Below are positions 1 through 57,711 of a stretch of DNA of 57,711 nt, piece after piece. Made by a program: the position numbers and the translations under genes. The stretch is from Bdellovibrionales bacterium (GTDB taxonomy: Bacteria > Bdellovibrionota > Bdellovibrionia > Bdellovibrionales > UBA1609): positions 1 to 57,711 of the forward strand of contig JALZUR010000025.1 of NCBI GenBank assembly GCA_023301025.1. The letters are read 5' to 3'. The notes under the pieces are model-generated. The model was given only the letters and a program-made list of their open reading frames with translations, was not told the DNA's origin and did not search any database. Each line of letters begins with the position of its first letter. Position 1 is the stretch's first letter.

Positions 1-1472
1 TCTTTAACTAAACTATAGGCCTCTTGCGAGCAGCTTAAAGAAACAACTCTTACACCTGGAATTGAAGACACCATAGCGTAATAACTTAAAGCTTGATGAG
101 ACGCTCCATCAGCAGCATCTTGAAAGCCTGTGTGAGAATACACTGCAATAACTGGCGATTGAGAAAGATTAGCCATTGTTAACGGCAAAGCCCCTTTTGT
201 TACTCCAAACTGCGCAAATGTGTCTACAACGGGTATAAAGCCATTTTTAGACAAACCAGAAGCAAGGCTTACCATGTTTGATTCGGCAACTCCGATGTCT
301 ATAGAACTGTCCGGAAATTCTTTTCTAAAGGCTGCCATACCTGTTGAACCATGAAGATCACAAGAGACTGACATTAAAGGAAAGCCTTCATTTTTAAGCT
401 CAATAAAAGCTTTAGATAATCCCATTTGAATTTTTTCATGTATCACATCTTCAGATAGCTTTGTGGGTTTTTTAAGTATGCGCGATTCAATTTCAGAGAT
501 CCATGACTCAAAATCTAGTGGAAGTTCTTTTTCATAAACTTCTTTTACCATCTCCCGCAGCCCATCAGGAGTTTTAAGAGGAAAGCCGTGACCACCACTT
601 TTAGACTCTTCAGATTTTTTATGCCCTTTACCTTTAACAGTTTTAAAGTGAATCGCTATTGGTTTTGTTGGATCTGCTTTAGACTCTTCAATAGATTCTG
701 TTAGGACATCATAAATTTTTGTAAGATCATGCCCATCAATATTTTGCTTTAAAGTCCAGCCTAATGTTTTTAAAGAGTTAAATGTTGGAGACATTGAAAA
801 ACTGTCTTCATCAATACGACCAGAAAGTTTTGTATTGTTGTCAGAAATTAAAAGTATAAAAGGATTCATTTTACCCTTTTTAGCTAAACCAGGAATACTT
901 GCGAAAGCTTCTTTAGCCTCACCTTCCATAGCAGCACCATCAGAAAGTGTTACAACTGTAACGCGATCATTTTCTTTTAATTTATCGCCAACACATAAAC
1001 CTTGAGCTGGACCGATGCTTGAACCAAGTGGACCATTAGAAATCAGCACTCCTTCTGGAAAAAGATGAGACTCCCCATGACCTGTAAGTGGGCTTTCAAT
1101 AGATCTAAAAAGCTTTAAATCTGCAATTTTTAAATCTGCAAAACCATAAAGTGCTTTTAAAGCGTAAAGACCGTTTTCACAGTGACCGGCATCATTAATC
1201 AAATTGTAGTCTCTATCCCAAGTGTTAGGGCTACTGTAAGCAAGAGCATAAAGAACAGAGTTTATTTCAGCTAGTGCTGAAGGGCCACCGAAGTGACTAG
1301 CAGCACCGCCCATAACAGCCTCCATATCCATAAGAGAAACTAAGGCTCTCACAGCCTTTGGGTCAGCAACTTGAAGTTCTGGCTGGTCGTTTGAACCTGA
1401 AACAGAAGTAGAAAAGTTTGATAGAAGCTTTTTAGGTTTTGAAAGCTTAGATTTTAAGCTAAATGGATTCAT
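1..1472 (-). CDS. tkt: transketolase, 3' end outside window
   Basis: Transketolase moves two-carbon ketol units between sugar phosphates in the pentose phosphate pathway, using thiamine diphosphate. The minus strand reads open from an ATG at 1472 to the window edge, about 490 codons, so roughly the last 150 residues of a usual 650-residue enzyme are missing. Visible motifs are NDAGHCENGLYALKAL and PLTGHGESHLFPEG near the start, the cofactor segment LSDGAAMEGEAKEAFA, and SDNNTKLSGRID after it. The later segment VDTFAQFGVTKGALP and SHTGFQDAADGASHQAL matches the pyrimidine-binding domain. GDG of classical enzymes reads SDG here. Divergent from the adenosine deaminase-like gene, with a 244-base spacer. 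Confidence 0.9.
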   Translation of the reverse strand, partial: MNPFSLKSKLSKPKKLLSNFSTSVSGSNDQPELQVADPKAVRALVSLMDMEAVMGGAASHFGGPSALAEINSVLYALAYSSPNTWDRDYNLINDAGHCENGLYALKALYGFADLKIADLKLFRSIESPLTGHGESHLFPEGVLISNGPLGSSIGPAQGLCVGDKLKENDRVTVVTLSDGAAMEGEAKEAFASIPGLAKKGKMNPFILLISDNNTKLSGRIDEDSFSMSPTFNSLKTLGWTLKQNIDGHDLTKIYDVLTESIEESKADPTKPIAIHFKTVKGKGHKKSEESKSGGHGFPLKTPDGLREMVKEVYEKELPLDFESWISEIESRILKKPTKLSEDVIHEKIQMGLSKAFIELKNEGFPLMSVSCDLHGSTGMAAFRKEFPDSSIDIGVAESNMVSLASGLSKNGFIPVVDTFAQFGVTKGALPLTMANLSQSPVIAVYSHTGFQDAADGASHQALSYYAMVSSIPGVRVVSLSCSQEAYSLVK

Positions 1473-1716
1473 AATTATTTACCTACAAATTGTTACGTTT
1501 TAAGTCTTAAGTTTATGTCAAAATATAAATTTACAAGAGCCAATCAGTTGACCAATAACATGAAAGATTGTTCAGTTTAAGCCTTAACCATGTTGTGAAT
1601 TTTTGTTTTAGCGCAGTTGCTAAGATTTCTGTATAAGACCTTATGATAAGACTTAAAATAATAAAAACTTAAATCAACAAGGCTAAAAAAACCATACTAT
1701 TAAAGGACTTAAAAAA

Positions 1717-2721
1717 ATGAATCTATTAGAGCTCCCTAAAGCAGAACTTCACAGGCATTTAGAACTCTCTTTACGAGATGAAACTATTAAAGAAATAGCT
1801 CCAAGCTTTGGCTTTGACCTTAGTAAAGAAGGTGCTTTTGAACATCATTTTAAAATTCTCTCCCCCATGAAAGATTTAGGCTCTGCTCTTCACAAATTTT
1901 TAGACACACAAAAACTTTTAGCAAGTACTGAAATACTAGAAAGAATTGCATTTGAAGCTTGTGAAGACGCGTTTAAAAAAGAAGGGATAAGAGTCTTAGA
2001 GCTTAGATACGCACCTACATTCGTAGCTCTTGATCACCCAAATCTTTCGTTTGATTCCATACATGAAGCTTTTATGAAAGGTATTAAAGCCGCTGAAAAA
2101 GAGTTTCCAATGGCTGTTGGTATGATTGGGATTTTGCAAAGAATTTTACCAGTTGAAGACAATCTTAGAGTCATGAACTTTATGGTTGATCAAAAAGAAG
2201 ATTTTGTGGGAGTAGACTTAGCGGATAATGAAGTTGGATTTGACCCTACTCCATTTGCACCATGTTTTGATTTGGCAAAAAAACACGATTTAAAAATTAC
2301 AATTCATGCAGGTGAAGCTCAAGAAAAAGGATCTGAAAAAAATATACTAGAATCTGTAAATAAACTTCATGCTTCACGCATTGGTCATGGCATTCAGTGC
2401 CATAGAGATGAAGAAGTTTTAAACTTTGTTGTTGAAAAGCAAATTCCACTTGAGGTTTGTCCTACGAGTAATATACTTACAGGTGCCGTTTCTTCTATTG
2501 AAGAACACCCCATTAGGAAATTAATTGATAAAGGTTGTTTTGTAACCTTAAGCTCTGACGATCCAGGTATATTCAATCAGGACACTTTAGAAGATTACCA
2601 ACTGCTACTTGATAAAAATATTCTTACTTTTGAAGAGCTTAAAGATTGCTCTAATAGAGCGGCTCGTGCTTCGTTTATTTCAAAAGAGAAGGTTCAAAAG
2701 GCATGGCCCACTCCACTTTAG
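1717..2721 (+). CDS. adenosine deaminase family protein
   Basis: A zinc-dependent purine (deoxy)nucleoside or adenine deaminase of the metal-dependent hydrolase superfamily, 334 residues, the usual length. The metal ligands and catalytic residues are visible: H12 and H14 in LPKAELHRHLELSLR, ITIHAGE in the middle, RIGHGI, PLEVCPTSN, and the metal aspartate in LSSDDPG. The start is an ATG with GGACTT upstream. One oddity: the first metal loop reads HRHLELS where true adenosine deaminases have HLHLDGS, so the substrate pocket differs and adenosine may not be the real substrate. The next gene begins about 45 bases downstream on the same strand. Confidence 0.85.
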   Translation: MNLLELPKAELHRHLELSLRDETIKEIAPSFGFDLSKEGAFEHHFKILSPMKDLGSALHKFLDTQKLLASTEILERIAFEACEDAFKKEGIRVLELRYAPTFVALDHPNLSFDSIHEAFMKGIKAAEKEFPMAVGMIGILQRILPVEDNLRVMNFMVDQKEDFVGVDLADNEVGFDPTPFAPCFDLAKKHDLKITIHAGEAQEKGSEKNILESVNKLHASRIGHGIQCHRDEEVLNFVVEKQIPLEVCPTSNILTGAVSSIEEHPIRKLIDKGCFVTLSSDDPGIFNQDTLEDYQLLLDKNILTFEELKDCSNRAARASFISKEKVQKAWPTPL

Positions 2722-2766
2722 AGAAAAATATTTTTAATTCTAAAAATTTAAAAAAGGACTTAAAAA

Positions 2767-3390
2767 ATTTCTAAAACAAAAAAAGAGCTCCACCTTGCAA
2801 GAAAGATATGGCACATAAGTGGTGTTCTATCTATTTTATACTTTTACGAAAGCCTGCCCTACAAGCAAATGGTTTACTTTGGTGCCTTGATTGTTTTAAT
2901 TCTGGTGCTTATTGATTTTACAAGATTGCAAATACCAAGTCTTAATAGAACTGTTCAATTTTTTATGAAACCTTTCATTAGAGTTGAAGAAAAAACTCAA
3001 CTCTCAGGTTTAAGCTATATGGTTGTTGGTACGTATCTTACAGCTTTACTTTTTCCTAAAGAGGTTGTGTTTTTAAGTTTTATATTTTTAGCACTTGGTG
3101 ACCCAGTAGCTTCTTTTTTTGGAGTTCTCTATGGTCAAAACAAAATTGGTTCTAAGTCTATTGAAGGAACACTCTCTTGTTTTATCATTTGCACTGTTAT
3201 TTCAGCAGCGTACTTTGGCTTTAACAACTTTTTTGGTCATAGAATTTTTATTACCGTTCCACTTGCAGGCCTTATTGGATGCTTAGCTGAACTTATTCAA
3301 ATTAAAAATTTTGATGATAATATGACTCTTCCCCTATTTTCTGGTTTTGGTCTTTGGGTTTTATTTTATATATTCAGTTTCGCCCTCTAG
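2767..3390 (+). CDS. SEC59/DGK/VTE5-family CTP-dependent lipid kinase
   Basis: A polytopic membrane protein of the dolichol kinase, phytol kinase and diacylglycerol kinase family, which phosphorylates a lipid alcohol with CTP. The family signature is clear: ALGDPVASFFGVLYGQNKIG, then KSIEGTLSCF, AGLIGCLAELI, and DDNMTLPLFSGFG. The first in-frame ATG is at 2869, but the conserved N-terminal helix ELHLARKIWHISG lies upstream in the same frame, which is open back to a TAA at 2761. No ATG, GTG or TTG occurs in that part. I start it at ATT 2767, 9 bases after AAGG (2754-2757), giving 207 residues. The alternative is an indel joining it to a 23-codon ATG frame at 2703-2774. Neighbours pssA and asd follow; pssA supports a role in lipid metabolism. 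Confidence 0.75.
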   Translation: MSKTKKELHLARKIWHISGVLSILYFYESLPYKQMVYFGALIVLILVLIDFTRLQIPSLNRTVQFFMKPFIRVEEKTQLSGLSYMVVGTYLTALLFPKEVVFLSFIFLALGDPVASFFGVLYGQNKIGSKSIEGTLSCFIICTVISAAYFGFNNFFGHRIFITVPLAGLIGCLAELIQIKNFDDNMTLPLFSGFGLWVLFYIFSFAL

Positions 3391-3429
3391 CCATTTTAAA
3401 AGTGATCTGACACATGCCTAAGGATATTT

Positions 3430-4215
3430 ATGACACCACCTTCTAAAAAAAAGAGAATTAAAAGTCTTAGCCACACAGACAGATTGGGTGTTGAGATTTA
3501 TGTTCTTCCAAATCTGATCACTACATTAAATATGTTTTTTGGTTGGTTTTGCATAATTAAAACTCTTAAAGGTGAGTTTACAACTGCTGCTTTCGCTATT
3601 GTTGCAGCGGCTGTTTTTGACTTATTAGATGGTAGAGTCGCACGAGTGACCAACACTGAAAGCCCTTTTGGTGCGCAGTATGACTCTTTATGTGATCTTG
3701 TAAGTTTCGGAATTGCCCCCGCTCTACTTTTATTTCATTGGTCTTTAAGTCCATTTGGTAGGATTGGTTGGCTTGCATGCTTTTTTTACACAGCTTGCGG
3801 GGCTTTGAGGCTTGCGCGATTTAATGTCTACACAATTTTAAACGAATATGGAGAACTTGATACGGAAGACTCAAGCAAAAGTCACTTTGTAGGTCTCCCT
3901 ATTCCAATGGCTGCTGGAATTGCAGCAAGTGCCGTACTCGCCTTTAAAGACCTGGGTCTTGTTGCAAATCAAAATATTGGAATTCTTGCTGTTACGTTTT
4001 TAGCGGGTCTTGCTATGGTTTCAAATTTTCCCTACAGGAGCTTTAAAGATCTTGATTTAAAAAGAAGACTTCCTTTTGGGTTCTTAGTCTTTGGCGTTGC
4101 ACTACTTGCCGCAATTGCTGTTCACCCTGAAATCACTTTATTCATAATGTTTGTACTTTACGCTTTGTTAGGCTTAATGGTAGGGGCTTATAAAAAGTTT
4201 TATCTAAAAAGATAA
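3430..4215 (+). CDS. pssA: CDP-diacylglycerol--serine O-phosphatidyltransferase
   Basis: Makes phosphatidylserine, the precursor of phosphatidylethanolamine, from CDP-diacylglycerol and serine in the inner membrane. The CDP-alcohol phosphotransferase motif is complete: D67-G68 and A71-R72 in LLDGRVAR, G81, D85 and D89 in GAQYDSLCDL. The protein has 261 residues with about eight hydrophobic segments and the PssA feature GALRLARFN after the motif, and SHFVGLPIPMAAG, which separates it from phosphatidylglycerophosphate synthase. It has a basic N-terminus (PPSKKKRIK) typical of the type II enzyme. It sits 39 bases after the lipid kinase gene and 13 bases before asd. Confidence 0.92.
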   Translation: MTPPSKKKRIKSLSHTDRLGVEIYVLPNLITTLNMFFGWFCIIKTLKGEFTTAAFAIVAAAVFDLLDGRVARVTNTESPFGAQYDSLCDLVSFGIAPALLLFHWSLSPFGRIGWLACFFYTACGALRLARFNVYTILNEYGELDTEDSSKSHFVGLPIPMAAGIAASAVLAFKDLGLVANQNIGILAVTFLAGLAMVSNFPYRSFKDLDLKRRLPFGFLVFGVALLAAIAVHPEITLFIMFVLYALLGLMVGAYKKFYLKR

Positions 4216-4228
4216 AGAGAGGATATAA

Positions 4229-5197
4229 ATGAAAGTCGGAATTATTGGCTCAACAGGAATGGTTGGAAAGACCCTTATTAAACTTTTAGAAGAACGAGAT
4301 TTTCCAATAGAAGAGTTAAGACCTTTTGCAAGCAAGAAGAGTGAAGGTCAGCTTTTAAAATTTAAAGGCAAGGACTGTAAAATTCAGAGTTTAAGCCATG
4401 AAAGCATTAAAAATTTAAACTTTGTTTTTGTTGCTACTGGAGAAGAAATAAGTAGAGAGTGGACTCCAATACTTAAAAATCAAGGCACTTACGTTATCGA
4501 TAACTCCAGCGCTTTTAGAATGGATCCTGAGACTCCGCTTGTCTGCCCAGAAGTAAACTCGCATCTCATAACAAAAGATAAGTTCGTATACGCAAATCCT
4601 AATTGCTCTACAATTCAATTGGTTGTGCTTTTAAATGCCTTAAATAAACTAAAAGCTTTAACGAGTGTGACTGTATCATCTTATCAAGCTGTTAGTGGTG
4701 CTGGAAAAGAAGCTTTAAAGGAACTGAGTGAGCAATCCCTTGACCCTAAATCTGTTGCTCCTAAATCTTTTCCTACACAAATCGCCTACAACTGCATTCC
4801 TCAAATTGGTGGTTTTGATGATTTAAACTTTACTTCTGAAGAGCAGAAAATCAGATTAGAAACAAAAAAAATTCTAAACCGTAATGATCTTAAAGTAAGT
4901 GCACAAGCCGTTAGAGTGCCTGTACTAAATGGTCACGCTGAAAGTGTTTGGGTGAATTTTAAAGAAAGTGTATCTTTACAAGACATTGAAGCCTCTTTAA
5001 ATGCTCAGGAGGGTTTGCACTATTTAAAAGAGGGATATCATACGCAGATAGAAATCTCTGGAAAAGATGAGGTTTATGTTTCTAGAGTTAGAAAGGACCC
5101 TGATTTTGAAAACCGATGGCTCTTCTGGCTTGTAGCTGACAACATAAGAAAGGGTGCTGCCACAAACTCTATTCAAATTGCTGAGAAACTACTGTAA
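4229..5197 (+). CDS. asd: aspartate-semialdehyde dehydrogenase
   Basis: Reduces aspartyl phosphate to aspartate semialdehyde with NADPH, on the route to lysine, diaminopimelate, threonine and methionine. The N-terminal nucleotide loop GIIGSTGMVGKTL is seen at residues 4-16, and the catalytic cysteine is C126 in YANPNCSTIQ. YQAVSGAGKEAL and the histidine-bearing VPVLNGHAESVWV follow as in the family. Length is 322 residues, slightly short of the usual 330-370. The ATG is preceded by AGAGAGGATAT, a good ribosome binding site. It is the last gene of the plus-strand run from 1717. Confidence 0.93.
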   Translation: MKVGIIGSTGMVGKTLIKLLEERDFPIEELRPFASKKSEGQLLKFKGKDCKIQSLSHESIKNLNFVFVATGEEISREWTPILKNQGTYVIDNSSAFRMDPETPLVCPEVNSHLITKDKFVYANPNCSTIQLVVLLNALNKLKALTSVTVSSYQAVSGAGKEALKELSEQSLDPKSVAPKSFPTQIAYNCIPQIGGFDDLNFTSEEQKIRLETKKILNRNDLKVSAQAVRVPVLNGHAESVWVNFKESVSLQDIEASLNAQEGLHYLKEGYHTQIEISGKDEVYVSRVRKDPDFENRWLFWLVADNIRKGAATNSIQIAEKLL

Positions 5198-5262
5198 TAC
5201 CCTATTTATATACATATGTAGAAAAAAGCATTTAAGTTTTTGACAGGCAATGCCGACTAAAG

Positions 5263-5445
5263 TTGGTGAATTTGTTAAAAAAAACCTTCTGCTTAATAAA
5301 GCTAAGCTCAATTTTTGGGTTGGCTTTTTTTATTGGAAGCTGCAGTTTTGACCCAAGCTCCTCAACATCTGAGTATGCTGAATATGAGGGAATTCACAAC
5401 AGCTTAAGCCTTTCTGCTGGGAACCAAGCTTCACTTAAGAAATGA
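5263..5445 (+). CDS. small predicted lipoprotein
   Basis: A 60-residue product with a lipoprotein signal: basic start, hydrophobic stretch KLSSIFGLAFFIG, and the lipobox IGSC followed by Ser-Phe-Asp-Pro. The mature part is only about 34 residues, rich in serine and with no recognisable domain. The start is uncertain, since TTG 5263, GTG 5266 and TTG 5272 are all in frame with weak ribosome binding sites. A TTGACA lies at 5240-5245 but I find no good matching -10 box. I do not recognise it. Export to a membrane is inferred from the signal alone. Confidence 0.5.
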   Translation: MVNLLKKTFCLIKLSSIFGLAFFIGSCSFDPSSSTSEYAEYEGIHNSLSLSAGNQASLKK

Positions 5446-5539
5446 CAGAAAAAACTATCTTAAACTGCTCAAATTTTCATATTTAAGGGCTTTGACTTAA
5501 ACCTTGTTCAATAGTCTTTGATGATTTAACTTTATAGTA

Positions 5540-7048
5540 ATGAAGTATTCACTTTTTTATCTCATAAGCTTTTTAATGGTGGCTCAAGCTCACTCAGCGG
5601 TTACTAATTTTTTAATAACCAGTGGAACTTCAAATGAATTTGATATTTCATTTGGCAATGACGCCTGGGGTGTAATGGCCGGTCCTAATGAAGACCCTGA
5701 TAATCCTTCAGCTATTGATCCTACCTCAACGTATAACAGTTGTACTCTCCCGACAGCACCTCAAGGAAGCGCTACGTTTCCAATACTTCCTTGTCATGAA
5801 AACCGCGTCGATGGACCGACCTTAATCACAATAACCTTTAATGAAACTGATGATTTTCCGGGAACAAGAAACGCAACAGCCATTTTTACCCAAGTTAATA
5901 CGGACGTAACAAACCCACAGGCCATAGAGCTTGCTGAAAGTCAGACATTATATACAGCAGGACAGCCAGTAACTCTAAATTTTACATGGGCTGATGTTTG
6001 TCAGATCGGTTTTAATGGAAATCTCAATCAAAATGGCCAGTGCCAAAATGCTGCAGGAGAACTTATTAGTGGCACAATTCCTGTAAATATTGGTTTAGAC
6101 AACCAAAGCAACGGGCAGATCTCATCACAACTTGTAAACTTTAGGCTTTACAACCCAGATCCTTCACTTGGCGTTATACCTCTTGGTGATGATGGTACAC
6201 CTTGTGGCTTTGCAAACGCTGCTGACTCTCGCACAGGAGTTTGTGAGATTTTGCCACTTGCTGGAGATGAGGGTGCTTTTTTAGTTGCGTCAGCTGAAGG
6301 CTTTGATGCGACAACAAGATTTGCAGGGCCTGCTATAAGAATTGAAGACAGTTTTGACGGCCAGATAGACAGCCTATCTTATACAGGTATTAGACTTTAC
6401 TTTTTTGAAAGTGCAGATCCGTTAACATACTTTCCTTTTTCAAATGATGCTTTAGTTGTAGATTTGTCTATCAATAATCCAAGTCCTCTTAGTCTTATTG
6501 ACGATGAAGTTTCGGGTTTAACAAACGGAACGACCTATACTGTTTTAGCAGCCAGCATTGATGAGTCAGGAACTGTTTCACAATTTTTTCTCCCCACAAA
6601 TACGGCTGAAGGTGCTGGCTATTGTTCCTCAGGTCTTTGCCCTACTGTAATTCCATCTCAAATTGCTGGGGTTATTGCTGAAAGTGATTGTTTCATTACA
6701 ACAGCCACATACGGAAGCCCGTTTGCCTATCAAGTTAGAAGCTTTCAGGCTTTTAGAGAGCGTTTTTTAAGAAATACATTTTTAGGTGAAAAAATCATAG
6801 ACCTTTACAACAAATTTGGCCCTGTAGCTGCGGTAAAGATCAGATCAAACAAAAGCCTTAAATTGTTCAGCAGTATAACCCTTTACCCATTTTATCTTTT
6901 TTCTAAACTTTCACTTAAAGTGGGTTTATTTTTAAGCTTTATTTTAAGTTTAGGTTTATTACTTTTACTCTTCTTAGTTTACAAATCGATTTTACGTAAA
7001 AAAAAATTTTATGGCTTAAAATCTTTTAATAAGGCTTTAATCAAATGA
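5540..7048 (+). CDS. exported CFI-box-CTERM protein
   Basis: An exported protein of 502 residues with a signal peptide ending about AQAHSA (residue 20), a cysteine-containing extracellular part, and a C-terminal element starting at C384: CFITTATYGSPFAYQVRSF, followed by FRERFLRN, LGEKIIDLYNKFGP and a transmembrane helix near residues 455-482 with a basic tail. This matches the CFI-box-CTERM region, a recurring C-terminal module of unknown function in secreted bacterial proteins, so the C-terminus is probably membrane-anchored or sorted. The body (about residues 25-380) resembles no family I can name; it has regular cysteine pairs, which suggests a beta-rich fold with disulfides. The stop overlaps the next start by 4 bases (ATGA), which implies translational coupling with the barrel-like protein. 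Confidence 0.75.
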   Translation: MKYSLFYLISFLMVAQAHSAVTNFLITSGTSNEFDISFGNDAWGVMAGPNEDPDNPSAIDPTSTYNSCTLPTAPQGSATFPILPCHENRVDGPTLITITFNETDDFPGTRNATAIFTQVNTDVTNPQAIELAESQTLYTAGQPVTLNFTWADVCQIGFNGNLNQNGQCQNAAGELISGTIPVNIGLDNQSNGQISSQLVNFRLYNPDPSLGVIPLGDDGTPCGFANAADSRTGVCEILPLAGDEGAFLVASAEGFDATTRFAGPAIRIEDSFDGQIDSLSYTGIRLYFFESADPLTYFPFSNDALVVDLSINNPSPLSLIDDEVSGLTNGTTYTVLAASIDESGTVSQFFLPTNTAEGAGYCSSGLCPTVIPSQIAGVIAESDCFITTATYGSPFAYQVRSFQAFRERFLRNTFLGEKIIDLYNKFGPVAAVKIRSNKSLKLFSSITLYPFYLFSKLSLKVGLFLSFILSLGLLLLLFLVYKSILRKKKFYGLKSFNKALIK

Positions 7049-7842
7049 GTTTTTTAAATAAAAAAAGTATTATTAAAGTATTTTTTGCACTTCTTATGAT
7101 TGCGTTAAGCTCAAACGTCGATGCTCAAGTGGCCGATAGCTCCACTTCAAAAGATGGCAAATATATCTACCATCCTAATCAAGAAAAAGGTCTCTATAAA
7201 ATAAACAAAAATGGAGAGTATCTTTACAAATACAAAAAATCAAAACTCCATGGCTTTATTCATCTAAAAGGTGGGCTCTACAATTTTGAAAATTTCCCGA
7301 CAGATGTTGAAGGGCTTCAATTTGAAGACTTTTATGATTCAAATAATGCCACAACATTTCTTATTGAATACGACTGGCCTATTTTTAAAAAATTTCAATC
7401 GTTAAGTCTTAAATTTACAGGTGGTTTTTCTTACAACAGAGGGCGAGGCAAATTTGTAGACAGTACAATAGATACTCCTGTTCAAGAGCGATATACATTC
7501 TGGTTCTTCCCGGTTGGAGTAGGCCTAACCTATAAGTTAAAGTTTATCTCTAACCAGATTTTTCTGCCTTATGTCCACGCCTCACTTAACTATAATCTTA
7601 TGGCTGAATACAAAGAAGATTTTGAATCTTTTGAGTACTTGGGTATTCTTGGTGCAAATGCCGCTGCTGGTGTGTCAATAAATATGGGTTGGTTTGAACG
7701 CCTCACAGCCCTTCAACTTGATCAAGACTTTGGAATCAACAATGTCTACTTAAGTTTTGAAGCGCGCCAAGTAGTAAGTTTTGAAGCGAACAATGACATC
7801 AACGGATTTGTATTTCTTGGTGGTTTCAGCTTTGAATATTGA
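7045..7842 (+). CDS. predicted outer-membrane beta-barrel protein
   Basis: A 265-residue exported protein with a signal peptide cleaved after about SSNVDA-Q. The mature part shows alternating hydrophobic and polar residues with aromatic girdles (FLIEYDWPIF, LSLKFTGGFSYNRG, YTFWFFPVGVGLTYKL) and ends FVFLGGFSFEY, a terminal aromatic like that recognised by the barrel assembly machinery. These point to a small outer-membrane barrel, but no family is recognisable. It overlaps the CFI-box gene by 4 bases upstream, so the two may work as an envelope pair. The truA gene follows at once. Confidence 0.6.
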   Translation: MSFLNKKSIIKVFFALLMIALSSNVDAQVADSSTSKDGKYIYHPNQEKGLYKINKNGEYLYKYKKSKLHGFIHLKGGLYNFENFPTDVEGLQFEDFYDSNNATTFLIEYDWPIFKKFQSLSLKFTGGFSYNRGRGKFVDSTIDTPVQERYTFWFFPVGVGLTYKLKFISNQIFLPYVHASLNYNLMAEYKEDFESFEYLGILGANAAAGVSINMGWFERLTALQLDQDFGINNVYLSFEARQVVSFEANNDINGFVFLGGFSFEY

Positions 7843-7844
7843 CC

Positions 7845-8618
7845 ATGAGAGTCAAACTTCACTTAAGCTATGATGGGACAAGCTACTATGGCTGGCAAAA
7901 ACAAAAAGACCCACAGTTAAAAACCATTCAAAGTGAGCTTGAAAATGCTTTGTTCAGCCTTTGTCGTCTAAAACCAAAAACACAAGGCTCTGGTAGAACA
8001 GACAGAGGGGTTCATGCTCTAGATCAAGTGGTGCACTTTGATTTGCCTGAAGACTTTAATTTCTCTAATTTTGATTGGGTAAGGGGACTAAATAGATACC
8101 TTTTAGAAGATATTAGAGTCTGGTCAGCCTCATTAGTCTCTAGTGATTTTCATGCCACAAGGTCTGCTCTTTCAAAAGCCTATATCTATCAAATTCAAGA
8201 TGGGTGCACACCAAACCCTTTAATTTCAAGATACACCCATTGTGTCAGTCAAAAGCTAAATTTAGAGTATCTAAAAGAGATTTCAAAGCCCTTAATAGGA
8301 ACACATGACTTTTCAAGCTTTCAAAGTGTAGGAACAGAGCTTTTTACCCCTGTAAGGACTCTAAACAGCATAGAGTGGATCAGAAAAGATGAGCATCTAG
8401 TTGAGTTTCATATCTCTGGCAGTGGGTTTCTCAAGCAAATGGTTAGAAATATTTTAGGAACGCTACTTCATCAGTATTGGCTTAAACCTTTTAAAAAAAC
8501 AGATCTTGTAGAACTTTTAGATCAAAAAGATCGCACAAAGGCTTTTGGGACTGCACCCGCTAAAGGGCTAACACTTTCTAAAGTCATCTACCCCAAAAAC
8601 TTGACATTAAGCTCTTAA
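7845..8618 (+). CDS. truA: tRNA pseudouridine(38-40) synthase
   Basis: Converts uridines 38-40 in the anticodon arm of many tRNAs to pseudouridine. The catalytic aspartate is D53 in SGRTDRGVHALDQ, and the family segments YDGTSYYGWQ, DFHATRSALSKAYIYQI and SGSGFLKQMVRNILGTL are present. I place the start at ATG 7845. An in-frame TTG at 7839 overlaps the previous stop codon and would add two residues. Length is 257 residues from the ATG, normal for the family. rplM and rpsI follow on the same strand. Confidence 0.95.
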   Translation: MRVKLHLSYDGTSYYGWQKQKDPQLKTIQSELENALFSLCRLKPKTQGSGRTDRGVHALDQVVHFDLPEDFNFSNFDWVRGLNRYLLEDIRVWSASLVSSDFHATRSALSKAYIYQIQDGCTPNPLISRYTHCVSQKLNLEYLKEISKPLIGTHDFSSFQSVGTELFTPVRTLNSIEWIRKDEHLVEFHISGSGFLKQMVRNILGTLLHQYWLKPFKKTDLVELLDQKDRTKAFGTAPAKGLTLSKVIYPKNLTLSS

Positions 8619-8665
8619 AAACATAGATCATAAGCTTTGTAAATTATCTAATTTAGGCAGGATAT

Positions 8666-9103
8666 ATGAAAACTTGGAATGCAAAACCACAAGAAGTGGA
8701 ACGTAAATGGTGGGTCGTTGATGCCACTGATCAAACCCTAGGACGACTAGCCACTCAAATTGCTATGACACTTAGAGGTAAAGATAAACCCCAATTCACC
8801 CCACACGTGGATACTGGTGATTTTGTGGTTGTTCTTAATTCTGAAAAGATCAATATCAAAGGTAACAAAGCCAACAGCAAAATGTACTACCGTCACACGG
8901 GCTACTTTGGAGGTTTAAAAGAAACCACTTATAAAGATATGCTTGATAAAGATCCTGGTTTTATCATTCAAAATGCTGTTAAAGGAATGCTTCCAAAAAA
9001 CAAGCTTTCCAACCAAATCATTAAAAAATTAAAAATCTATAAAGGCAGTGAACATCCGCATGATTCACAGCAGCCTCAACTTATGTCTTTAAAGGAGTCT
9101 TAA
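8666..9103 (+). CDS. rplM: 50S ribosomal protein L13
   Basis: Large-subunit ribosomal protein L13, 145 residues, an early assembly protein. Visible family segments are the start MKTWNAKPQEVERKWWVVDA, LGRLATQIAMTLRGKDKP and the end region NKLSNQIIKKLKIYKGSEHPH. The start ATG follows GGCAGGATAT. The rpsI gene starts 3 bases after its stop; this pairing is nearly universal in bacteria. I see no L13 leader structure in the short gap after truA. Confidence 0.98.
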   Translation: MKTWNAKPQEVERKWWVVDATDQTLGRLATQIAMTLRGKDKPQFTPHVDTGDFVVVLNSEKINIKGNKANSKMYYRHTGYFGGLKETTYKDMLDKDPGFIIQNAVKGMLPKNKLSNQIIKKLKIYKGSEHPHDSQQPQLMSLKES

Positions 9104-9106
9104 CTC

Positions 9107-9496
9107 ATGTCTGATGTTTTTTACGCAACAGGAAGAAGAAAAACCAGTTCTGCACGAGTCTTCTTAAAAAAAGGTTCTGGAAAAATAAAAGTAAACGGTA
9201 AAGAGTTAGATACTTATATTGTCGATCCTACTCGTAGACAGCTTGTACACCAGCCCTTTGAAGTTACCGGAACTAAAGGTCAATTTGACGCTTTTGTAAC
9301 AGTTAAAGGTGGAGGATTAAGTGGACAAGCCGGTGCTGTTCGTCACGGAATTTCAAGAGCTCTTACAGGAGTGGACGAAACCCACAGACCTCCTCTTAAA
9401 AAAGCAGGTTTACTTACTCGTGATCCTCGTATGGTTGAGCGTAAAAAATACGGTCTGCATAAAGCCCGTAAGGCCACTCAGTTCTCTAAACGTTAA
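9107..9496 (+). CDS. rpsI: 30S ribosomal protein S9
   Basis: Small-subunit ribosomal protein S9, 129 residues. It starts [18 protein letters not shown] and ends in the basic tail [17 protein letters not shown], whose last lysine-arginine contacts P-site t[19 protein letters not shown] and [19 protein letters not shown] are also typical. AAAGGAG precedes the start. It is the last gene of the operon and is followed by a strong terminator. Confidence 0.98.
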
Positions 9497-9527
9497 TACG
9501 TTTAAGAGTTCTATTTACTGCTATTAC

Positions 9528-9559
9528 AAAAAAAGCTCATCTTTGATGAGCTTTTTTTA
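9528..9559 (+). terminator. intrinsic terminator after rpsI
   Basis: A-rich arm plus GCTCAT, loop CTTTG, ATGAGC and a run of seven T. It ends the truA-rplM-rpsI transcript. The A-run on the other arm makes it bidirectional, so it can also stop the minus-strand gene ending at 9576. Confidence 0.9.
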
Positions 9560-9575
9560 TTATAAAATGATTTTA

Positions 9576-11189
9576 TTAATGTTTAATTAAAGCCTTGTGA
9601 TCAAGCTTTATGTAGTCTCTACACACTGAACTGCTTGCACGTCTATCAACACATCTTAAAACATCTACCTTAAAGAAAGGTTCAAAAATATGTTTTATTT
9701 GAGCTTTACTAAACTGTAGTTTTTTTCTTACAGAAACTTGAGGTCCTGACACTACAGGAAAATCAGCATTAAACATATCATTTACTATGGTTATTTTGAT
9801 CTTATTTTTACAGTCTATATCTACAAAAGACTCTCTTTCTCCATTAGCTTTTGGTTTAGAGCTTACTGGCGACAAACATAAAAAATTGTAGTGAATCTGA
9901 GGCGACATAACAAATTCAACTTTTCCTGTTAAAAAAGAAGGAATTATTGACGCATCAAATTCAGCATAAGCAGCATTTAAATCTAAAGACCTTGGATAAA
10001 GAAGTGTTCCTCTTTGAAAGTATTTTGCAGTAAAGAGATCATTCATAAGAACTGAGTTGTAGCCACGTACTGTTTTTAAAGATAAAATATCACCCATCTG
10101 AACAAACTCATCACTCAAAAGCTCTTCCTCATAAGAAGACTCTCTATGCTCTTCTTCTGTAACATAAAAAGATCTCACTAAAAATAAATCTCGAAGGCTT
10201 GAGTACGTGCTATTAGCTTTAAGCTCATCTGTTTCTAAACGCTCTAAATCACCAGTTGGAACCACGCTAGAATCACCATGACTGAATATACTAGAGTTTA
10301 AATACTTTGAGGTATTTTGAGCTACTCTACTGTTGTCATAGGCTCCTTTAAAAGGAACCAACACATCAGTTAAAGACTCTTCCATTTCAGTTAAAGGTAG
10401 ATCATAAAGTTCAGCTGTTTTTGTTAAAGCCTTTTGTAAAACACTTTGTGAATTTAAAATTTTACCACTAAAAGATTCAAGACCCATTGCTAGATGTGCA
10501 TCTACAACTCTAACACCTCTTAAATCCTTAACTGGTCCGAATATTTTAAGAGCCTTTCCTTTAACTGTAGTCTCTACACCAAAAAGATGGTTTTCACCAG
10601 ATACATCTTTAACATAACCTGGAAGAACGTGTGCATTCTCATAAATAAAAACAAGGTTTTGTGCATGAAAGTCACTTCCATAAGCCATTTGATATAAAAC
10701 ATTAAATAAAACTGTTCCAGAGTAGCATTGAATGCGGTTTTCAGACAAAGGTGAGAATACACTCACATGGTCTTTGTTGTATAAAAGATCTTCACTTTCA
10801 TTTCTTCTAGAAATCTCATCTTCATAACTCATTTTAAAATCATGAAGCTTATCTTTAGGTGTTGAGTCCATATCTTTAAGTATCTTTTTAAATTCAGCTC
10901 TGTAAGGGGCTTTATAATCAGCTTGATCTGCATTAAATGGATCTAAGGTGTAACTCATATAGGCTTCAAAATGTCTTTCTAAGACAGAATTTGTCACTTC
11001 TTTTAAATCAACAACACTGTCAGAATTTATGTTTTTAATAAGACTCTTTTGCATTGCTGTTAAATTGCTTTGATCAAGTTCAATGCCAAGCTCAGAGAGC
11101 TTTATCTGTGGCTTAGGACTTGAATCTTTGCCACATGACATTGTAAAAAATGGCAATACCAATGCTATTAAAAGAACTATTTTTTTCAT
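9576..11189 (-). CDS. lipoprotein with possible Cys-His-Asp hydrolase fold
   Basis: A 537-residue lipoprotein: signal MKKIVLLIALVLPFFTMSC with the lipidated cysteine at C19. I cannot name a family. Residues 154-160 (QCYSGTV), 183-192 (YENAHVLPGY) and 226-232 (VRVVDAH) give C155, H187 and D230 in the order and context of papain or transglutaminase-like cysteine hydrolases, with GVETTVKGKA between the last two. That reading is an inference. The C-terminal half is beta-rich with several cysteines and no match I know. It stands alone on the minus strand, tail-to-tail with rpsI, and 99 bases separate it from the next upstream gene. Confidence 0.6.
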   Translation of the reverse strand: MKKIVLLIALVLPFFTMSCGKDSSPKPQIKLSELGIELDQSNLTAMQKSLIKNINSDSVVDLKEVTNSVLERHFEAYMSYTLDPFNADQADYKAPYRAEFKKILKDMDSTPKDKLHDFKMSYEDEISRRNESEDLLYNKDHVSVFSPLSENRIQCYSGTVLFNVLYQMAYGSDFHAQNLVFIYENAHVLPGYVKDVSGENHLFGVETTVKGKALKIFGPVKDLRGVRVVDAHLAMGLESFSGKILNSQSVLQKALTKTAELYDLPLTEMEESLTDVLVPFKGAYDNSRVAQNTSKYLNSSIFSHGDSSVVPTGDLERLETDELKANSTYSSLRDLFLVRSFYVTEEEHRESSYEEELLSDEFVQMGDILSLKTVRGYNSVLMNDLFTAKYFQRGTLLYPRSLDLNAAYAEFDASIIPSFLTGKVEFVMSPQIHYNFLCLSPVSSKPKANGERESFVDIDCKNKIKITIVNDMFNADFPVVSGPQVSVRKKLQFSKAQIKHIFEPFFKVDVLRCVDRRASSSVCRDYIKLDHKALIKH

Positions 11190-11237
11190 ACTGAGTACCT
11201 CTATATTTAACTAAATTAGCAAATTGTGTACCAGATT

Positions 11238-11266
11238 TAAAAAAAAAGGTGTTACGTAAAAGCACC
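11238..11266 (-). terminator. weak candidate terminator after 11289 gene
   Basis: On the minus strand GGTG, an 11-base loop and CACC are followed by a run of nine T. The stem is short, so termination may be partial. It lies between the secreted protein gene at 11289 and the lipoprotein gene at 11189. Confidence 0.4.
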
Positions 11267-11288
11267 ACCATTTAATAATTTTTTTATT

Positions 11289-11873
11289 CTATTTTTGAAC
11301 AACTAAATATGCACACATGTGAACTTTTGAGGCCGTCACATTAGTAAGCAAGCTTGTGTAAGAAGAGAGGCTACTTAAGCTGATTTTTAAAAGATCTTCG
11401 TTTCCATCATAAGCATTAAATACTGTGACATAGGGAGTTCCACTCTCAAGGTTTTTAGAAGCAAGAAAAATTTCTTGCTTTAACATCGTTAATTCTACCT
11501 CTTGCTCCATGCCAATTTGACTACTGCCTTCTGACACCAAACTAATAGGACTAACTGTTACACCTTTGTGAACATCATTTCTAACTCTAGAAACAAATAC
11601 TAACCCTAAAGCATCAGAAGCTTTAACCGTAGTTTCAGGTTGTACACTCAAAGTCTCACTAAAAAACCTACCCGCGTCCCAGTGCATCTGTTCGTTTGCT
11701 AAATTTGTGTAAAGCTCTAGGGTTTCAACATCTTCATCAAAACTTTCAAATGCAACTTTCTGTGCTAGATCAAAGTATTCATTTAGACATAAGTCATTTT
11801 CAATGCCAGCAGTAGCAGAATGGGCACTAAACATAAATAAAAGTATTAATAAGATTTTAATTTTTAACTCCAT
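11289..11873 (-). CDS. secreted protein of unknown function
   Basis: A 194-residue exported protein with a signal peptide ending near AHSATA. I do not recognise it. Mature features are two cysteines (one near the start, in NDLCLNEY, and one near the end, in VHMCAYLVV) that could form a disulfide, and an acidic helix FESFDEDVETLELYTNLA. The alternating pattern after residue 90 suggests a beta sandwich. It is flanked by a weak terminator downstream and about 185 AT-rich bases upstream in which I see no gene. Confidence 0.5.
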   Translation of the reverse strand: MELKIKILLILLFMFSAHSATAGIENDLCLNEYFDLAQKVAFESFDEDVETLELYTNLANEQMHWDAGRFFSETLSVQPETTVKASDALGLVFVSRVRNDVHKGVTVSPISLVSEGSSQIGMEQEVELTMLKQEIFLASKNLESGTPYVTVFNAYDGNEDLLKISLSSLSSYTSLLTNVTASKVHMCAYLVVQK

Positions 11874-12058
11874 ATTTTAATTAGATATGGGCTAAATATA
11901 TCTTTACCAACTGCTAAAAACCAATTACCAGTCATTAAATGTAAAGTATATAGATGCGTAAAAAAAATAACTGTTTATAAAGTTATTTTTATATAAATAT
12001 TAACGCATTTAAACTTTTATTACTTAATAGTCTTTAAAACTAAAGTAGACCTACTAAG

Positions 12059-13102
12059 TTAAACTCCAGGTATTCTTAAAGGAAGAGAGTATACACTTGT
12101 TACACCATTAATAAAAAGTGTCTTTTTCTCAGCACCACCGATTGTACAGTTTGTTGTTTGTTCTCCAACTTCTACAGTATCAACAAGTGTGCCTGCTGGG
12201 TTGATAATCCTAATTTTTTCAGCACCTGAAGTGTAGACATTACCCGCAGCATCTACTGTTATACCATCCACATTACCGACTTCTCCATTTTGCGAAGCAG
12301 GTGGAGTATAAAAGACTCTTTGATTAGAGGCTTGAAACTGAGCATTTATATCAAAAGCATAAATAAGATTTGTCTCTGAGTCAGAAACATAAAGAATACT
12401 CTCATCAGGAGAGAATACAATTCCGTTGGGTTGATCAAAACCCGAAGGAATCACTCTAGACACTGTACCATCTGCAGCAATTCTTATAACTCCTCTTTCA
12501 GGGATAATATTATCACCCCCCTCAGAATTATAAATAGGATCCGTAAAATAGACATCACCATTAGAGTGAATAGCTAAGTCATTTGGAGCACTGTACTGTA
12601 GTGCATTGAAAAGCTCAGGCAAGATTACAAAGGTGTCACTGTCATTAATGTCATCGTATCTAACAATTCGTCTAGATGTACGCGCTTGGCATGAAAATAT
12701 TCGTCCATTAGAATCAACAGCATTTCCGTTTGTACCCATGCTTGGTGATTTCCAAGGAAGAACTACGCCTGAAGTTAAGTTTAAAATAAAAACTTCATCC
12801 ACTCCATTTGCAAAGTCCAAGTTGCTAAATAAAAGCGAATTACTCTGTGGGTGATAAGCAACACCTTCTGTGAAGCTATATCCCGTTGATAAGGTTTGTA
12901 ATACACCGCCAGCTTCTAACGGATCATCAGGGTTAACTATCGGTGGATTTGGATCTGGGTCTGGCTCTAAACCAGGGTCGATTGGAGTTGTTGGGTTAGG
13001 TGCTGCAATACTCAAAATATTTTTTGACCCTAACTCGTCACAGGCTAGAGTTAAAAAAGAAATGAAAAGAAGTAATAATATGGATAGGCTATTTTTTAAC
13101 AT
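12059..13102 (-). CDS. SMP-30/gluconolactonase-like lipoprotein
   Basis: A 347-residue lipoprotein (lipobox LTLAC) with a proline- and aspartate-rich linker (PNPTTPIDPGLEPDPDPNPP) and a six-bladed beta-propeller of the SMP-30/gluconolactonase/LRE type. Typical blade motifs are NDLAIHSNGDVYFTDPIYN, QPNGIVFSPDESILYVSDS and VDGITVDAAGNVYTSGAE; the aspartate and asparagine residues in them match the metal site of lactonases. Substrate is unknown: lactone, sugar acid or phosphotriester are all possible in this family. The linker would hold the propeller away from the membrane. It is transcribed alone. Confidence 0.75.
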   Translation of the reverse strand: MLKNSLSILLLLFISFLTLACDELGSKNILSIAAPNPTTPIDPGLEPDPDPNPPIVNPDDPLEAGGVLQTLSTGYSFTEGVAYHPQSNSLLFSNLDFANGVDEVFILNLTSGVVLPWKSPSMGTNGNAVDSNGRIFSCQARTSRRIVRYDDINDSDTFVILPELFNALQYSAPNDLAIHSNGDVYFTDPIYNSEGGDNIIPERGVIRIAADGTVSRVIPSGFDQPNGIVFSPDESILYVSDSETNLIYAFDINAQFQASNQRVFYTPPASQNGEVGNVDGITVDAAGNVYTSGAEKIRIINPAGTLVDTVEVGEQTTNCTIGGAEKKTLFINGVTSVYSLPLRIPGV

Positions 13103-13219
13103 AACTTATTATACAAAATTAAATAAAGAGCTTAAGTCTTTTTAAGTGAATTTAAAAATAGCACAATAAACCAGTCCAAAGACTTGCTTAAATGTTTTTA
13201 CGCTTAGTCTTTATACCCT

Positions 13220-14452
13220 TTAGTCATAATTTATACCTTCGACAACTGTTTGCCGTGAAATACCAAGAGCTGGAGCGAGGGCAGAAATAAAACAAAGAGA
13301 AAGAGTTGCAATAGCAACCACAAAAAGCTCAGTTCCATCAAAGCTAATACTTAAGCTTGTTAGCTTATAAACTTCTGGTGGCAAGAAATAACCTTTGCTT
13401 AAAATATAATTAAGAACTCCTTTAATCAAAAACGCTAAAATAAATCCAAAGAAAAGACCTATAGCCCCTAATAGAAGTCCATTAAGTGAAAGCATTAAAG
13501 CTATATCTTTTTTTCTTAGACCAACGGTTCTTAAAATTGAAAAATCTCTTTGTCTTTTTGAAAGATTTAAAAAAAGATTGGTGCTCACGTTAAAGGCTGC
13601 AACAACAACCATAATCAAAACTAAAAAGAAAATCACTATTTTTTCAATTTCAATAGCTTCAATCAGACCACCACTCTCGTCTTTCCAATTAGATATATAG
13701 TCTCTTGACGGCCAAAGCTTTGTCCAAGATTTTTGAAATTCTATTACATCATCAGCATTTTTTAGTTTTATTCTAACTTCACTAAAGTAATTTTTTGGTT
13801 GATCCAAAACTTCATTAACTAAAGTTTTAGAGAGCATTAAAAACCTTTTATTATAATCATAGGTACCAAAATCAACAACAGCTCTAACTCTTAATCTTAA
13901 GATTTTTCTAGCAAACTGTTTAGACTCATCATAACTTCTTATTGGTATAACAACAGAAAACTTATCTCCTACATTTAAATTAAAGCTTTCTTGAATACCC
14001 TTGCCGATAATAACTTCACTTTTAGCGACCGTATTTTTAGAAAAATACTTACCCTTAATAATCTTATCTTTTAGGTCAATAACAGTGTTTATACTTTTTA
14101 TATCTATGCCAATTAAAGAAACTCCAGCAACAGAACCTTTATGAGCTAAAAGAGATTCTTTAATAGAGATGGGTGAAACATGAAACTCTTTATTATAAAC
14201 TTTTGAAACACGACTCTTAATTGATTCAAGCTCTTCTGATTGGTCATCTACTCTAAGTCTTAAGTGTGAATAGACTGAAAAAATACCTTTCTTAAAAGCC
14301 TTTTCGTAGCTGTCTACCAAGGCAAGAGACAGCACAAGTGTTGAAACACCAAGGACAAGACCCAGAACAGAAAGCCATGAAGAAAGACTCACTGGCTTAA
14401 TAACTCCACTAAATTTTAAAGATAGATTTAAAACTAATTTTATTTTTTTCAC
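13220..14452 (-). CDS. LolC/LolE-like lipoprotein-release permease
   Basis: Permease of the FtsX-like MacB/LolC group, 410 residues. It has a transmembrane helix near residues 20-45, a periplasmic domain, and three C-terminal helices (KIVIFFLVLIMVVVAAFNVS, then ALMLSLNGLLLGAIGLFFGF and a last one near residue 380). This is the topology of LolC/E, which extract lipoproteins from the inner membrane for the outer membrane. The start is GTG 14452, overlapping the prfB stop as GTGA; an ATG at 14479 lies within prfB and has no support. No LolD ATPase gene is beside it, so its partner must be elsewhere, or it serves another MacB-type exporter. Confidence 0.75.
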   Translation of the reverse strand: MKKIKLVLNLSLKFSGVIKPVSLSSWLSVLGLVLGVSTLVLSLALVDSYEKAFKKGIFSVYSHLRLRVDDQSEELESIKSRVSKVYNKEFHVSPISIKESLLAHKGSVAGVSLIGIDIKSINTVIDLKDKIIKGKYFSKNTVAKSEVIIGKGIQESFNLNVGDKFSVVIPIRSYDESKQFARKILRLRVRAVVDFGTYDYNKRFLMLSKTLVNEVLDQPKNYFSEVRIKLKNADDVIEFQKSWTKLWPSRDYISNWKDESGGLIEAIEIEKIVIFFLVLIMVVVAAFNVSTNLFLNLSKRQRDFSILRTVGLRKKDIALMLSLNGLLLGAIGLFFGFILAFLIKGVLNYILSKGYFLPPEVYKLTSLSISFDGTELFVVAIATLSLCFISALAPALGISRQTVVEGINYD

Positions 14453-15580
14453 TCGTTTTCTTTTGCCACTAAAGCACATCTTTTAAGTTCAGCCTCAATA
14501 AATGACTGTAAGTCGCCATCTAAAACTTTTTCTGCAGCTGAGCTTTCATGTTTTGTTCGATGATCCTTAACCATTTTATAGGGATGGAGTACATACGACC
14601 TAATCTGACTTCCCCATTCATTGATTTTTTTACCAGAAGCTTGTTCATTTTTTTCAGCTTCTTTTTTTTGTAATTCTAGTTCATAAAGAGCTGCGTTTAA
14701 CATCTTCATAGCCCTATCCCTGTTTGCATGCTGAGAACGTTCTTTTTGACATTGAACCACTGTACCTGTCGGAGTGTGCGTTATTCTGACAGCAGAGTCA
14801 GTTGTATTCACATGCTGTCCACCAGCTCCACTGGCTCTGTATGTATCAACTTTTAAGTCTTCAGCTCTAACTTCTACTTTTATATCATCATCCACTTGAG
14901 GCCATACAAAAACAGAAGCAAAGCTTGTGTGTCTTTTTGCATTAGAATCAAAAGGGCTTATTCGAACTAATCTATGCACACCTATTTCATTTTTTAAGAA
15001 TCCGTACGCATAAGAGCCTTTAATCTCTATTGTAATCGATTTTAAGCCAGCCTCATCACCACCTGTAGATTCTAATACATCGACTTTATACTTTTGTGCT
15101 TCAGAATAGCGAACAAACATTCTAAATAGCATTTCTGTCCAATCACAAGCCTCTGTACCCCCAGCGCCTGAGTTGATACTTAAGTAACATGAGTTTGGAT
15201 CTGTTTCTTTACTAAGAAGTCTTTTTGTCTCCAAAGACTGCCAAAGCTTTTTCAATTCACTAAGTTCTTTTTTTACCTGATCAAAGTCTTCTTCACTCTC
15301 ACCTTCAACAGACATTTCAAGAAGAACCTGGGCATCTTCAGCTTTATCAAAAAGCTGATTAAACTCATCAACAGTAGACATTAAAGAGGATCTTTCGCGG
15401 TTGAGTTTTTCTAACTCTTTTGGATTTCCCCATATTTTTGGGCTCTCAGACTTTTCGTTTAAATCTTTGATTCTTTTTTCTTTTTGAGAGACTTCAAAGA
15501 AACCCCCGAAGTTCTTCAATTTGAAGTCTCAGCTGCTCAATCTCTTTAGAAACTTCTGTAGATTCGATCTTAATAGACAT
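14449..15580 (-). CDS. prfB: peptide chain release factor 2, programmed frameshift
   Basis: Release factor 2 ends translation at UGA and UAA. The gene starts at ATG 15580 after AAGGTGAG, reads 28 codons to LRGFL, meets an in-frame TGA (15496-15494), and needs a +1 shift to continue as EVSQKEKRIKD to the stop at 14449, 376 residues in all. The GGQ motif is in YRASGAGGQHVNTTDSAVR and the UGA-reading Ser-Pro-Phe anticodon is in RISPFDSNAKRHTSFASV. The product regulates its own synthesis because low RF2 allows the shift. It lies 41 bases after ybeY in a four-gene operon with pgpH, ybeY and a permease. Confidence 0.97.
15494..15508 (-). promoter_or_regulatory. prfB: prfB +1 recoding site
   Basis: On the minus strand the site reads CGGGGGTTTCTTTGA: a G-run that acts as an internal Shine-Dalgarno, then the slippery CTT and the TGA stop. 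The ribosome shifts from CTT to TTT and continues at GAA. Spacing and sequence match the classic RF2 autoregulatory site. Confidence 0.95.
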
Positions 15581-15621
15581 AAACTCACCTTTTATAAAAG
15601 AATGAATTTAATTTACTCATC

Positions 15622-16110
15622 TTACAAAGATATATCAAATTCGTTTTTGTATTTAGGTGCTAATTTTTTTGCTATTTTTTTTAGCATTAAATTTTGCATA
15701 CTTAACATCTCATCTTCTGTCTTAACTGTGTCGTGCCTATAGCCCAGGAGGTGAAGCACACTATGACAGATAATAAACTGCGTATACAGTTTTAAGCTAA
15801 GATCCGTATTGACTGTTTTTAATTTCATTTGCTCTTGGCAAAGAAGCACTTCTCCTAAAGAAAAAAGATCATCTCCTTTAAAAGACAAAACATCAGTAGA
15901 TTTACTAAAACCTCTATATTTTTTATTTAGAGTCTTCATTTTAGCTTCATCAATATAAACAATTGATAGCTCACTTAACTCTAACCTTTTAATATTTTTA
16001 ATATCTTTTTTTGATTTTTTTAAGACATCTAAAAACATTTGAGTCCACTGAGTTGTAAAAGACTTGTACACTCTTTGACCTCTATAGTCCTGTTCAATAT
16101 GAATGATCAT
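15622..16110 (-). CDS. ybeY: endoribonuclease YbeY, rRNA maturation factor
   Basis: Zinc-dependent endoribonuclease involved in 16S rRNA 3' processing and ribosome quality control, 162 residues. The metal-binding motif is HSVLHLLGYRHD (three histidines in H-x3-H-x5-H), preceded by the family segment SIVYIDEAKMKTLNKKYRG and STDVLSFKGDD. The start overlaps the pgpH stop by 4 bases, so translation is probably coupled. prfB follows. Nearby pgpH and ybeY are conserved neighbours in many bacteria. Confidence 0.95.
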   Translation of the reverse strand: MIIHIEQDYRGQRVYKSFTTQWTQMFLDVLKKSKKDIKNIKRLELSELSIVYIDEAKMKTLNKKYRGFSKSTDVLSFKGDDLFSLGEVLLCQEQMKLKTVNTDLSLKLYTQFIICHSVLHLLGYRHDTVKTEDEMLSMQNLMLKKIAKKLAPKYKNEFDISL

Positions 16111-18590
16111 GGTTTTTCTTTAGAAGAAGATGCAGCTGAAGGATTTGTAAGTGTTAAAGTTCTTTGTTCTTTTACTGATCTATTTTTTAATTTTTGAGAG
16201 TTTTTCTTTACAGAAAGTTTTTCATCTTTCGGATACTCAACTCTATGATGATAAACACCTACTAAAATCTTATAAAAAGAATCCTTAATTCTAGTGATCT
16301 CTGAAAACGTAATATGGCACTCATTTAGCTGACCATCTCTAAATTTAGAATCAACCATATTATCAATAAGAGTTCTGATTTTTAAAGGAGAAGGCTCATC
16401 GATAGTTCTGGCAGCTGCCTCTATACTGTCAGCTAGCATAAGTATAGCAGACTCTTTAAACTGAGGTTTTGGGCCGGGATATCTAAAGTCCTCTTCTTTA
16501 ATATTTTCATTTTCATCAGCTTGATTTAAGGCTTTGTTGTAAAAGTAATTGATTCTAGTTGTACCATGATGCTCTTTAACCCCAGCTAAAATCTCACGAC
16601 CTAACTTGTGTTTAGAGATAAGCTCTACTCCATCTTTAACATGAGCAACAATTATTGTTTTACTTAAATATGGAGAAATACTGTTATGTGGGTTATAGCC
16701 CTTCGTTTGATTCTCAATAAAATAGGCAGCGTGTTCCATTTTACCAACATCGTGGAAGTAAGCCATAACTTTGCCAAGTAAACCATTTACACCAATTTCA
16801 TCACAAGCGGCTTCAACCATACTCCCAACAACCATACAGTGATGATAAGTCCCAGGCGCTCTAACCATAAGGTCTTTTAAAAGAGGATGCGATAGACTTG
16901 AAAGTTCTAAAAGTTTTAAATCTGTCATTACGTCATAAATTGATTCAAAAAGTGGAACAAAAGTAACTGTAAAGATTGCACTCAGAACACCACCTAAAAG
17001 ACTTGCTCCAAAAATAAATAGAATTGAAGACAGAGTTTCAAGCGAATAGTTTTGCATCTCTTGAGCATAAACCAGACATGATGAAAAACCGGTTATAGCA
17101 CCAACAATAAAACCAGAAAAATAAAAATCTTTTCTTGATCTACAAACAGAAATAGCACGAACAGAAACCGCTCCTGTAATAAGTGCAACCACTAAAAAAG
17201 AAAACTTATCAGAACTTAAAAAACTTAAACCAACAGCGAAGTAAGTAACAAAAAGCCAATTAAGAGGCTTTGAGCGTACTAAAAGAGTTGATAGCATAAA
17301 GAGCATTGCAAATGGAGACATGAGTATGACAAAATCAGAAGACAAACTGTCTCCAAACTTTTGATATAGAGCCCCTTCAAATAAAAAGATAAAGAGCTTT
17401 GTAACAACTAAGCCAAAAAAGCTAATCGAAAATAAAACTAAGAAGTCTTGTTTGGCTGTTTCAATCACGAACATGAACTTTCTCTTTAACAAAGACAAAC
17501 CTGATAAAAGTATAATTGATAAAATAAGCGCAATAGAAAGAGCTATTGATTTTTTCTTAAAGCTATTGGTGCGTTTATTGATTTCATTTATTAACAAAAG
17601 CTCTTCTGATTGAACAACTGTTCCTTTTTTAATTATAGCTTGATTTTTCTTTACTGGTATTACTATTGGAATTAAATTCTTTTTGATTTCAGATTTTCTT
17701 TTTGCAAAAGCAGCTCTATCTAAAATTAGATTAGGCTCTCTTAGCATTTTTAAAATACTGACGACTTTTAATTCATCATATCTACTAAATGAACCCGTAA
17801 TTTTGATTTGCTCTTCAAGGGGCTCATAGCCAGAAATCTTATCGATTCTATCTAAAGACAGTTTTTGACTGTTTTTTGAAAAATCCCCATCTGGTTGAAC
17901 AATTCTAACAAGTGCATAGCTTTTTTGTAGGCCTTCACGCATTTGATTTTCATTAACCATGTAACTTGTAGACCATAGCTCTAATACAGACTGTATAGAT
18001 TTTTGAATGTCTTGATTAAAGCCTTTACTTTGAAGCCATTTAAATAAATTTTTATCGAAAGGCTCTTTCCAGATTTTCACAAAATCTTCATAATTCTTTA
18101 AATAAAATTCAGAATCCTCACCTTTGAAACTTTGCAACCGAGTTCTAAATAAAGAAAAAGACTCTCTTAATTTTTCAATTTTATTTTCATAAATATTAGG
18201 ATAATAATCTAAAACAACAGGTACTTTTTTTATCTCTTTTTCAAGTCTAGACGCTGTAGCATCTTCGTCCACAACTTGAAAGTCATAGGGAGAGAGCAAA
18301 CTTTTTTTAGCAACTTCACCAAATTTAAATTCAGAAGAAGAATTGACGTTAAAAGTAACTAAAAAGGCAAAGATAAAAGAAAAGCCTAAGCAAAAAAGCC
18401 CTCTTCCTATCTTAAAACGTTCAAACTTAGCGCCAAAAATCCAGTTGAAAAAGCCTTGGCCATCGCTCCACTCTTTAGACCAATCAGAAAAGGACTGTTT
18501 ATCCCCTTTCATAAACTGTTTACGAATATTTGAAGAACCACCATTAGGTGTTTTAGCTGTGTTCTTATTGTTAGGGTCTTCTTTTTTCAT
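16107..18590 (-). CDS. 7TM-HD phosphodiesterase, PgpH-like
   Basis: A 827-residue membrane protein of the 7TM-HD family: N-terminal cytosolic tail, transmembrane helix near 62-82, large extracytoplasmic domain, seven membrane helices (about residues 345-555) and a C-terminal HD domain. The HD residues are in TYHHCMVVGSMVEAA, MAYFHDVGKMEHAAY and GVKEHHGTTRINYFYN. Characterised relatives (PgpH of Listeria) hydrolyse cyclic di-AMP to pApA; that activity is inferred here, and no diadenylate cyclase gene is in the window. The tail beyond the HD domain is basic and low-complexity. First gene of the operon with ybeY, prfB and a permease; divergent from the mazG-like gene with a 97-base gap. Confidence 0.88.
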   Translation of the reverse strand: MKKEDPNNKNTAKTPNGGSSNIRKQFMKGDKQSFSDWSKEWSDGQGFFNWIFGAKFERFKIGRGLFCLGFSFIFAFLVTFNVNSSSEFKFGEVAKKSLLSPYDFQVVDEDATASRLEKEIKKVPVVLDYYPNIYENKIEKLRESFSLFRTRLQSFKGEDSEFYLKNYEDFVKIWKEPFDKNLFKWLQSKGFNQDIQKSIQSVLELWSTSYMVNENQMREGLQKSYALVRIVQPDGDFSKNSQKLSLDRIDKISGYEPLEEQIKITGSFSRYDELKVVSILKMLREPNLILDRAAFAKRKSEIKKNLIPIVIPVKKNQAIIKKGTVVQSEELLLINEINKRTNSFKKKSIALSIALILSIILLSGLSLLKRKFMFVIETAKQDFLVLFSISFFGLVVTKLFIFLFEGALYQKFGDSLSSDFVILMSPFAMLFMLSTLLVRSKPLNWLFVTYFAVGLSFLSSDKFSFLVVALITGAVSVRAISVCRSRKDFYFSGFIVGAITGFSSCLVYAQEMQNYSLETLSSILFIFGASLLGGVLSAIFTVTFVPLFESIYDVMTDLKLLELSSLSHPLLKDLMVRAPGTYHHCMVVGSMVEAACDEIGVNGLLGKVMAYFHDVGKMEHAAYFIENQTKGYNPHNSISPYLSKTIIVAHVKDGVELISKHKLGREILAGVKEHHGTTRINYFYNKALNQADENENIKEEDFRYPGPKPQFKESAILMLADSIEAAARTIDEPSPLKIRTLIDNMVDSKFRDGQLNECHITFSEITRIKDSFYKILVGVYHHRVEYPKDEKLSVKKNSQKLKNRSVKEQRTLTLTNPSAASSSKEKP

Positions 18591-18687
18591 TGTATCTTTA
18601 TCGGTATATTTTGTTATAAATCACATACTTAATACAAAGCTAGACTGGTGACAATCATATGTTTTCAAGCCTATAGTTCAGGTACTT

Positions 18688-19131
18688 ATGTCAAATCTAA
18701 TTGATTCTTACAAAAAATCCATAAACACCGGTCAAAATCATCGAGATGTTTTTGATTGGTCCTCTCCTAGTCAAGTTATAGATAAAGTTATTGAAGAGGC
18801 TAACGAACTAAAAGAGGCTCTTGAGAGTAAAAAATCAAATCCTACGTCTCAAAGTGATACAGATGTTTTCTCTGAACTAAGTGACCTATCTTTTGCATTG
18901 GTACAAGTTTTAAGGCATTTAAACACAGACTTAGAAGATTGCTTAAACTTCTCTAATGAAAAATTTAAGATAAGATTTAATGAAATGCTTGAAATATCTA
19001 AACTTAAGAATACAGATTTAAAAGAACTAACATCGAAAGAGCTAGAAAGTCTGTGGGCCTTATCTAAGAAAAATACCAAAAACACAGTTAACAAGCTGGC
19101 TAAACAATTCGTTTTAAAAACTAAACTTTAG
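18688..19131 (+). CDS. MazG-like nucleotide pyrophosphohydrolase
   Basis: A 147-residue protein of the all-alpha NTP pyrophosphatase superfamily. The metal-binding core is IDKVIEEANELKEALES, with the ExxE and a downstream ExxD in FSELSDLSFALVQVL, as in MazG. Length fits a single MazG domain, about half of the two-domain E. coli protein. It may hydrolyse non-canonical or excess NTPs and affect stringent response levels; the substrate is not readable from sequence. It is tail-to-tail with the secreted-protein gene at 19153. Confidence 0.85.
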   Translation: MSNLIDSYKKSINTGQNHRDVFDWSSPSQVIDKVIEEANELKEALESKKSNPTSQSDTDVFSELSDLSFALVQVLRHLNTDLEDCLNFSNEKFKIRFNEMLEISKLKNTDLKELTSKELESLWALSKKNTKNTVNKLAKQFVLKTKL

Positions 19132-19152
19132 AGGCTCATTAGTTTATTTAAA

Positions 19153-19506
19153 CTATTTTAAATCTTCTATTGTGAAGCAGCCTTGAGCTTTTGAGTAAAA
19201 TATTTGTTTTATAATCACAATATCACTTGGGCGTTCTACTCCGGAAGCCTTAAATGAATACTGAACACCACCACTTGTAAAGCTGCCAGTAGGTGTTTCA
19301 AACAGACTTATAAACTCAACTTTAACTTGAGCATTCTGCATTGAAGTGCTCTCAATTCTTAAAAGCTCATTTTGAAGTAAAGTTGAAATCTCATCTTTGC
19401 AAGGTATCACATCAAAATCAGCAAAAGAAGTTGAAAAACAACAAAATGAAACCACACTTAAAAGAAAGATTTTAAAAACTATTTTTGACACAGATAAACT
19501 CCTCAT
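19153..19506 (-). CDS. small secreted protein of unknown function
   Basis: A 117-residue exported protein with a signal peptide ending near STSFA-D. The mature part has two cysteines (PCKDEI and QGCFTIED) and an alternating beta pattern (AQVKVEFISLFETPTG, YSFKASG). I recognise no family. It sits alone between the mazG-like gene and murJ, with a TAGTTTA/TAAACTA inverted repeat overlapping its stop codon. Confidence 0.5.
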   Translation of the reverse strand: MRSLSVSKIVFKIFLLSVVSFCCFSTSFADFDVIPCKDEISTLLQNELLRIESTSMQNAQVKVEFISLFETPTGSFTSGGVQYSFKASGVERPSDIVIIKQIFYSKAQGCFTIEDLK

Positions 19507-19568
19507 TTATTGATCTGGTATCAACATTTAAAGAGCTTATCAATTGTAAATTTTTTATTGAAAACCTC

Positions 19569-21179
19569 TTAATTTATGCTTAAGCCAAGCTTTTTTAGAA
19601 TAGGTTTTAGATACATAGTTTCTTTTACTTTAAATAGAAAACTAAGTCCGAAATAAACAAAAACTGAGAGTACAAAACCTATTAAACTTAAGACAAAAAA
19701 CATAGTATTCTTATCTGTTGGTATATAGCCAACAAAAAAGTAGAGGCCTAAAGCTAGAATGAAAGCTGATGGTAAAAAACTTATTAATGATCTTACGACA
19801 ACATTTAAATACGACCTACCAATAAACATTTTTAAACCTAAAGATAGAAAACTAAAATTAATAAATGTTGATATTAAAGTAGAAGCCACAACACCATTTA
19901 ACTCATAAATTTCAACTAGGTAAGATCCAACAAAATAATGAGACGTAACCACAACGATAGATACACATGCTGGATACCAGGTGTTTTTAAAAGAATAGTA
20001 AATGGGAAGAAACATTTTATTAATTCCACTAATAATCAAAACTCCACCATAAACTTGTACTAGTGATGAGACCTGTAAAACCTCTTCAAAAGTTGTCTCA
20101 CCTCTTTGAAATAAGAGTTGTGTTATAGGTAGAGCCATAAATATCAAACCAACAGAAGCTGGAAGAGCTAAAAAAAGGAAAAACCTTACCGATTGGGAAA
20201 GGGTTTGATCAAAAGAGGCTCTATCTTTAACCCATAATTCAGATAGATTCGGAAGCATCGCTGTTCCTAAGCTCACAGCAATTAGAGATTGCGGAAGCTC
20301 TAAAAGCCTGTCAGCTAAATACAAGTATGTAAGAGCACCTACTCCAATTTTTGCACATAAGCTAATATTAATTAAACTGATAAACTGAAGTACCCCAATG
20401 CCTGCAATACTTGGCAGTGTTGAAACTAGAACTTTTAAAAATGGTTTATAAGTGAATGAGAAATTAAAAGAAGGAAAGCCTATATGCTTTACATGATCCA
20501 TGCCTACAATCAAAAGCTGTAAGACACCACCAAAAAGCACTCCAAAGGCCAACTGTTGCCCCGAAAAAGAAACAACTGAATTTGGTATAAATACAACAAG
20601 TAAAAAGCCTAGATTAAAAAATGCTGGAGCAAGACCTGCAACCCAAAATCTCTTATGTGCATTTAAAACAGCCATGAAATAAGCAAACTGTGTAACTAAA
20701 AAGATATAGAAGAACATGAATCTTGCCATTCTCACTACAAACATAAAAGATTCAGGTCTTGAAAAGCTCTCAGCTCCCTTTCCAGATAATGAAAGTAGAA
20801 ATGAAATAACAGCAGGCATAAAAATAATGCCTAAAAAAGCCAAAGCCAAAGAAAGACTAAACAGAAAAGTGAAGACGATATTTTTAAGCTTTTCGGACTC
20901 TGATTTATCATTTAACTTAAGCTCAAGATATCTTGGGATAAAACTTACGGCCAGAGCTCCTTCGCCCATTACTCTTCTAAAAAAATTAGGTATTTTAAAC
21001 CCTAAAACAAAAGCATCTGTCACAATCTGTGGGAAAAAGCCCACAAGAACTATATCACGTGCAAATCCTAAAATTCTACTAGCAAGGGTTCCAGCTCCCA
21101 TGCCCAGAGCCGATGAGAGTAGCTTATTTTGACTTGAAGCTACCGTATTTGTTGGATTTTTAATGTTCTGATCAGACAT
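19569..21179 (-). CDS. murJ: lipid II flippase MurJ
   Basis: Flips lipid II across the inner membrane for peptidoglycan synthesis. The protein has about 14 transmembrane segments and the MurJ N-terminal core: LASRILGFARDIVLVGFFP, DAFVLGFKIPNFFRRVMGEGAL and SFIPRYLE. The conserved cavity arginines fall in these segments. An ATG at 21191 sits directly against AGGAG with no spacing, so I prefer the in-frame ATG at 21179, about 12 bases after that AGGAG, giving 536 residues. Neither spacing is ideal. The gene is divergent from rpsT, a common neighbour. Confidence 0.95.
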   Translation of the reverse strand: MSDQNIKNPTNTVASSQNKLLSSALGMGAGTLASRILGFARDIVLVGFFPQIVTDAFVLGFKIPNFFRRVMGEGALAVSFIPRYLELKLNDKSESEKLKNIVFTFLFSLSLALAFLGIIFMPAVISFLLSLSGKGAESFSRPESFMFVVRMARFMFFYIFLVTQFAYFMAVLNAHKRFWVAGLAPAFFNLGFLLVVFIPNSVVSFSGQQLAFGVLFGGVLQLLIVGMDHVKHIGFPSFNFSFTYKPFLKVLVSTLPSIAGIGVLQFISLINISLCAKIGVGALTYLYLADRLLELPQSLIAVSLGTAMLPNLSELWVKDRASFDQTLSQSVRFFLFLALPASVGLIFMALPITQLLFQRGETTFEEVLQVSSLVQVYGGVLIISGINKMFLPIYYSFKNTWYPACVSIVVVTSHYFVGSYLVEIYELNGVVASTLISTFINFSFLSLGLKMFIGRSYLNVVVRSLISFLPSAFILALGLYFFVGYIPTDKNTMFFVLSLIGFVLSVFVYFGLSFLFKVKETMYLKPILKKLGLSIN

Positions 21180-21248
21180 TGAGCTTGTCATCTCCTGGTT
21201 ATCATGCTAACTGATTGGATTGAATTATTATCCCGTAAGGAGAACTAC

Positions 21249-21512
21249 GTGGCAAATCATAAATCTGCTGACAAACGTGCTCGTCAAACTAAAAGAAAAA
21301 CTGAGGTTAACCGCAGGATTCTTACTTCTTTTAGAACTTTTGAGAAAAAGACCTTAAAGTCTATCGAAGAAGGTAAAAAAGATGATGCCACTTCACTTTT
21401 TAAAATCTATGCCTCAGGAATTGCTAAGGCTGCAAAAAAAGGCATTGTACACAAAAATAAAGCTGCTAGAAAAATTTCAAGACTGTCTCTTAGACTTTCT
21501 AAACTCTCTTAG
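21249..21512 (+). CDS. rpsT: 30S ribosomal protein S20
   Basis: Small-subunit protein S20, 87 residues and very basic, binding the 5' domain of 16S rRNA. It starts ANHKSADKRARQTKRKTEVN and ends KNKAARKISRLSLRLSKL. The start is GTG 21249 with AAGGAG 7 bases upstream; a longer frame from 21204 would add 15 unrelated residues and is not used. A strong terminator follows. Confidence 0.97.
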   Translation: MANHKSADKRARQTKRKTEVNRRILTSFRTFEKKTLKSIEEGKKDDATSLFKIYASGIAKAAKKGIVHKNKAARKISRLSLRLSKLS

Positions 21513-21595
21513 GCTTTTAACTCTAATTTTTTAAAAATAATACTAAAAGAAGAAGCTACGAACATAGTTCGCCTTTGTCTTTTGAGTCCAAACAT

Positions 21596-21628
21596 AAAAA
21601 AACAACTCGTATGAGTTGTTTTTTTTAT
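21596..21628 (+). terminator. intrinsic terminator after rpsT
   Basis: A-run, arm CAACTC (21603-21608), loop GTAT, arm GAGTTG (21613-21618), then eight T. The A-run also makes it usable from the minus strand as a stop for the holA transcript, which ends at 21663. Confidence 0.88.
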
Positions 21629-21662
21629 TTAAATCACTATCTTAGTGTAAATAACTCATACT

Positions 21663-22670
21663 TTAAATCTCACACATCAAGTGATTTTTTTTACCAAATA
21701 TAGCTGTAGCTCTAACCAATAAAGCTGCGTTTAAAGTTGCAGGTTTTAAACCTGTGCTCTTAGATTTTATATCTAACTCCTCAACAAGCTCTTGCATCAA
21801 TACTAGATTCTCACCACTCCATAGAGCTGATTGTTTTTGGTAGTTTGGAATAAAAAAAGCAGGAAGACCTACCTCTTTTGCTAAATCATATTTTGAAAGC
21901 TTTCTGTCGGCTTTTTTTAGTTTAAAAAGTATATCAAAATGCCTAAGTAGAAGATGTGTTAAAGCTACAGAGCTCTCTCCCTCAGCAAGAGCTCTGTCAA
22001 TTTCAAGGCTTGCTTCGGTAAAGTCAGCACGTCCAAAAAGATCACAAATTTTAAAGAGATCAGATCTTTTTTTAAGTGTCACAGCCTCTTGAATTTCATG
22101 AATCGATACTTTTTTTTTGCCAAACTGATCTTTTAATCTTTGCAAGGCTTCATGTATTTCATTAAGGCCATCTCCTACAAGATGCCTAATAAGCTCAATA
22201 CCCTCTGTATTTAAAGAAAGACCCATTTCTTTTGATTCTCTTATAACCCAACCGTTTATTTGATTTTCATACGGGGGCTTTAACTCAAAAGCTTGAGAGA
22301 TCAATAAAAGCTCTTTAAAAATCTTTTTTCGCTTATCTATCTTATTAAAAAATAAAACTAAATGCAGCCCATCAGTTTTTAATTTAAAAACTTCAACAAT
22401 CTCTTTGAATACGTCGGTTGCCATAAGATGTGCTGATTTAATCAAAAACACTTTAGATTCTGCAAAAAATGAATGCGTATTTATACTATTTAAAAATTCT
22501 TGAGTTTCAACTTGATCACCATATAAGGTGAAGCACTCAGAATCTTTGGGCACTTTACTTTTAATCATTTTAAAAGCTTTAAGAGTTAAATGCTCTTCAT
22601 CACCTTCAATAATCATCAGGTGTGGAAGGGATTTTTGATTTAGATGTCGTTCTAAATTTGCAAAACTCAT
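21663..22670 (-). CDS. holA: DNA polymerase III subunit delta
   Basis: The clamp-loader subunit that opens the sliding clamp, 335 residues. It begins LPHLMIIEGDEEHLTLKAFKMIK, a degenerate AAA+ module, followed by VFLIKSAHLM, and LVLFFNKIDKRKKIFKELL. The C-terminal collar domain shows FGRADFTEASLEIDRALAEG and LLRHFDILFKLK. It is 18 bases downstream of lptE, the same gene order as in E. coli. Its identity rests on these segments and on context. Confidence 0.9.
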   Translation of the reverse strand: MSFANLERHLNQKSLPHLMIIEGDEEHLTLKAFKMIKSKVPKDSECFTLYGDQVETQEFLNSINTHSFFAESKVFLIKSAHLMATDVFKEIVEVFKLKTDGLHLVLFFNKIDKRKKIFKELLLISQAFELKPPYENQINGWVIRESKEMGLSLNTEGIELIRHLVGDGLNEIHEALQRLKDQFGKKKVSIHEIQEAVTLKKRSDLFKICDLFGRADFTEASLEIDRALAEGESSVALTHLLLRHFDILFKLKKADRKLSKYDLAKEVGLPAFFIPNYQKQSALWSGENLVLMQELVEELDIKSKSTGLKPATLNAALLVRATAIFGKKNHLMCEI

Positions 22671-22688
22671 AACTTAATCCCTCACCTT

Positions 22689-23294
22689 TTAAAAACTCTC
22701 CGTTAAACGGCCAACTGCTTCTTGCATCATAACTTCTGAGAGCTGATTGATCACACGTTTTTCAGTGCTGTCGTTGTAATTTGGAAGAGCTGTGTTTATA
22801 TTTTTAAGTGCTAAACGAGAAGAGGGATAAATACTCTCATCTGTAAAAATCTGAGTCCAAACAACTTTTTGCTTCTTAATATGAAAAAAATTAAGTCTTA
22901 CTTTAACTCTTAAAAGGTACTCAGTTGTTATCCGCGTGCCAGGAGGAAGATTGGCCCAACCTTGAGCCCTTGGTCTATTTAAGTTTCTACTCTGTGCAAC
23001 AGGTGGCCTTTTGATTCTTTGAATGCTAATCAAGCGCCCTTTTAAAACAGCTTCTGCTTGATCAGGTCCTACAATTCTACCCACCTTTGAGCGTTGAAAC
23101 TCTTGAACTAGGTGATTTGTAAAATCCAGTTCAGGTCCAACAAAATGAGTATCATTAACAAAAGGCTCAACATAAACTGAACTCACTCCAAGGGGCAGAT
23201 TTTGATCCTGAAAACCTAAAGAGTACATACAACCGCAATTTAAGATAATTAGGCTTAATAGCACAATTCTAGTATTGATTTTTTTCACAAACAA
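22689..23294 (-). CDS. lptE: LPS-assembly lipoprotein LptE-like
   Basis: Outer-membrane lipoprotein that plugs LptD and helps insert lipopolysaccharide. A signal peptide ends in LNCGC, with lipidation at the last cysteine, followed by MYSLGFQ. The family pattern VSSVYVEPFVNDTHFVGPEL and ELDFTNHLVQEFQRS and the hydrophobic Arg-Gly-Leu element AEAVLKGRLISIQR are present. Length is 201 residues. It precedes holA, which is the standard order and the best support for the name. Confidence 0.85.
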   Translation of the reverse strand: MFVKKINTRIVLLSLIILNCGCMYSLGFQDQNLPLGVSSVYVEPFVNDTHFVGPELDFTNHLVQEFQRSKVGRIVGPDQAEAVLKGRLISIQRIKRPPVAQSRNLNRPRAQGWANLPPGTRITTEYLLRVKVRLNFFHIKKQKVVWTQIFTDESIYPSSRLALKNINTALPNYNDSTEKRVINQLSEVMMQEAVGRLTESF

Positions 23295-23360
23295 AAAGTA
23301 TATCAGCCCTATTTAAGAGACAAGGTTGTGTCTTAAAAAAGATGTGTATACAAACAAATA

Positions 23361-24446
23361 ATGGATATCCCCAAACTCTTCTCCCCAGGACCTACCCCTT
23401 TATCAAGAGACGTTCTTGCAGCTTTAGCTAGCCCCCCACTTCATCACAGATCTGAGGCCTTTTCACAGGTTGTATCAAAGGTGTATGACCTACTTCCACT
23501 TCTTTTTGATGAAGAAAATCAAGTGGTTTTAAGCTCAACTGGAACAGGAGGTTTAGAGGCAGCCCTTATAAATTTTGCAAGTTATAAAGATCATGTTTTA
23601 TCAGTAAATGCTGGTAAGTTTGGAGAGCGCTGGGGGGATTTATGCAAAGTTTACGGTCTATCTCACAACAGCTTCACTTCTCCGTGGGGAAAAAAAATAA
23701 ACCTACAAAATCTTAAAAGTCATATATCTACCCATGAACCTAGTGTTTTTTGTATGCAAGCCTGCGAAACAAGTACTGGAAGCTCTTTTGACCTTAAACA
23801 AATTAAAAAAATATTACCGAAAAACTGTTTATTTATTGTAGACGGCATAACTGCAGTTGGCGCCTATCCGCTGTCTATGAAAGAAGCTGGAATTGATGTG
23901 CTAATTGCAGGTTCACAAAAAGCTCTTGGCTTGCCTGTTGGTTTAAGCATTGTAGCTTTTAGTGACCGTGCAAAAGAAAAAGCTAAAACATCTGATCTTC
24001 CTAGATTTTATTTTGATATTTTAAAAGAACTAAAAAATATTAAAAATAGCACCTCAACCACCTGGTCAACTCCCACACAGCTTTGGCAGGCTTTATTAGT
24101 AGAGTTAGAAAAACTTAACCATAACACAGGCCTTAGTGATAAACTTAAACTCAACAAAGAGGCACAAAACCTTATTTTTAACTGGGTCAAAGATACGGAT
24201 TTTGAACTGTTCTCTGAATGCCCAAGCCTCTCACTTACTGCTCTTTTAGCTCCTCCAAATATCTCTACTAAAAAGATTCAAACTAAACTTATCAAAGAGG
24301 GTTACTTTATCGGCGCTGGTCAAGGGAGTTTTAAAGATAAGCTTATCAGAATAGGCCATATGGCAAATGTTGATTTAGATGATTTAAAAAAGCTTTTAAG
24401 TCTTTTAAAAAAAACTTTAGAAGAATCTGAATCTATTAGGATTTAA
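23361..24446 (+). CDS. class V aminotransferase, alanine/phosphoserine type
   Basis: A PLP-dependent class V aminotransferase of the alanine-glyoxylate/serine-pyruvate family, 361 residues. It starts LFSPGPTPLSRDVLAAL, has the PLP cradle SSTGTGGLEAALINF, the aspartate of IVDGITAVGA, and the Schiff-base lysine in IAGSQKALGLPVG. The next gene, 4 bases on, is a phosphoglycerate dehydrogenase-like enzyme. Together they could make phosphoserine from 3-phosphoglycerate, as a class V enzyme does in Thermotogales and archaea that lack SerC. I infer that from neighbours only, so the substrate is open. Confidence 0.85.
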   Translation: MDIPKLFSPGPTPLSRDVLAALASPPLHHRSEAFSQVVSKVYDLLPLLFDEENQVVLSSTGTGGLEAALINFASYKDHVLSVNAGKFGERWGDLCKVYGLSHNSFTSPWGKKINLQNLKSHISTHEPSVFCMQACETSTGSSFDLKQIKKILPKNCLFIVDGITAVGAYPLSMKEAGIDVLIAGSQKALGLPVGLSIVAFSDRAKEKAKTSDLPRFYFDILKELKNIKNSTSTTWSTPTQLWQALLVELEKLNHNTGLSDKLKLNKEAQNLIFNWVKDTDFELFSECPSLSLTALLAPPNISTKKIQTKLIKEGYFIGAGQGSFKDKLIRIGHMANVDLDDLKKLLSLLKKTLEESESIRI

Positions 24447-24450
24447 TATT

Positions 24451-25434
24451 TTGAAGTCTAAAGAACCTATACTAAACGAACGTCAAAACATCAGAGTCTC
24501 AAAAAGCTTTAGCAGTGAATGTCTTGATTTCTTTTCAAACAACTTAGGACGTATTAAATTAGGCTTTGATGAATCAGATTCTTTTACAAAAGCATTAATT
24601 GTTAGAAGTAAAGACTTTGTGACTAAAGCTTCATTAGAAAAATATCCAAATATTAGAGCAGTTGTTTCTGCCACCTCTGGCTTTGATCATTTTGATCTAA
24701 AACTTTTAAAAACCCATCCAAAAATTGATTTTTGCTACTCTCCTGAAGCTAATGTCCAAAGTTGTGCTGAACTTTGTATGATGCATATTTTAAATCTCTT
24801 AAAAAAACAAAAGAAGCACTCAAATGTAACAAGGTCTTTTGACTTCATTGGAAGTGAAGTTTCTAAAAAAAATATTTTTATAATTGGCTTTGGACGAATA
24901 GCTAAAAAATTTTCAAAACTTTTAAAAGCTTTTGAGGCAGATGTTTACGCTTATGATCCTTATATTAAAGATGATGTGTTTAGAAAAAACGGCGTCATAA
25001 AAGTTTCAAGCCTTAAAGAGGGTTTATCTTTTGCAGATATCATAAGTCTTAACTGCCCACTTACACAAAAGACACTAAATCTAGTGGACACTGATTTTTT
25101 AGAACAGATGAAAATCAGTGCTTTTCTGCTCAATTGCGCTAGAGGAGCTCTTATAAAAGAGGGTGACTTAATAAAAGCTCTTAAAAGTAATTCTATAGCA
25201 GGTGCAGCCTTAGATGTTTTTGAAGTTGAGCCTCTAAATTCTAAATCAGAACTTTTAAAGTTCTCAAATGTTTATTTAAGCCCACACATTGGCGGCTTTA
25301 CTAAAGAGGCTCAACTGCGCTCAGCTATTGAGGCCTTTGAGCAAGTTAAATTATGCTTAAAGCCTCAGACCTCAAAAAATCAAAACTTGTCTCACCTACC
25401 AATTAATTCTGAATGGTTAAAAGATTCTTTATAA
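24451..25434 (+). CDS. D-2-hydroxyacid dehydrogenase, SerA-like
   Basis: An NAD-dependent dehydrogenase of the D-isomer specific 2-hydroxyacid family, 327 residues. The Rossmann loop is FIIGFGRIAKKFSKLL, with the family segments ADIISLNCPLTQKTLNLVD and LLNCARGALIKEGDLIKAL, AALDVFEVEP, and the catalytic histidine in LSPHIGGFTKEAQLRS. There is no ACT or regulatory C-terminal domain. The start is TTG, 11 bases after AGGA in the upstream coding region. It is translationally close to the class V aminotransferase, which supports a 3-phosphoglycerate or similar substrate. Confidence 0.85.
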   Translation: MKSKEPILNERQNIRVSKSFSSECLDFFSNNLGRIKLGFDESDSFTKALIVRSKDFVTKASLEKYPNIRAVVSATSGFDHFDLKLLKTHPKIDFCYSPEANVQSCAELCMMHILNLLKKQKKHSNVTRSFDFIGSEVSKKNIFIIGFGRIAKKFSKLLKAFEADVYAYDPYIKDDVFRKNGVIKVSSLKEGLSFADIISLNCPLTQKTLNLVDTDFLEQMKISAFLLNCARGALIKEGDLIKALKSNSIAGAALDVFEVEPLNSKSELLKFSNVYLSPHIGGFTKEAQLRSAIEAFEQVKLCLKPQTSKNQNLSHLPINSEWLKDSL

Positions 25435-25508
25435 ACTACATATAGCCCTATAGGCCTATATGCGTATTGCGTGTCTTAAGACTTTGATTTTTAATACAAC
25501 TAAATTAA

Positions 25509-26819
<1,311 letters not shown>

Positions 26820-26877
26820 AAAAATTTAAGGGACTAAATAAAAGTTGATATTTTTGCCTATATTGTAAGTCTTTGGC

Positions 26878-26905
26878 TTGGCAAACATTGACCATTTAAA
26901 ATAAT
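26878..26905 (+). promoter_or_regulatory. candidate promoter for tRNA-Lys/Glu
   Basis: TTGGCA at 26878-26883, a 16-base spacer and AATAAT at 26900-26905. The two boxes each match the sigma-70 consensus at five of six positions. Transcription would start about 17 bases before the tRNA-Lys gene. Confidence 0.45.
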
Positions 26906-26928
26906 GATATTACAACTTTCTCTCAAGT

Positions 26929-27004
26929 GATCTGTTAGCTCAGTTGGTAGAGCATCTCCCTTTTAAGGAGAGGGTCCATGGTTCGAGCCCATGACAGATC
27001 ACCA
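26929..27004 (+). tRNA. tRNA-Lys (TTT)
   Basis: Acceptor arms GATCTGT and ACAGATC pair, then ACCA is encoded. The D arm TAGCTCAGTTGGTAGAGCA, anticodon stem TCTCC/GGAGA and T arm GGTTCGAGCC are all present. The anticodon at 26962-26964 is TTT, reading lysine codons. Confidence 0.97.
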
Positions 27005-27009
27005 TTCGC

Positions 27010-27085
27010 GTTCCCTTCGTCTAGAGGCCTAGGATACCGCCCTTTCACGGCGATGACACGGGTTCGAATCCCGTAGGGAACGCCA
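27010..27085 (+). tRNA. tRNA-Glu (TTC)
   Basis: Acceptor arms GTTCCCT and AGGGAAC pair, followed by GCCA. The anticodon stem CCGCC/GGCGA holds the loop CTTTCAC with anticodon TTC at 27044-27046. The T arm is GGGTTCGAATCCC. It lies 5 bases after tRNA-Lys. Confidence 0.97.
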
Positions 27086-27237
27086 TTTCTTAATTAGACT
27101 AAGCTAGCTCTTATTATAAAGGAGCAGCCAAATACATCTACTTTTACATTCAAACCATTTAACTTAAAAAGTTCAGTTAAGAAGTTACTATGTTAAATAA
27201 TGCAAAAAAAGAGGGGTACAGGTGTGCTCTATTAAGA

Positions 27238-27261
27238 GTGTAAAAAGTAAACTCTTTACAC
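27238..27261. repeat. short inverted repeat
   Basis: GTGTAAA and TTTACAC form arms around a 10-base interior, extending by one more pair after a mismatch. It is in the untranslated stretch between tRNA-Glu and the convergent lipoprotein gene. The function is unknown and it may be an accidental hairpin. Confidence 0.3.
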
Positions 27262-27269
27262 AACTACGC

Positions 27270-27306
27270 ACAAATAAAAAGAGCCAAAGTATTAACTTTA
27301 GCTCTT
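27270..27306 (-). terminator. intrinsic terminator of 27338-29533
   Basis: On the minus strand AAGAGC, A, AAAGT, loop TAAT, ACTTT, G, GCTCTT, with TTTTTATTTG after it. The hairpin is 28 bases with one mismatch. It sits 32 bases after the stop of the Ig-like lipoprotein. Confidence 0.75.
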
Positions 27307-27337
27307 AACATACTAAAAATATAAAAATGTGATTCTG

Positions 27338-29533
27338 TTAATCTACAGGGACAAAAACCTGACCAGATTTTAATGGGCGAGTAGATGTATTGGTTCTTTC
27401 AAGTGGTGTGTTACCCGAAAAAGAATCAGATTCTGTTATAAAAGAGTACTCAAAGTCTTCCTTTAAGTTAAAACCAGAGACTGAAGTTACTGCATCAGAA
27501 TGAACAATTAAAGTGTACTCCGTGTCAAAATCTAAGCCTAATGGATTTGTTGGATAAACTATTAAATCATCACCAGATGTAGAAACATCGATGTCTTCCC
27601 TACCGAAAAAACTCACAAGCTCAACTCTAAACTGATTAAAATCAGAAAGAGTGTCATTAAAATCAATTTCAATATCTGTTGTTATTAAAGCATCATCAAA
27701 AAAATCAGTCTCAATACTTACACTATCAACACTGAAGTCCGCAGTTCTAAAACTCCAAAGCGACTCACCTGTCTCAACATTGCTCTCATTAAGTCTATTC
27801 CCAGGAATAATTCTTACATTGTACCTACAATCTGGAATAAAGTTAAACCTTGGAATGAATTCAAACCTATTGTTGTCAGGTCCAAAAATTGAAAGATCTC
27901 CATCAACACTGTCTCCAAAACAGTTGTCTACAGAAATAAAGTTTTCATTAAAAACTTCAATAGAGTCCACTAAGTTTTCAGGAATAACTACATCTGCCAT
28001 TGTAAATGTGATGGTTTCATCAGCATCAACACGGTTTTCATTGTTGAAAGGACTTCTGTTGCTAGCAAAAAGTAAAGAAGGTGCCGATGAAATAGTAAAC
28101 CTCTCAGTTAGACTAGGCCCTTCATCTCCAAAAATACTATAGGAAACAAAAATAGATTGATTGAAACCAAACTGCTCTGTTTGAGAAGAGGCTATCTCAA
28201 ATCTCCTTGCACCAACCAGACTGGCAGTGGTTGAAACAGAAGGGTCATTTACTGAAGTGATATCTAAAAAACTATTAGATCCGTTTATATCAAAATTCGT
28301 TTCAAGAAAAATCTCAGTTCCTGGACTGAAATCAGACGTGTTTTCTGACAAACTAAATGAAGTCACTCTTCTTTCTCGAGTTGTAAACGTCCAACTAAAA
28401 TTTGAAGGTAAAGAAACGTCTGCGTTTAATGATGAACTGACTAAAGGTGTTACAGTTACTGTGTACTCTGTATCGTATCTTAAAGGACCACTAGTGATAA
28501 GCTTAATGGATCCTAGCGTTTCATCACCAACCTCAAAATTTAAAGGTTCGCTATTGCCTCCGTTTGTAGGACTCAAATTAATGCTGTTTTCATTAAGCGT
28601 TAATGGGTTTGGTATAAAGTTAAACTCTATATCAAGAACAACTTGTCTTGGTCTGTTGTTCTGAGAGTCTGAAAGAGGACTTGGATCAACATCTATACCT
28701 AGTGGTCCGTAAGTAAGAACCATTGGCCCAGGTGTAGAAAAAACTCTAACAGGACCTTCTTCAGGGTCTAGAACAACATCATCTTCATCACGTCCTTGAA
28801 CACCACTAAAGCCGTTTATAGGACTAATAAAAGATACCGTGTAACGTGAATTGTAATCCAGAGTCTCTCCGTTAGGTCTAAAAACAAGAGTTCTTCTGTT
28901 GTTTGTTAATCTCAATTGCCCTAAAACTCTTTGATTGCCCGTAGAGTTTAAGATTTGAACTGTGTTGTTCAAAACCTCTACACCATCAGTAAGTTCAAAG
29001 TTAAAATTCATCTCAATAGGTCTAATTGGATTTGCATTGTTTCCTGTATGACTGATACTTAAAAGTTCAGGATCTGGGCGAGCAGATGTAGAGAATGAAA
29101 CTGTAACATCATTATCAAGATTTCTACCAGAGGTGGATTCAATACTCTTTGACAGAACAAATGTGTACTCAGTCGACCATCTTAAAAGTGTCTCTGGCGT
29201 GTATGTTAAAACTCTACCATTCTCTGAGAGCTCTAGTTGTCCACCTAAGGCTTGATTGGTCTCGGTCTCTACTAAACTTAAAACACTAGCTTCAAAAGCA
29301 CTAGAGTCTATATCTAGAGGATCTTGATTTTCAATCACCTGCTGAGCACCTATTACACTTAAAGATTCTATTTTTAGAGCTTGTGTAAACTCAAACCTAA
29401 TAGGTGTGAAAATATTAACAACACTATCAGTATCAATAGAGACCGACTGCACTCTAAATGGATTTCGTTTAGAACTTGAGTTACAAGAAGCCGCTAAAAG
29501 AAGAGAAAGAACAACAATTGTTTTTTTAAACAT
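27338..29533 (-). CDS. lipoprotein with repeated Ig-like (Big_5) domains
   Basis: A 731-residue lipoprotein: signal KKTIVVLSLLLAASC, then tandem beta-sandwich domains of about 110-120 residues of the bacterial Ig-like Big_5 (SbsA) type. The repeated pattern is a start like PIRFEFTQALKIESLSV and an end like LRWSTEYTFVLSKSIESTSG or LRYDTEYTVTVTPLVSSSL, YNSRYTVSF and DFDTEYTLIVHSDAVTS. Five or six copies are visible. Such domains are elastic stalks or adhesion modules on the surface. The protein is acidic, consistent with a salt-tolerant surface protein. Whether it faces the periplasm or the outside cannot be read. Confidence 0.8.
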   Translation of the reverse strand: MFKKTIVVLSLLLAASCNSSSKRNPFRVQSVSIDTDSVVNIFTPIRFEFTQALKIESLSVIGAQQVIENQDPLDIDSSAFEASVLSLVETETNQALGGQLELSENGRVLTYTPETLLRWSTEYTFVLSKSIESTSGRNLDNDVTVSFSTSARPDPELLSISHTGNNANPIRPIEMNFNFELTDGVEVLNNTVQILNSTGNQRVLGQLRLTNNRRTLVFRPNGETLDYNSRYTVSFISPINGFSGVQGRDEDDVVLDPEEGPVRVFSTPGPMVLTYGPLGIDVDPSPLSDSQNNRPRQVVLDIEFNFIPNPLTLNENSINLSPTNGGNSEPLNFEVGDETLGSIKLITSGPLRYDTEYTVTVTPLVSSSLNADVSLPSNFSWTFTTRERRVTSFSLSENTSDFSPGTEIFLETNFDINGSNSFLDITSVNDPSVSTTASLVGARRFEIASSQTEQFGFNQSIFVSYSIFGDEGPSLTERFTISSAPSLLFASNRSPFNNENRVDADETITFTMADVVIPENLVDSIEVFNENFISVDNCFGDSVDGDLSIFGPDNNRFEFIPRFNFIPDCRYNVRIIPGNRLNESNVETGESLWSFRTADFSVDSVSIETDFFDDALITTDIEIDFNDTLSDFNQFRVELVSFFGREDIDVSTSGDDLIVYPTNPLGLDFDTEYTLIVHSDAVTSVSGFNLKEDFEYSFITESDSFSGNTPLERTNTSTRPLKSGQVFVPVD

Positions 29534-29721
29534 TAATACCCAACTTTATTTTTGTTTTATTAAAACCTTTAAACGTTAAAGCTTTGAAAAAAACAAATCC
29601 GAAGAGTTCTATCTCATTTAAATGTAATTATTATGCTATATATGCTTAAGTCCTTATCATTTATGGAATTGATTTTGCTACGTTAAAACCAATAATTTAA
29701 CCCGACAATTAAGGCAAACAA

Positions 29722-30150
29722 ATCAAATCTATCTTTTTAATTACACTTTTATCTTTATCGTTCACATACAACGCACACTCAGCATGTACAAATAAAACTC
29801 AAGGCTTTAGCGAAGGCAGTGTACATTCAGACTTTGTTTGCGCAAGTAACAAATTTAGGAGCGTAATAACAATTAAGGGCCATTCAGATGCAGTACTTAG
29901 CCTAGTCACAAATCTTTACCAAGATAGCAGTGAATGCACAAAAACTTTAAAGAATAATTTCTCATTAAGTGTTGAAACACTTAAAGGCGAAAATGGTGCA
30001 AGCTTTTCTGAAACAACACTTAATATTCCAGTATCAGTGCCAAGAGACGACAGATGCACCGCAGAGATTAAAAAACTTTCAGAATCTTTTGACGACAGTT
30101 TAAGCTTCAATCTTGATTACAGTCTTGTCTATAGATACACGTCTCTTTAA
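29722..30150 (+). CDS. secreted protein with ATC start, unknown function
   Basis: A 142-residue open frame running from just after a TAA at 29710 to TAA 30148-30150. It has a textbook signal peptide, (M)KSIFLITLLSLSFTYNAHSA, then CTNKTQGFSEG with four cysteines in the mature part. The signal peptide begins at ATC 29722, seven bases after AAGG (29711-29714). No ATG, GTG or TTG exists in this frame until GTG about 100 codons in, so either ATC is the start or the start codon has been lost by mutation. The reading frame has no internal stop. The function is unknown. It converges on the nuclease gene ending at 30162. Confidence 0.65.
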   Translation: MKSIFLITLLSLSFTYNAHSACTNKTQGFSEGSVHSDFVCASNKFRSVITIKGHSDAVLSLVTNLYQDSSECTKTLKNNFSLSVETLKGENGASFSETTLNIPVSVPRDDRCTAEIKKLSESFDDSLSFNLDYSLVYRYTSL

Positions 30151-30161
30151 TCAAAATTGTT

Positions 30162-31934
30162 TTATGGTAAAGTAAATTTTTTTGGGACCTTTGTTTTATA
30201 ACGAGGACTTGCCCAAACTTCTCTGCCCCAATATTCAAAACGTTCGGGATCTTTTAAATAGTAACTTTCCCAATCTACTTCAGGCCTTTTGCCTTCTCCA
30301 TTGTAAAAAACAGCAAGGCCTGACTCAAGCATTAAAGACCCAAAAGTTCTCACGCCCCAAGGACCTTCAAGAACAGCATCAAATAGATAGCGCCCTCTTC
30401 CTTCTTTTCCATCATTTACAAAATCCATGGACGAAACAGTTATCTTTGAAGCATTAGAAAAGAAATAGATAAGTGCCATTGTAGCAGCTCTTGACATAAA
30501 AGCTTCAACTTTTGTTTTGGCGAGAGAACTTTTTTCAGCCGTATCTAAATACAAAAACCTTACAGCTTGTGTGTCATAAACTCCATTCTTCTCTACAGAT
30601 AAATGTGCCGTATCACCGTCAGAAACTTTATCATAATTAAGATTCACAGCTTTTATTTTTGTGATTTGTGCAAAAAAATCAATTTTTGTAACTAAATATG
30701 TGGGTAACATCACAGGAATTGCAGATTGATAATCACCTAAAGATTTAGAAAAATTTAATTTTAAAACCACATTTTTAAGAACTGCTAACTCATCTTCATC
30801 AAAACTCTCAAATAACTTATTTAAAAATCTATCACTCCGGACTCGTTCAGAGCTAAGCTTAGAAACCAACTCAGGAAAGACTCTTTGATCCATGAACTTA
30901 GCAATAAGAGCAGCTCTAGGGTGTATTTGACTAAAAGACTCTGTATCTTCATCAAGCTGCCATTCAAAATTTGCAATTTTCCATCTTGTTTTAATAGTTT
31001 CAATTAAATTTTCAATCGAAAGATCTTCTAAATTATTAACCTTGTGAAGAAGATTTTTAAGCATCACATTAACATAAGTTTCTTTAAACTCACCATTAAC
31101 CGTCTCATCTGAAATGAGCTTAGCTGATACCTCTTCTGCCTTAATCCAAGACTGATCTAAAATATAATCTCGTTTGTATTCATCAAGTTCTGAGAAAACA
31201 ATTTCTTTTAGATCAAGATTTTTAAAAATTTCATAGATTTCATTAGTTTCAATTTCAACAAAGAAAGACAGATCTAAATTTATTAACGTTGGCATTGAAA
31301 CAAAGTCTTCAAGCCAAAAACCTTTATCTTTTTGAGAAGATACAACACTTTGAGTAAACGGAGGCTGAAACTCAGTTAGTCTAAAACCCCTATCAAAAAG
31401 TTTTTTTAGAACACCAGCTGAAACTTGTGTTCCACCTAAATCTATTCTTTTGATTTTTGAAACATCAAAACCTAAGTCTATCCCATAATCTATAATTTCT
31501 AAAAGCTGCTTTTGAGTAAGACTTGTGTTTGTAAACACCCACTCTGTGCCTGAAAAAAGAAAATGAATAATACTTTTAAAATCTTTTACTTTTAAAGTGT
31601 AGTAGCCCAAAAGATTTCTTCTTTTTGTAGAAAGCTGCTGCAAAAGAAAGGGACGTGTTCCCTTAAGTACTGTTTTTCCTGAATCAACAGATGCTACTTC
31701 ATCTAAAGCTTTTGGGAATATTTCATTTTTATACTCACCTTCATCATTTTTTAAAGCTTCAACTAAACTATCATATAAGTCTATTCTTACATTACGTATT
31801 TGTCTTAACGGTAGAACCTCACTTAAATTAAGAATGCCTGAGCACGAATCTGAAGATTTTTTTGTTTGAGCAAAACCTGAATTCAGCAAAAAAAACGTTA
31901 ATAAAAATACTGATATTTTAGTAAAATTTAACAC
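30162..31934 (-). CDS. secreted protein with C-terminal nuclease-like domain
   Basis: A 590-residue exported protein with a signal peptide ending about SGFA-Q. The last 160 residues resemble staphylococcal nuclease (SNase/thermonuclease fold): VSDGDTAHLSVE, then AVRFLYLDTAEK with the arginine and glutamate of the active site, GKEGRGRYLFDAVLEG with the second arginine, and FGSLMLESGLAVFYN. The first 420 residues are helical with leucine-repeat like stretches (DLGGTQVSAGVLKKLFDRGFRL) and no family I recognise. A prey- or nutrient-directed extracellular nuclease is possible, as these organisms secrete hydrolases, but activity and location are inferred. Confidence 0.7.
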   Translation of the reverse strand: MLNFTKISVFLLTFFLLNSGFAQTKKSSDSCSGILNLSEVLPLRQIRNVRIDLYDSLVEALKNDEGEYKNEIFPKALDEVASVDSGKTVLKGTRPFLLQQLSTKRRNLLGYYTLKVKDFKSIIHFLFSGTEWVFTNTSLTQKQLLEIIDYGIDLGFDVSKIKRIDLGGTQVSAGVLKKLFDRGFRLTEFQPPFTQSVVSSQKDKGFWLEDFVSMPTLINLDLSFFVEIETNEIYEIFKNLDLKEIVFSELDEYKRDYILDQSWIKAEEVSAKLISDETVNGEFKETYVNVMLKNLLHKVNNLEDLSIENLIETIKTRWKIANFEWQLDEDTESFSQIHPRAALIAKFMDQRVFPELVSKLSSERVRSDRFLNKLFESFDEDELAVLKNVVLKLNFSKSLGDYQSAIPVMLPTYLVTKIDFFAQITKIKAVNLNYDKVSDGDTAHLSVEKNGVYDTQAVRFLYLDTAEKSSLAKTKVEAFMSRAATMALIYFFSNASKITVSSMDFVNDGKEGRGRYLFDAVLEGPWGVRTFGSLMLESGLAVFYNGEGKRPEVDWESYYLKDPERFEYWGREVWASPRYKTKVPKKFTLP

Positions 31935-32152
31935 TTATAAAACCCTTTTTATGAGTTGATACCGATTTGTATCTCAATATACAGATATTTATAATAAAAA
32001 GAGCATGTAATATAAATATTCCATAAAACAGGCACAATAAACTTACAGATCAACCATGGACGATAAGGAGCACATAATCGTCTACAAGACTATCGAGATA
32101 GACCGTATTTAAAATATTGAAGCTCTATTCAAACTATGATGCAATTAAGATT

Positions 32153-32674
32153 ATGATAATTTTAAAACAGATTTTAAAACTTATTCAACTCCTGCATTCA
32201 GAAAATGGAAGTAAAAGTATTGCTATAGGGATTGCACTAGGTTTTGTAATGGGCTTTACACCAATCTTAAGTCTTCAAGGCTTTTTAATAGTATTAATAC
32301 TCCTATTATTTAGAGTCCAGATCGCAGCAGCACTACTTTCATGGCTTGCATTTAGCTTTCTGCCACTCATGATGTCTAAGAGTTTAAATTCAATCGGTTT
32401 ATATGTTCTTCAACATGAAATCTTAAACCCCTTTTGGACAAAACTTTATCAAGCTCCAATTTTTCCTCTTACACAATTTAACAATAGCATTATTATGGGT
32501 GGCTTTATAGCAGGAGTTATAGGCGCACCTTTAGTGTATTTAATATTTTTATACTTAGTAAAAAAGTACAGAAACACTATTGGATCTAAACTCGATCAGA
32601 CAAAATTCATAAAATTTATTAAAGCCTCTAAACTCTATAACTGGTACACAGCATATGCAAAAAACTTCTCATAA
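32153..32674 (+). CDS. TIGR03546-family membrane protein
   Basis: A 173-residue membrane protein of the uncharacterised TIGR03546 family. The family start LKQILKLIQLLHSENGSKSI, then the helix AIGIALGFVMGFTPILSLQG and three more hydrophobic segments are visible. I start at ATG 32153 because homologues begin MxxLxKxxK; a TTG at 32117 would add 12 residues. TIGR03546 is reported as one half of a gene pair with TIGR03545 in outer-membrane bacteria, and the partner follows with a 20-base overlap. Function is unknown. Confidence 0.8.
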   Translation: MIILKQILKLIQLLHSENGSKSIAIGIALGFVMGFTPILSLQGFLIVLILLLFRVQIAAALLSWLAFSFLPLMMSKSLNSIGLYVLQHEILNPFWTKLYQAPIFPLTQFNNSIIMGGFIAGVIGAPLVYLIFLYLVKKYRNTIGSKLDQTKFIKFIKASKLYNWYTAYAKNFS

Positions 32675-34670
32675 GAAAAAAAAAACAATTTTTAGGTTAG
32701 AATCATTTGGAGCTATAGCTCTTCTATTACTACTCATAGGTGTTGTGGTTTACTTTTTTATAAATCCTATTGCTAAATATGCATTAGAACTAACTGCTAC
32801 TAGAGCCATAGGTTCAGAAGTAAACATTGATTCAATTCAAGTAGACTACTCAAAGCCCTCTGTTAAACTTAAACGCCTTCAGATCACGGATTATGATAAA
32901 CCTGTAAGAAACTTAATTGAAATTGACAACATAAGTATGGATCTGTCCTGGGAAGAGCTTTTAAGAATGTCTCTTACCTCAGAGAACATGAACATAGAAA
33001 ATATAAGAATTCACACTAAAAGAGAACGCCCTGGGAAAATTGCTAGTAAAAAAAATAAACTCTTGGACTTTAGTTCAGATACTGCCGACAAAGCCCTAGA
33101 AAATGTAAAAAAAGAAGCAAATAACGATCTACTGTCACAAGCTCTAAATATAGCACAAGGAGAACAAAGCGGGAAAAAAGCACTTAAGGCTTTAGAAGAT
33201 CAACTGAAAACTAAAAAGATAAGTGAAGATCTAGAAAACCAGATTAAAAATTTAAAAAAAGACTGGTCACTCTTTTTAAAAGAAGACATAGAAGGTAAAA
33301 AAACAAAAAGCTTGATAAAAGAAATAGAAACATTTGATATAAAATCTGATGATATACAAAAATCTTTAAAAGACTCGAAAAATCTTCTTAGCAAAACAAA
33401 GTCTCATTATAAAATTTTGAGAAAAAAAATAAAAGACTTTAAGACTCAATCAGAAAATTTAAAATCAGATATTGTAAAAAGCCCTGAAAGTTTTATCAAA
33501 GACTTTAAGTATATAAAGAACACCGTAAGTTCAGATTCACTAAATCCAAAAAATATTACAACGGCAATGCTTTCTAGTTATGTTGCAATTCAATTTAATA
33601 ATTTTAGCCGTATACGAGAAGGGATAAAAAATCAGGTGTTTAAAGATGTTACATCTCTATCTCCAATAGATATTGGGCAATCAAAAATTGATGAATTTAA
33701 AACAGAACACTTAAATACTAAAGACACAGCAGGTACAAATCCAGCTAAAGACTCTGAGCCTGAAAATGATGAGCTTTCTTTAAAACAAATAGAGTTAAAT
33801 AAAAGAGATTTAAGCTTAAAAAAAGGGACCTGGGTTCACTTTAATGCAGCAAAACCAAGACCTAAACTATGGATTAAGAACATCAAACTAAACTCAGTCT
33901 CACAGAAACAACAAGACCTTGGGGATTTTAAAGGTTTAGTAAAGAACTACACCTCAGAGCCACACATTATACAAAAACCACTTACAATTGATTTAATAGG
34001 ATCGTTACCAAAAATTGAAGCTACAGGTTTAAAAATAAAAACAGTCATGGATTACACAAATCCTCTTAAGCCAAAAGAAGATTTCTCTTTTAATTTAAAC
34101 TCTTTTAAAGTTAAAGGCCTTAAGCTTGTTGAATCATCAAAATACAATATAGCTATTTCTAAGGCCATTGGAAAACTAAACCTAAAAGCAAGCTTTGTAG
34201 AGGACAGCATTAACTTAAGTTTTGATCAAAAGTTTATAAGTCCAATATGGGAGATGATTCCAGGTAACACTGAATCAAATAAATTAAAGACTTTGTTAAA
34301 TGAAATTAAAAAAGCCGAAAATGATTTATCCATTCGAGCAAACATATCTGGAAGTATAGAAAATCCAAAAATAAACCTATCTTCAAATTTTGGAACTATT
34401 GTTAAAAAAGCATTAGAATCTCAAATCAGAGGAAAAGTAAACAATGAGATGGCTAAAGTACAAAAGAAAATCCAGCAAAAACTTCAAGAAAAACTTAAAG
34501 GTAAAATTTCAGATCTTGATTTACTTGAGTCATCATTTTCTAAAGAGAACAATAGCCTTGAGAGCATTTCAAGTTCATTAGAAAAAAAGATAAAATCTAA
34601 GGCTAAGCAAAAAGGAAAGGAGAAGATCGACAAACTAAAGAATAAACTTCTTAAAAAAATTAAATTTTAA
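32655..34670 (+). CDS. TIGR03545-family AsmA-like protein
   Basis: A 671-residue protein of the uncharacterised TIGR03545 family. It has one N-terminal membrane helix (GAIALLLLLIGVVVYFFINP) followed by the beta segment ALELTATRAIGSEVNIDSIQ and VKLKRLQITDYDKPV, as in AsmA/translocation-type envelope proteins, and a long lysine-rich coiled coil (about residues 140-300). It overlaps the TIGR03546 gene by 20 bases, so the pair is co-translated. AsmA-like folds are linked to lipid transport across the periplasm; that role here is inferred. Its stop codon overlaps the stop of the converging RmuC-like gene. Confidence 0.8.
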   Translation: MQKTSHKKKKTIFRLESFGAIALLLLLIGVVVYFFINPIAKYALELTATRAIGSEVNIDSIQVDYSKPSVKLKRLQITDYDKPVRNLIEIDNISMDLSWEELLRMSLTSENMNIENIRIHTKRERPGKIASKKNKLLDFSSDTADKALENVKKEANNDLLSQALNIAQGEQSGKKALKALEDQLKTKKISEDLENQIKNLKKDWSLFLKEDIEGKKTKSLIKEIETFDIKSDDIQKSLKDSKNLLSKTKSHYKILRKKIKDFKTQSENLKSDIVKSPESFIKDFKYIKNTVSSDSLNPKNITTAMLSSYVAIQFNNFSRIREGIKNQVFKDVTSLSPIDIGQSKIDEFKTEHLNTKDTAGTNPAKDSEPENDELSLKQIELNKRDLSLKKGTWVHFNAAKPRPKLWIKNIKLNSVSQKQQDLGDFKGLVKNYTSEPHIIQKPLTIDLIGSLPKIEATGLKIKTVMDYTNPLKPKEDFSFNLNSFKVKGLKLVESSKYNIAISKAIGKLNLKASFVEDSINLSFDQKFISPIWEMIPGNTESNKLKTLLNEIKKAENDLSIRANISGSIENPKINLSSNFGTIVKKALESQIRGKVNNEMAKVQKKIQQKLQEKLKGKISDLDLLESSFSKENNSLESISSSLEKKIKSKAKQKGKEKIDKLKNKLLKKIKF

Positions 34671-35767
34671 ACTTCATTTAAACCAAGCTCAAGCTGATTG
34701 GAAATTTTAGATAGATCATGCTTAAGCTCACTCTGCTCAATAATTTTTTTACGGCTTTCATTTGGTGGATTTACCTTTAATACTTTTTCGACATTAGAAA
34801 CATCTTCAAATATATCTTTTGGAAGCCTCTCTACCAAATCTAGCGTTGTTAAAAACTCTCTTGAAAAATAATAATCCACTTGAATCTTTCTTTTTATGCC
34901 ATGAGACATCTTAGCAACCAAAGTCACTAATGCCTCTTTATTTTCAGGACTCAAATTTTCTGTAAACTCAAAATCGTTTAACCTTTTTAGTTGAACCAAT
35001 ATAGGCTCTAAGGATTCTTCAGAAATCACATAAACTTTATACTCTCCAAATAAAAAGTACTTCTCTTTTAGCTTTGCAATTGTATTTTGGGGCACAACTA
35101 AAAAAGCTTCATTTTTTACCTTATCAAGCTTTGTATATTTTTTTAGCGCTTCCGCTTGCTTTCTAATGTACTGCGGGAAGTGATCTAAAGATTCACCTTC
35201 TGGAGACTTAGAATCAAACACCACATACTCTTCACCAATCAAAACGGAGTTATCTGGTCGACCTCGATAAGGAAAACTCTCGCCTCTTATAGAAGACAAA
35301 GAGTACTTTTGACATAAAAGATCAAACTTCTCTTCAGTGGTTTTTTCGTGCATCTGCCACGTTTTTTTTAGTTCAATATGCTTTTGTCTAACAGACTCTA
35401 TATGATTCTGTTCTTCCTCTACACGTTTTTGCTCTTGAAGATTCAGTACCTGGCTTAACTGACTGATTTTTTTTTCATAGTCAGTCTGTCTTTTACTCTC
35501 CCCTTCTTGAAATACATGAACTTTATTAGATAATTTTAAATTTTCATCTTGAAGAAGATTTAATTTTTGTTCTGTTAAACTTTGTCTTTCTTTTGACTCT
35601 AATTCAACATGAGCAATGCTGGATTTAAACTCATTGTTAGATCTTTCAAAAAACGTAACCTGATCTTCTAAACTTTGATTTTTAAATTTCAGTCTAAAAT
35701 ATAAAACGGCAAATACTAAAGTTGTTAAAATAAAAAATACAGAAGCTGCAATAAGATATACATTCAT
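34667..35767 (-). CDS. RmuC-like membrane-anchored coiled-coil protein
   Basis: A 366-residue protein with one N-terminal transmembrane helix (SVFFILTTLVFAVLYFRLKF), a coiled coil of about 120 residues, and a C-terminal domain with EEYVVFDSKSPEGE and an FLVVPQNTIAKLKEKY segment. These resemble RmuC, a PD-(D/E)XK-type nuclease family linked to limiting recombination at inverted repeats. The match is partial and some active-site positions cannot be fixed without alignment. Its stop overlaps that of the converging TIGR03545 gene by 4 bases (TTAA). Confidence 0.5.
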   Translation of the reverse strand: MNVYLIAASVFFILTTLVFAVLYFRLKFKNQSLEDQVTFFERSNNEFKSSIAHVELESKERQSLTEQKLNLLQDENLKLSNKVHVFQEGESKRQTDYEKKISQLSQVLNLQEQKRVEEEQNHIESVRQKHIELKKTWQMHEKTTEEKFDLLCQKYSLSSIRGESFPYRGRPDNSVLIGEEYVVFDSKSPEGESLDHFPQYIRKQAEALKKYTKLDKVKNEAFLVVPQNTIAKLKEKYFLFGEYKVYVISEESLEPILVQLKRLNDFEFTENLSPENKEALVTLVAKMSHGIKRKIQVDYYFSREFLTTLDLVERLPKDIFEDVSNVEKVLKVNPPNESRKKIIEQSELKHDLSKISNQLELGLNEV

Positions 35768-35789
35768 AGTTAAAACTATAGGCTAAAGA

Positions 35790-35821
35790 TAAAAAAAAGC
35801 CAGAGCTTTAAGGGCTCTGGC
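35790..35821 (-). terminator. intrinsic terminator of icd
   Basis: On the minus strand GCCAGAGC, loop CCTTAAA, GCTCTGGC and a run of eight T. The stem is 8 perfect pairs. It lies 44 bases after the icd stop and has no equal T-run on the plus side. Confidence 0.93.
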
Positions 35822-35864
35822 ACATCGTAAAATATTATATAGAGAAGAATTATGTCTTATCTAG

Positions 35865-37310
35865 CTACTGCCCTTGCCCTAGTGAGTAGCCACGCTCTCC
35901 ACCAAATGTGTAGAGATTCTCTGTTTTTATAATGTCCATACCAGCTTTTGTGATTCTATCCATTAGATCTATCAAATCTAAATTGGTTAATGTTTTACCA
36001 TTTTCAGTTGCATGAAAACGACATCTCCAGTGGTCTGTGCAAAAAGTCAAAGGGTTTCCGTTAGGATAAACTTTAACACCACGGTTTGTGATCATTTTCA
36101 AAGACAAACCTGCACCCTCAACCCCTTTGATTAAAGCTTCACCTACTACATCAGGGTTTCTTTCATCATTATACAAAAAGACATCAATACCTTGAAGCTC
36201 TCTTGGTGCCTTTTCTTGCGGAGTATAACTGACTTTAATCTCTTTAGCCTCTTCAGGATATGTCACAGCTTGAAACTTTGTAGGCTTTTGACCAAGTCTT
36301 TCAATCACAGCTTTTGAAAAGTCACTTGTAGAAACTTTTTTAGAGCTGTTTGCTTCACTGTAGATATCGTATGTGTGAACTCCATCTTCGATGGTTTTTA
36401 GCCACGCGTTTTCAACTTTTTCAGCAACTTTGGTTTGACCCATGTGATTGAGCATCAAAATACCTGCAAGTAAAAGTCCACTTGGATTGGCCATATTTTG
36501 CCCAGCACGTCTCGGTGCCGACCCATGGATAGCTTCAAACATTGCACACTCTTGTCCAATGTTACTTGACCCAGCTAAACCAACAGAGCCCGCAATTTGT
36601 GCGGAAATATCACTTAAAACATCTCCATATAAGTTAGGCAGAAGAACCACATCAAAGTTTTCAGGAGTGTCTGCAAACTTAGCCGCTCCAATATCAATAA
36701 TCCAATGATCAGCCTCAATTTCAGGGTACTCTTTTGCAATCTCATCAAAGACTTTATGAAACAAACCATCTGTAAACTTCATAATGTTGTCTTTAGTCAT
36801 ACACGTAATGCGATTTCGACCTGCGTTTTTAGCGTACTCAAAAGCATATCTAGCAATTTTTTCACAACCTGGACGACTCATAAGTTTTAAACACTGAAAA
36901 ACCTCATGTGTTTGTCTGTGCTCAATACCTGCATAAAGGTCTTCTTCATTTTCTCTGATAATAACCGTATCCATAACCGGATGCTTAGTATCAATCATTG
37001 GATGTAGAGATCTAACAGGTCTAACATTTGCAAAAAGACCAAGTGTTTTTCTTACAGTAACATTCAAACTCTTATATCCACCACCTTGAGGAGTCGTGAT
37101 TGGAGCTTTATAAAAAATCTTATTCTCCATAAGCTTTTCCCAAGCCGAAGGTTCAATACCAGTAGTGTTACCTTCTAAATACTGCTTTTCACCAATTTTA
37201 ATTTCATCTATTTCAAACTCAGCCCCAGCAGCTTGAAGAATATCTAATGAAGCCTTCATAATTTCTGGCCCTATACCGTCCCCATAAGCCACACATATTT
37301 TTTTTGCCAT
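35865..37310 (-). CDS. icd: isocitrate dehydrogenase, long Thermus-type
   Basis: Oxidises isocitrate to 2-oxoglutarate in the TCA cycle. The start MAKKICVAYGDGIGPEI, the substrate segment SLNVTVRKTLGLFANVRPVR, VMDTVIIRENEEDLYAGIEH, and the cofactor site EAIHGSAPRRAGQNMANP are clear. Length is 481 residues, carrying a C-terminal extension (about residues 350-481) as in Thermus thermophilus enzyme, not the 416-residue E. coli form. Coenzyme choice (NADP or NAD) is not settled from the sequence. It stands alone with a strong terminator downstream. Confidence 0.93.
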   Translation of the reverse strand: MAKKICVAYGDGIGPEIMKASLDILQAAGAEFEIDEIKIGEKQYLEGNTTGIEPSAWEKLMENKIFYKAPITTPQGGGYKSLNVTVRKTLGLFANVRPVRSLHPMIDTKHPVMDTVIIRENEEDLYAGIEHRQTHEVFQCLKLMSRPGCEKIARYAFEYAKNAGRNRITCMTKDNIMKFTDGLFHKVFDEIAKEYPEIEADHWIIDIGAAKFADTPENFDVVLLPNLYGDVLSDISAQIAGSVGLAGSSNIGQECAMFEAIHGSAPRRAGQNMANPSGLLLAGILMLNHMGQTKVAEKVENAWLKTIEDGVHTYDIYSEANSSKKVSTSDFSKAVIERLGQKPTKFQAVTYPEEAKEIKVSYTPQEKAPRELQGIDVFLYNDERNPDVVGEALIKGVEGAGLSLKMITNRGVKVYPNGNPLTFCTDHWRCRFHATENGKTLTNLDLIDLMDRITKAGMDIIKTENLYTFGGERGYSLGQGQ

Positions 37311-37483
37311 TGTAAATTGTCCTCTCTTGTTATTTTTTTGCTATCAGACTAACTCAAAAGCACAAGGGCGTAAACTCATGGCTTTAAACATTTTGCCTAA
37401 TACCTAAACCAACGCAACCCCCCTTTGCTTGACCCTAAGGTGCAAGGTTAGGTCAATTAAACGCAAATAAAAAAGGTTTTTTT

Positions 37484-38965
37484 ATCTTAAACTTAAAAAA
37501 ATACGTTGATCCTCAAGTTTTTTGGGGCTCCGTGATCTCTTTACTGATTGTTATAATTCTTGCTATTTTTTTAGGCGATGGGGCACTTCTCGAACTCACA
37601 AACACATGGAAAGATAGTTTTTTAAAAAATCTTGGTTGGATTTATATTTTAACCTTTATTTGGATCATAGTTTTTACACTTCTAGTTGCTTTTAAATACA
37701 GTGACTATAAAATTGGCGGACCTGATGCTAAAAAAGAATTCTCAAATGTCTCTTGGATCAGCATGCTCTTTAGTGCAGGCCTTGGAACAGGTCTCTTGTA
37801 CGCTGGCCCTTTTGACCCTATGTCACATTTTTTTAAAAACGAAGAGCTATCAAACCTGAACATAACAGATAAGTTTATTAGATCTCTTGAAATCTGCTAT
37901 CTGCATTGGGGACTTCCAGCTTGGTTTGTATACAGCTCAGCAGGTTTAGTTTTTGCACTTATGAGTTTTAGCTTTAATGAAAAGTTTGAGTTCTCGGCCC
38001 TGATTCCTAAACGATTTAAAAAAATAAGAGTTTCAATAAATATTTTAGCTATTCTCTCAATTATTATTGGTGTGATAACAACATTTTCTCTTGCCGTAAC
38101 ACAGATCAATGCCGGTTTGAATAAAGTCTTTCCAATCATTAAAATAACAAAGGCAAACACAAGTTTAATTATTCTATTCATAACACTTCTAGCAACTTTT
38201 TCTGTTGTTTCAGGTTTAAAAAGAGGAATAAAGTTTTTAAGTCTTTTGAATATTGGTTTAGTTGCAGTACTTTTTATCTATGCCCTTTTACACACACCTA
38301 TAGGAGAAGTGATTGGCTTAACTTTAGAAGTTACAGGTCGACATTTAAGTAATTTTACCCAAGACCTATTCTACACAGCCTCTTTAAAAGACAAGTCTTG
38401 GCTTGGCGGGTGGACTATTTTGTATTGGTCTTGGTGGGGCGCTTGGGCCCCTTTTGTAGGTCTCTTTATTGCAAGAATTTCAAGAGGCCGTACCATAAAA
38501 GAGTTTTTTTTAGGAACTATACTTGCGCCTGCACTTATTGTTTGCATCTGGTTTACACTTTTTGGTTTTTTGTCTTTTCAAGGATACTTAGACGGGAGCA
38601 TTGATTTTGATCTCATATACAAAGTTGATGGTGCTCCTTATCTGGCTCTTTTTTCAGTTTTAGACACAACGCTTTTCCCAACCTTATCAACGTGTTTAGC
38701 TCTAGTGTGTGTCACTATTTTTTATGTCACTTCTTCAGACTCAGGCTCTTATGTTGTAGATATGATCGCCTCAGGTGGTAAAAAAAATCCGCACTCTTAT
38801 CTTAGAGTTTTTTGGTCTTTGGTTGAAGGTTTAATGGCTTTTATTTTGTTTTATTTTGGAGGGGTTAAGCTTATACAAAATCTTGTTATTCTTTTATCCC
38901 TACCTGTAGTTTTGTATTTGTCTTTTGGTATTTATAAGGTTCATGAAAAACTAAAAACAAATTAA
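37484..38965 (+). CDS. BCCT-family betaine/choline transporter
   Basis: A secondary transporter of the betaine-carnitine-choline family, 12 transmembrane helices, probably for uptake of compatible solutes. Family marks are LFSAGLGTGLLYAGPFDPM, then LHWGLPAWFVYSSAGLVFAL, WTILYWSWWGAWAPFVGLFI with the tryptophans of the binding site, and ISRGRTIKEFFLG. The first canonical start is GTG 37532, but the conserved element YVDPQVFWGS of the family lies just before it, in an open frame back to TAA 37436. I place the start at ATC 37484, seven bases after AAAAGG, giving 493 residues. The GTG is preceded by GGGG, so it stays an alternative. Confidence 0.85.
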   Translation: MLNLKKYVDPQVFWGSVISLLIVIILAIFLGDGALLELTNTWKDSFLKNLGWIYILTFIWIIVFTLLVAFKYSDYKIGGPDAKKEFSNVSWISMLFSAGLGTGLLYAGPFDPMSHFFKNEELSNLNITDKFIRSLEICYLHWGLPAWFVYSSAGLVFALMSFSFNEKFEFSALIPKRFKKIRVSINILAILSIIIGVITTFSLAVTQINAGLNKVFPIIKITKANTSLIILFITLLATFSVVSGLKRGIKFLSLLNIGLVAVLFIYALLHTPIGEVIGLTLEVTGRHLSNFTQDLFYTASLKDKSWLGGWTILYWSWWGAWAPFVGLFIARISRGRTIKEFFLGTILAPALIVCIWFTLFGFLSFQGYLDGSIDFDLIYKVDGAPYLALFSVLDTTLFPTLSTCLALVCVTIFYVTSSDSGSYVVDMIASGGKKNPHSYLRVFWSLVEGLMAFILFYFGGVKLIQNLVILLSLPVVLYLSFGIYKVHEKLKTN

Positions 38966-39020
38966 GCCTCTTAACAACCTAAGCTTGATTGATCTTGATT
39001 TTACACTTAAATTTTAAAGT

Positions 39021-39680
39021 ATGACTTTATATATATACGACCACTGCCCCTATTGTGTTAAAGCTCGCATGCTTTTTGGCTACAAAAATATAGATGTTAA
39101 GCTAATAACACTGCTAAATGACGACGAAGAAACACCAATAAAACTTATTGGTCAAAAAATGGTGCCTATACTGTCCATTGATGAAAACACCCACCTTCCT
39201 GAGAGCCTTGATATTATAAGTTATATTAATAGTAAATATGACTCGAATATTTTTCTGGATGAAGAGCAAAAGCTAGATGAAACTCTGTCTACTTGGCTCA
39301 CAGAATCTAGGAGTTATGTTTATCTTTTAGCTATGCCTAGGTGGATCAGAGTTGATCTTGAAGAATTTAAAACTGAGTCTTCAATAAAGTACTTCACTCA
39401 AAAAAAAGAAACCTATATAGGTCCCTTTAGTGAGCATATGAAAAACTCAAAAGACCTGATAAGTGACGCCAACAATCATCTTCTTAAACTTGAAGACCTA
39501 TTGACTGAAGAATCAGATTTTTACTCTAACAAACCCTCATTTAATGATATTCACCTTTTTCCAACCTTACGCTCTTTAAGTGTTACAAAAGGTATCAGCT
39601 TCCCTAAAAAAGTACTTTCTTATATGAGAACCCAAGAGCATTTAACTAGAGTTCCTCTTCATTTAGACAAATCCTTATAG
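39021..39680 (+). CDS. grxB: glutaredoxin 2 (GrxB-like)
   Basis: A 219-residue glutaredoxin of the GrxB type: N-terminal thioredoxin fold with the CPYC redox centre at residues 9-12, and a helical C-terminal GST-like domain. LIGQKMVPILSIDENTHLPES gives the conserved cis-proline and glutathione-binding strand, and FNDIHLFPTLRSLSV matches the GrxB C-terminus. It reduces mixed disulfides with glutathione; length agrees with the 215-residue E. coli protein. It follows the transporter gene by 55 bases on the same strand. Confidence 0.9.
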   Translation: MTLYIYDHCPYCVKARMLFGYKNIDVKLITLLNDDEETPIKLIGQKMVPILSIDENTHLPESLDIISYINSKYDSNIFLDEEQKLDETLSTWLTESRSYVYLLAMPRWIRVDLEEFKTESSIKYFTQKKETYIGPFSEHMKNSKDLISDANNHLLKLEDLLTEESDFYSNKPSFNDIHLFPTLRSLSVTKGISFPKKVLSYMRTQEHLTRVPLHLDKSL

Positions 39681-39721
39681 ATCTCTATTTTTTTTACACC
39701 ACTATAAAAAATTCATTTGAA

Positions 39722-39744
39722 ATGGCTTTTAGATCTAAAGCCAT
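39722..39744. repeat. near-perfect palindrome between grxB and 39799
   Basis: ATGGCTTT, a centre TAGATCT, and AAAGCCAT give an 8-pair stem whose loop is itself self-complementary apart from one base. No T-run follows on either strand, so it is a weak terminator candidate at best and may be an operator or RNA structure ahead of the 39799 gene. Confidence 0.4.
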
Positions 39745-39798
39745 CACAAGCTTAGGGTTATGTAGTAGATCTAACATAACTATAAGGAGCTCGATTAA

Positions 39799-40524
39799 AT
39801 GAAATTAAAGCTATTTATTCTGCTAACAACAACTTTTGTCCTTAACTCTCAAGGTTTTGCAGTAAATAAAACAAATCTTCTCAAGTCTGCTACGCATAAA
39901 ACATTATCAAAAAAGCACTTAACAAAGCTAAAAGCTTTGAAAGCTGAGGTTATTAAATCAAAGCAGGAAGGCACAGTTAAAGTCGGCCATACTGTAGATC
40001 ATGACGTAGATCTACTACAGACTATTAATTGTTCAGAATACACAAGCAGCTTGGTGTTTGAAAAGTGGTGCATGGATCAAAAAAACATTGAAGCCATTAA
40101 TATTCAAAAGCTCACATTTTGTTATAACCAGTCCTATTCTAGCGTTTCAGAAGCCCTTTGCTATTTTGGCGACATCAAGCCACTAGAAGTAAGTTCTTGT
40201 CATTATGGCGCTGAGAGTATTTCTGGAGAGCAAGCTTGTATGGCCAATAAAAAAGATCTCGATAATTTTAAAGATCTTAGTGATTCTATTGAAAGTATTA
40301 TTCCTTTTGAAGTGTATTTAATTGCAACGGAGCCCGTTAGATTTGATTTTACATACGATAGAGACAAAATTGATGGGTACGCAGATGACTTGATTGAGCA
40401 ATTTAAAGAGCTTGAGCCATTTATTGATGAGCTCATAGAACAGCTTATTGAAGATGACCAATTTCTCGAAGAACCAGAAAGCAAAATAGATGGCCCCTTA
40501 GAGGATACTGAAATTGTACTCTAA
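39799..40524 (+). CDS. secreted acidic protein of unknown function
   Basis: A 241-residue exported protein: signal peptide MKLKLFILLTTTFVLNSQGF-A, a lysine-rich stretch (KTLSKKHLTKLKALKAE), then a middle region with six cysteines (residues about 78-150; NCSEYTS, KWCMDQ, FCYNQSYS, LCYFGD, SSCHYG, QACMANK) and a strongly acidic tail ending EPESKIDGPLEDTEIVL. The cysteine number suggests three disulfides. I recognise no family. AAGGAG precedes the ATG by 9 bases. Confidence 0.55.
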   Translation: MKLKLFILLTTTFVLNSQGFAVNKTNLLKSATHKTLSKKHLTKLKALKAEVIKSKQEGTVKVGHTVDHDVDLLQTINCSEYTSSLVFEKWCMDQKNIEAINIQKLTFCYNQSYSSVSEALCYFGDIKPLEVSSCHYGAESISGEQACMANKKDLDNFKDLSDSIESIIPFEVYLIATEPVRFDFTYDRDKIDGYADDLIEQFKELEPFIDELIEQLIEDDQFLEEPESKIDGPLEDTEIVL

Positions 40525-40541
40525 AACTTCTGTATAAACTC

Positions 40542-42056
40542 TTAAGAGTTCATATATTTTTTTTCATAGTCCAAAAGTGTATTTTTAACTTTTGGGCTTA
40601 AAAAGTACAGCCCTAGAATATTTGGAAACGCCATTCCTAAAATCATCAAATCCCCAAACTCTAAAATATTTGTAGCAGATGTTACAGCCCCTAAAAAAAC
40701 AACAACACAAAGTAAAACTTTATAAAAGATTGAGTACTTGTCTCCAAACAAAAATACCCAACACCTCTCACCATAATAGCTCCAAGAGATTATTGTTGAA
40801 TATGCAAATAAAAAAACAGCAACAGAAAGCACATAAGGAAACCACGAAACTTCTGCCTTAAAAGCATAAGAGGTAAGTGCGGCTCCTTCTTTTGCAGCCC
40901 TTAAAGATTCATAATCTGGATTTTCATAGGCACCAGTTAGAATAATCACAAGAGCTGTCATAGTACAGACAACTATTGTATCTATAAAGGGCTCTAAGAG
41001 AGCAACAACTCCTTCTTGTGCAGGATGATTTGTTTTAGCAACTGCATGAGCAATTGGAGAAGACCCCACACCTGCTTCATTTGAAAAAGCTGCCCTTTGA
41101 AAGCCTGCAACTAAAACTCCAACAAAGCCACCATAACCAGCTTCTGGGTTAAAAGCACCAGATACAATCTGACCAAAAGCCCATGGTATAGACCCTATGT
41201 GCTTTAAAATAATAAACATACATGCAAGTAAGTAAATCCCGCACATCAAAGGCACAATTTTACCAGTAGTATATGCAATGGATTTAATACCACCCATTAT
41301 AACCACACCAACTAAAATTGAAAAAATAAGCCCGTAAATCCACGGCTGTTCTCCGACAAAAGGAAGAGAGAGTTTAACTGCTGACAAAGATTGATTCACC
41401 TGGAAAGACCCACCACCGCCAAAAGATCCACCAATACATAGAACTGCAAAGATCACTGACAAAACTTTTCCAAGCTTTGCGTGGCCTAAATCCTTTAAAC
41501 CATTTTGTAGATACTCCATAGGACCACCAATGATTGAGCCATCCGGTCTTTTGACTTTATAGACCTGAGCCATAGTGCATTCAGTAAACTTTGAAGACAT
41601 ACCTATAAAGCCAGCTAAAATCATCCAAAATGTAGCTCCAGGGCCCCCCAAACTTACTGCTATAGCAACACCAGCAATGTTTCCTAAGCCTACTGTTGCA
41701 GAAAGAGCTGTGGTTAGTGCTTGAAAGTGACTTACCTCTTCAGAACTGTTTTCACTTTTAGATTTTTGTTCATCAGAACTATTTTTAAATATAATAGAGA
41801 GTGCGTGGGTAAAGGCTCTAATATTTATAAATCTAGTTTTAAAACTAAAATAAACGGCCCCAACAATAAGCCAAGCAACAGCAAGAGGCAGGGTCTTTTC
41901 ATTAAAAAAAAGTACATCAAAAAAAATAACAGAACCAACAAGGCTGTTGAGGTGGCCAAAGAAATTGTTGGCAGCCTCTGATAATCCAAGGGCTGGATCA
42001 AAAGACATATTAACTAAAGAACACATGTTGATTAAATCTAAACTAAACAAAAGCAA
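40542..42056 (-). CDS. sodium:alanine/glycine symporter, AGCS family
   Basis: An AGCS (DagA) family transporter, about 500 residues with some 11 helices, coupling amino acid uptake to sodium. Family motifs are ALSATVGLGNIAGVAIAVSLGGPGATFWM, here in a fuller stretch, plus KFTECTMAQVYKVKRPDGSI, GGPMEYLQNGL, and AAFSNEAGVGSSPIAHAVAK. The 5' end is unclear: TTG 42056, TTG 42050, ATG 42026 and ATG 42008 are in frame; TTG 42050 has GGGG eight bases before it. It converges with the secreted protein gene 39799. Confidence 0.9.
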   Translation of the reverse strand: MLLFSLDLINMCSLVNMSFDPALGLSEAANNFFGHLNSLVGSVIFFDVLFFNEKTLPLAVAWLIVGAVYFSFKTRFINIRAFTHALSIIFKNSSDEQKSKSENSSEEVSHFQALTTALSATVGLGNIAGVAIAVSLGGPGATFWMILAGFIGMSSKFTECTMAQVYKVKRPDGSIIGGPMEYLQNGLKDLGHAKLGKVLSVIFAVLCIGGSFGGGGSFQVNQSLSAVKLSLPFVGEQPWIYGLIFSILVGVVIMGGIKSIAYTTGKIVPLMCGIYLLACMFIILKHIGSIPWAFGQIVSGAFNPEAGYGGFVGVLVAGFQRAAFSNEAGVGSSPIAHAVAKTNHPAQEGVVALLEPFIDTIVVCTMTALVIILTGAYENPDYESLRAAKEGAALTSYAFKAEVSWFPYVLSVAVFLFAYSTIISWSYYGERCWVFLFGDKYSIFYKVLLCVVVFLGAVTSATNILEFGDLMILGMAFPNILGLYFLSPKVKNTLLDYEKKYMNS

Positions 42057-42276
42057 GACCCCTTTTTTTTTAAACTTTACTAAAAGACTCTTTTAGCGTC
42101 ATCTTTAAGGACCTTAAATCTAACGCGTGATTTCTTTCAGATTTATCTTTAGGAACGTAGATAAATTCACTAAAAGCCTATTTTAAAAGCATTTTACTCT
42201 ATTCTCTTGTATTTTCTTTTATTCCGAAATCATATGTTTCTGCTTAAAACAATTTAAAAATGAAGGAGATTTCATT

Positions 42277-42687
42277 ATGGGAATGATGCAAGAGTTTAAA
42301 GATTTTGCAATGAAAGGTAACGTTGTTGATATGGCGGTTGGTTTGGTCATTGGTGCAGCTTTTGGAAAAATTATTAGCTCACTTGTAGCTGATGTGATCA
42401 TGCCTCCAATTGGTATGATAATGGGTGGAATTGACTTCTCTCAACTCTATATCTCTTTAGGTGAAGGTACATTTGCTACTTTAGCTGAGGCGACTGCAGC
42501 TGGCGCTCCGGTGATTAGGTATGGTCAGTTCTTGCAAACAGTTCTTGATTTTCTAATTATCGCATTTGCAATTTTTATGATTGTTAGAGCAATGAACAAC
42601 GCGAAGAAAAAAGAAGAAGCTGCTCCTGCGGCACCTGCAGAAGACATAGTTCTTTTAAAAGAAATCAGAGACGCTTTAAAAAAGTAA
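42277..42687 (+). CDS. mscL: large-conductance mechanosensitive channel
   Basis: A pentameric channel that releases solutes during hypo-osmotic shock. The 136-residue protein starts [20 protein letters not shown], has helix 1 with [23 protein letters not shown], a periplasmic loop, and helix 2 ([20 protein letters not shown]) with the charged tail [17 protein letters not shown] lies 8 bases before the ATG. It is a monocistronic unit with its own terminator. Confidence 0.96.
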
Positions 42688-42722
42688 GTTTTAGTTTCTA
42701 AAAAAGGAATCAGTTTTCTTTT

Positions 42723-42762
42723 AAAAGCCTGTTTGGTCGTTGATCAACCAGGCTTTTTTTTA
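42723..42762 (+). terminator. intrinsic terminator after mscL
   Basis: AAAAGCCTG and CAGGCTTTT form the stem around a loop that can itself fold on TTGATCAA, followed by eight T. It lies 35 bases after the mscL stop. Confidence 0.88.
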
Positions 42763-42829
42763 TTTAAGATTTAAATTTTAATGTGATACCCAAGTATTCT
42801 AAAATATAGTGATTCAGCTAGATTAGCCT

Positions 42830-42906
42830 TGGCCCGCTGGGAAGGACTCGAACCCTCAACCCCTAGATCCGAAGTCTAGTGCTCTATCCAATTGAGCTAC
42901 CAACGG
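42830..42906 (-). tRNA. tRNA-Arg (TCG)
   Basis: On the minus strand acceptor arms CCGTTGG and CCAGCGG pair (with one G-U), discriminator G and CCA encoded. The anticodon stem CTAGA/TCTAG holds loop CTTCGGA, anticodon TCG at 42870-42872, reading CGA arginine. D arm TAGCTCAATTGGATAGAGCA and T arm GGGTTCGAGTCC are normal. Confidence 0.95.
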
Positions 42907-42944
42907 TGAAACAGAACATACACTCAAAAAAACAAAGACTACAA

Positions 42945-43325
42945 CTAGCCTTCGTGCTGTGCGGTAACAAGTGTGTGGATATTTCCACGAACATTAAAGT
43001 CAGCTTGAACCTCAATAAACTTCGGATCAAGAAGCTTAACTAAGTCACTTAAAATCATATTAGTAACATCTTCGTGGTAGATCTTATGATCCCTAAACTG
43101 ATTGATATATAGTTTTAAAGATTTAAGCTCTACACACTTCTTTTTTGGACGGTATTTGATCAAAATAGTTGCAAAATCTGGAAAGCCACTTCTAGGGCAC
43201 AAACATGTAAACTCAGGACAAGTGAATTTTACCTCGTAGTCTCTATCTTGTGTTCTGTTGTCAAAGGACTCAAGCTTGCTCTTTTCAAGCTCTATCTCGC
43301 CATATAGTCTAGTATCATCTGCCAT
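42945..43325 (-). CDS. queF: NADPH-dependent 7-cyano-7-deazaguanine reductase
   Basis: Reduces preQ0 to preQ1 for queuosine in tRNA wobble positions. A 126-residue, single-domain (type I) enzyme. The motif [18 protein letters not shown] holds the catalytic cysteine (C43 in LCP) and the Asp of PDFA, followed by the E-x3-K motif [22 protein letters not shown]. It is the short form as in Bacillus, not the two-domain E. coli form. It follows tRNA-Arg in the reverse direction but a transcript link is unproven. Confidence 0.95.
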
Positions 43326-43398
43326 CTTAACCTCAAATCGCTTTAAATTTCTTCACAACTACTTGTTTCGTTTAGTATTGTCTAGTTAGAATGTATAT

Positions 43399-43578
43399 AT
43401 GAAGATTTTGGTGCTTATTATTATTTTGTTTAACGTGGCTTGTGCCTCAAATAAAAAATCCTACTGTGATCTTGTCTCAAATGACATAGTTCCAGAGACC
43501 TCAAAGAAAAAAGACGTTCTTGATAAAGCTCTAAAACGAAATCTTGATAGCATAAAAGCTCAAGAACCAAGCGAATAA
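43399..43578 (+). CDS. small predicted lipoprotein
   Basis: A 59-residue product starting at ATG 43399: a hydrophobic signal ILVLIIILFNVA then C at the lipobox NVAC (residue 15), followed by ASNKKSYCDLVSND and a lysine-rich, helical tail. It is not recognisable and too short for most gene calls, but the signal plus lipobox and a full stop-to-stop frame support it. It lies between divergent queF and convergent trmH. Confidence 0.5.
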   Translation: MKILVLIIILFNVACASNKKSYCDLVSNDIVPETSKKKDVLDKALKRNLDSIKAQEPSE

Positions 43579-43615
43579 AATAGCATCAAAAAACTATAAT
43601 ATTAAAACCAGTACG

Positions 43616-44305
43616 TTAGGCCTTGGTGAGTGCTTCTTTTAATATATTCTCAGGCCATGAAAGTGTGTTTAAAGTGTATAAAGCACAAAGCCTTTGCCTT
43701 TCAACTTCATCGACTGTTGGAGGGTTTTTACTTTTGGCAGTTTGACAACTTAGAGCTCCAGCAACTGAAATGTTAAAACTTTGGGTGAAGCCATACATTG
43801 GTAAAAGTACATTTCCATCACTCATTTTTTTAGCAGACTCACTAACACCGTCTCTTTCATTTCCGAGAATAAGTGCTGTTTTTTGAGTAAAATCAACATT
43901 ATCTAATGGAACTGAATCATCATTTAGAGACGTTGTAAGAACCCTATAACCTTGATCTTTTAAATGAATGATACATTCTTCACTTTCAGTCCACGTCTTA
44001 ACATCCAACCATTTGTCAGCCCCTTGAGTAACTCTTTTTGACTCTTTAAAAGAATCTGAAACGTGATTGATTAAATGCATTTTATAAAACCCAAAGGCCT
44101 CACACGAGCGCATCACAGCACTGATATTGCCCCTGTCATAAATATTCTCTAAAACTGTTACAAAATAAGAAGATCTATTTTTTACAACATCAGAAATTTT
44201 TAAAGACCTCTCATCAGTAAGAAACTTAGAAAGTTTTTTTAAAATCTCAGCAGAAGAGTAACTTTGTTCTTTATAAGTAAAATTCGAATCAATGTCGACA
44301 TTCAT
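43616..44305 (-). CDS. trmH: tRNA (guanosine-2'-O)-methyltransferase, TrmH
   Basis: A SPOUT-fold 2'-O-methyltransferase, 229 residues, that methylates G18 of tRNA in TrmH. It shows YFVTVLENIYDRGNISAVMR with the N-x3-R core, SKRVTQGADKWLDVKTW, ALILGNERDGVSESAKK, and VLLPMYGFTQSFNISVAGAL, the four SPOUT motifs with the S-adenosylmethionine knot. These fit TrmH better than RlmB because of the QSFNISVA end. It is 14 bases downstream of speE. Confidence 0.92.
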   Translation of the reverse strand: MNVDIDSNFTYKEQSYSSAEILKKLSKFLTDERSLKISDVVKNRSSYFVTVLENIYDRGNISAVMRSCEAFGFYKMHLINHVSDSFKESKRVTQGADKWLDVKTWTESEECIIHLKDQGYRVLTTSLNDDSVPLDNVDFTQKTALILGNERDGVSESAKKMSDGNVLLPMYGFTQSFNISVAGALSCQTAKSKNPPTVDEVERQRLCALYTLNTLSWPENILKEALTKA

Positions 44306-44319
44306 CCTGAATCCTAAAC

Positions 44320-45198
44320 TTAAAAAGTATCTTTAGATTTGTTGTGTATCAGATCATCTAAAAATTTTTGTTGAAATTGAGGCAAACAAAAGCACGCGCT
44401 GTGAAGATCAGAGTTGTAATACTTAAGACTCTCTTCAAAAGAGTCAGATTTTATAGGTTTTTTTGGGTAAGTATCACCAAGAGTTCCTACACTAAAAGAC
44501 CATAGCCCTGAGGGGTAAGTTACATTTGAATAGTTGTAGATATAAGTTTTATCAAAAAACTTAGTTTTGATTTCTAACAAAGACCGTTGAGTTTCAATTT
44601 CTAAAAACGGATTCTCACACTGAGACACAACAATTCCATTTGGCGTTAGAGCTCTTTTTACATCAGAATAAAACAGCTCTCCAAAAAGAGGCGCAGCTGG
44701 TCCAATAGGGTCAGAAGAGTCGATAAGAATCACATCAAAAGAACTGTCTTCAGCTTTTTTTAAATACTCCACAGCATCATCAATAATAAGATTTAACCTT
44801 GGGTTCTCTAACTCACTAGAAGTTGATGTAATAAAACTCTTACATGCTTCTACAACACAGGCATCAATCTCAACCATAACAACCTGTTCAACCGATTTGT
44901 GCTTCAAGACCTCTCTAACAGTCCCCCCATCACCACCACCAACAACTAAGACTTTTTTAGGATCTGGGTGCGAGAACAAAGGCACATGACTAATCATTTC
45001 ATGATACACAAATTCATCTTTATCACTGGTCATTAGAAAATCATCATTTAAAAGCACGCGACCCAAATAATCTGTGTCATAAACTTCAACTTTTTGAAAT
45101 GAGCTTTTTTTAGAGTAGAGCTTTTCATTCACTTTAAAAGACATTTTATAAATATCTTTATAATTTTCCGTAATCCATTTATTTTCATCTTGGGACAT
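44320..45198 (-). CDS. speE: spermidine synthase
   Basis: Transfers an aminopropyl group from decarboxylated AdoMet to putrescine. A 292-residue protein with the start WITENYKDIYKMSFKVNEKL, the dcAdoMet site KVLVVGGGDGGTVREVLKHK, VVMVEIDACVVEACKSFI, and the catalytic DxxD region VILIDSSDPIGPAAPLF. It lies 3 bases after speD, which supplies its substrate, so the two form an operon. Substrate range (putrescine or another diamine) is unknown. Confidence 0.93.
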   Translation of the reverse strand: MSQDENKWITENYKDIYKMSFKVNEKLYSKKSSFQKVEVYDTDYLGRVLLNDDFLMTSDKDEFVYHEMISHVPLFSHPDPKKVLVVGGGDGGTVREVLKHKSVEQVVMVEIDACVVEACKSFITSTSSELENPRLNLIIDDAVEYLKKAEDSSFDVILIDSSDPIGPAAPLFGELFYSDVKRALTPNGIVVSQCENPFLEIETQRSLLEIKTKFFDKTYIYNYSNVTYPSGLWSFSVGTLGDTYPKKPIKSDSFEESLKYYNSDLHSACFCLPQFQQKFLDDLIHNKSKDTF

Positions 45199-45201
45199 CT
45201 T

Positions 45202-46194
45202 TTATTCTCCTCCTAAGATTTTTACAGCCTTAACCTCTACGCTGTTTTTATTGTAATAATGTAAGTAATTGATGTTGTAACCGGAAGATACTTTTTCTGA
45301 AGAGTCTTGCTTAACTTGGTAAGGTAGATCCTCTAATAAAAATTTACTTTTATCTTTTGCAAAATAAATAAGATCAAATGACGTGGGATCAAAAATCTCT
45401 AAGAGACTTTTAATAATTTTTTTATCTTTTACAGGATCAAACTCATCCATCTCAAAGCTAAAGTAACTTTCATCCCCTTGAGGGGTAATGTGAATTGTAA
45501 TGTATTTAGAATTACATAGACCATTTAAAGAGTAGCCTGAAGGACTAAAAAAGAATTGATCTAGTTTGTAATTATCAAAAAGTTTTTTAAACTTAGCTTT
45601 TACAAATTCTTTAGTCTTTGAATCTGACTTTTCAAGCTTTTCTTTAAAGTCTCCCTTTAAACCATAGATCAGTAGTTCTAAAGTTTTAATCTCATCATTA
45701 TTCTTATCTAAGCTGGATTCAGAAGAGATATCTAAAGAAGAGCTTGATGAGGGTTCAAATGACTGGTTAAAGATGTAGACGTAGTGATCATCAAGCCTTC
45801 CAAATCTGTAAGCTGCACCACCAAAATGCTCTATAAGCCTATTCATATCGTCTAAAGCTGAAGTTTTTTGAGAAACAGGTTGGTATTCATTTTTTCTTTC
45901 AAAAAAAATAGAGGTAATGCTGCTTTTAAACTCTTTATACAGTTCTAGAGCAGCTTTTATCAACTTTGTCTCACCACAGGTAATTAAAACAATTCGATTC
46001 TCCCAAACAAAAAGGCTAGATTCGGACAACAGATAGGCAACTGTATGCTCATTATTGATTTCAGAAAGAATCTTAGCACCTGTAAGATCAACTAGATTTT
46101 CCCAATAGCTTTTTGGAAAACTTAAAAGGTCTAACCCCTTAAACTGGATCTCTAGCTTTTTTTCAGGCCCTTCAAAAAACAGACTTTGACTCAT
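45202..46194 (-). CDS. speD: AdoMet decarboxylase, eukaryotic type
   Basis: Makes decarboxylated AdoMet, the aminopropyl donor for polyamines. The 330-residue protein is of the eukaryotic (class 2) type, not the ~120-residue bacterial proenzyme: start EGPEKKLEIQF, self-cleavage site LLSESSLFVW with E58-S59 giving the pyruvoyl group from Ser59, C73 in ITCGETKL, and GYSLNGLCNSKYITIHITPQ with the serine and histidine of processing. The length matches the ~334-residue human enzyme. speE lies directly after it. Origin by transfer from a eukaryote or an old bacterial branch is undecided. Confidence 0.9.
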   Translation of the reverse strand: MSQSLFFEGPEKKLEIQFKGLDLLSFPKSYWENLVDLTGAKILSEINNEHTVAYLLSESSLFVWENRIVLITCGETKLIKAALELYKEFKSSITSIFFERKNEYQPVSQKTSALDDMNRLIEHFGGAAYRFGRLDDHYVYIFNQSFEPSSSSSLDISSESSLDKNNDEIKTLELLIYGLKGDFKEKLEKSDSKTKEFVKAKFKKLFDNYKLDQFFFSPSGYSLNGLCNSKYITIHITPQGDESYFSFEMDEFDPVKDKKIIKSLLEIFDPTSFDLIYFAKDKSKFLLEDLPYQVKQDSSEKVSSGYNINYLHYYNKNSVEVKAVKILGGE

Positions 46195-46247
46195 AGCCTC
46201 TAGTACCTATTAATCAAAGTCCTGACAATCAAAAAAGGGTTTATATA

Positions 46248-47057
46248 TTGAAGATTTCCGCAGTTATCCCTACATACAACCGCTCTGAAAAGCTTATAAG
46301 AGCCATCTCTTCAGTTTTAAATCAAACGCAGACTGTTGATGAAATCATTGTTGTAGATGATGGCTCAGACCTAAGGCCAAAGCTTTCTTTAGAGTTAAAT
46401 CGTAAAATTGTCTTGATACAAAAAGAAAAGAATCAAGGTGTGAGTGCTGCCAGAAACACAGGAATTAAAGCTGCTAAAAATAATTGGCTTTGCTTTTTAG
46501 ATTCCGATGACGAATGGAAGACTAATAAAATTAAAGAGCAGGTTGTAGATATCAAAAACAATCCTGATATAAAGATCTTCTACACTGATGAAGAGTGGAT
46601 TAAAAATGGAGTACATGTAATAAAAAAACATCATCAGTTAAAAAAAAGTGGATGGATATTTAAGCCTTGTTTAAAAAGCTGCTTTGTTGGAGCTTCCACT
46701 CTTTTAGCTCATAAAAGTGTTTTCGAAGATGTAGGACTTTTTGATGAGAGTTTAACTGTTTGTGAAGACTATGACTTGTGGATTCGCTTAAGTCACAAGT
46801 ATGAGTTTTTTCTAAATCCTAATGAATTAATTAAAAAACATGCAGGACATGATGATCAGCTTTCAACAAAGTATTTTGCTATGGACTACTACCGGCTGTT
46901 AAGTTTAATAAAAATATCTAAAAATTCCACATTAAATACTGAAGACTATGATACAGTATCCGAGCTTATTTTAAAAAAAACTGCTCTTTTATTAAAAGGC
47001 GCTATTAAGCATAATAACTCCGAATTAATAGAAAAGATTAATGCTTTGAAACTTTAA
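46248..47057 (+). CDS. family 2 glycosyltransferase
   Basis: A GT-A glycosyltransferase, 269 residues. It begins KISAVIPTYNRSEKLIRAIS, has the donor-site segment IIVVDDGSD, GVSAARNTGIKAAKNNWL, the DxD-like LCFLDSDDEWK, and the acceptor segment FDESLTVCEDYDLWIRLS with the ED dyad of family 2. The start is TTG 46248. It is followed by a converging CinA-like gene, so it stands alone and its product (envelope or capsule sugar) is unknown. Confidence 0.88.
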   Translation: MKISAVIPTYNRSEKLIRAISSVLNQTQTVDEIIVVDDGSDLRPKLSLELNRKIVLIQKEKNQGVSAARNTGIKAAKNNWLCFLDSDDEWKTNKIKEQVVDIKNNPDIKIFYTDEEWIKNGVHVIKKHHQLKKSGWIFKPCLKSCFVGASTLLAHKSVFEDVGLFDESLTVCEDYDLWIRLSHKYEFFLNPNELIKKHAGHDDQLSTKYFAMDYYRLLSLIKISKNSTLNTEDYDTVSELILKKTALLLKGAIKHNNSELIEKINALKL

Positions 47058-47063
47058 AGCATC

Positions 47064-48194
47064 TTACAGTTGAGTTTCATAATGCATCTTAAAGAGCATC
47101 AAAAGGGCATAGATGCTAGACCTCTTAGATCTAAAAACATTCTTATTTTTTAAAGAAAATTCTTTTTTAATGTTTTTATATGTTAAAGTGTAAACCTCAC
47201 CAGATTTTTCAAAAAGCATAGCAGGTTTTGTTGTTTCAAAATTTTTACCGTAAGCATAACAAAGCTTTTTAAATATTTTCTTTTTTGTGTTTTTTTTAAT
47301 CTCTTCTAAAGCTCTCCCATTTGTTACCCTATCAATAAAATAAAGCTCCTCAGAAGAGGATAAAAGCTTTTCAATATACGAATCAATATATGAGAATGCA
47401 TTTTTTGAATACAGATAAGGCTTGCAAACGGCATCAAGCTTATCTTGCCAAAGATTAGCGTCTGGATCTTTTTTATCAATCCAGAGTTTTACTTCGGTGA
47501 TCGGAGGACTGGCCCTGTAGCCCACTTGATACGAGCACTTTATTAAAGCTTTTTCTACCTCATGAGCAATTTCACTTTCCGGAATATTAATACACTGCCA
47601 CGAAATAAGCTCAGTGGAAGAAGAGCTTTTTTTACTGATTTCATCCAGAAGTCCTCCCCCCTCCTTTTTCAAAACTGACTCTAATTCACTCGGTGGACCT
47701 GGAAGACAGATCATCTCAAAGGTCCTTATTTTTTCTTCTTGTTTTGGGCCAGTTTTTATCAGTTTTTTTCTAACAACTGAAAAAGCTTGAGCTGTACCCC
47801 TTACATTTTTGAAAACCACAGCACCTTTTGGAAAATACGCCTGCCACTTATGCCCTTCTCTTGGTTTAATCTCTCTTTCAAGCAGTGAGGCCTCCATCTT
47901 AGACCAAACTCCTTCATCTAACTCTAGCTCTTGATGTGCAAACTTTGATATCACCTCTCTAGTTACATCATCCCTAGTTGGTCCAAGACCCCCAATGGTA
48001 AAGACCACATCAACTGAGCTCTTTATTAAAAAGTTCAAAATCTGATTTAAATGCTCTTTTTGATCTAGGACTGCAAAATGATGAACAACCTCAACTCCAA
48101 TCTTTGTAAGCTCAGAGGCTAAAAAACTTGCATTGGTGTTTACAATCTGACCAGATACAACCTCATCACCAGTTGCAATTAGAGCTGCTTTCAT
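47064..48194 (-). CDS. CinA-like protein with degenerate C-terminus
   Basis: The first 170 residues are a MoaB/CinA N-domain: MKAALIATGDEVVSGQIVNT, FTIGGLGPTRDDVTREVI, and VRGTAQAFSV. In CinA this domain has ADP-ribose pyrophosphatase activity. The C-terminal part (about residues 250-376) lacks the deamidase motif of CinA (no SCTGG, no PGAS) and is lysine-rich, so the pyridine-nucleotide deamidase function is probably missing. Start ATG 48194 follows AAGAGGAG by 8 bases; a longer frame from 48326 is not supported. It is divergent from the ABC1 kinase with 46 bases between them. Confidence 0.8.
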   Translation of the reverse strand: MKAALIATGDEVVSGQIVNTNASFLASELTKIGVEVVHHFAVLDQKEHLNQILNFLIKSSVDVVFTIGGLGPTRDDVTREVISKFAHQELELDEGVWSKMEASLLEREIKPREGHKWQAYFPKGAVVFKNVRGTAQAFSVVRKKLIKTGPKQEEKIRTFEMICLPGPPSELESVLKKEGGGLLDEISKKSSSSTELISWQCINIPESEIAHEVEKALIKCSYQVGYRASPPITEVKLWIDKKDPDANLWQDKLDAVCKPYLYSKNAFSYIDSYIEKLLSSSEELYFIDRVTNGRALEEIKKNTKKKIFKKLCYAYGKNFETTKPAMLFEKSGEVYTLTYKNIKKEFSLKNKNVFRSKRSSIYALLMLFKMHYETQL

Positions 48195-48240
48195 AATTTT
48201 ACTCCTCTTTTGGTGCATAAGTACTCTATAATGTTGAACT

Positions 48241-49557
48241 GTGAAAGAAATAAAAAAAAGTTCATTTAGTCGTGGTTTAAGAGTTGCTAAGCTTGGATTA
48301 AAAACTGGCTTAAAAGCGGCTGGCAATTATATATCTCCCAAAGAACAAGAAGATTACCTAATCGAACAGATGAAGCTGATCGCTGATGAACTGGGGGAGC
48401 TTAAGGGAACCATGATGAAGGTGGGCCAAGGACTTTCTATGTACGGAGAGCACTTTCTTCCCCCCAAAGCTAATGAGATGTTAAAAAGTCTTCAATCCTC
48501 CTCCCCCCCACTTGATTGGGAGTCTATTGAGACTACCTTAGAAAAAGAGCTAGGTATGAAAGCTTTCAGTGAACTTGATATCGATGAAGAAGCACTAGCT
48601 GCAGCCTCTTTGGGCCAAGTTCACAAAGCAGTTATCAAAAAAACAGGTGAAGTCATTGCACTTAAGGTTCAATACCCTGGAGTTGACTCCGCGATGCATT
48701 CCGATGTTAAAAATCTAAAAAGAGTTTTTTCTTTAGGTAAAATCTTTCCATCAGAAATGAAGCTTGATCTGATCTTTCAAGAGATTCAAGGCATGCTTTT
48801 AGGAGAGCTCGATTATTCTAAAGAGCTCTACTGGACTGATACTGTTTACAACAATTTAAAGGATGACCCTAGGTATTTAGTACCAAAACCAATTCCTGAA
48901 TTTTGTACAAAAAAAATTATGGCTACAAGTTTTATTGAAGGTGTTCCTGTAGATTCTGATGAAGTCTTAAATCTAAGCCAAGAAAGCAGAAATAAAATTG
49001 GCTATGCTTTTTTAGAACACTACTTTAATGAACTCTTTTTGTTTAAATCTGTTCAAACAGATCCTCACTTGGGAAACTACAGAATAAATCTAACAGATCC
49101 TGAAAACCCGAAACTTGTGCTACTCGATTTTGGGGCTATGAAAGAGGTCCCTGATTCTTTTGGTGAACCTTTTAAAAAACTGATCAGAGCAGCTCTAAAA
49201 GATGACACAGATACGATGATTGAGGCTGCCGAGACTATGGGGTATTTAAAGCCAGACGACCCGCAAAAGCTTGTAGACAGTTACATAAAGCTTTGCTCTT
49301 TAATTGTTGAGCCTTTTTCTACATCAGGTTTAGAAGAGTGTGAGTACATCAACAAAGATAAAGAATATGTTTGGAAGGAAACGGATCTTCCAAAAAGAGT
49401 AGCTGCAGCAGGAACTCAGATTGCAAAAAACTTTAAGCTCAGAACCCCACCAAAAGAGTCTTTATTTCTAGACAGAAAACTCGGTGGAACTTTTATTTTT
49501 CTATCTGTTTTAAATTTTCAAGCCTACTGTGATGATTGGATCAAAGATAGAATCTAA
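48241..49557 (+). CDS. ABC1/UbiB-family atypical kinase
   Basis: An atypical protein-kinase-like protein of the ABC1/ADCK/UbiB family, 438 residues. Visible are the KxGQ motif in MMKVGQGLSMYGE, the alanine-rich loop AAASLGQVHKAVIKK, the lysine in VIALKVQYPGVDS, QTDPHLGNYRIN, and the metal site VLLDFGAMKEVP. These proteins support ubiquinone or isoprenoid lipid pathways in other bacteria; its target here is unknown. No C-terminal membrane anchor is evident. Start GTG 48241. Confidence 0.92.
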   Translation: MKEIKKSSFSRGLRVAKLGLKTGLKAAGNYISPKEQEDYLIEQMKLIADELGELKGTMMKVGQGLSMYGEHFLPPKANEMLKSLQSSSPPLDWESIETTLEKELGMKAFSELDIDEEALAAASLGQVHKAVIKKTGEVIALKVQYPGVDSAMHSDVKNLKRVFSLGKIFPSEMKLDLIFQEIQGMLLGELDYSKELYWTDTVYNNLKDDPRYLVPKPIPEFCTKKIMATSFIEGVPVDSDEVLNLSQESRNKIGYAFLEHYFNELFLFKSVQTDPHLGNYRINLTDPENPKLVLLDFGAMKEVPDSFGEPFKKLIRAALKDDTDTMIEAAETMGYLKPDDPQKLVDSYIKLCSLIVEPFSTSGLEECEYINKDKEYVWKETDLPKRVAAAGTQIAKNFKLRTPPKESLFLDRKLGGTFIFLSVLNFQAYCDDWIKDRI

Positions 49558-49575
49558 ATAATCAAATATATAAAT

Positions 49576-49595
49576 ACAGCTAAGATTTTAGCTGT
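49576..49595. terminator. hairpin in the convergent gap
   Basis: ACAGCTAA, loop GATT and TTAGCTGT form a perfect 8-pair stem between the converging ABC1 kinase and acyl-CoA dehydrogenase genes, overlapping the latter's stop. There is only a weak T-run on the minus side, so it may be a partial terminator. Confidence 0.5.
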
Positions 49596-50769
49596 TACAA
49601 AGATCCATAGCTATATTTTTTTGATGGGCCTCTAAAGTTCCACCACCAATTTCTAATAGCTTAGCATCTCTCCACATTCGCTCTACATGATACTCAGCCA
49701 CATAGCCGTAACCACCTAAAACCTGTATAGCACTATCAGCAACCTCTTTGGCCATTGTTGTTGCAACTAATTTAACACCATCAGAGTCTTTTCGATCTCC
49801 TGTGCCTTCAGCTCCCATATTAAAAGCTGTCTGATACACATATGCACGTGAAGCTTGGTACTTGGCATAACTTTCAGCCAAATGCTTTTGGATCTGACCA
49901 AACTTGTAAAGTGGCTTTTTAAAAGCCTCGCGTTCTTTTGAATATTTAACCATCTCATCTATACAGCGCCTGGCAATTCCTAAGCTCATGGCAGCAAGAG
50001 TCAATCTTTCAATCTCTAAGTTTTTCATCATATGAATCAAAGAGTCACCCTCTTCACCAATAAGATTAGACTTAGGAACTTTGCAGTTTTCAAAAACAAG
50101 CTCAGCGGTGTTTGAAGATCTCATACCAAGTTTATCCATTATTTTTTGGCCCACGGTAAAGCCTGGACAGTCTTTAGTTACTAAAAACGAAGAAAGCTCA
50201 GGTCTTCCTTTCTCATTTTCTCCAGTAACTGCATAGACTAAAACTCCATCTGAAGCTGTTCCTTTATCATCAAGACAGCCATTAGTGATCCACATCTTGC
50301 GACCAGTAATAGAATAAAAATCGCCATCTTTTACAGCTTTAGTAGTCATTCCTAAAACATCAGTTCCAGCATCAGGTTCGGACATAGCCATAGCACCAAC
50401 AAAATCACCAGTACACATAGACTCTAAGTGTTTCTCTTTTAGTTCTTTACCAGCATTTACTGAAAAATTATTAACCAGCAACATTGAATGCGCTAAGTAA
50501 GCTAAACAAAAACCAGGATCAGAATATGAAAGCTCCTCATGGGCAATCACCGCCGCAGTTGTATCCATACCCGAGCCACCATACTCTTCAGGAACAGTGA
50601 TGCCCAAAAGGCCAATTTCACCTAAAGACTTTAAAAGCTCTACATTAAATTTTTCTTCTTTATTATAATCATGGGCCTGGGGTTCAACTTTAGTTTTGGT
50701 GAAGTCTTTAACCATATCTCTGAGCATTGAATGCTCTTCAGTTGGCGTATAAATATTTATTGAACTCAT
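49588..50769 (-). CDS. acyl-CoA dehydrogenase, isovaleryl/long-chain type
   Basis: A FAD-dependent acyl-CoA dehydrogenase, 393 residues. Family segments are GLLGITVPEEYGGSGMDTTA, GAMAMSEPDAGTDVLGMTTK, MWITNGCLDDKG and QVLGGYGYVAEYHVERMWRD. The usual catalytic glutamate site reads EIGGGTLEAH, so E is replaced by G as in isovaleryl and long-chain types, which use a glutamate in the helix of NLEIERLTLAAM. A branched- or long-chain substrate is inferred. AGGGAG precedes the ATG. A palindrome overlaps its likely promoter. Confidence 0.92.
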   Translation of the reverse strand: MSSINIYTPTEEHSMLRDMVKDFTKTKVEPQAHDYNKEEKFNVELLKSLGEIGLLGITVPEEYGGSGMDTTAAVIAHEELSYSDPGFCLAYLAHSMLLVNNFSVNAGKELKEKHLESMCTGDFVGAMAMSEPDAGTDVLGMTTKAVKDGDFYSITGRKMWITNGCLDDKGTASDGVLVYAVTGENEKGRPELSSFLVTKDCPGFTVGQKIMDKLGMRSSNTAELVFENCKVPKSNLIGEEGDSLIHMMKNLEIERLTLAAMSLGIARRCIDEMVKYSKEREAFKKPLYKFGQIQKHLAESYAKYQASRAYVYQTAFNMGAEGTGDRKDSDGVKLVATTMAKEVADSAIQVLGGYGYVAEYHVERMWRDAKLLEIGGGTLEAHQKNIAMDLCNS

Positions 50770-50804
50770 CTAAAACTCCCTATGAAAAAATGCCCATATC
50801 ATTA

Positions 50805-50833
50805 AAAGTATTCAATACTTTCGACACTGTCAT
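50805..50833 (-). promoter_or_regulatory. candidate promoter and operator of acyl-CoA dehydrogenase
   Basis: On the minus strand ATGACA (50833-50828), a 17-base spacer and TACTTT (50810-50805). The perfect 17-base palindrome AAAGTATTCAATACTTT (50805-50821) covers the -10 box and part of the spacer, as a repressor operator would. The start codon is 36 bases downstream. No regulator gene is beside it. Confidence 0.4.
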
Positions 50834-50870
50834 ACAATTTAAGCCATGGGTAGAGTTTGAATATTTAGTG

Positions 50871-50890
50871 ACTTTTAAGCACTTTTAAAG
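50871..50890. repeat. 10-base direct repeat pair
   Basis: ACTTTTAAGC (50871-50880) and ACTTTTAAAG (50881-50890) stand in tandem, one helical turn apart, upstream of the acyl-CoA dehydrogenase promoter. They could be paired binding sites or chance in AT-rich DNA. Confidence 0.3.
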
Positions 50891-50938
50891 AGTACTTAAA
50901 AAAATAAGGCAAAAATCAGTTGATAATAGCTCAAGCAA

Positions 50939-51247
50939 TCAAGATATAGAGGATAAAATGTCAGACAAAGCCTTAAGCTCTCTTTTAGAAACACCTGTCT
51001 TTTGAGAAATCTCTACAACACTTTGGCCTGTTTTTAAAAACCTTATAGCCTCTTTGTATGTGATTTGGTGCTCTTGCTCTTCTTGGGTTAAAAGAGGCTT
51101 TCGTTCAAAGTTTTTAGTAAAGTCTTTTTCTAACTCTACGATTCTATTTTGAAGTTTGCCTATCTGTAGTGCTAAAAGTACTAGTGCTGCACCTGATAAA
51201 ACAAGTGCTGCGGCGAATATTAAAGTTTGGATGTTATCAAAAGACAC
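50939..51247 (-). CDS. DUF2802-like protein, membrane helix plus HTH-like tail
   Basis: A 102-residue protein: an N-terminal transmembrane helix (LIFAAALVLSGAALVLLALQI), a short coiled coil, and a helix-turn-helix-like tail, EAIRFLKTGQSVVEISQKTGVSKRELKALSDILS. This order matches DUF2802, a family of unknown function found beside flagellar or signalling genes in other proteobacteria. There is no such gene next to it here. Start ATG 51247. Confidence 0.6.
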   Translation of the reverse strand: MSFDNIQTLIFAAALVLSGAALVLLALQIGKLQNRIVELEKDFTKNFERKPLLTQEEQEHQITYKEAIRFLKTGQSVVEISQKTGVSKRELKALSDILSSIS

Positions 51248-51302
51248 GTGTCTCCCCCTCTATTTAATTAAAAACAGACGGACGCTAAGTGCATTGCTAT
51301 TT

Positions 51303-52490
51303 TTATAGTGACTCTAAAAAACTTTTAAGCCGGTTTACACCCTCTTCAAAAGTCTGTTCAGAAACTGCAAAACTCATCCGTACATAACCATTTTGCCCAA
51401 AATCAGAACCGGGTACAAGTACGCAGGCTTTAGACTCTAAAAATTGTGCACAAAACTCAGAATCAGTCATATTTTTTTGCTCTAAAATCTCAGAAAGATT
51501 TACCCAGAAGTAAAAGGCACCTTCAGGTTTTTTTAAGCTTAAGCCCTTAATTTGTGTTAACAGATCGTAGCCAATCTTAGCCCTTTTTTTAAGTATGCCT
51601 ATAGAACTTTTGATTTCACTTTTTACATGAGAACTAAACCCTGAAAGTACTGCCTCTTGGGACACAGAAGGCGGACAGCCAGTCGTTTGGCTCTGGTGGC
51701 GTGAAAGAGCCTTTATAGCAGACTCTTCAGCAATGGCCCAACCAATCCGCCAACCCGTCATAGAAAATACCTTTGAAGCCCCGCTTACTACTATAGAGCG
51801 TGACTTTAACTCAGGTGCGACATCAAAAAGATGCGGACAAGCACCTTTGGTAACTTCATCACCCCAATAAAGCTCAGAGTAAATATCATCAAGCAACACT
51901 TGCACCTCAGAGTGCTTGTTTAAAGATTTTGATAGTGTTTCGTAGTCAGATGTTTTGAAAACTTCACCTGAGGGATTATTAGGCGAGTTGATCAATAAAA
52001 CCTTTACGCCGTCATCAAGAGCTTTTTCTAAAGCATCTTGATTTACGCTAAAGTCATCATTAAGAGGTATTAAAACAGGTTCACCGCCGGCAATTTCTAC
52101 CATTGTGGTGTAGCTGGCCCAAAAAGGTATAAAAATACCTACTTTGTCACCTGGATTGATCAAGTTCCAAAAAGACTGTTGAATAGCATACTTAGCACCT
52201 GGAGTGACAATTACATTATTTGAACTGTAATTAAAACCAAATCGTTTATTAAAATCTTCAACAATAGCACTTTTAAGACCAGCAGTCCCTGAAGCACTTG
52301 TGTACCTTGTTTTGCCGTCTTCTATAGCCTTAATACCCGCAAGTTTACAGCTTTCAAAAGTCTGCCAATCAGGCTCACCAACAGACAATGAAACCACATC
52401 TACGCCTTTAGATTTAAGCTCAATAGCTTTAGCCGCTAGGGCTAGTGTGGGTGAACCTTTTACTTTCTTTGATCTGTCAGACAGTCTCAT
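51303..52490 (-). CDS. aspartate aminotransferase, class I
   Basis: A PLP fold-type I aminotransferase of the aspartate aminotransferase (Ib) subgroup, 395 residues. Family marks are SLSVGEPDWQTFESCKLAGI, the PLP-contact TRYTSASGTAGLK, LLINSPNNPSGEVF, the Schiff-base lysine in VVSGASKVFSMTGWRIGW, and C-terminal FYFWVNLSEIL with the substrate-binding arginine in YVRMSFAVS. It probably interconverts aspartate and 2-oxoglutarate with oxaloacetate and glutamate. coaD lies upstream with a gap of 80 bases. Confidence 0.92.
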   Translation of the reverse strand: MRLSDRSKKVKGSPTLALAAKAIELKSKGVDVVSLSVGEPDWQTFESCKLAGIKAIEDGKTRYTSASGTAGLKSAIVEDFNKRFGFNYSSNNVIVTPGAKYAIQQSFWNLINPGDKVGIFIPFWASYTTMVEIAGGEPVLIPLNDDFSVNQDALEKALDDGVKVLLINSPNNPSGEVFKTSDYETLSKSLNKHSEVQVLLDDIYSELYWGDEVTKGACPHLFDVAPELKSRSIVVSGASKVFSMTGWRIGWAIAEESAIKALSRHQSQTTGCPPSVSQEAVLSGFSSHVKSEIKSSIGILKKRAKIGYDLLTQIKGLSLKKPEGAFYFWVNLSEILEQKNMTDSEFCAQFLESKACVLVPGSDFGQNGYVRMSFAVSEQTFEEGVNRLKSFLESL

Positions 52491-52570
52491 TTAAAAACTC
52501 CGTTGTTTTTTACTTTTTAAAATAATATTTAGGTTTTTATATTTGTTACTTTTCGTGTTGATTTGTAGTT

Positions 52571-53101
52571 TCAATTTTGGTTTTTGTAAACCTCAAGAAG
52601 CTTAAGTTCAACACATTTAGAGACATAAGGTTTAAAATCACCATTAAGCCTTGCTAGCTCTTTAACAAGACTAGAAGAAACGTCTCTAAACTCACTTTTA
52701 GAACAAAACAAGAGCGTTTCACAATCTTTATACAATTTGGAATTTATATTAGAAAGACTTTGCTCTAAAGCAAAGTCAGATGCATCTCTTACCCCACGCA
52801 CAAGAGTTTTGATTTGATTTTGTCTCATAAAATCTACTGTAAGACCCGACCAAGTCACCACTTCAATCTGACCTTTATCTTGAGCATTGTTCTGAATTTT
52901 TAGATCTTCAAACTCTTCATGAATACAGGCTTCAAACATAATTTTTCGCTCAGAAGGAGAAAAAAGAGTTTTTTTAACTGGTGATTCACCTATCAAAACA
53001 TAAACCTTACTAAAGTAACAGCTTGCTCTTTTTAAAATATCAAGGTGTCCACGAGTGGGAGGGTCAAAACTGCCCGGATATAAAACCTTACGTGTCTCCA
53101 T
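52571..53101 (-). CDS. coaD: phosphopantetheine adenylyltransferase
   Basis: Adds AMP to 4'-phosphopantetheine in CoA synthesis. It has 176 residues with LYPGSFDPPTRGHLDILKRA, containing the nucleotidyltransferase TxGH motif in TRGH, VYVLIGESPVKKTLFSPSER, and VTWSGLTVDFMRQNQIKTLV, VRGVRDASDFALEQSLS. FRDVSSSLVKEL is the second ATP motif. It begins right after rsmD with no gap, which is a common gene pair. Confidence 0.95.
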   Translation of the reverse strand: METRKVLYPGSFDPPTRGHLDILKRASCYFSKVYVLIGESPVKKTLFSPSERKIMFEACIHEEFEDLKIQNNAQDKGQIEVVTWSGLTVDFMRQNQIKTLVRGVRDASDFALEQSLSNINSKLYKDCETLLFCSKSEFRDVSSSLVKELARLNGDFKPYVSKCVELKLLEVYKNQN

Positions 53102-53662
53102 TTAATTCCCTACTTCGTCCTTAATCTTGTATATGTATAAGAGTTTGTCTTTATAGTCTTTGACTTTATATTCGTAGAGTTTACTAGACTCAAGGTTAAA
53201 AATCTCTTCACCTTTTACATATTCAATAAAAACCATTGCACTATCACTTAAAGCTTTAGAATCAGAAATGCACCTCATAACATCAGCACCCATTTTTTGG
53301 GTAAAAGGAGGATCTACAAAAATATAATCAAATGTTTTAATATTTGTATTTAAAAATTTAAAAACATCAGAAGAAATAAACTGGGTCTCATCTATAGCCT
53401 CTAAAAGAGTGGCATTCTTTAGAAAAATACGTTTAGCATCTTGTCCCTGATCAACAGATATTACATTTTTAGCCCCTCTTGAAAGAGCTTCTAAAGAAAT
53501 GCTTCCTGTACCTGAAAACAGGTCTAAAAAACTTGAGTCTACAACACCTGGTCCAATAATATTAAATACTGTCTCTTTAATACGATCAGTGGTTGGTCTA
53601 ATGTCTTTTGATTTAAAGGCAGCCAACCTACGACCACCCCACTTTCCAGAAATTATTCTCAT
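53102..53662 (-). CDS. rsmD: 16S rRNA (guanine966-N2)-methyltransferase
   Basis: Methylates G966 of 16S rRNA, 186 residues. Starts MRIISGKWGGRRLAAFKSKD with the family RP sequence DIRPTTDRIKETVFNII, then FLDLFSGTGSISLEALSRGA for AdoMet binding and FDYIFVDPPFTQKMG for the catalytic DPPF. It is directly followed by coaD. Upstream is the response regulator gene with 34 bases between. Confidence 0.95.
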   Translation of the reverse strand: MRIISGKWGGRRLAAFKSKDIRPTTDRIKETVFNIIGPGVVDSSFLDLFSGTGSISLEALSRGAKNVISVDQGQDAKRIFLKNATLLEAIDETQFISSDVFKFLNTNIKTFDYIFVDPPFTQKMGADVMRCISDSKALSDSAMVFIEYVKGEEIFNLESSKLYEYKVKDYKDKLLYIYKIKDEVGN

Positions 53663-53696
53663 TCACTTACACCTATTTTAATACTTTTCAACAGGT

Positions 53697-54059
53697 TCAG
53701 TCTAAACCAGATAGCACCTCATCTAAACTCTCAAATGGTTTTTTTAAAAAAGTTACATTTAAGTGCTCAAAATCCTTTTTTTCTAAGTCATCCATAAAAG
53801 CCGACATCAAAAAAATCTCATACTCTGTGCTTAAAATACCATAAGTTACAAGATCACTAGATCTTCCATCAGTTAGCACATAGTCTAAGAAAACAACTGA
53901 AGGCACTTCGTCTAAAAAAAGTTTGCGTGCGTCTTTTAAAGATGTAGCAGTTTTAATTGAAAATCCTTTCTTACTAATTTTTCTTTTTAAAACTCTAGTT
54001 ATTGCAGGCTCATCTTCAATTATAAAAATAACTTTGCTTAAATTTTTTGATAGATTCAC
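53697..54059 (-). CDS. single-domain response regulator
   Basis: A receiver domain alone, 120 residues, no output domain. The acidic pair is E15-D16 in IFIIEDEPAI, the phosphorylated aspartate is D59 in VVFLDYVLTD, and the conserved lysine is in VTFLKKPFES. It overlaps the sensor kinase gene by 4 bases, so it is likely that kinase's partner, passing phosphate on or acting by protein binding, like CheY or Spo0F. Confidence 0.9.
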   Translation of the reverse strand: MNLSKNLSKVIFIIEDEPAITRVLKRKISKKGFSIKTATSLKDARKLFLDEVPSVVFLDYVLTDGRSSDLVTYGILSTEYEIFLMSAFMDDLEKKDFEHLNVTFLKKPFESLDEVLSGLD

Positions 54060-55858
54060 ACAAGCTCCAATGGAAAACGCATTGTAAAATATGCACCAGC
54101 TTCATTAAGATTGTTTCCAAAATTTAGATCTCCACCATGCAATTTAACAAACTCATGAATTAAAAACATTCCATAACCCACACCTTCAGCTTTCTGACTA
54201 GTTCCAAAAAGTTCAATTTGATTAAAATTCTCTGGAAATCCAGGACCACGATCTTCAAAACTCAAAACTGCGAACCCATTTTGTTTAAATAGACTAATAA
54301 AAACTTCACCCTTATACTCCATAGCTTCAATAGAATTTTTAAGCACATTAAATACAGCCTGGCTGATAATCGTAGAAGAACCAGAGATCCACACATCAGG
54401 CTCAAAGGAGCAATGAATTTTTACCTTCTGAACTAATATTTTTGTTAATAAAAAGGCATCTTCAATCACCTTTTGAAGTTTTATTCGTTCAAAATCAATT
54501 TTTTTTGAAGAGAAATTATTTAAATTTTCAATTATGGACAAACACCTTTTTGAAGCTTTTGAAACCTCCTCAAAATCTTCTTGAACTTGCCCGGTAAAGT
54601 ATTGTTTTAATTCATTAGAAAGCTCATAAATCCCAGTAAGAGGATTATTTAGTTCATGTGTTAATGCAGTAGTTACAATGCCTAAACTCTGAAGCTTTCC
54701 TCTTTGAATTTTTAGTGAATCTCTTTTTTTTGATGTTAGTTTTGATTCATAAATATGTAATCTATCAAGACTATTAAAATGACTTAAGTTTGAAGAGTGG
54801 ACTATATAATTATTATCTTCTAACTCTATACTAACATTGTCATCGCTCTGATTGTTTAAAGGGCAGAGACTACAAGGACTGTCTTTTTCAAAAATGTACT
54901 TATAGCATTTTTTTCCTACAGACTCTTTCCTGTTTGAAACTTTAATTTCATGATCATGTCCTACCAGTATTGATATATCTTTGATCTGTCCAAAAGCTGA
55001 AGACAACAAAGAGCTTATCTTTGATAGTTTTTCCGTTTGAAGTACTCTAATTAGATTAGTAATAAGAAGCTTAAAAAGCATCTTAAAAAAGAAACTTTGA
55101 CTTTCAAAGTTTGTATCTGACTCAAAAAGCACATAAATTCTTTCACTTTTATTTAAATTATAGGACTGTATCTCATAATGCGAAAGTACAGGCCTAAATA
55201 AAATATCAGCTAAATTTTTAGACATTTTAGATTTGTCATTTTTTACATTTATAAGTTTTTTAAACTTTTTTGAATCAATTCGTGTAAGAGTTTTTTTTGT
55301 ACACAAGAAACCTGAGTTATCATCTATGTAGATTAAAGAAAGTTTGATTCCTTTATAACGAAGTACTCTTAATCGCTCTGTCTCATAAACCATCTGCTCT
55401 AATGAGTTAACAGAAAGAAGTCTTACTACATACTCACGAAGACCTTTTTTTTCAATTGAACTTTCTTTTAAAAGTTGAACTTCTGAGGTATTTTTTTGTA
55501 TTTCATTTTTAATTTGTTCTTCAAGACTTATCTCTTTTTTTTCATCTTCAATATACTTCTTATAGCTTTCTATTTTCTTATTTTCAGTCAAAGCTGATTC
55601 TTTTTTTAGAAAATCAACAATTTCAGACTCTTCGGTCTTAGTAGAGAAGTAATATTTGATATTATCGGTATCCGAAACAGTTTTTGCAGCATCTAATGAA
55701 CTAAGCTCACCGCAAAAGACTTTCACAGCATCTGTCTTAAAAGAAATATTTTTAGCGTCAACAATAAGATAGTCTTCTGAGGTATACGTATCAGATTCTT
55801 TAGCTTTTTTTATTTTTTTAAAATCTGACTTTCCAGATACTAAAAAGGATATATTCAT
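54056..55858 (-). CDS. sensor histidine kinase with Cys cluster
   Basis: A 600-residue kinase without clear membrane segments, so probably cytosolic. Residues 1-95 resemble a degenerate receiver-like fold. A coiled coil follows (about 85-140), then a GAF-like region, and a segment with C318, C329 and C332 (KKCYKYIFEKDSPCSLCPLN) that resembles the redox cysteine patch of PAS-type sensors. The HisKA box is TALTHELNNPLTGI with H401, and the ATP domain has NVLKNSIEAM, EDRGPGFPENF and GVGYGMFLIHEFVKLHGG. It overlaps both the upstream 115-residue gene and the downstream regulator by 4 bases. Confidence 0.88.
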   Translation of the reverse strand: MNISFLVSGKSDFKKIKKAKESDTYTSEDYLIVDAKNISFKTDAVKVFCGELSSLDAAKTVSDTDNIKYYFSTKTEESEIVDFLKKESALTENKKIESYKKYIEDEKKEISLEEQIKNEIQKNTSEVQLLKESSIEKKGLREYVVRLLSVNSLEQMVYETERLRVLRYKGIKLSLIYIDDNSGFLCTKKTLTRIDSKKFKKLINVKNDKSKMSKNLADILFRPVLSHYEIQSYNLNKSERIYVLFESDTNFESQSFFFKMLFKLLITNLIRVLQTEKLSKISSLLSSAFGQIKDISILVGHDHEIKVSNRKESVGKKCYKYIFEKDSPCSLCPLNNQSDDNVSIELEDNNYIVHSSNLSHFNSLDRLHIYESKLTSKKRDSLKIQRGKLQSLGIVTTALTHELNNPLTGIYELSNELKQYFTGQVQEDFEEVSKASKRCLSIIENLNNFSSKKIDFERIKLQKVIEDAFLLTKILVQKVKIHCSFEPDVWISGSSTIISQAVFNVLKNSIEAMEYKGEVFISLFKQNGFAVLSFEDRGPGFPENFNQIELFGTSQKAEGVGYGMFLIHEFVKLHGGDLNFGNNLNEAGAYFTMRFPLELV

Positions 55859-56202
55859 GCAGCATGAATTTCACTAGACTCACTAGATTTTAAAAGGCCT
55901 AGAGTTTTTTCTTGTTCAATAAGTACATACCTTTTTTCATCTTTTTTATCACTAAGGATTCTATACTCTGTTAAATATTCACTTTCAAACCTGAAGTTAG
56001 ACCAATCAATCATTGAAAGAAATATAACCTTTTCATCTAAAATACTAAGGCTTTTGATAAGATAATCTCTTGTTAATAAAAAATGCTGCCAATCTTGTTC
56101 ATCTAAATTTTTAAATTCTGTTATAGCCAAATGATTGATTTGTATTAGCTCATCTAAAACTTGGTTGCGCTTTATGACAGCTTGAAGAATATTTTTTTCC
56201 AT
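55855..56202 (-). CDS. small helical protein in sensor kinase operon
   Basis: A 115-residue, highly helical protein (about four helices) with no signal peptide and no motif I recognise. It overlaps the kinase gene by 4 bases, so it is co-translated and may be a kinase partner, as in other small accessory proteins of two-component systems. A faint similarity to export-chaperone folds (FlgN-like helical hairpin) is only a shape impression. Confidence 0.6.
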   Translation of the reverse strand: MEKNILQAVIKRNQVLDELIQINHLAITEFKNLDEQDWQHFLLTRDYLIKSLSILDEKVIFLSMIDWSNFRFESEYLTEYRILSDKKDEKRYVLIEQEKTLGLLKSSESSEIHAA

Positions 56203-56525
56203 GTGAGCTCCTATTAAGAATCAATCTTTACTACTTTTATAGAATGACACATTAATCTAAAGATGAGTGAGCCAAATATTTGTCTCATAGGGTAAAGTCC
56301 TGCTTTTTATAGAAAAGGGCTTGGCTTTGTTTTAGAGCCCTAGACACCCCTGGCCGTAGGTATTCTATATTTGCTTTTGAACTATTTATTCTTAATTCGA
56401 TACATCACTGATCAACTGTCAAATTTCTAAACAGTTTAAAGCCCTCAAAACACTACAAAAGAGCCAATTGTAAACTAAACTTTGGAACAGTTTATGCAGA
56501 GTATACTTTATCCGGGGGGAAGAAA
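56203..56525. other. intergenic region, 323 bases, no gene seen
   Basis: AT-rich spacer between two divergent genes. An imperfect hairpin AGGGCT/AGCCCT lies at 56316-56341. A TATACT box at 56502-56507 could be the -10 of the 56526 gene, but the nearest TTGGAA is only 14 bases upstream. Ribosome binding sequence GGGGGGAAG precedes the ATG. I find no RNA gene here. Confidence 0.4.
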
Positions 56526-57686
56526 ATGAAAGAAAAAGCTATATTTACATCTATTGTTGTTTCGATTTTATTCTTAGTTTTCTCACTATTTTCTTCGTTA
56601 AACAAAAACCAAAAGACACCTTTAGCAGATCAATCTATTGATTTAAATACGCCTAGCGATTCAAAATTAAAAGCTTATCAAAATAATTATAAAAAGATTA
56701 GCGTAAATGATTTAAAAACTCAAAGAGAAGCAATTGATAGATTTAAGAGAAACCGTAGAAGAAGAGCAAGAATCAATAGAAATACAAGTGCAAGTAATAC
56801 TGACATAAATAAAAGACTTAAAGAATTACAAGAAAATGCGGCTATACATAAGAAAAACTCTAAAACTAAAAACACTGATAAAACAAAAGAAAAAGCCTTA
56901 ACAGAAGAAGAAAAAAAGAAAAAAGAAGAGGCTGAAAAGAAGAAAAAACAAGAAGCAGCCAAAAAAGAACAACAAGAACGCATTAAAAATGAAAACCAAG
57001 CTAAATCAAGCAACTCTTTGAATAAAAAGAAAGATTCAAATATATCTTCTCTAAAAACAAAACAAAGAAATCAATCTAGTATAATTGTTGCAAATCAAAA
57101 TAATAGTATCAATGAAGAGCCAATTGAAGATGATTCTAGTCAAGAAAACTCTAATTCTACTGGTACAGGCTCAAGGCAAACAAGTGACGAAACAACTGAT
57201 AATACCTCTCTAACAGAAAGTTCAACAGAACTAGATGCTTTAATTCAAGAAAGAAACACCGAAGGACTTCTTGCACTTTTAGAGAGTTCAAACCTAAGCA
57301 CATTTAAAAGAACTTCACTCACAACTTTAGTTAAATCTATAAACATCGTAGAAAACATAGACTTCATAAGCCCAATAGTGATTTCCACATACTTAAATAT
57401 AAACAATTTAGGACTCTTTACAAACTCAATGATTGTTGATGACTATAGCTTTGAAGAAAAGAGCTTTATGGCCTCTCTTATAATACAAAACTTAGATGGT
57501 TCGGCAAAACTATTATCTAGAAGTGACTTTGTAGATTTATATTTCAATGGCGTAAAAGCCCAGCTGTCTAATACAACTAGCGAAAGTAACTCTAATGTTA
57601 TAGATCTTTACACTGAGCTAGATATGAAAATTGATGAAACCTATGAACTTATAGACTCTGAAACTGAAGTAGCCTTAAACCAATAG
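56526..57686 (+). CDS. membrane-anchored low-complexity protein, unknown
   Basis: A 386-residue protein with one N-terminal membrane helix (AIFTSIVVSILFLVFSLFSS), then a charged coiled-coil (about residues 90-155, lysine- and glutamate-rich), a serine/asparagine/threonine-rich stretch (about 160-240), and a helical C-terminal domain (about 240-386) of unknown type. I recognise no family. The composition suggests a periplasmic or surface tether with a folded tip. Start ATG 56526 with a strong G-rich ribosome binding site. It runs into a pentanucleotide repeat after the stop. Confidence 0.55.
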   Translation: MKEKAIFTSIVVSILFLVFSLFSSLNKNQKTPLADQSIDLNTPSDSKLKAYQNNYKKISVNDLKTQREAIDRFKRNRRRRARINRNTSASNTDINKRLKELQENAAIHKKNSKTKNTDKTKEKALTEEEKKKKEEAEKKKKQEAAKKEQQERIKNENQAKSSNSLNKKKDSNISSLKTKQRNQSSIIVANQNNSINEEPIEDDSSQENSNSTGTGSRQTSDETTDNTSLTESSTELDALIQERNTEGLLALLESSNLSTFKRTSLTTLVKSINIVENIDFISPIVISTYLNINNLGLFTNSMIVDDYSFEEKSFMASLIIQNLDGSAKLLSRSDFVDLYFNGVKAQLSNTTSESNSNVIDLYTELDMKIDETYELIDSETEVALNQ

Positions 57687-57690
57687 CTCA

Positions 57691-57711
57691 TCTATTCTAT
57701 TCTATTCTATT
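57691..57711. repeat. TCTAT pentanucleotide tandem repeat
   Basis: At least 4.2 perfect copies of TCTAT at the window edge, 4 bases after the stop of the 56526 gene. The array may go on outside the window. Repeats of this type vary in number by slippage and can affect nearby expression. Confidence 0.75.

Follow-up and report, generated by a model that had tools for sequence, protein, structure and literature searches.

We propose that the plus strand of the 57,711-nt stretch of DNA analyzed here (the window) carries, at 29722-30150, a small gene that is probably real and whose secreted product, periplasmic or on the cell surface, would be translated from an AUC codon. The window, with a G+C content of 34%, corresponds to contig 25 in a draft genome of 2.03 Mb and 55 contigs. 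The closest named matches of a same-order BCCT protein belong to Bacteriovorax and Halobacteriovoraceae, which suggests that the host order is the Bacteriovorax group and that the host is an uncultured bacterium related to the predatory genus Bacteriovorax.

The open frame at 29713-30147 and its putative start

The plus-strand frame at 29713-30147 contains 145 codons without a stop. Minus-strand genes lie on either side (27338-29533 and 30162-31934), and the frame takes up much of the 628 bases that separate them. An in-frame TAA lies immediately 5' of the frame (29710-29712), four codons upstream of the putative ATC (AUC) start at 29722-29724, and the frame is closed by a TAA at 30148-30150, giving 142 codons counted from the ATC. 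Upstream of the ATC is a Shine-Dalgarno-like TAAGG (29710-29714) that can pair with the canonical 3' end of the host 16S rRNA. The original prediction had placed the ATC seven bases past the AAGG (29711-29714), with the TAA at 29710 upstream and about 100 codons free of ATG, GTG, and TTG; direct reading gave the same arrangement, with the first such codon, a GTG, 105 codons after the ATC, as the 108th codon counted from the beginning of the frame. The start region was predicted to be unstructured. A possible promoter-like sequence on the same strand (TTGATT-16-AATAAT, 29669-29696) was weak, and shuffled sequences yielded more such sites.

The coding score of the frame was positive (0.11 per codon), and G occupied 5% of its third positions. 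That score is weak beside the 0.07-0.34 of long genes, a 4-base Shine-Dalgarno match precedes approximately 6-7% of codons by chance, and we found no relatives of the protein, all of which would fit a chance or non-coding frame with a coincidental signal peptide and Shine-Dalgarno motif. We consider this explanation improbable, since only 19 of 20,000 runs of a first-order Markov model of the AT-rich 628-base gap produced an open frame of at least 145 codons and since a signal peptide and a Shine-Dalgarno motif in the same register are unlikely to coincide.

The encoded protein

The candidate orphan protein has 142 residues and four cysteines. Translated from the ATC, it begins (I/M)KSIFLITLLSLSFTYNAHSACTNK..., and its signal-peptide-like N-terminus, (I/M)KSIFLITLLSLSFTYNAHSAC (29722-29790), has a lysine at position 2 and the hydrophobic core SIFLITLLSLSF, so that the n- and h-regions are clear. 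The cleavage site is uncertain; in place of an AXA motif it has AHS↓A or HSA↓C, which is plausible but short of ideal. The signal peptide, which had been described as perfect, was accepted by a crude rule-based test and has a good n-region and core, whereas its cleavage motif departs from AXA.

We found no match to Pfam or NCBIfam families and no homologue in 59 related genomes (family and order), genome_contigs, viral contigs, or plasmids; therefore, conservation of the start or of the protein was not seen. The single-sequence structure model was poor (pLDDT, 54).

The 145-codon open frame, the Shine-Dalgarno motif, and the signal-peptide-like N-terminus are combined in one register at 29722, and on this anatomy AUC is the likeliest start, with somewhat better than even confidence. 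Several observations count against it: neither the start nor the protein showed conservation, the structure model was poor, the Shine-Dalgarno motif (UAAGG) is of moderate strength at 5 bases, short of the extended motifs seen at verified non-AUG starts, and other host frames without canonical starts, such as a truncated GH10 frame, resemble frameshifts or pseudogenes. From the sequence, we infer that the gene may be expressed, with AUC as the codon used, that IF3 may control it, and that its product may be exported.

Probable ATT and ATC starts of two other genes in the window

A scan of the window for frames whose coding part reaches 5' of the first canonical start yielded two that stood out. 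They are probably the two other genes to which the original prediction had referred. One has an ATT and the other an ATC, and in both the homologues or domains extend 5' of the first canonical start.

The plus-strand gene at 2767-3390 has a putative ATT start with AAGGA 8 bases upstream. It encodes a 207-residue membrane protein with an RKIWHISG motif, which we take to be dolichol-kinase/CTP-transferase-like. A TAA lies one codon 5' of the AAA that precedes the ATT, and the first ATG is found 34 codons past the ATT. Homologues were present in 53 of the 59 genomes, mostly aligned from residue 3, and nearly all of those read had canonical starts upstream of that residue. The protein thus appears to need an N-terminus upstream of its first canonical start.

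The second gene, at 37484-38965 on the plus strand, encodes a BCCT transporter and has a putative ATC start with AAAAAAGG shortly upstream. The protein matched positions 1-483 of the 485-position PF02028 profile (2.3e-123), from frame residue 27 onward; the first canonical start, a GTG at 37532, corresponds to residue 32 and would cut the domain.

We examined how BCCT genes begin in related genomes and named records (sequences read: the window gene, L087, L088, L090, L093, L145-L149, and L212). In 11 of the order's BCCT genes, the corresponding position holds an ATC or ATT that follows a Shine-Dalgarno motif, namely in those of G000, G005, G016, G036, G044, Bacteriovorax UBA1852, Halobacteriovoraceae SAT180 and SAT2788, Bacteriovorax MedPE-SWde, the isolate Bacteriovorax sp. 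DB6_IX, and Bacteriovoracaceae L212. In five of these (G000, G016, MedPE-SWde, SAT2788, and L212), the interval from the upstream stop to the conserved region is free of canonical starts. The remainder have a canonical start nearby: SAT180, DB6_IX, and G005 have an upstream in-frame ATG or TTG that overlaps the Shine-Dalgarno motif, UBA1852 and G044 have a TTG two codons downstream of the ATC/ATT, and G036 has a TTG 13 codons 5' of the ATC. Other members of the order (G007, G001, G022, and L150) have an ATG or TTG start, and in Shewanella and other distant relatives the BCCT start is mostly ATG. By these comparisons, conservation of the AUC/AUU start in BCCT genes extends across the order, which is the best-supported part of the claim of wider AUC/AUU use; we found no description of it in the literature searched (open-licence papers).

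The repetition of the ATC/ATT in independent assemblies, an isolate assembly among them, is a strong argument against a sequencing error in the BCCT gene. For 29722, an error at position 29724 that concealed a true ATG would be compatible with a single 55-contig draft that is probably a metagenome assembly. Given the BCCT result and the recurrence of the same codons with Shine-Dalgarno motifs in several genes, we regard such an error as very unlikely.

ATT and ATC candidates elsewhere in the genome

We surveyed stretches totaling 1.11 Mb (55% of the genome), which contained 972 genes with a defined upstream stop. The search for Shine-Dalgarno motifs ahead of ATC or ATT revealed five further candidates in addition to infC. 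A cystathionine/cysteine-synthase-like gene has an ATT after AAGGAG-N7, and in all 29 homologues read a canonical start coincides with the aligned N-terminus or lies close to it. A pcnB-like gene has an ATC after AAGGAG-N8; this start is less certain because the N-terminal extension is not covered by homologues. An AraC regulator has an ATC after GGAG-N6, and its Cupin_6 domain aligns from frame residue 3; both here and in the cystathionine/cysteine-synthase-like gene, the domain or homologues reach 5' of the first canonical start. A minus-strand lipoprotein gene (L136:12753-15638) has an ATC after AAGG-N7, and a 50%-identical large lipoprotein paralogue in the genome (L344) has a TTG in the same alignment column, both starts lying 25 residues from the lipobox cysteine. 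The fifth candidate, a methyltransferase frame (L304:11694-12773) that we take to be Rsm22-like from its motif, comprises 360 codons, the first 230 without ATG, GTG, or TTG, and has an ATC after AGGA-N11. Its start is tentative because the spacing is long, and it is possible either that this ATC is used or that the gene is damaged.

The infC gene of the genome has an ATC after AAGGAGG. In most of the infC genes read from the order (L225-L254), as in other bacteria, AGGAGG-like motifs precede an ATT, ATC, or ATA, and no canonical start is present there.

Several other frames (L014:4381, L013:10907, and L011:17446, among others) lacked both a canonical start and a well-placed near-cognate codon, were judged to be fragments or frameshifts, and were not counted. 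The frame at L011:17446-18309 on the minus strand encodes a GH10 glycosyl hydrolase without the first third of the domain and is probably a frameshift or pseudogene.

These genes bear on the explanation that the ATC at 29722 is a former ATG altered by a recent G-to-C change, which would make the frame a recently formed pseudogene that is expressed barely or not at all. The orphan status of 29722, its lack of conservation, and the further broken-looking frames in the genome are in keeping with such a loss, and the canonical starts in homologues of two other ATT genes indicate that canonical-to-ATT changes do happen here. However, the 142 codons of 29722 are free of stops and frameshifts, the cystathionine-synthase-like and pcnB-like genes, which share this feature, are intact, and the start of the BCCT gene shows conservation. 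Moreover, start-codon loss would also yield ATA, ACG, AAG, AGG, and CTG, whereas every well-placed case other than infC has ATT or ATC (8/8), which has a probability of approximately 4e-5 if seven codons are equally likely, a rough figure given how the cases were chosen. Start-codon loss is thus an unlikely explanation, albeit the most serious of the alternatives, and we retain the reading of 29722 as a gene translated from AUC.

Enrichment of Shine-Dalgarno motifs and control genomes

For genes in which the first canonical start has no Shine-Dalgarno motif, we analyzed the codons lying 5' of that start. Such a motif preceded ATC more often than any other codon (7/19, versus 7.7% overall; p=3e-4), and the association persisted without 29722 (p=0.0012) and without all window genes (p=0.006). 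ATT alone showed no excess in this set (3/39). When all genes were included in a simpler enrichment test, the signal was weak (p=0.11 for 4-base motifs and 0.013 for 5-base motifs). Loose Shine-Dalgarno scoring was too noisy and gave no enrichment, and stricter filters were used instead.

Applied to control genomes, the same pipeline detected infC (ATT) alone in Escherichia coli K-12 (277 genes), one weak match in the complete same-order genome G042 (363 genes), no match in G015 (341 genes), and one ambiguous ATC in the near relative G009 (195 genes). The one-filter count was 9 of 972 host genes versus 3 of 1176 in the controls (p=0.037). One of the nine (L135:3518) passed the filter but is probably spurious, as its ATC sits within the coding stretch. 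When the window genes were removed, the difference between host and controls gave p=0.15. The genome-wide ATT/ATC excess over the controls is therefore modest and suggestive, and the firmer evidence lies in the individual homology-backed cases.

The original prediction that AUU and AUC starts may be used more widely here than is known thus stood in part. Homology argues for it in the window genes and in several genes outside the window, as do the conserved BCCT start and the association of ATC with Shine-Dalgarno motifs. The extent of such use is small, with AUC/AUU starts in roughly 1% of the genes of the host genome and the modest excess described above.

Initiation machinery and a proposed mechanism

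The 3' end of the 16S rRNA is canonical (GGATCACCTCCTT at G000:C21:86383). The initiator tRNA, from a tRNA scan covering about 1.1 of 2.0 Mb, has a CAU anticodon, a GGG/CCC anticodon stem, and an unpaired C1-A72, and the host IF3 retains the residues conserved among its relatives. An altered IF3, anti-Shine-Dalgarno sequence, or initiator tRNA was rejected as the cause, as all three looked conventional.

We propose that UAAGG-N7 on an unstructured leader would position the 30S subunit at the AUC of 29722 and that the ordinary CAU initiator tRNA would read this codon despite the third-position mismatch, such that the protein would begin with formyl-methionine. IF3 would hold initiation inefficient, resulting in a low and IF3-sensitive protein level. 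IF3 disfavours weak third-base pairs in vitro (PMC10158994), and low output is therefore expected from an AUC start; the strong exclusion by IF3 in vitro of mismatched AUC/anticodon pairs (UAU and AAU) counts against the AUC reading (PMC10158994). In Staphylococcus aureus, the AUU/AUA starts of cvfC1 and ccpN, which have extended Shine-Dalgarno motifs, give about 10% of AUG output (PMC13009471), and in Streptomyces the GTC start of sigR is repressed by IF3 (PMC5472188). The host's putative AUC starts are best read as weak, Shine-Dalgarno-driven initiation of a known kind, as in infC, pcnB, ccpN, and cvfC1.

Comparison with known non-AUG starts and implications

To our knowledge, proven bacterial AUU, AUC, and AUA starts are few, and most of them act as regulatory brakes. 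The comparison with infC and pcnB made in the original prediction is apt, as both are among the candidates in the host genome. Like 29722, infC (AUU/AUC/AUA) has a non-AUG start after a Shine-Dalgarno motif, which is strong in infC; however, infC is universal and autoregulated, whereas 29722 is an orphan with a weaker motif. The E. coli pcnB gene (AUU) is matched by the host pcnB-like gene, which appears to start at ATC, although its protein is unrelated to that of 29722. The staphylococcal cvfC1 (AUU) and ccpN (AUA) genes likewise combine a Shine-Dalgarno motif with a non-canonical start overlooked in annotation, and the BCCT start is similarly conserved; theirs, however, were verified by initiation profiling and reporters and have extended motifs (PMC13009471). 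The Borrelia burgdorferi pncA gene (AUU) was also truncated in annotation by callers that ignore AUU, but its start is experimentally proven and its product is an essential enzyme (PMC13398362). Streptomyces sigR shares IF3 as the proposed control but differs in that its start is GTC rather than AUC and was genetically tested (PMC5472188).

Genes of this kind are truncated or lost by callers limited to ATG, GTG, and TTG, so that in the host genome the usual software gives AUC/AUU genes a wrong start or overlooks them. More tentatively, and with less than even confidence, AUC may be a regular minor start here (in approximately 1% of genes), preferred over the three-times commoner AUU, with the BCCT osmolyte transporter under conserved AUC/AUU translational control in the order and the whole set co-regulated by the level of IF3. 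If true, an order-wide conserved AUC start of a transporter, together with several AUC/AUU genes served by normal initiation parts, would provide a natural test system for the question of whether non-AUG starts form an IF3-controlled set or are isolated oddities.
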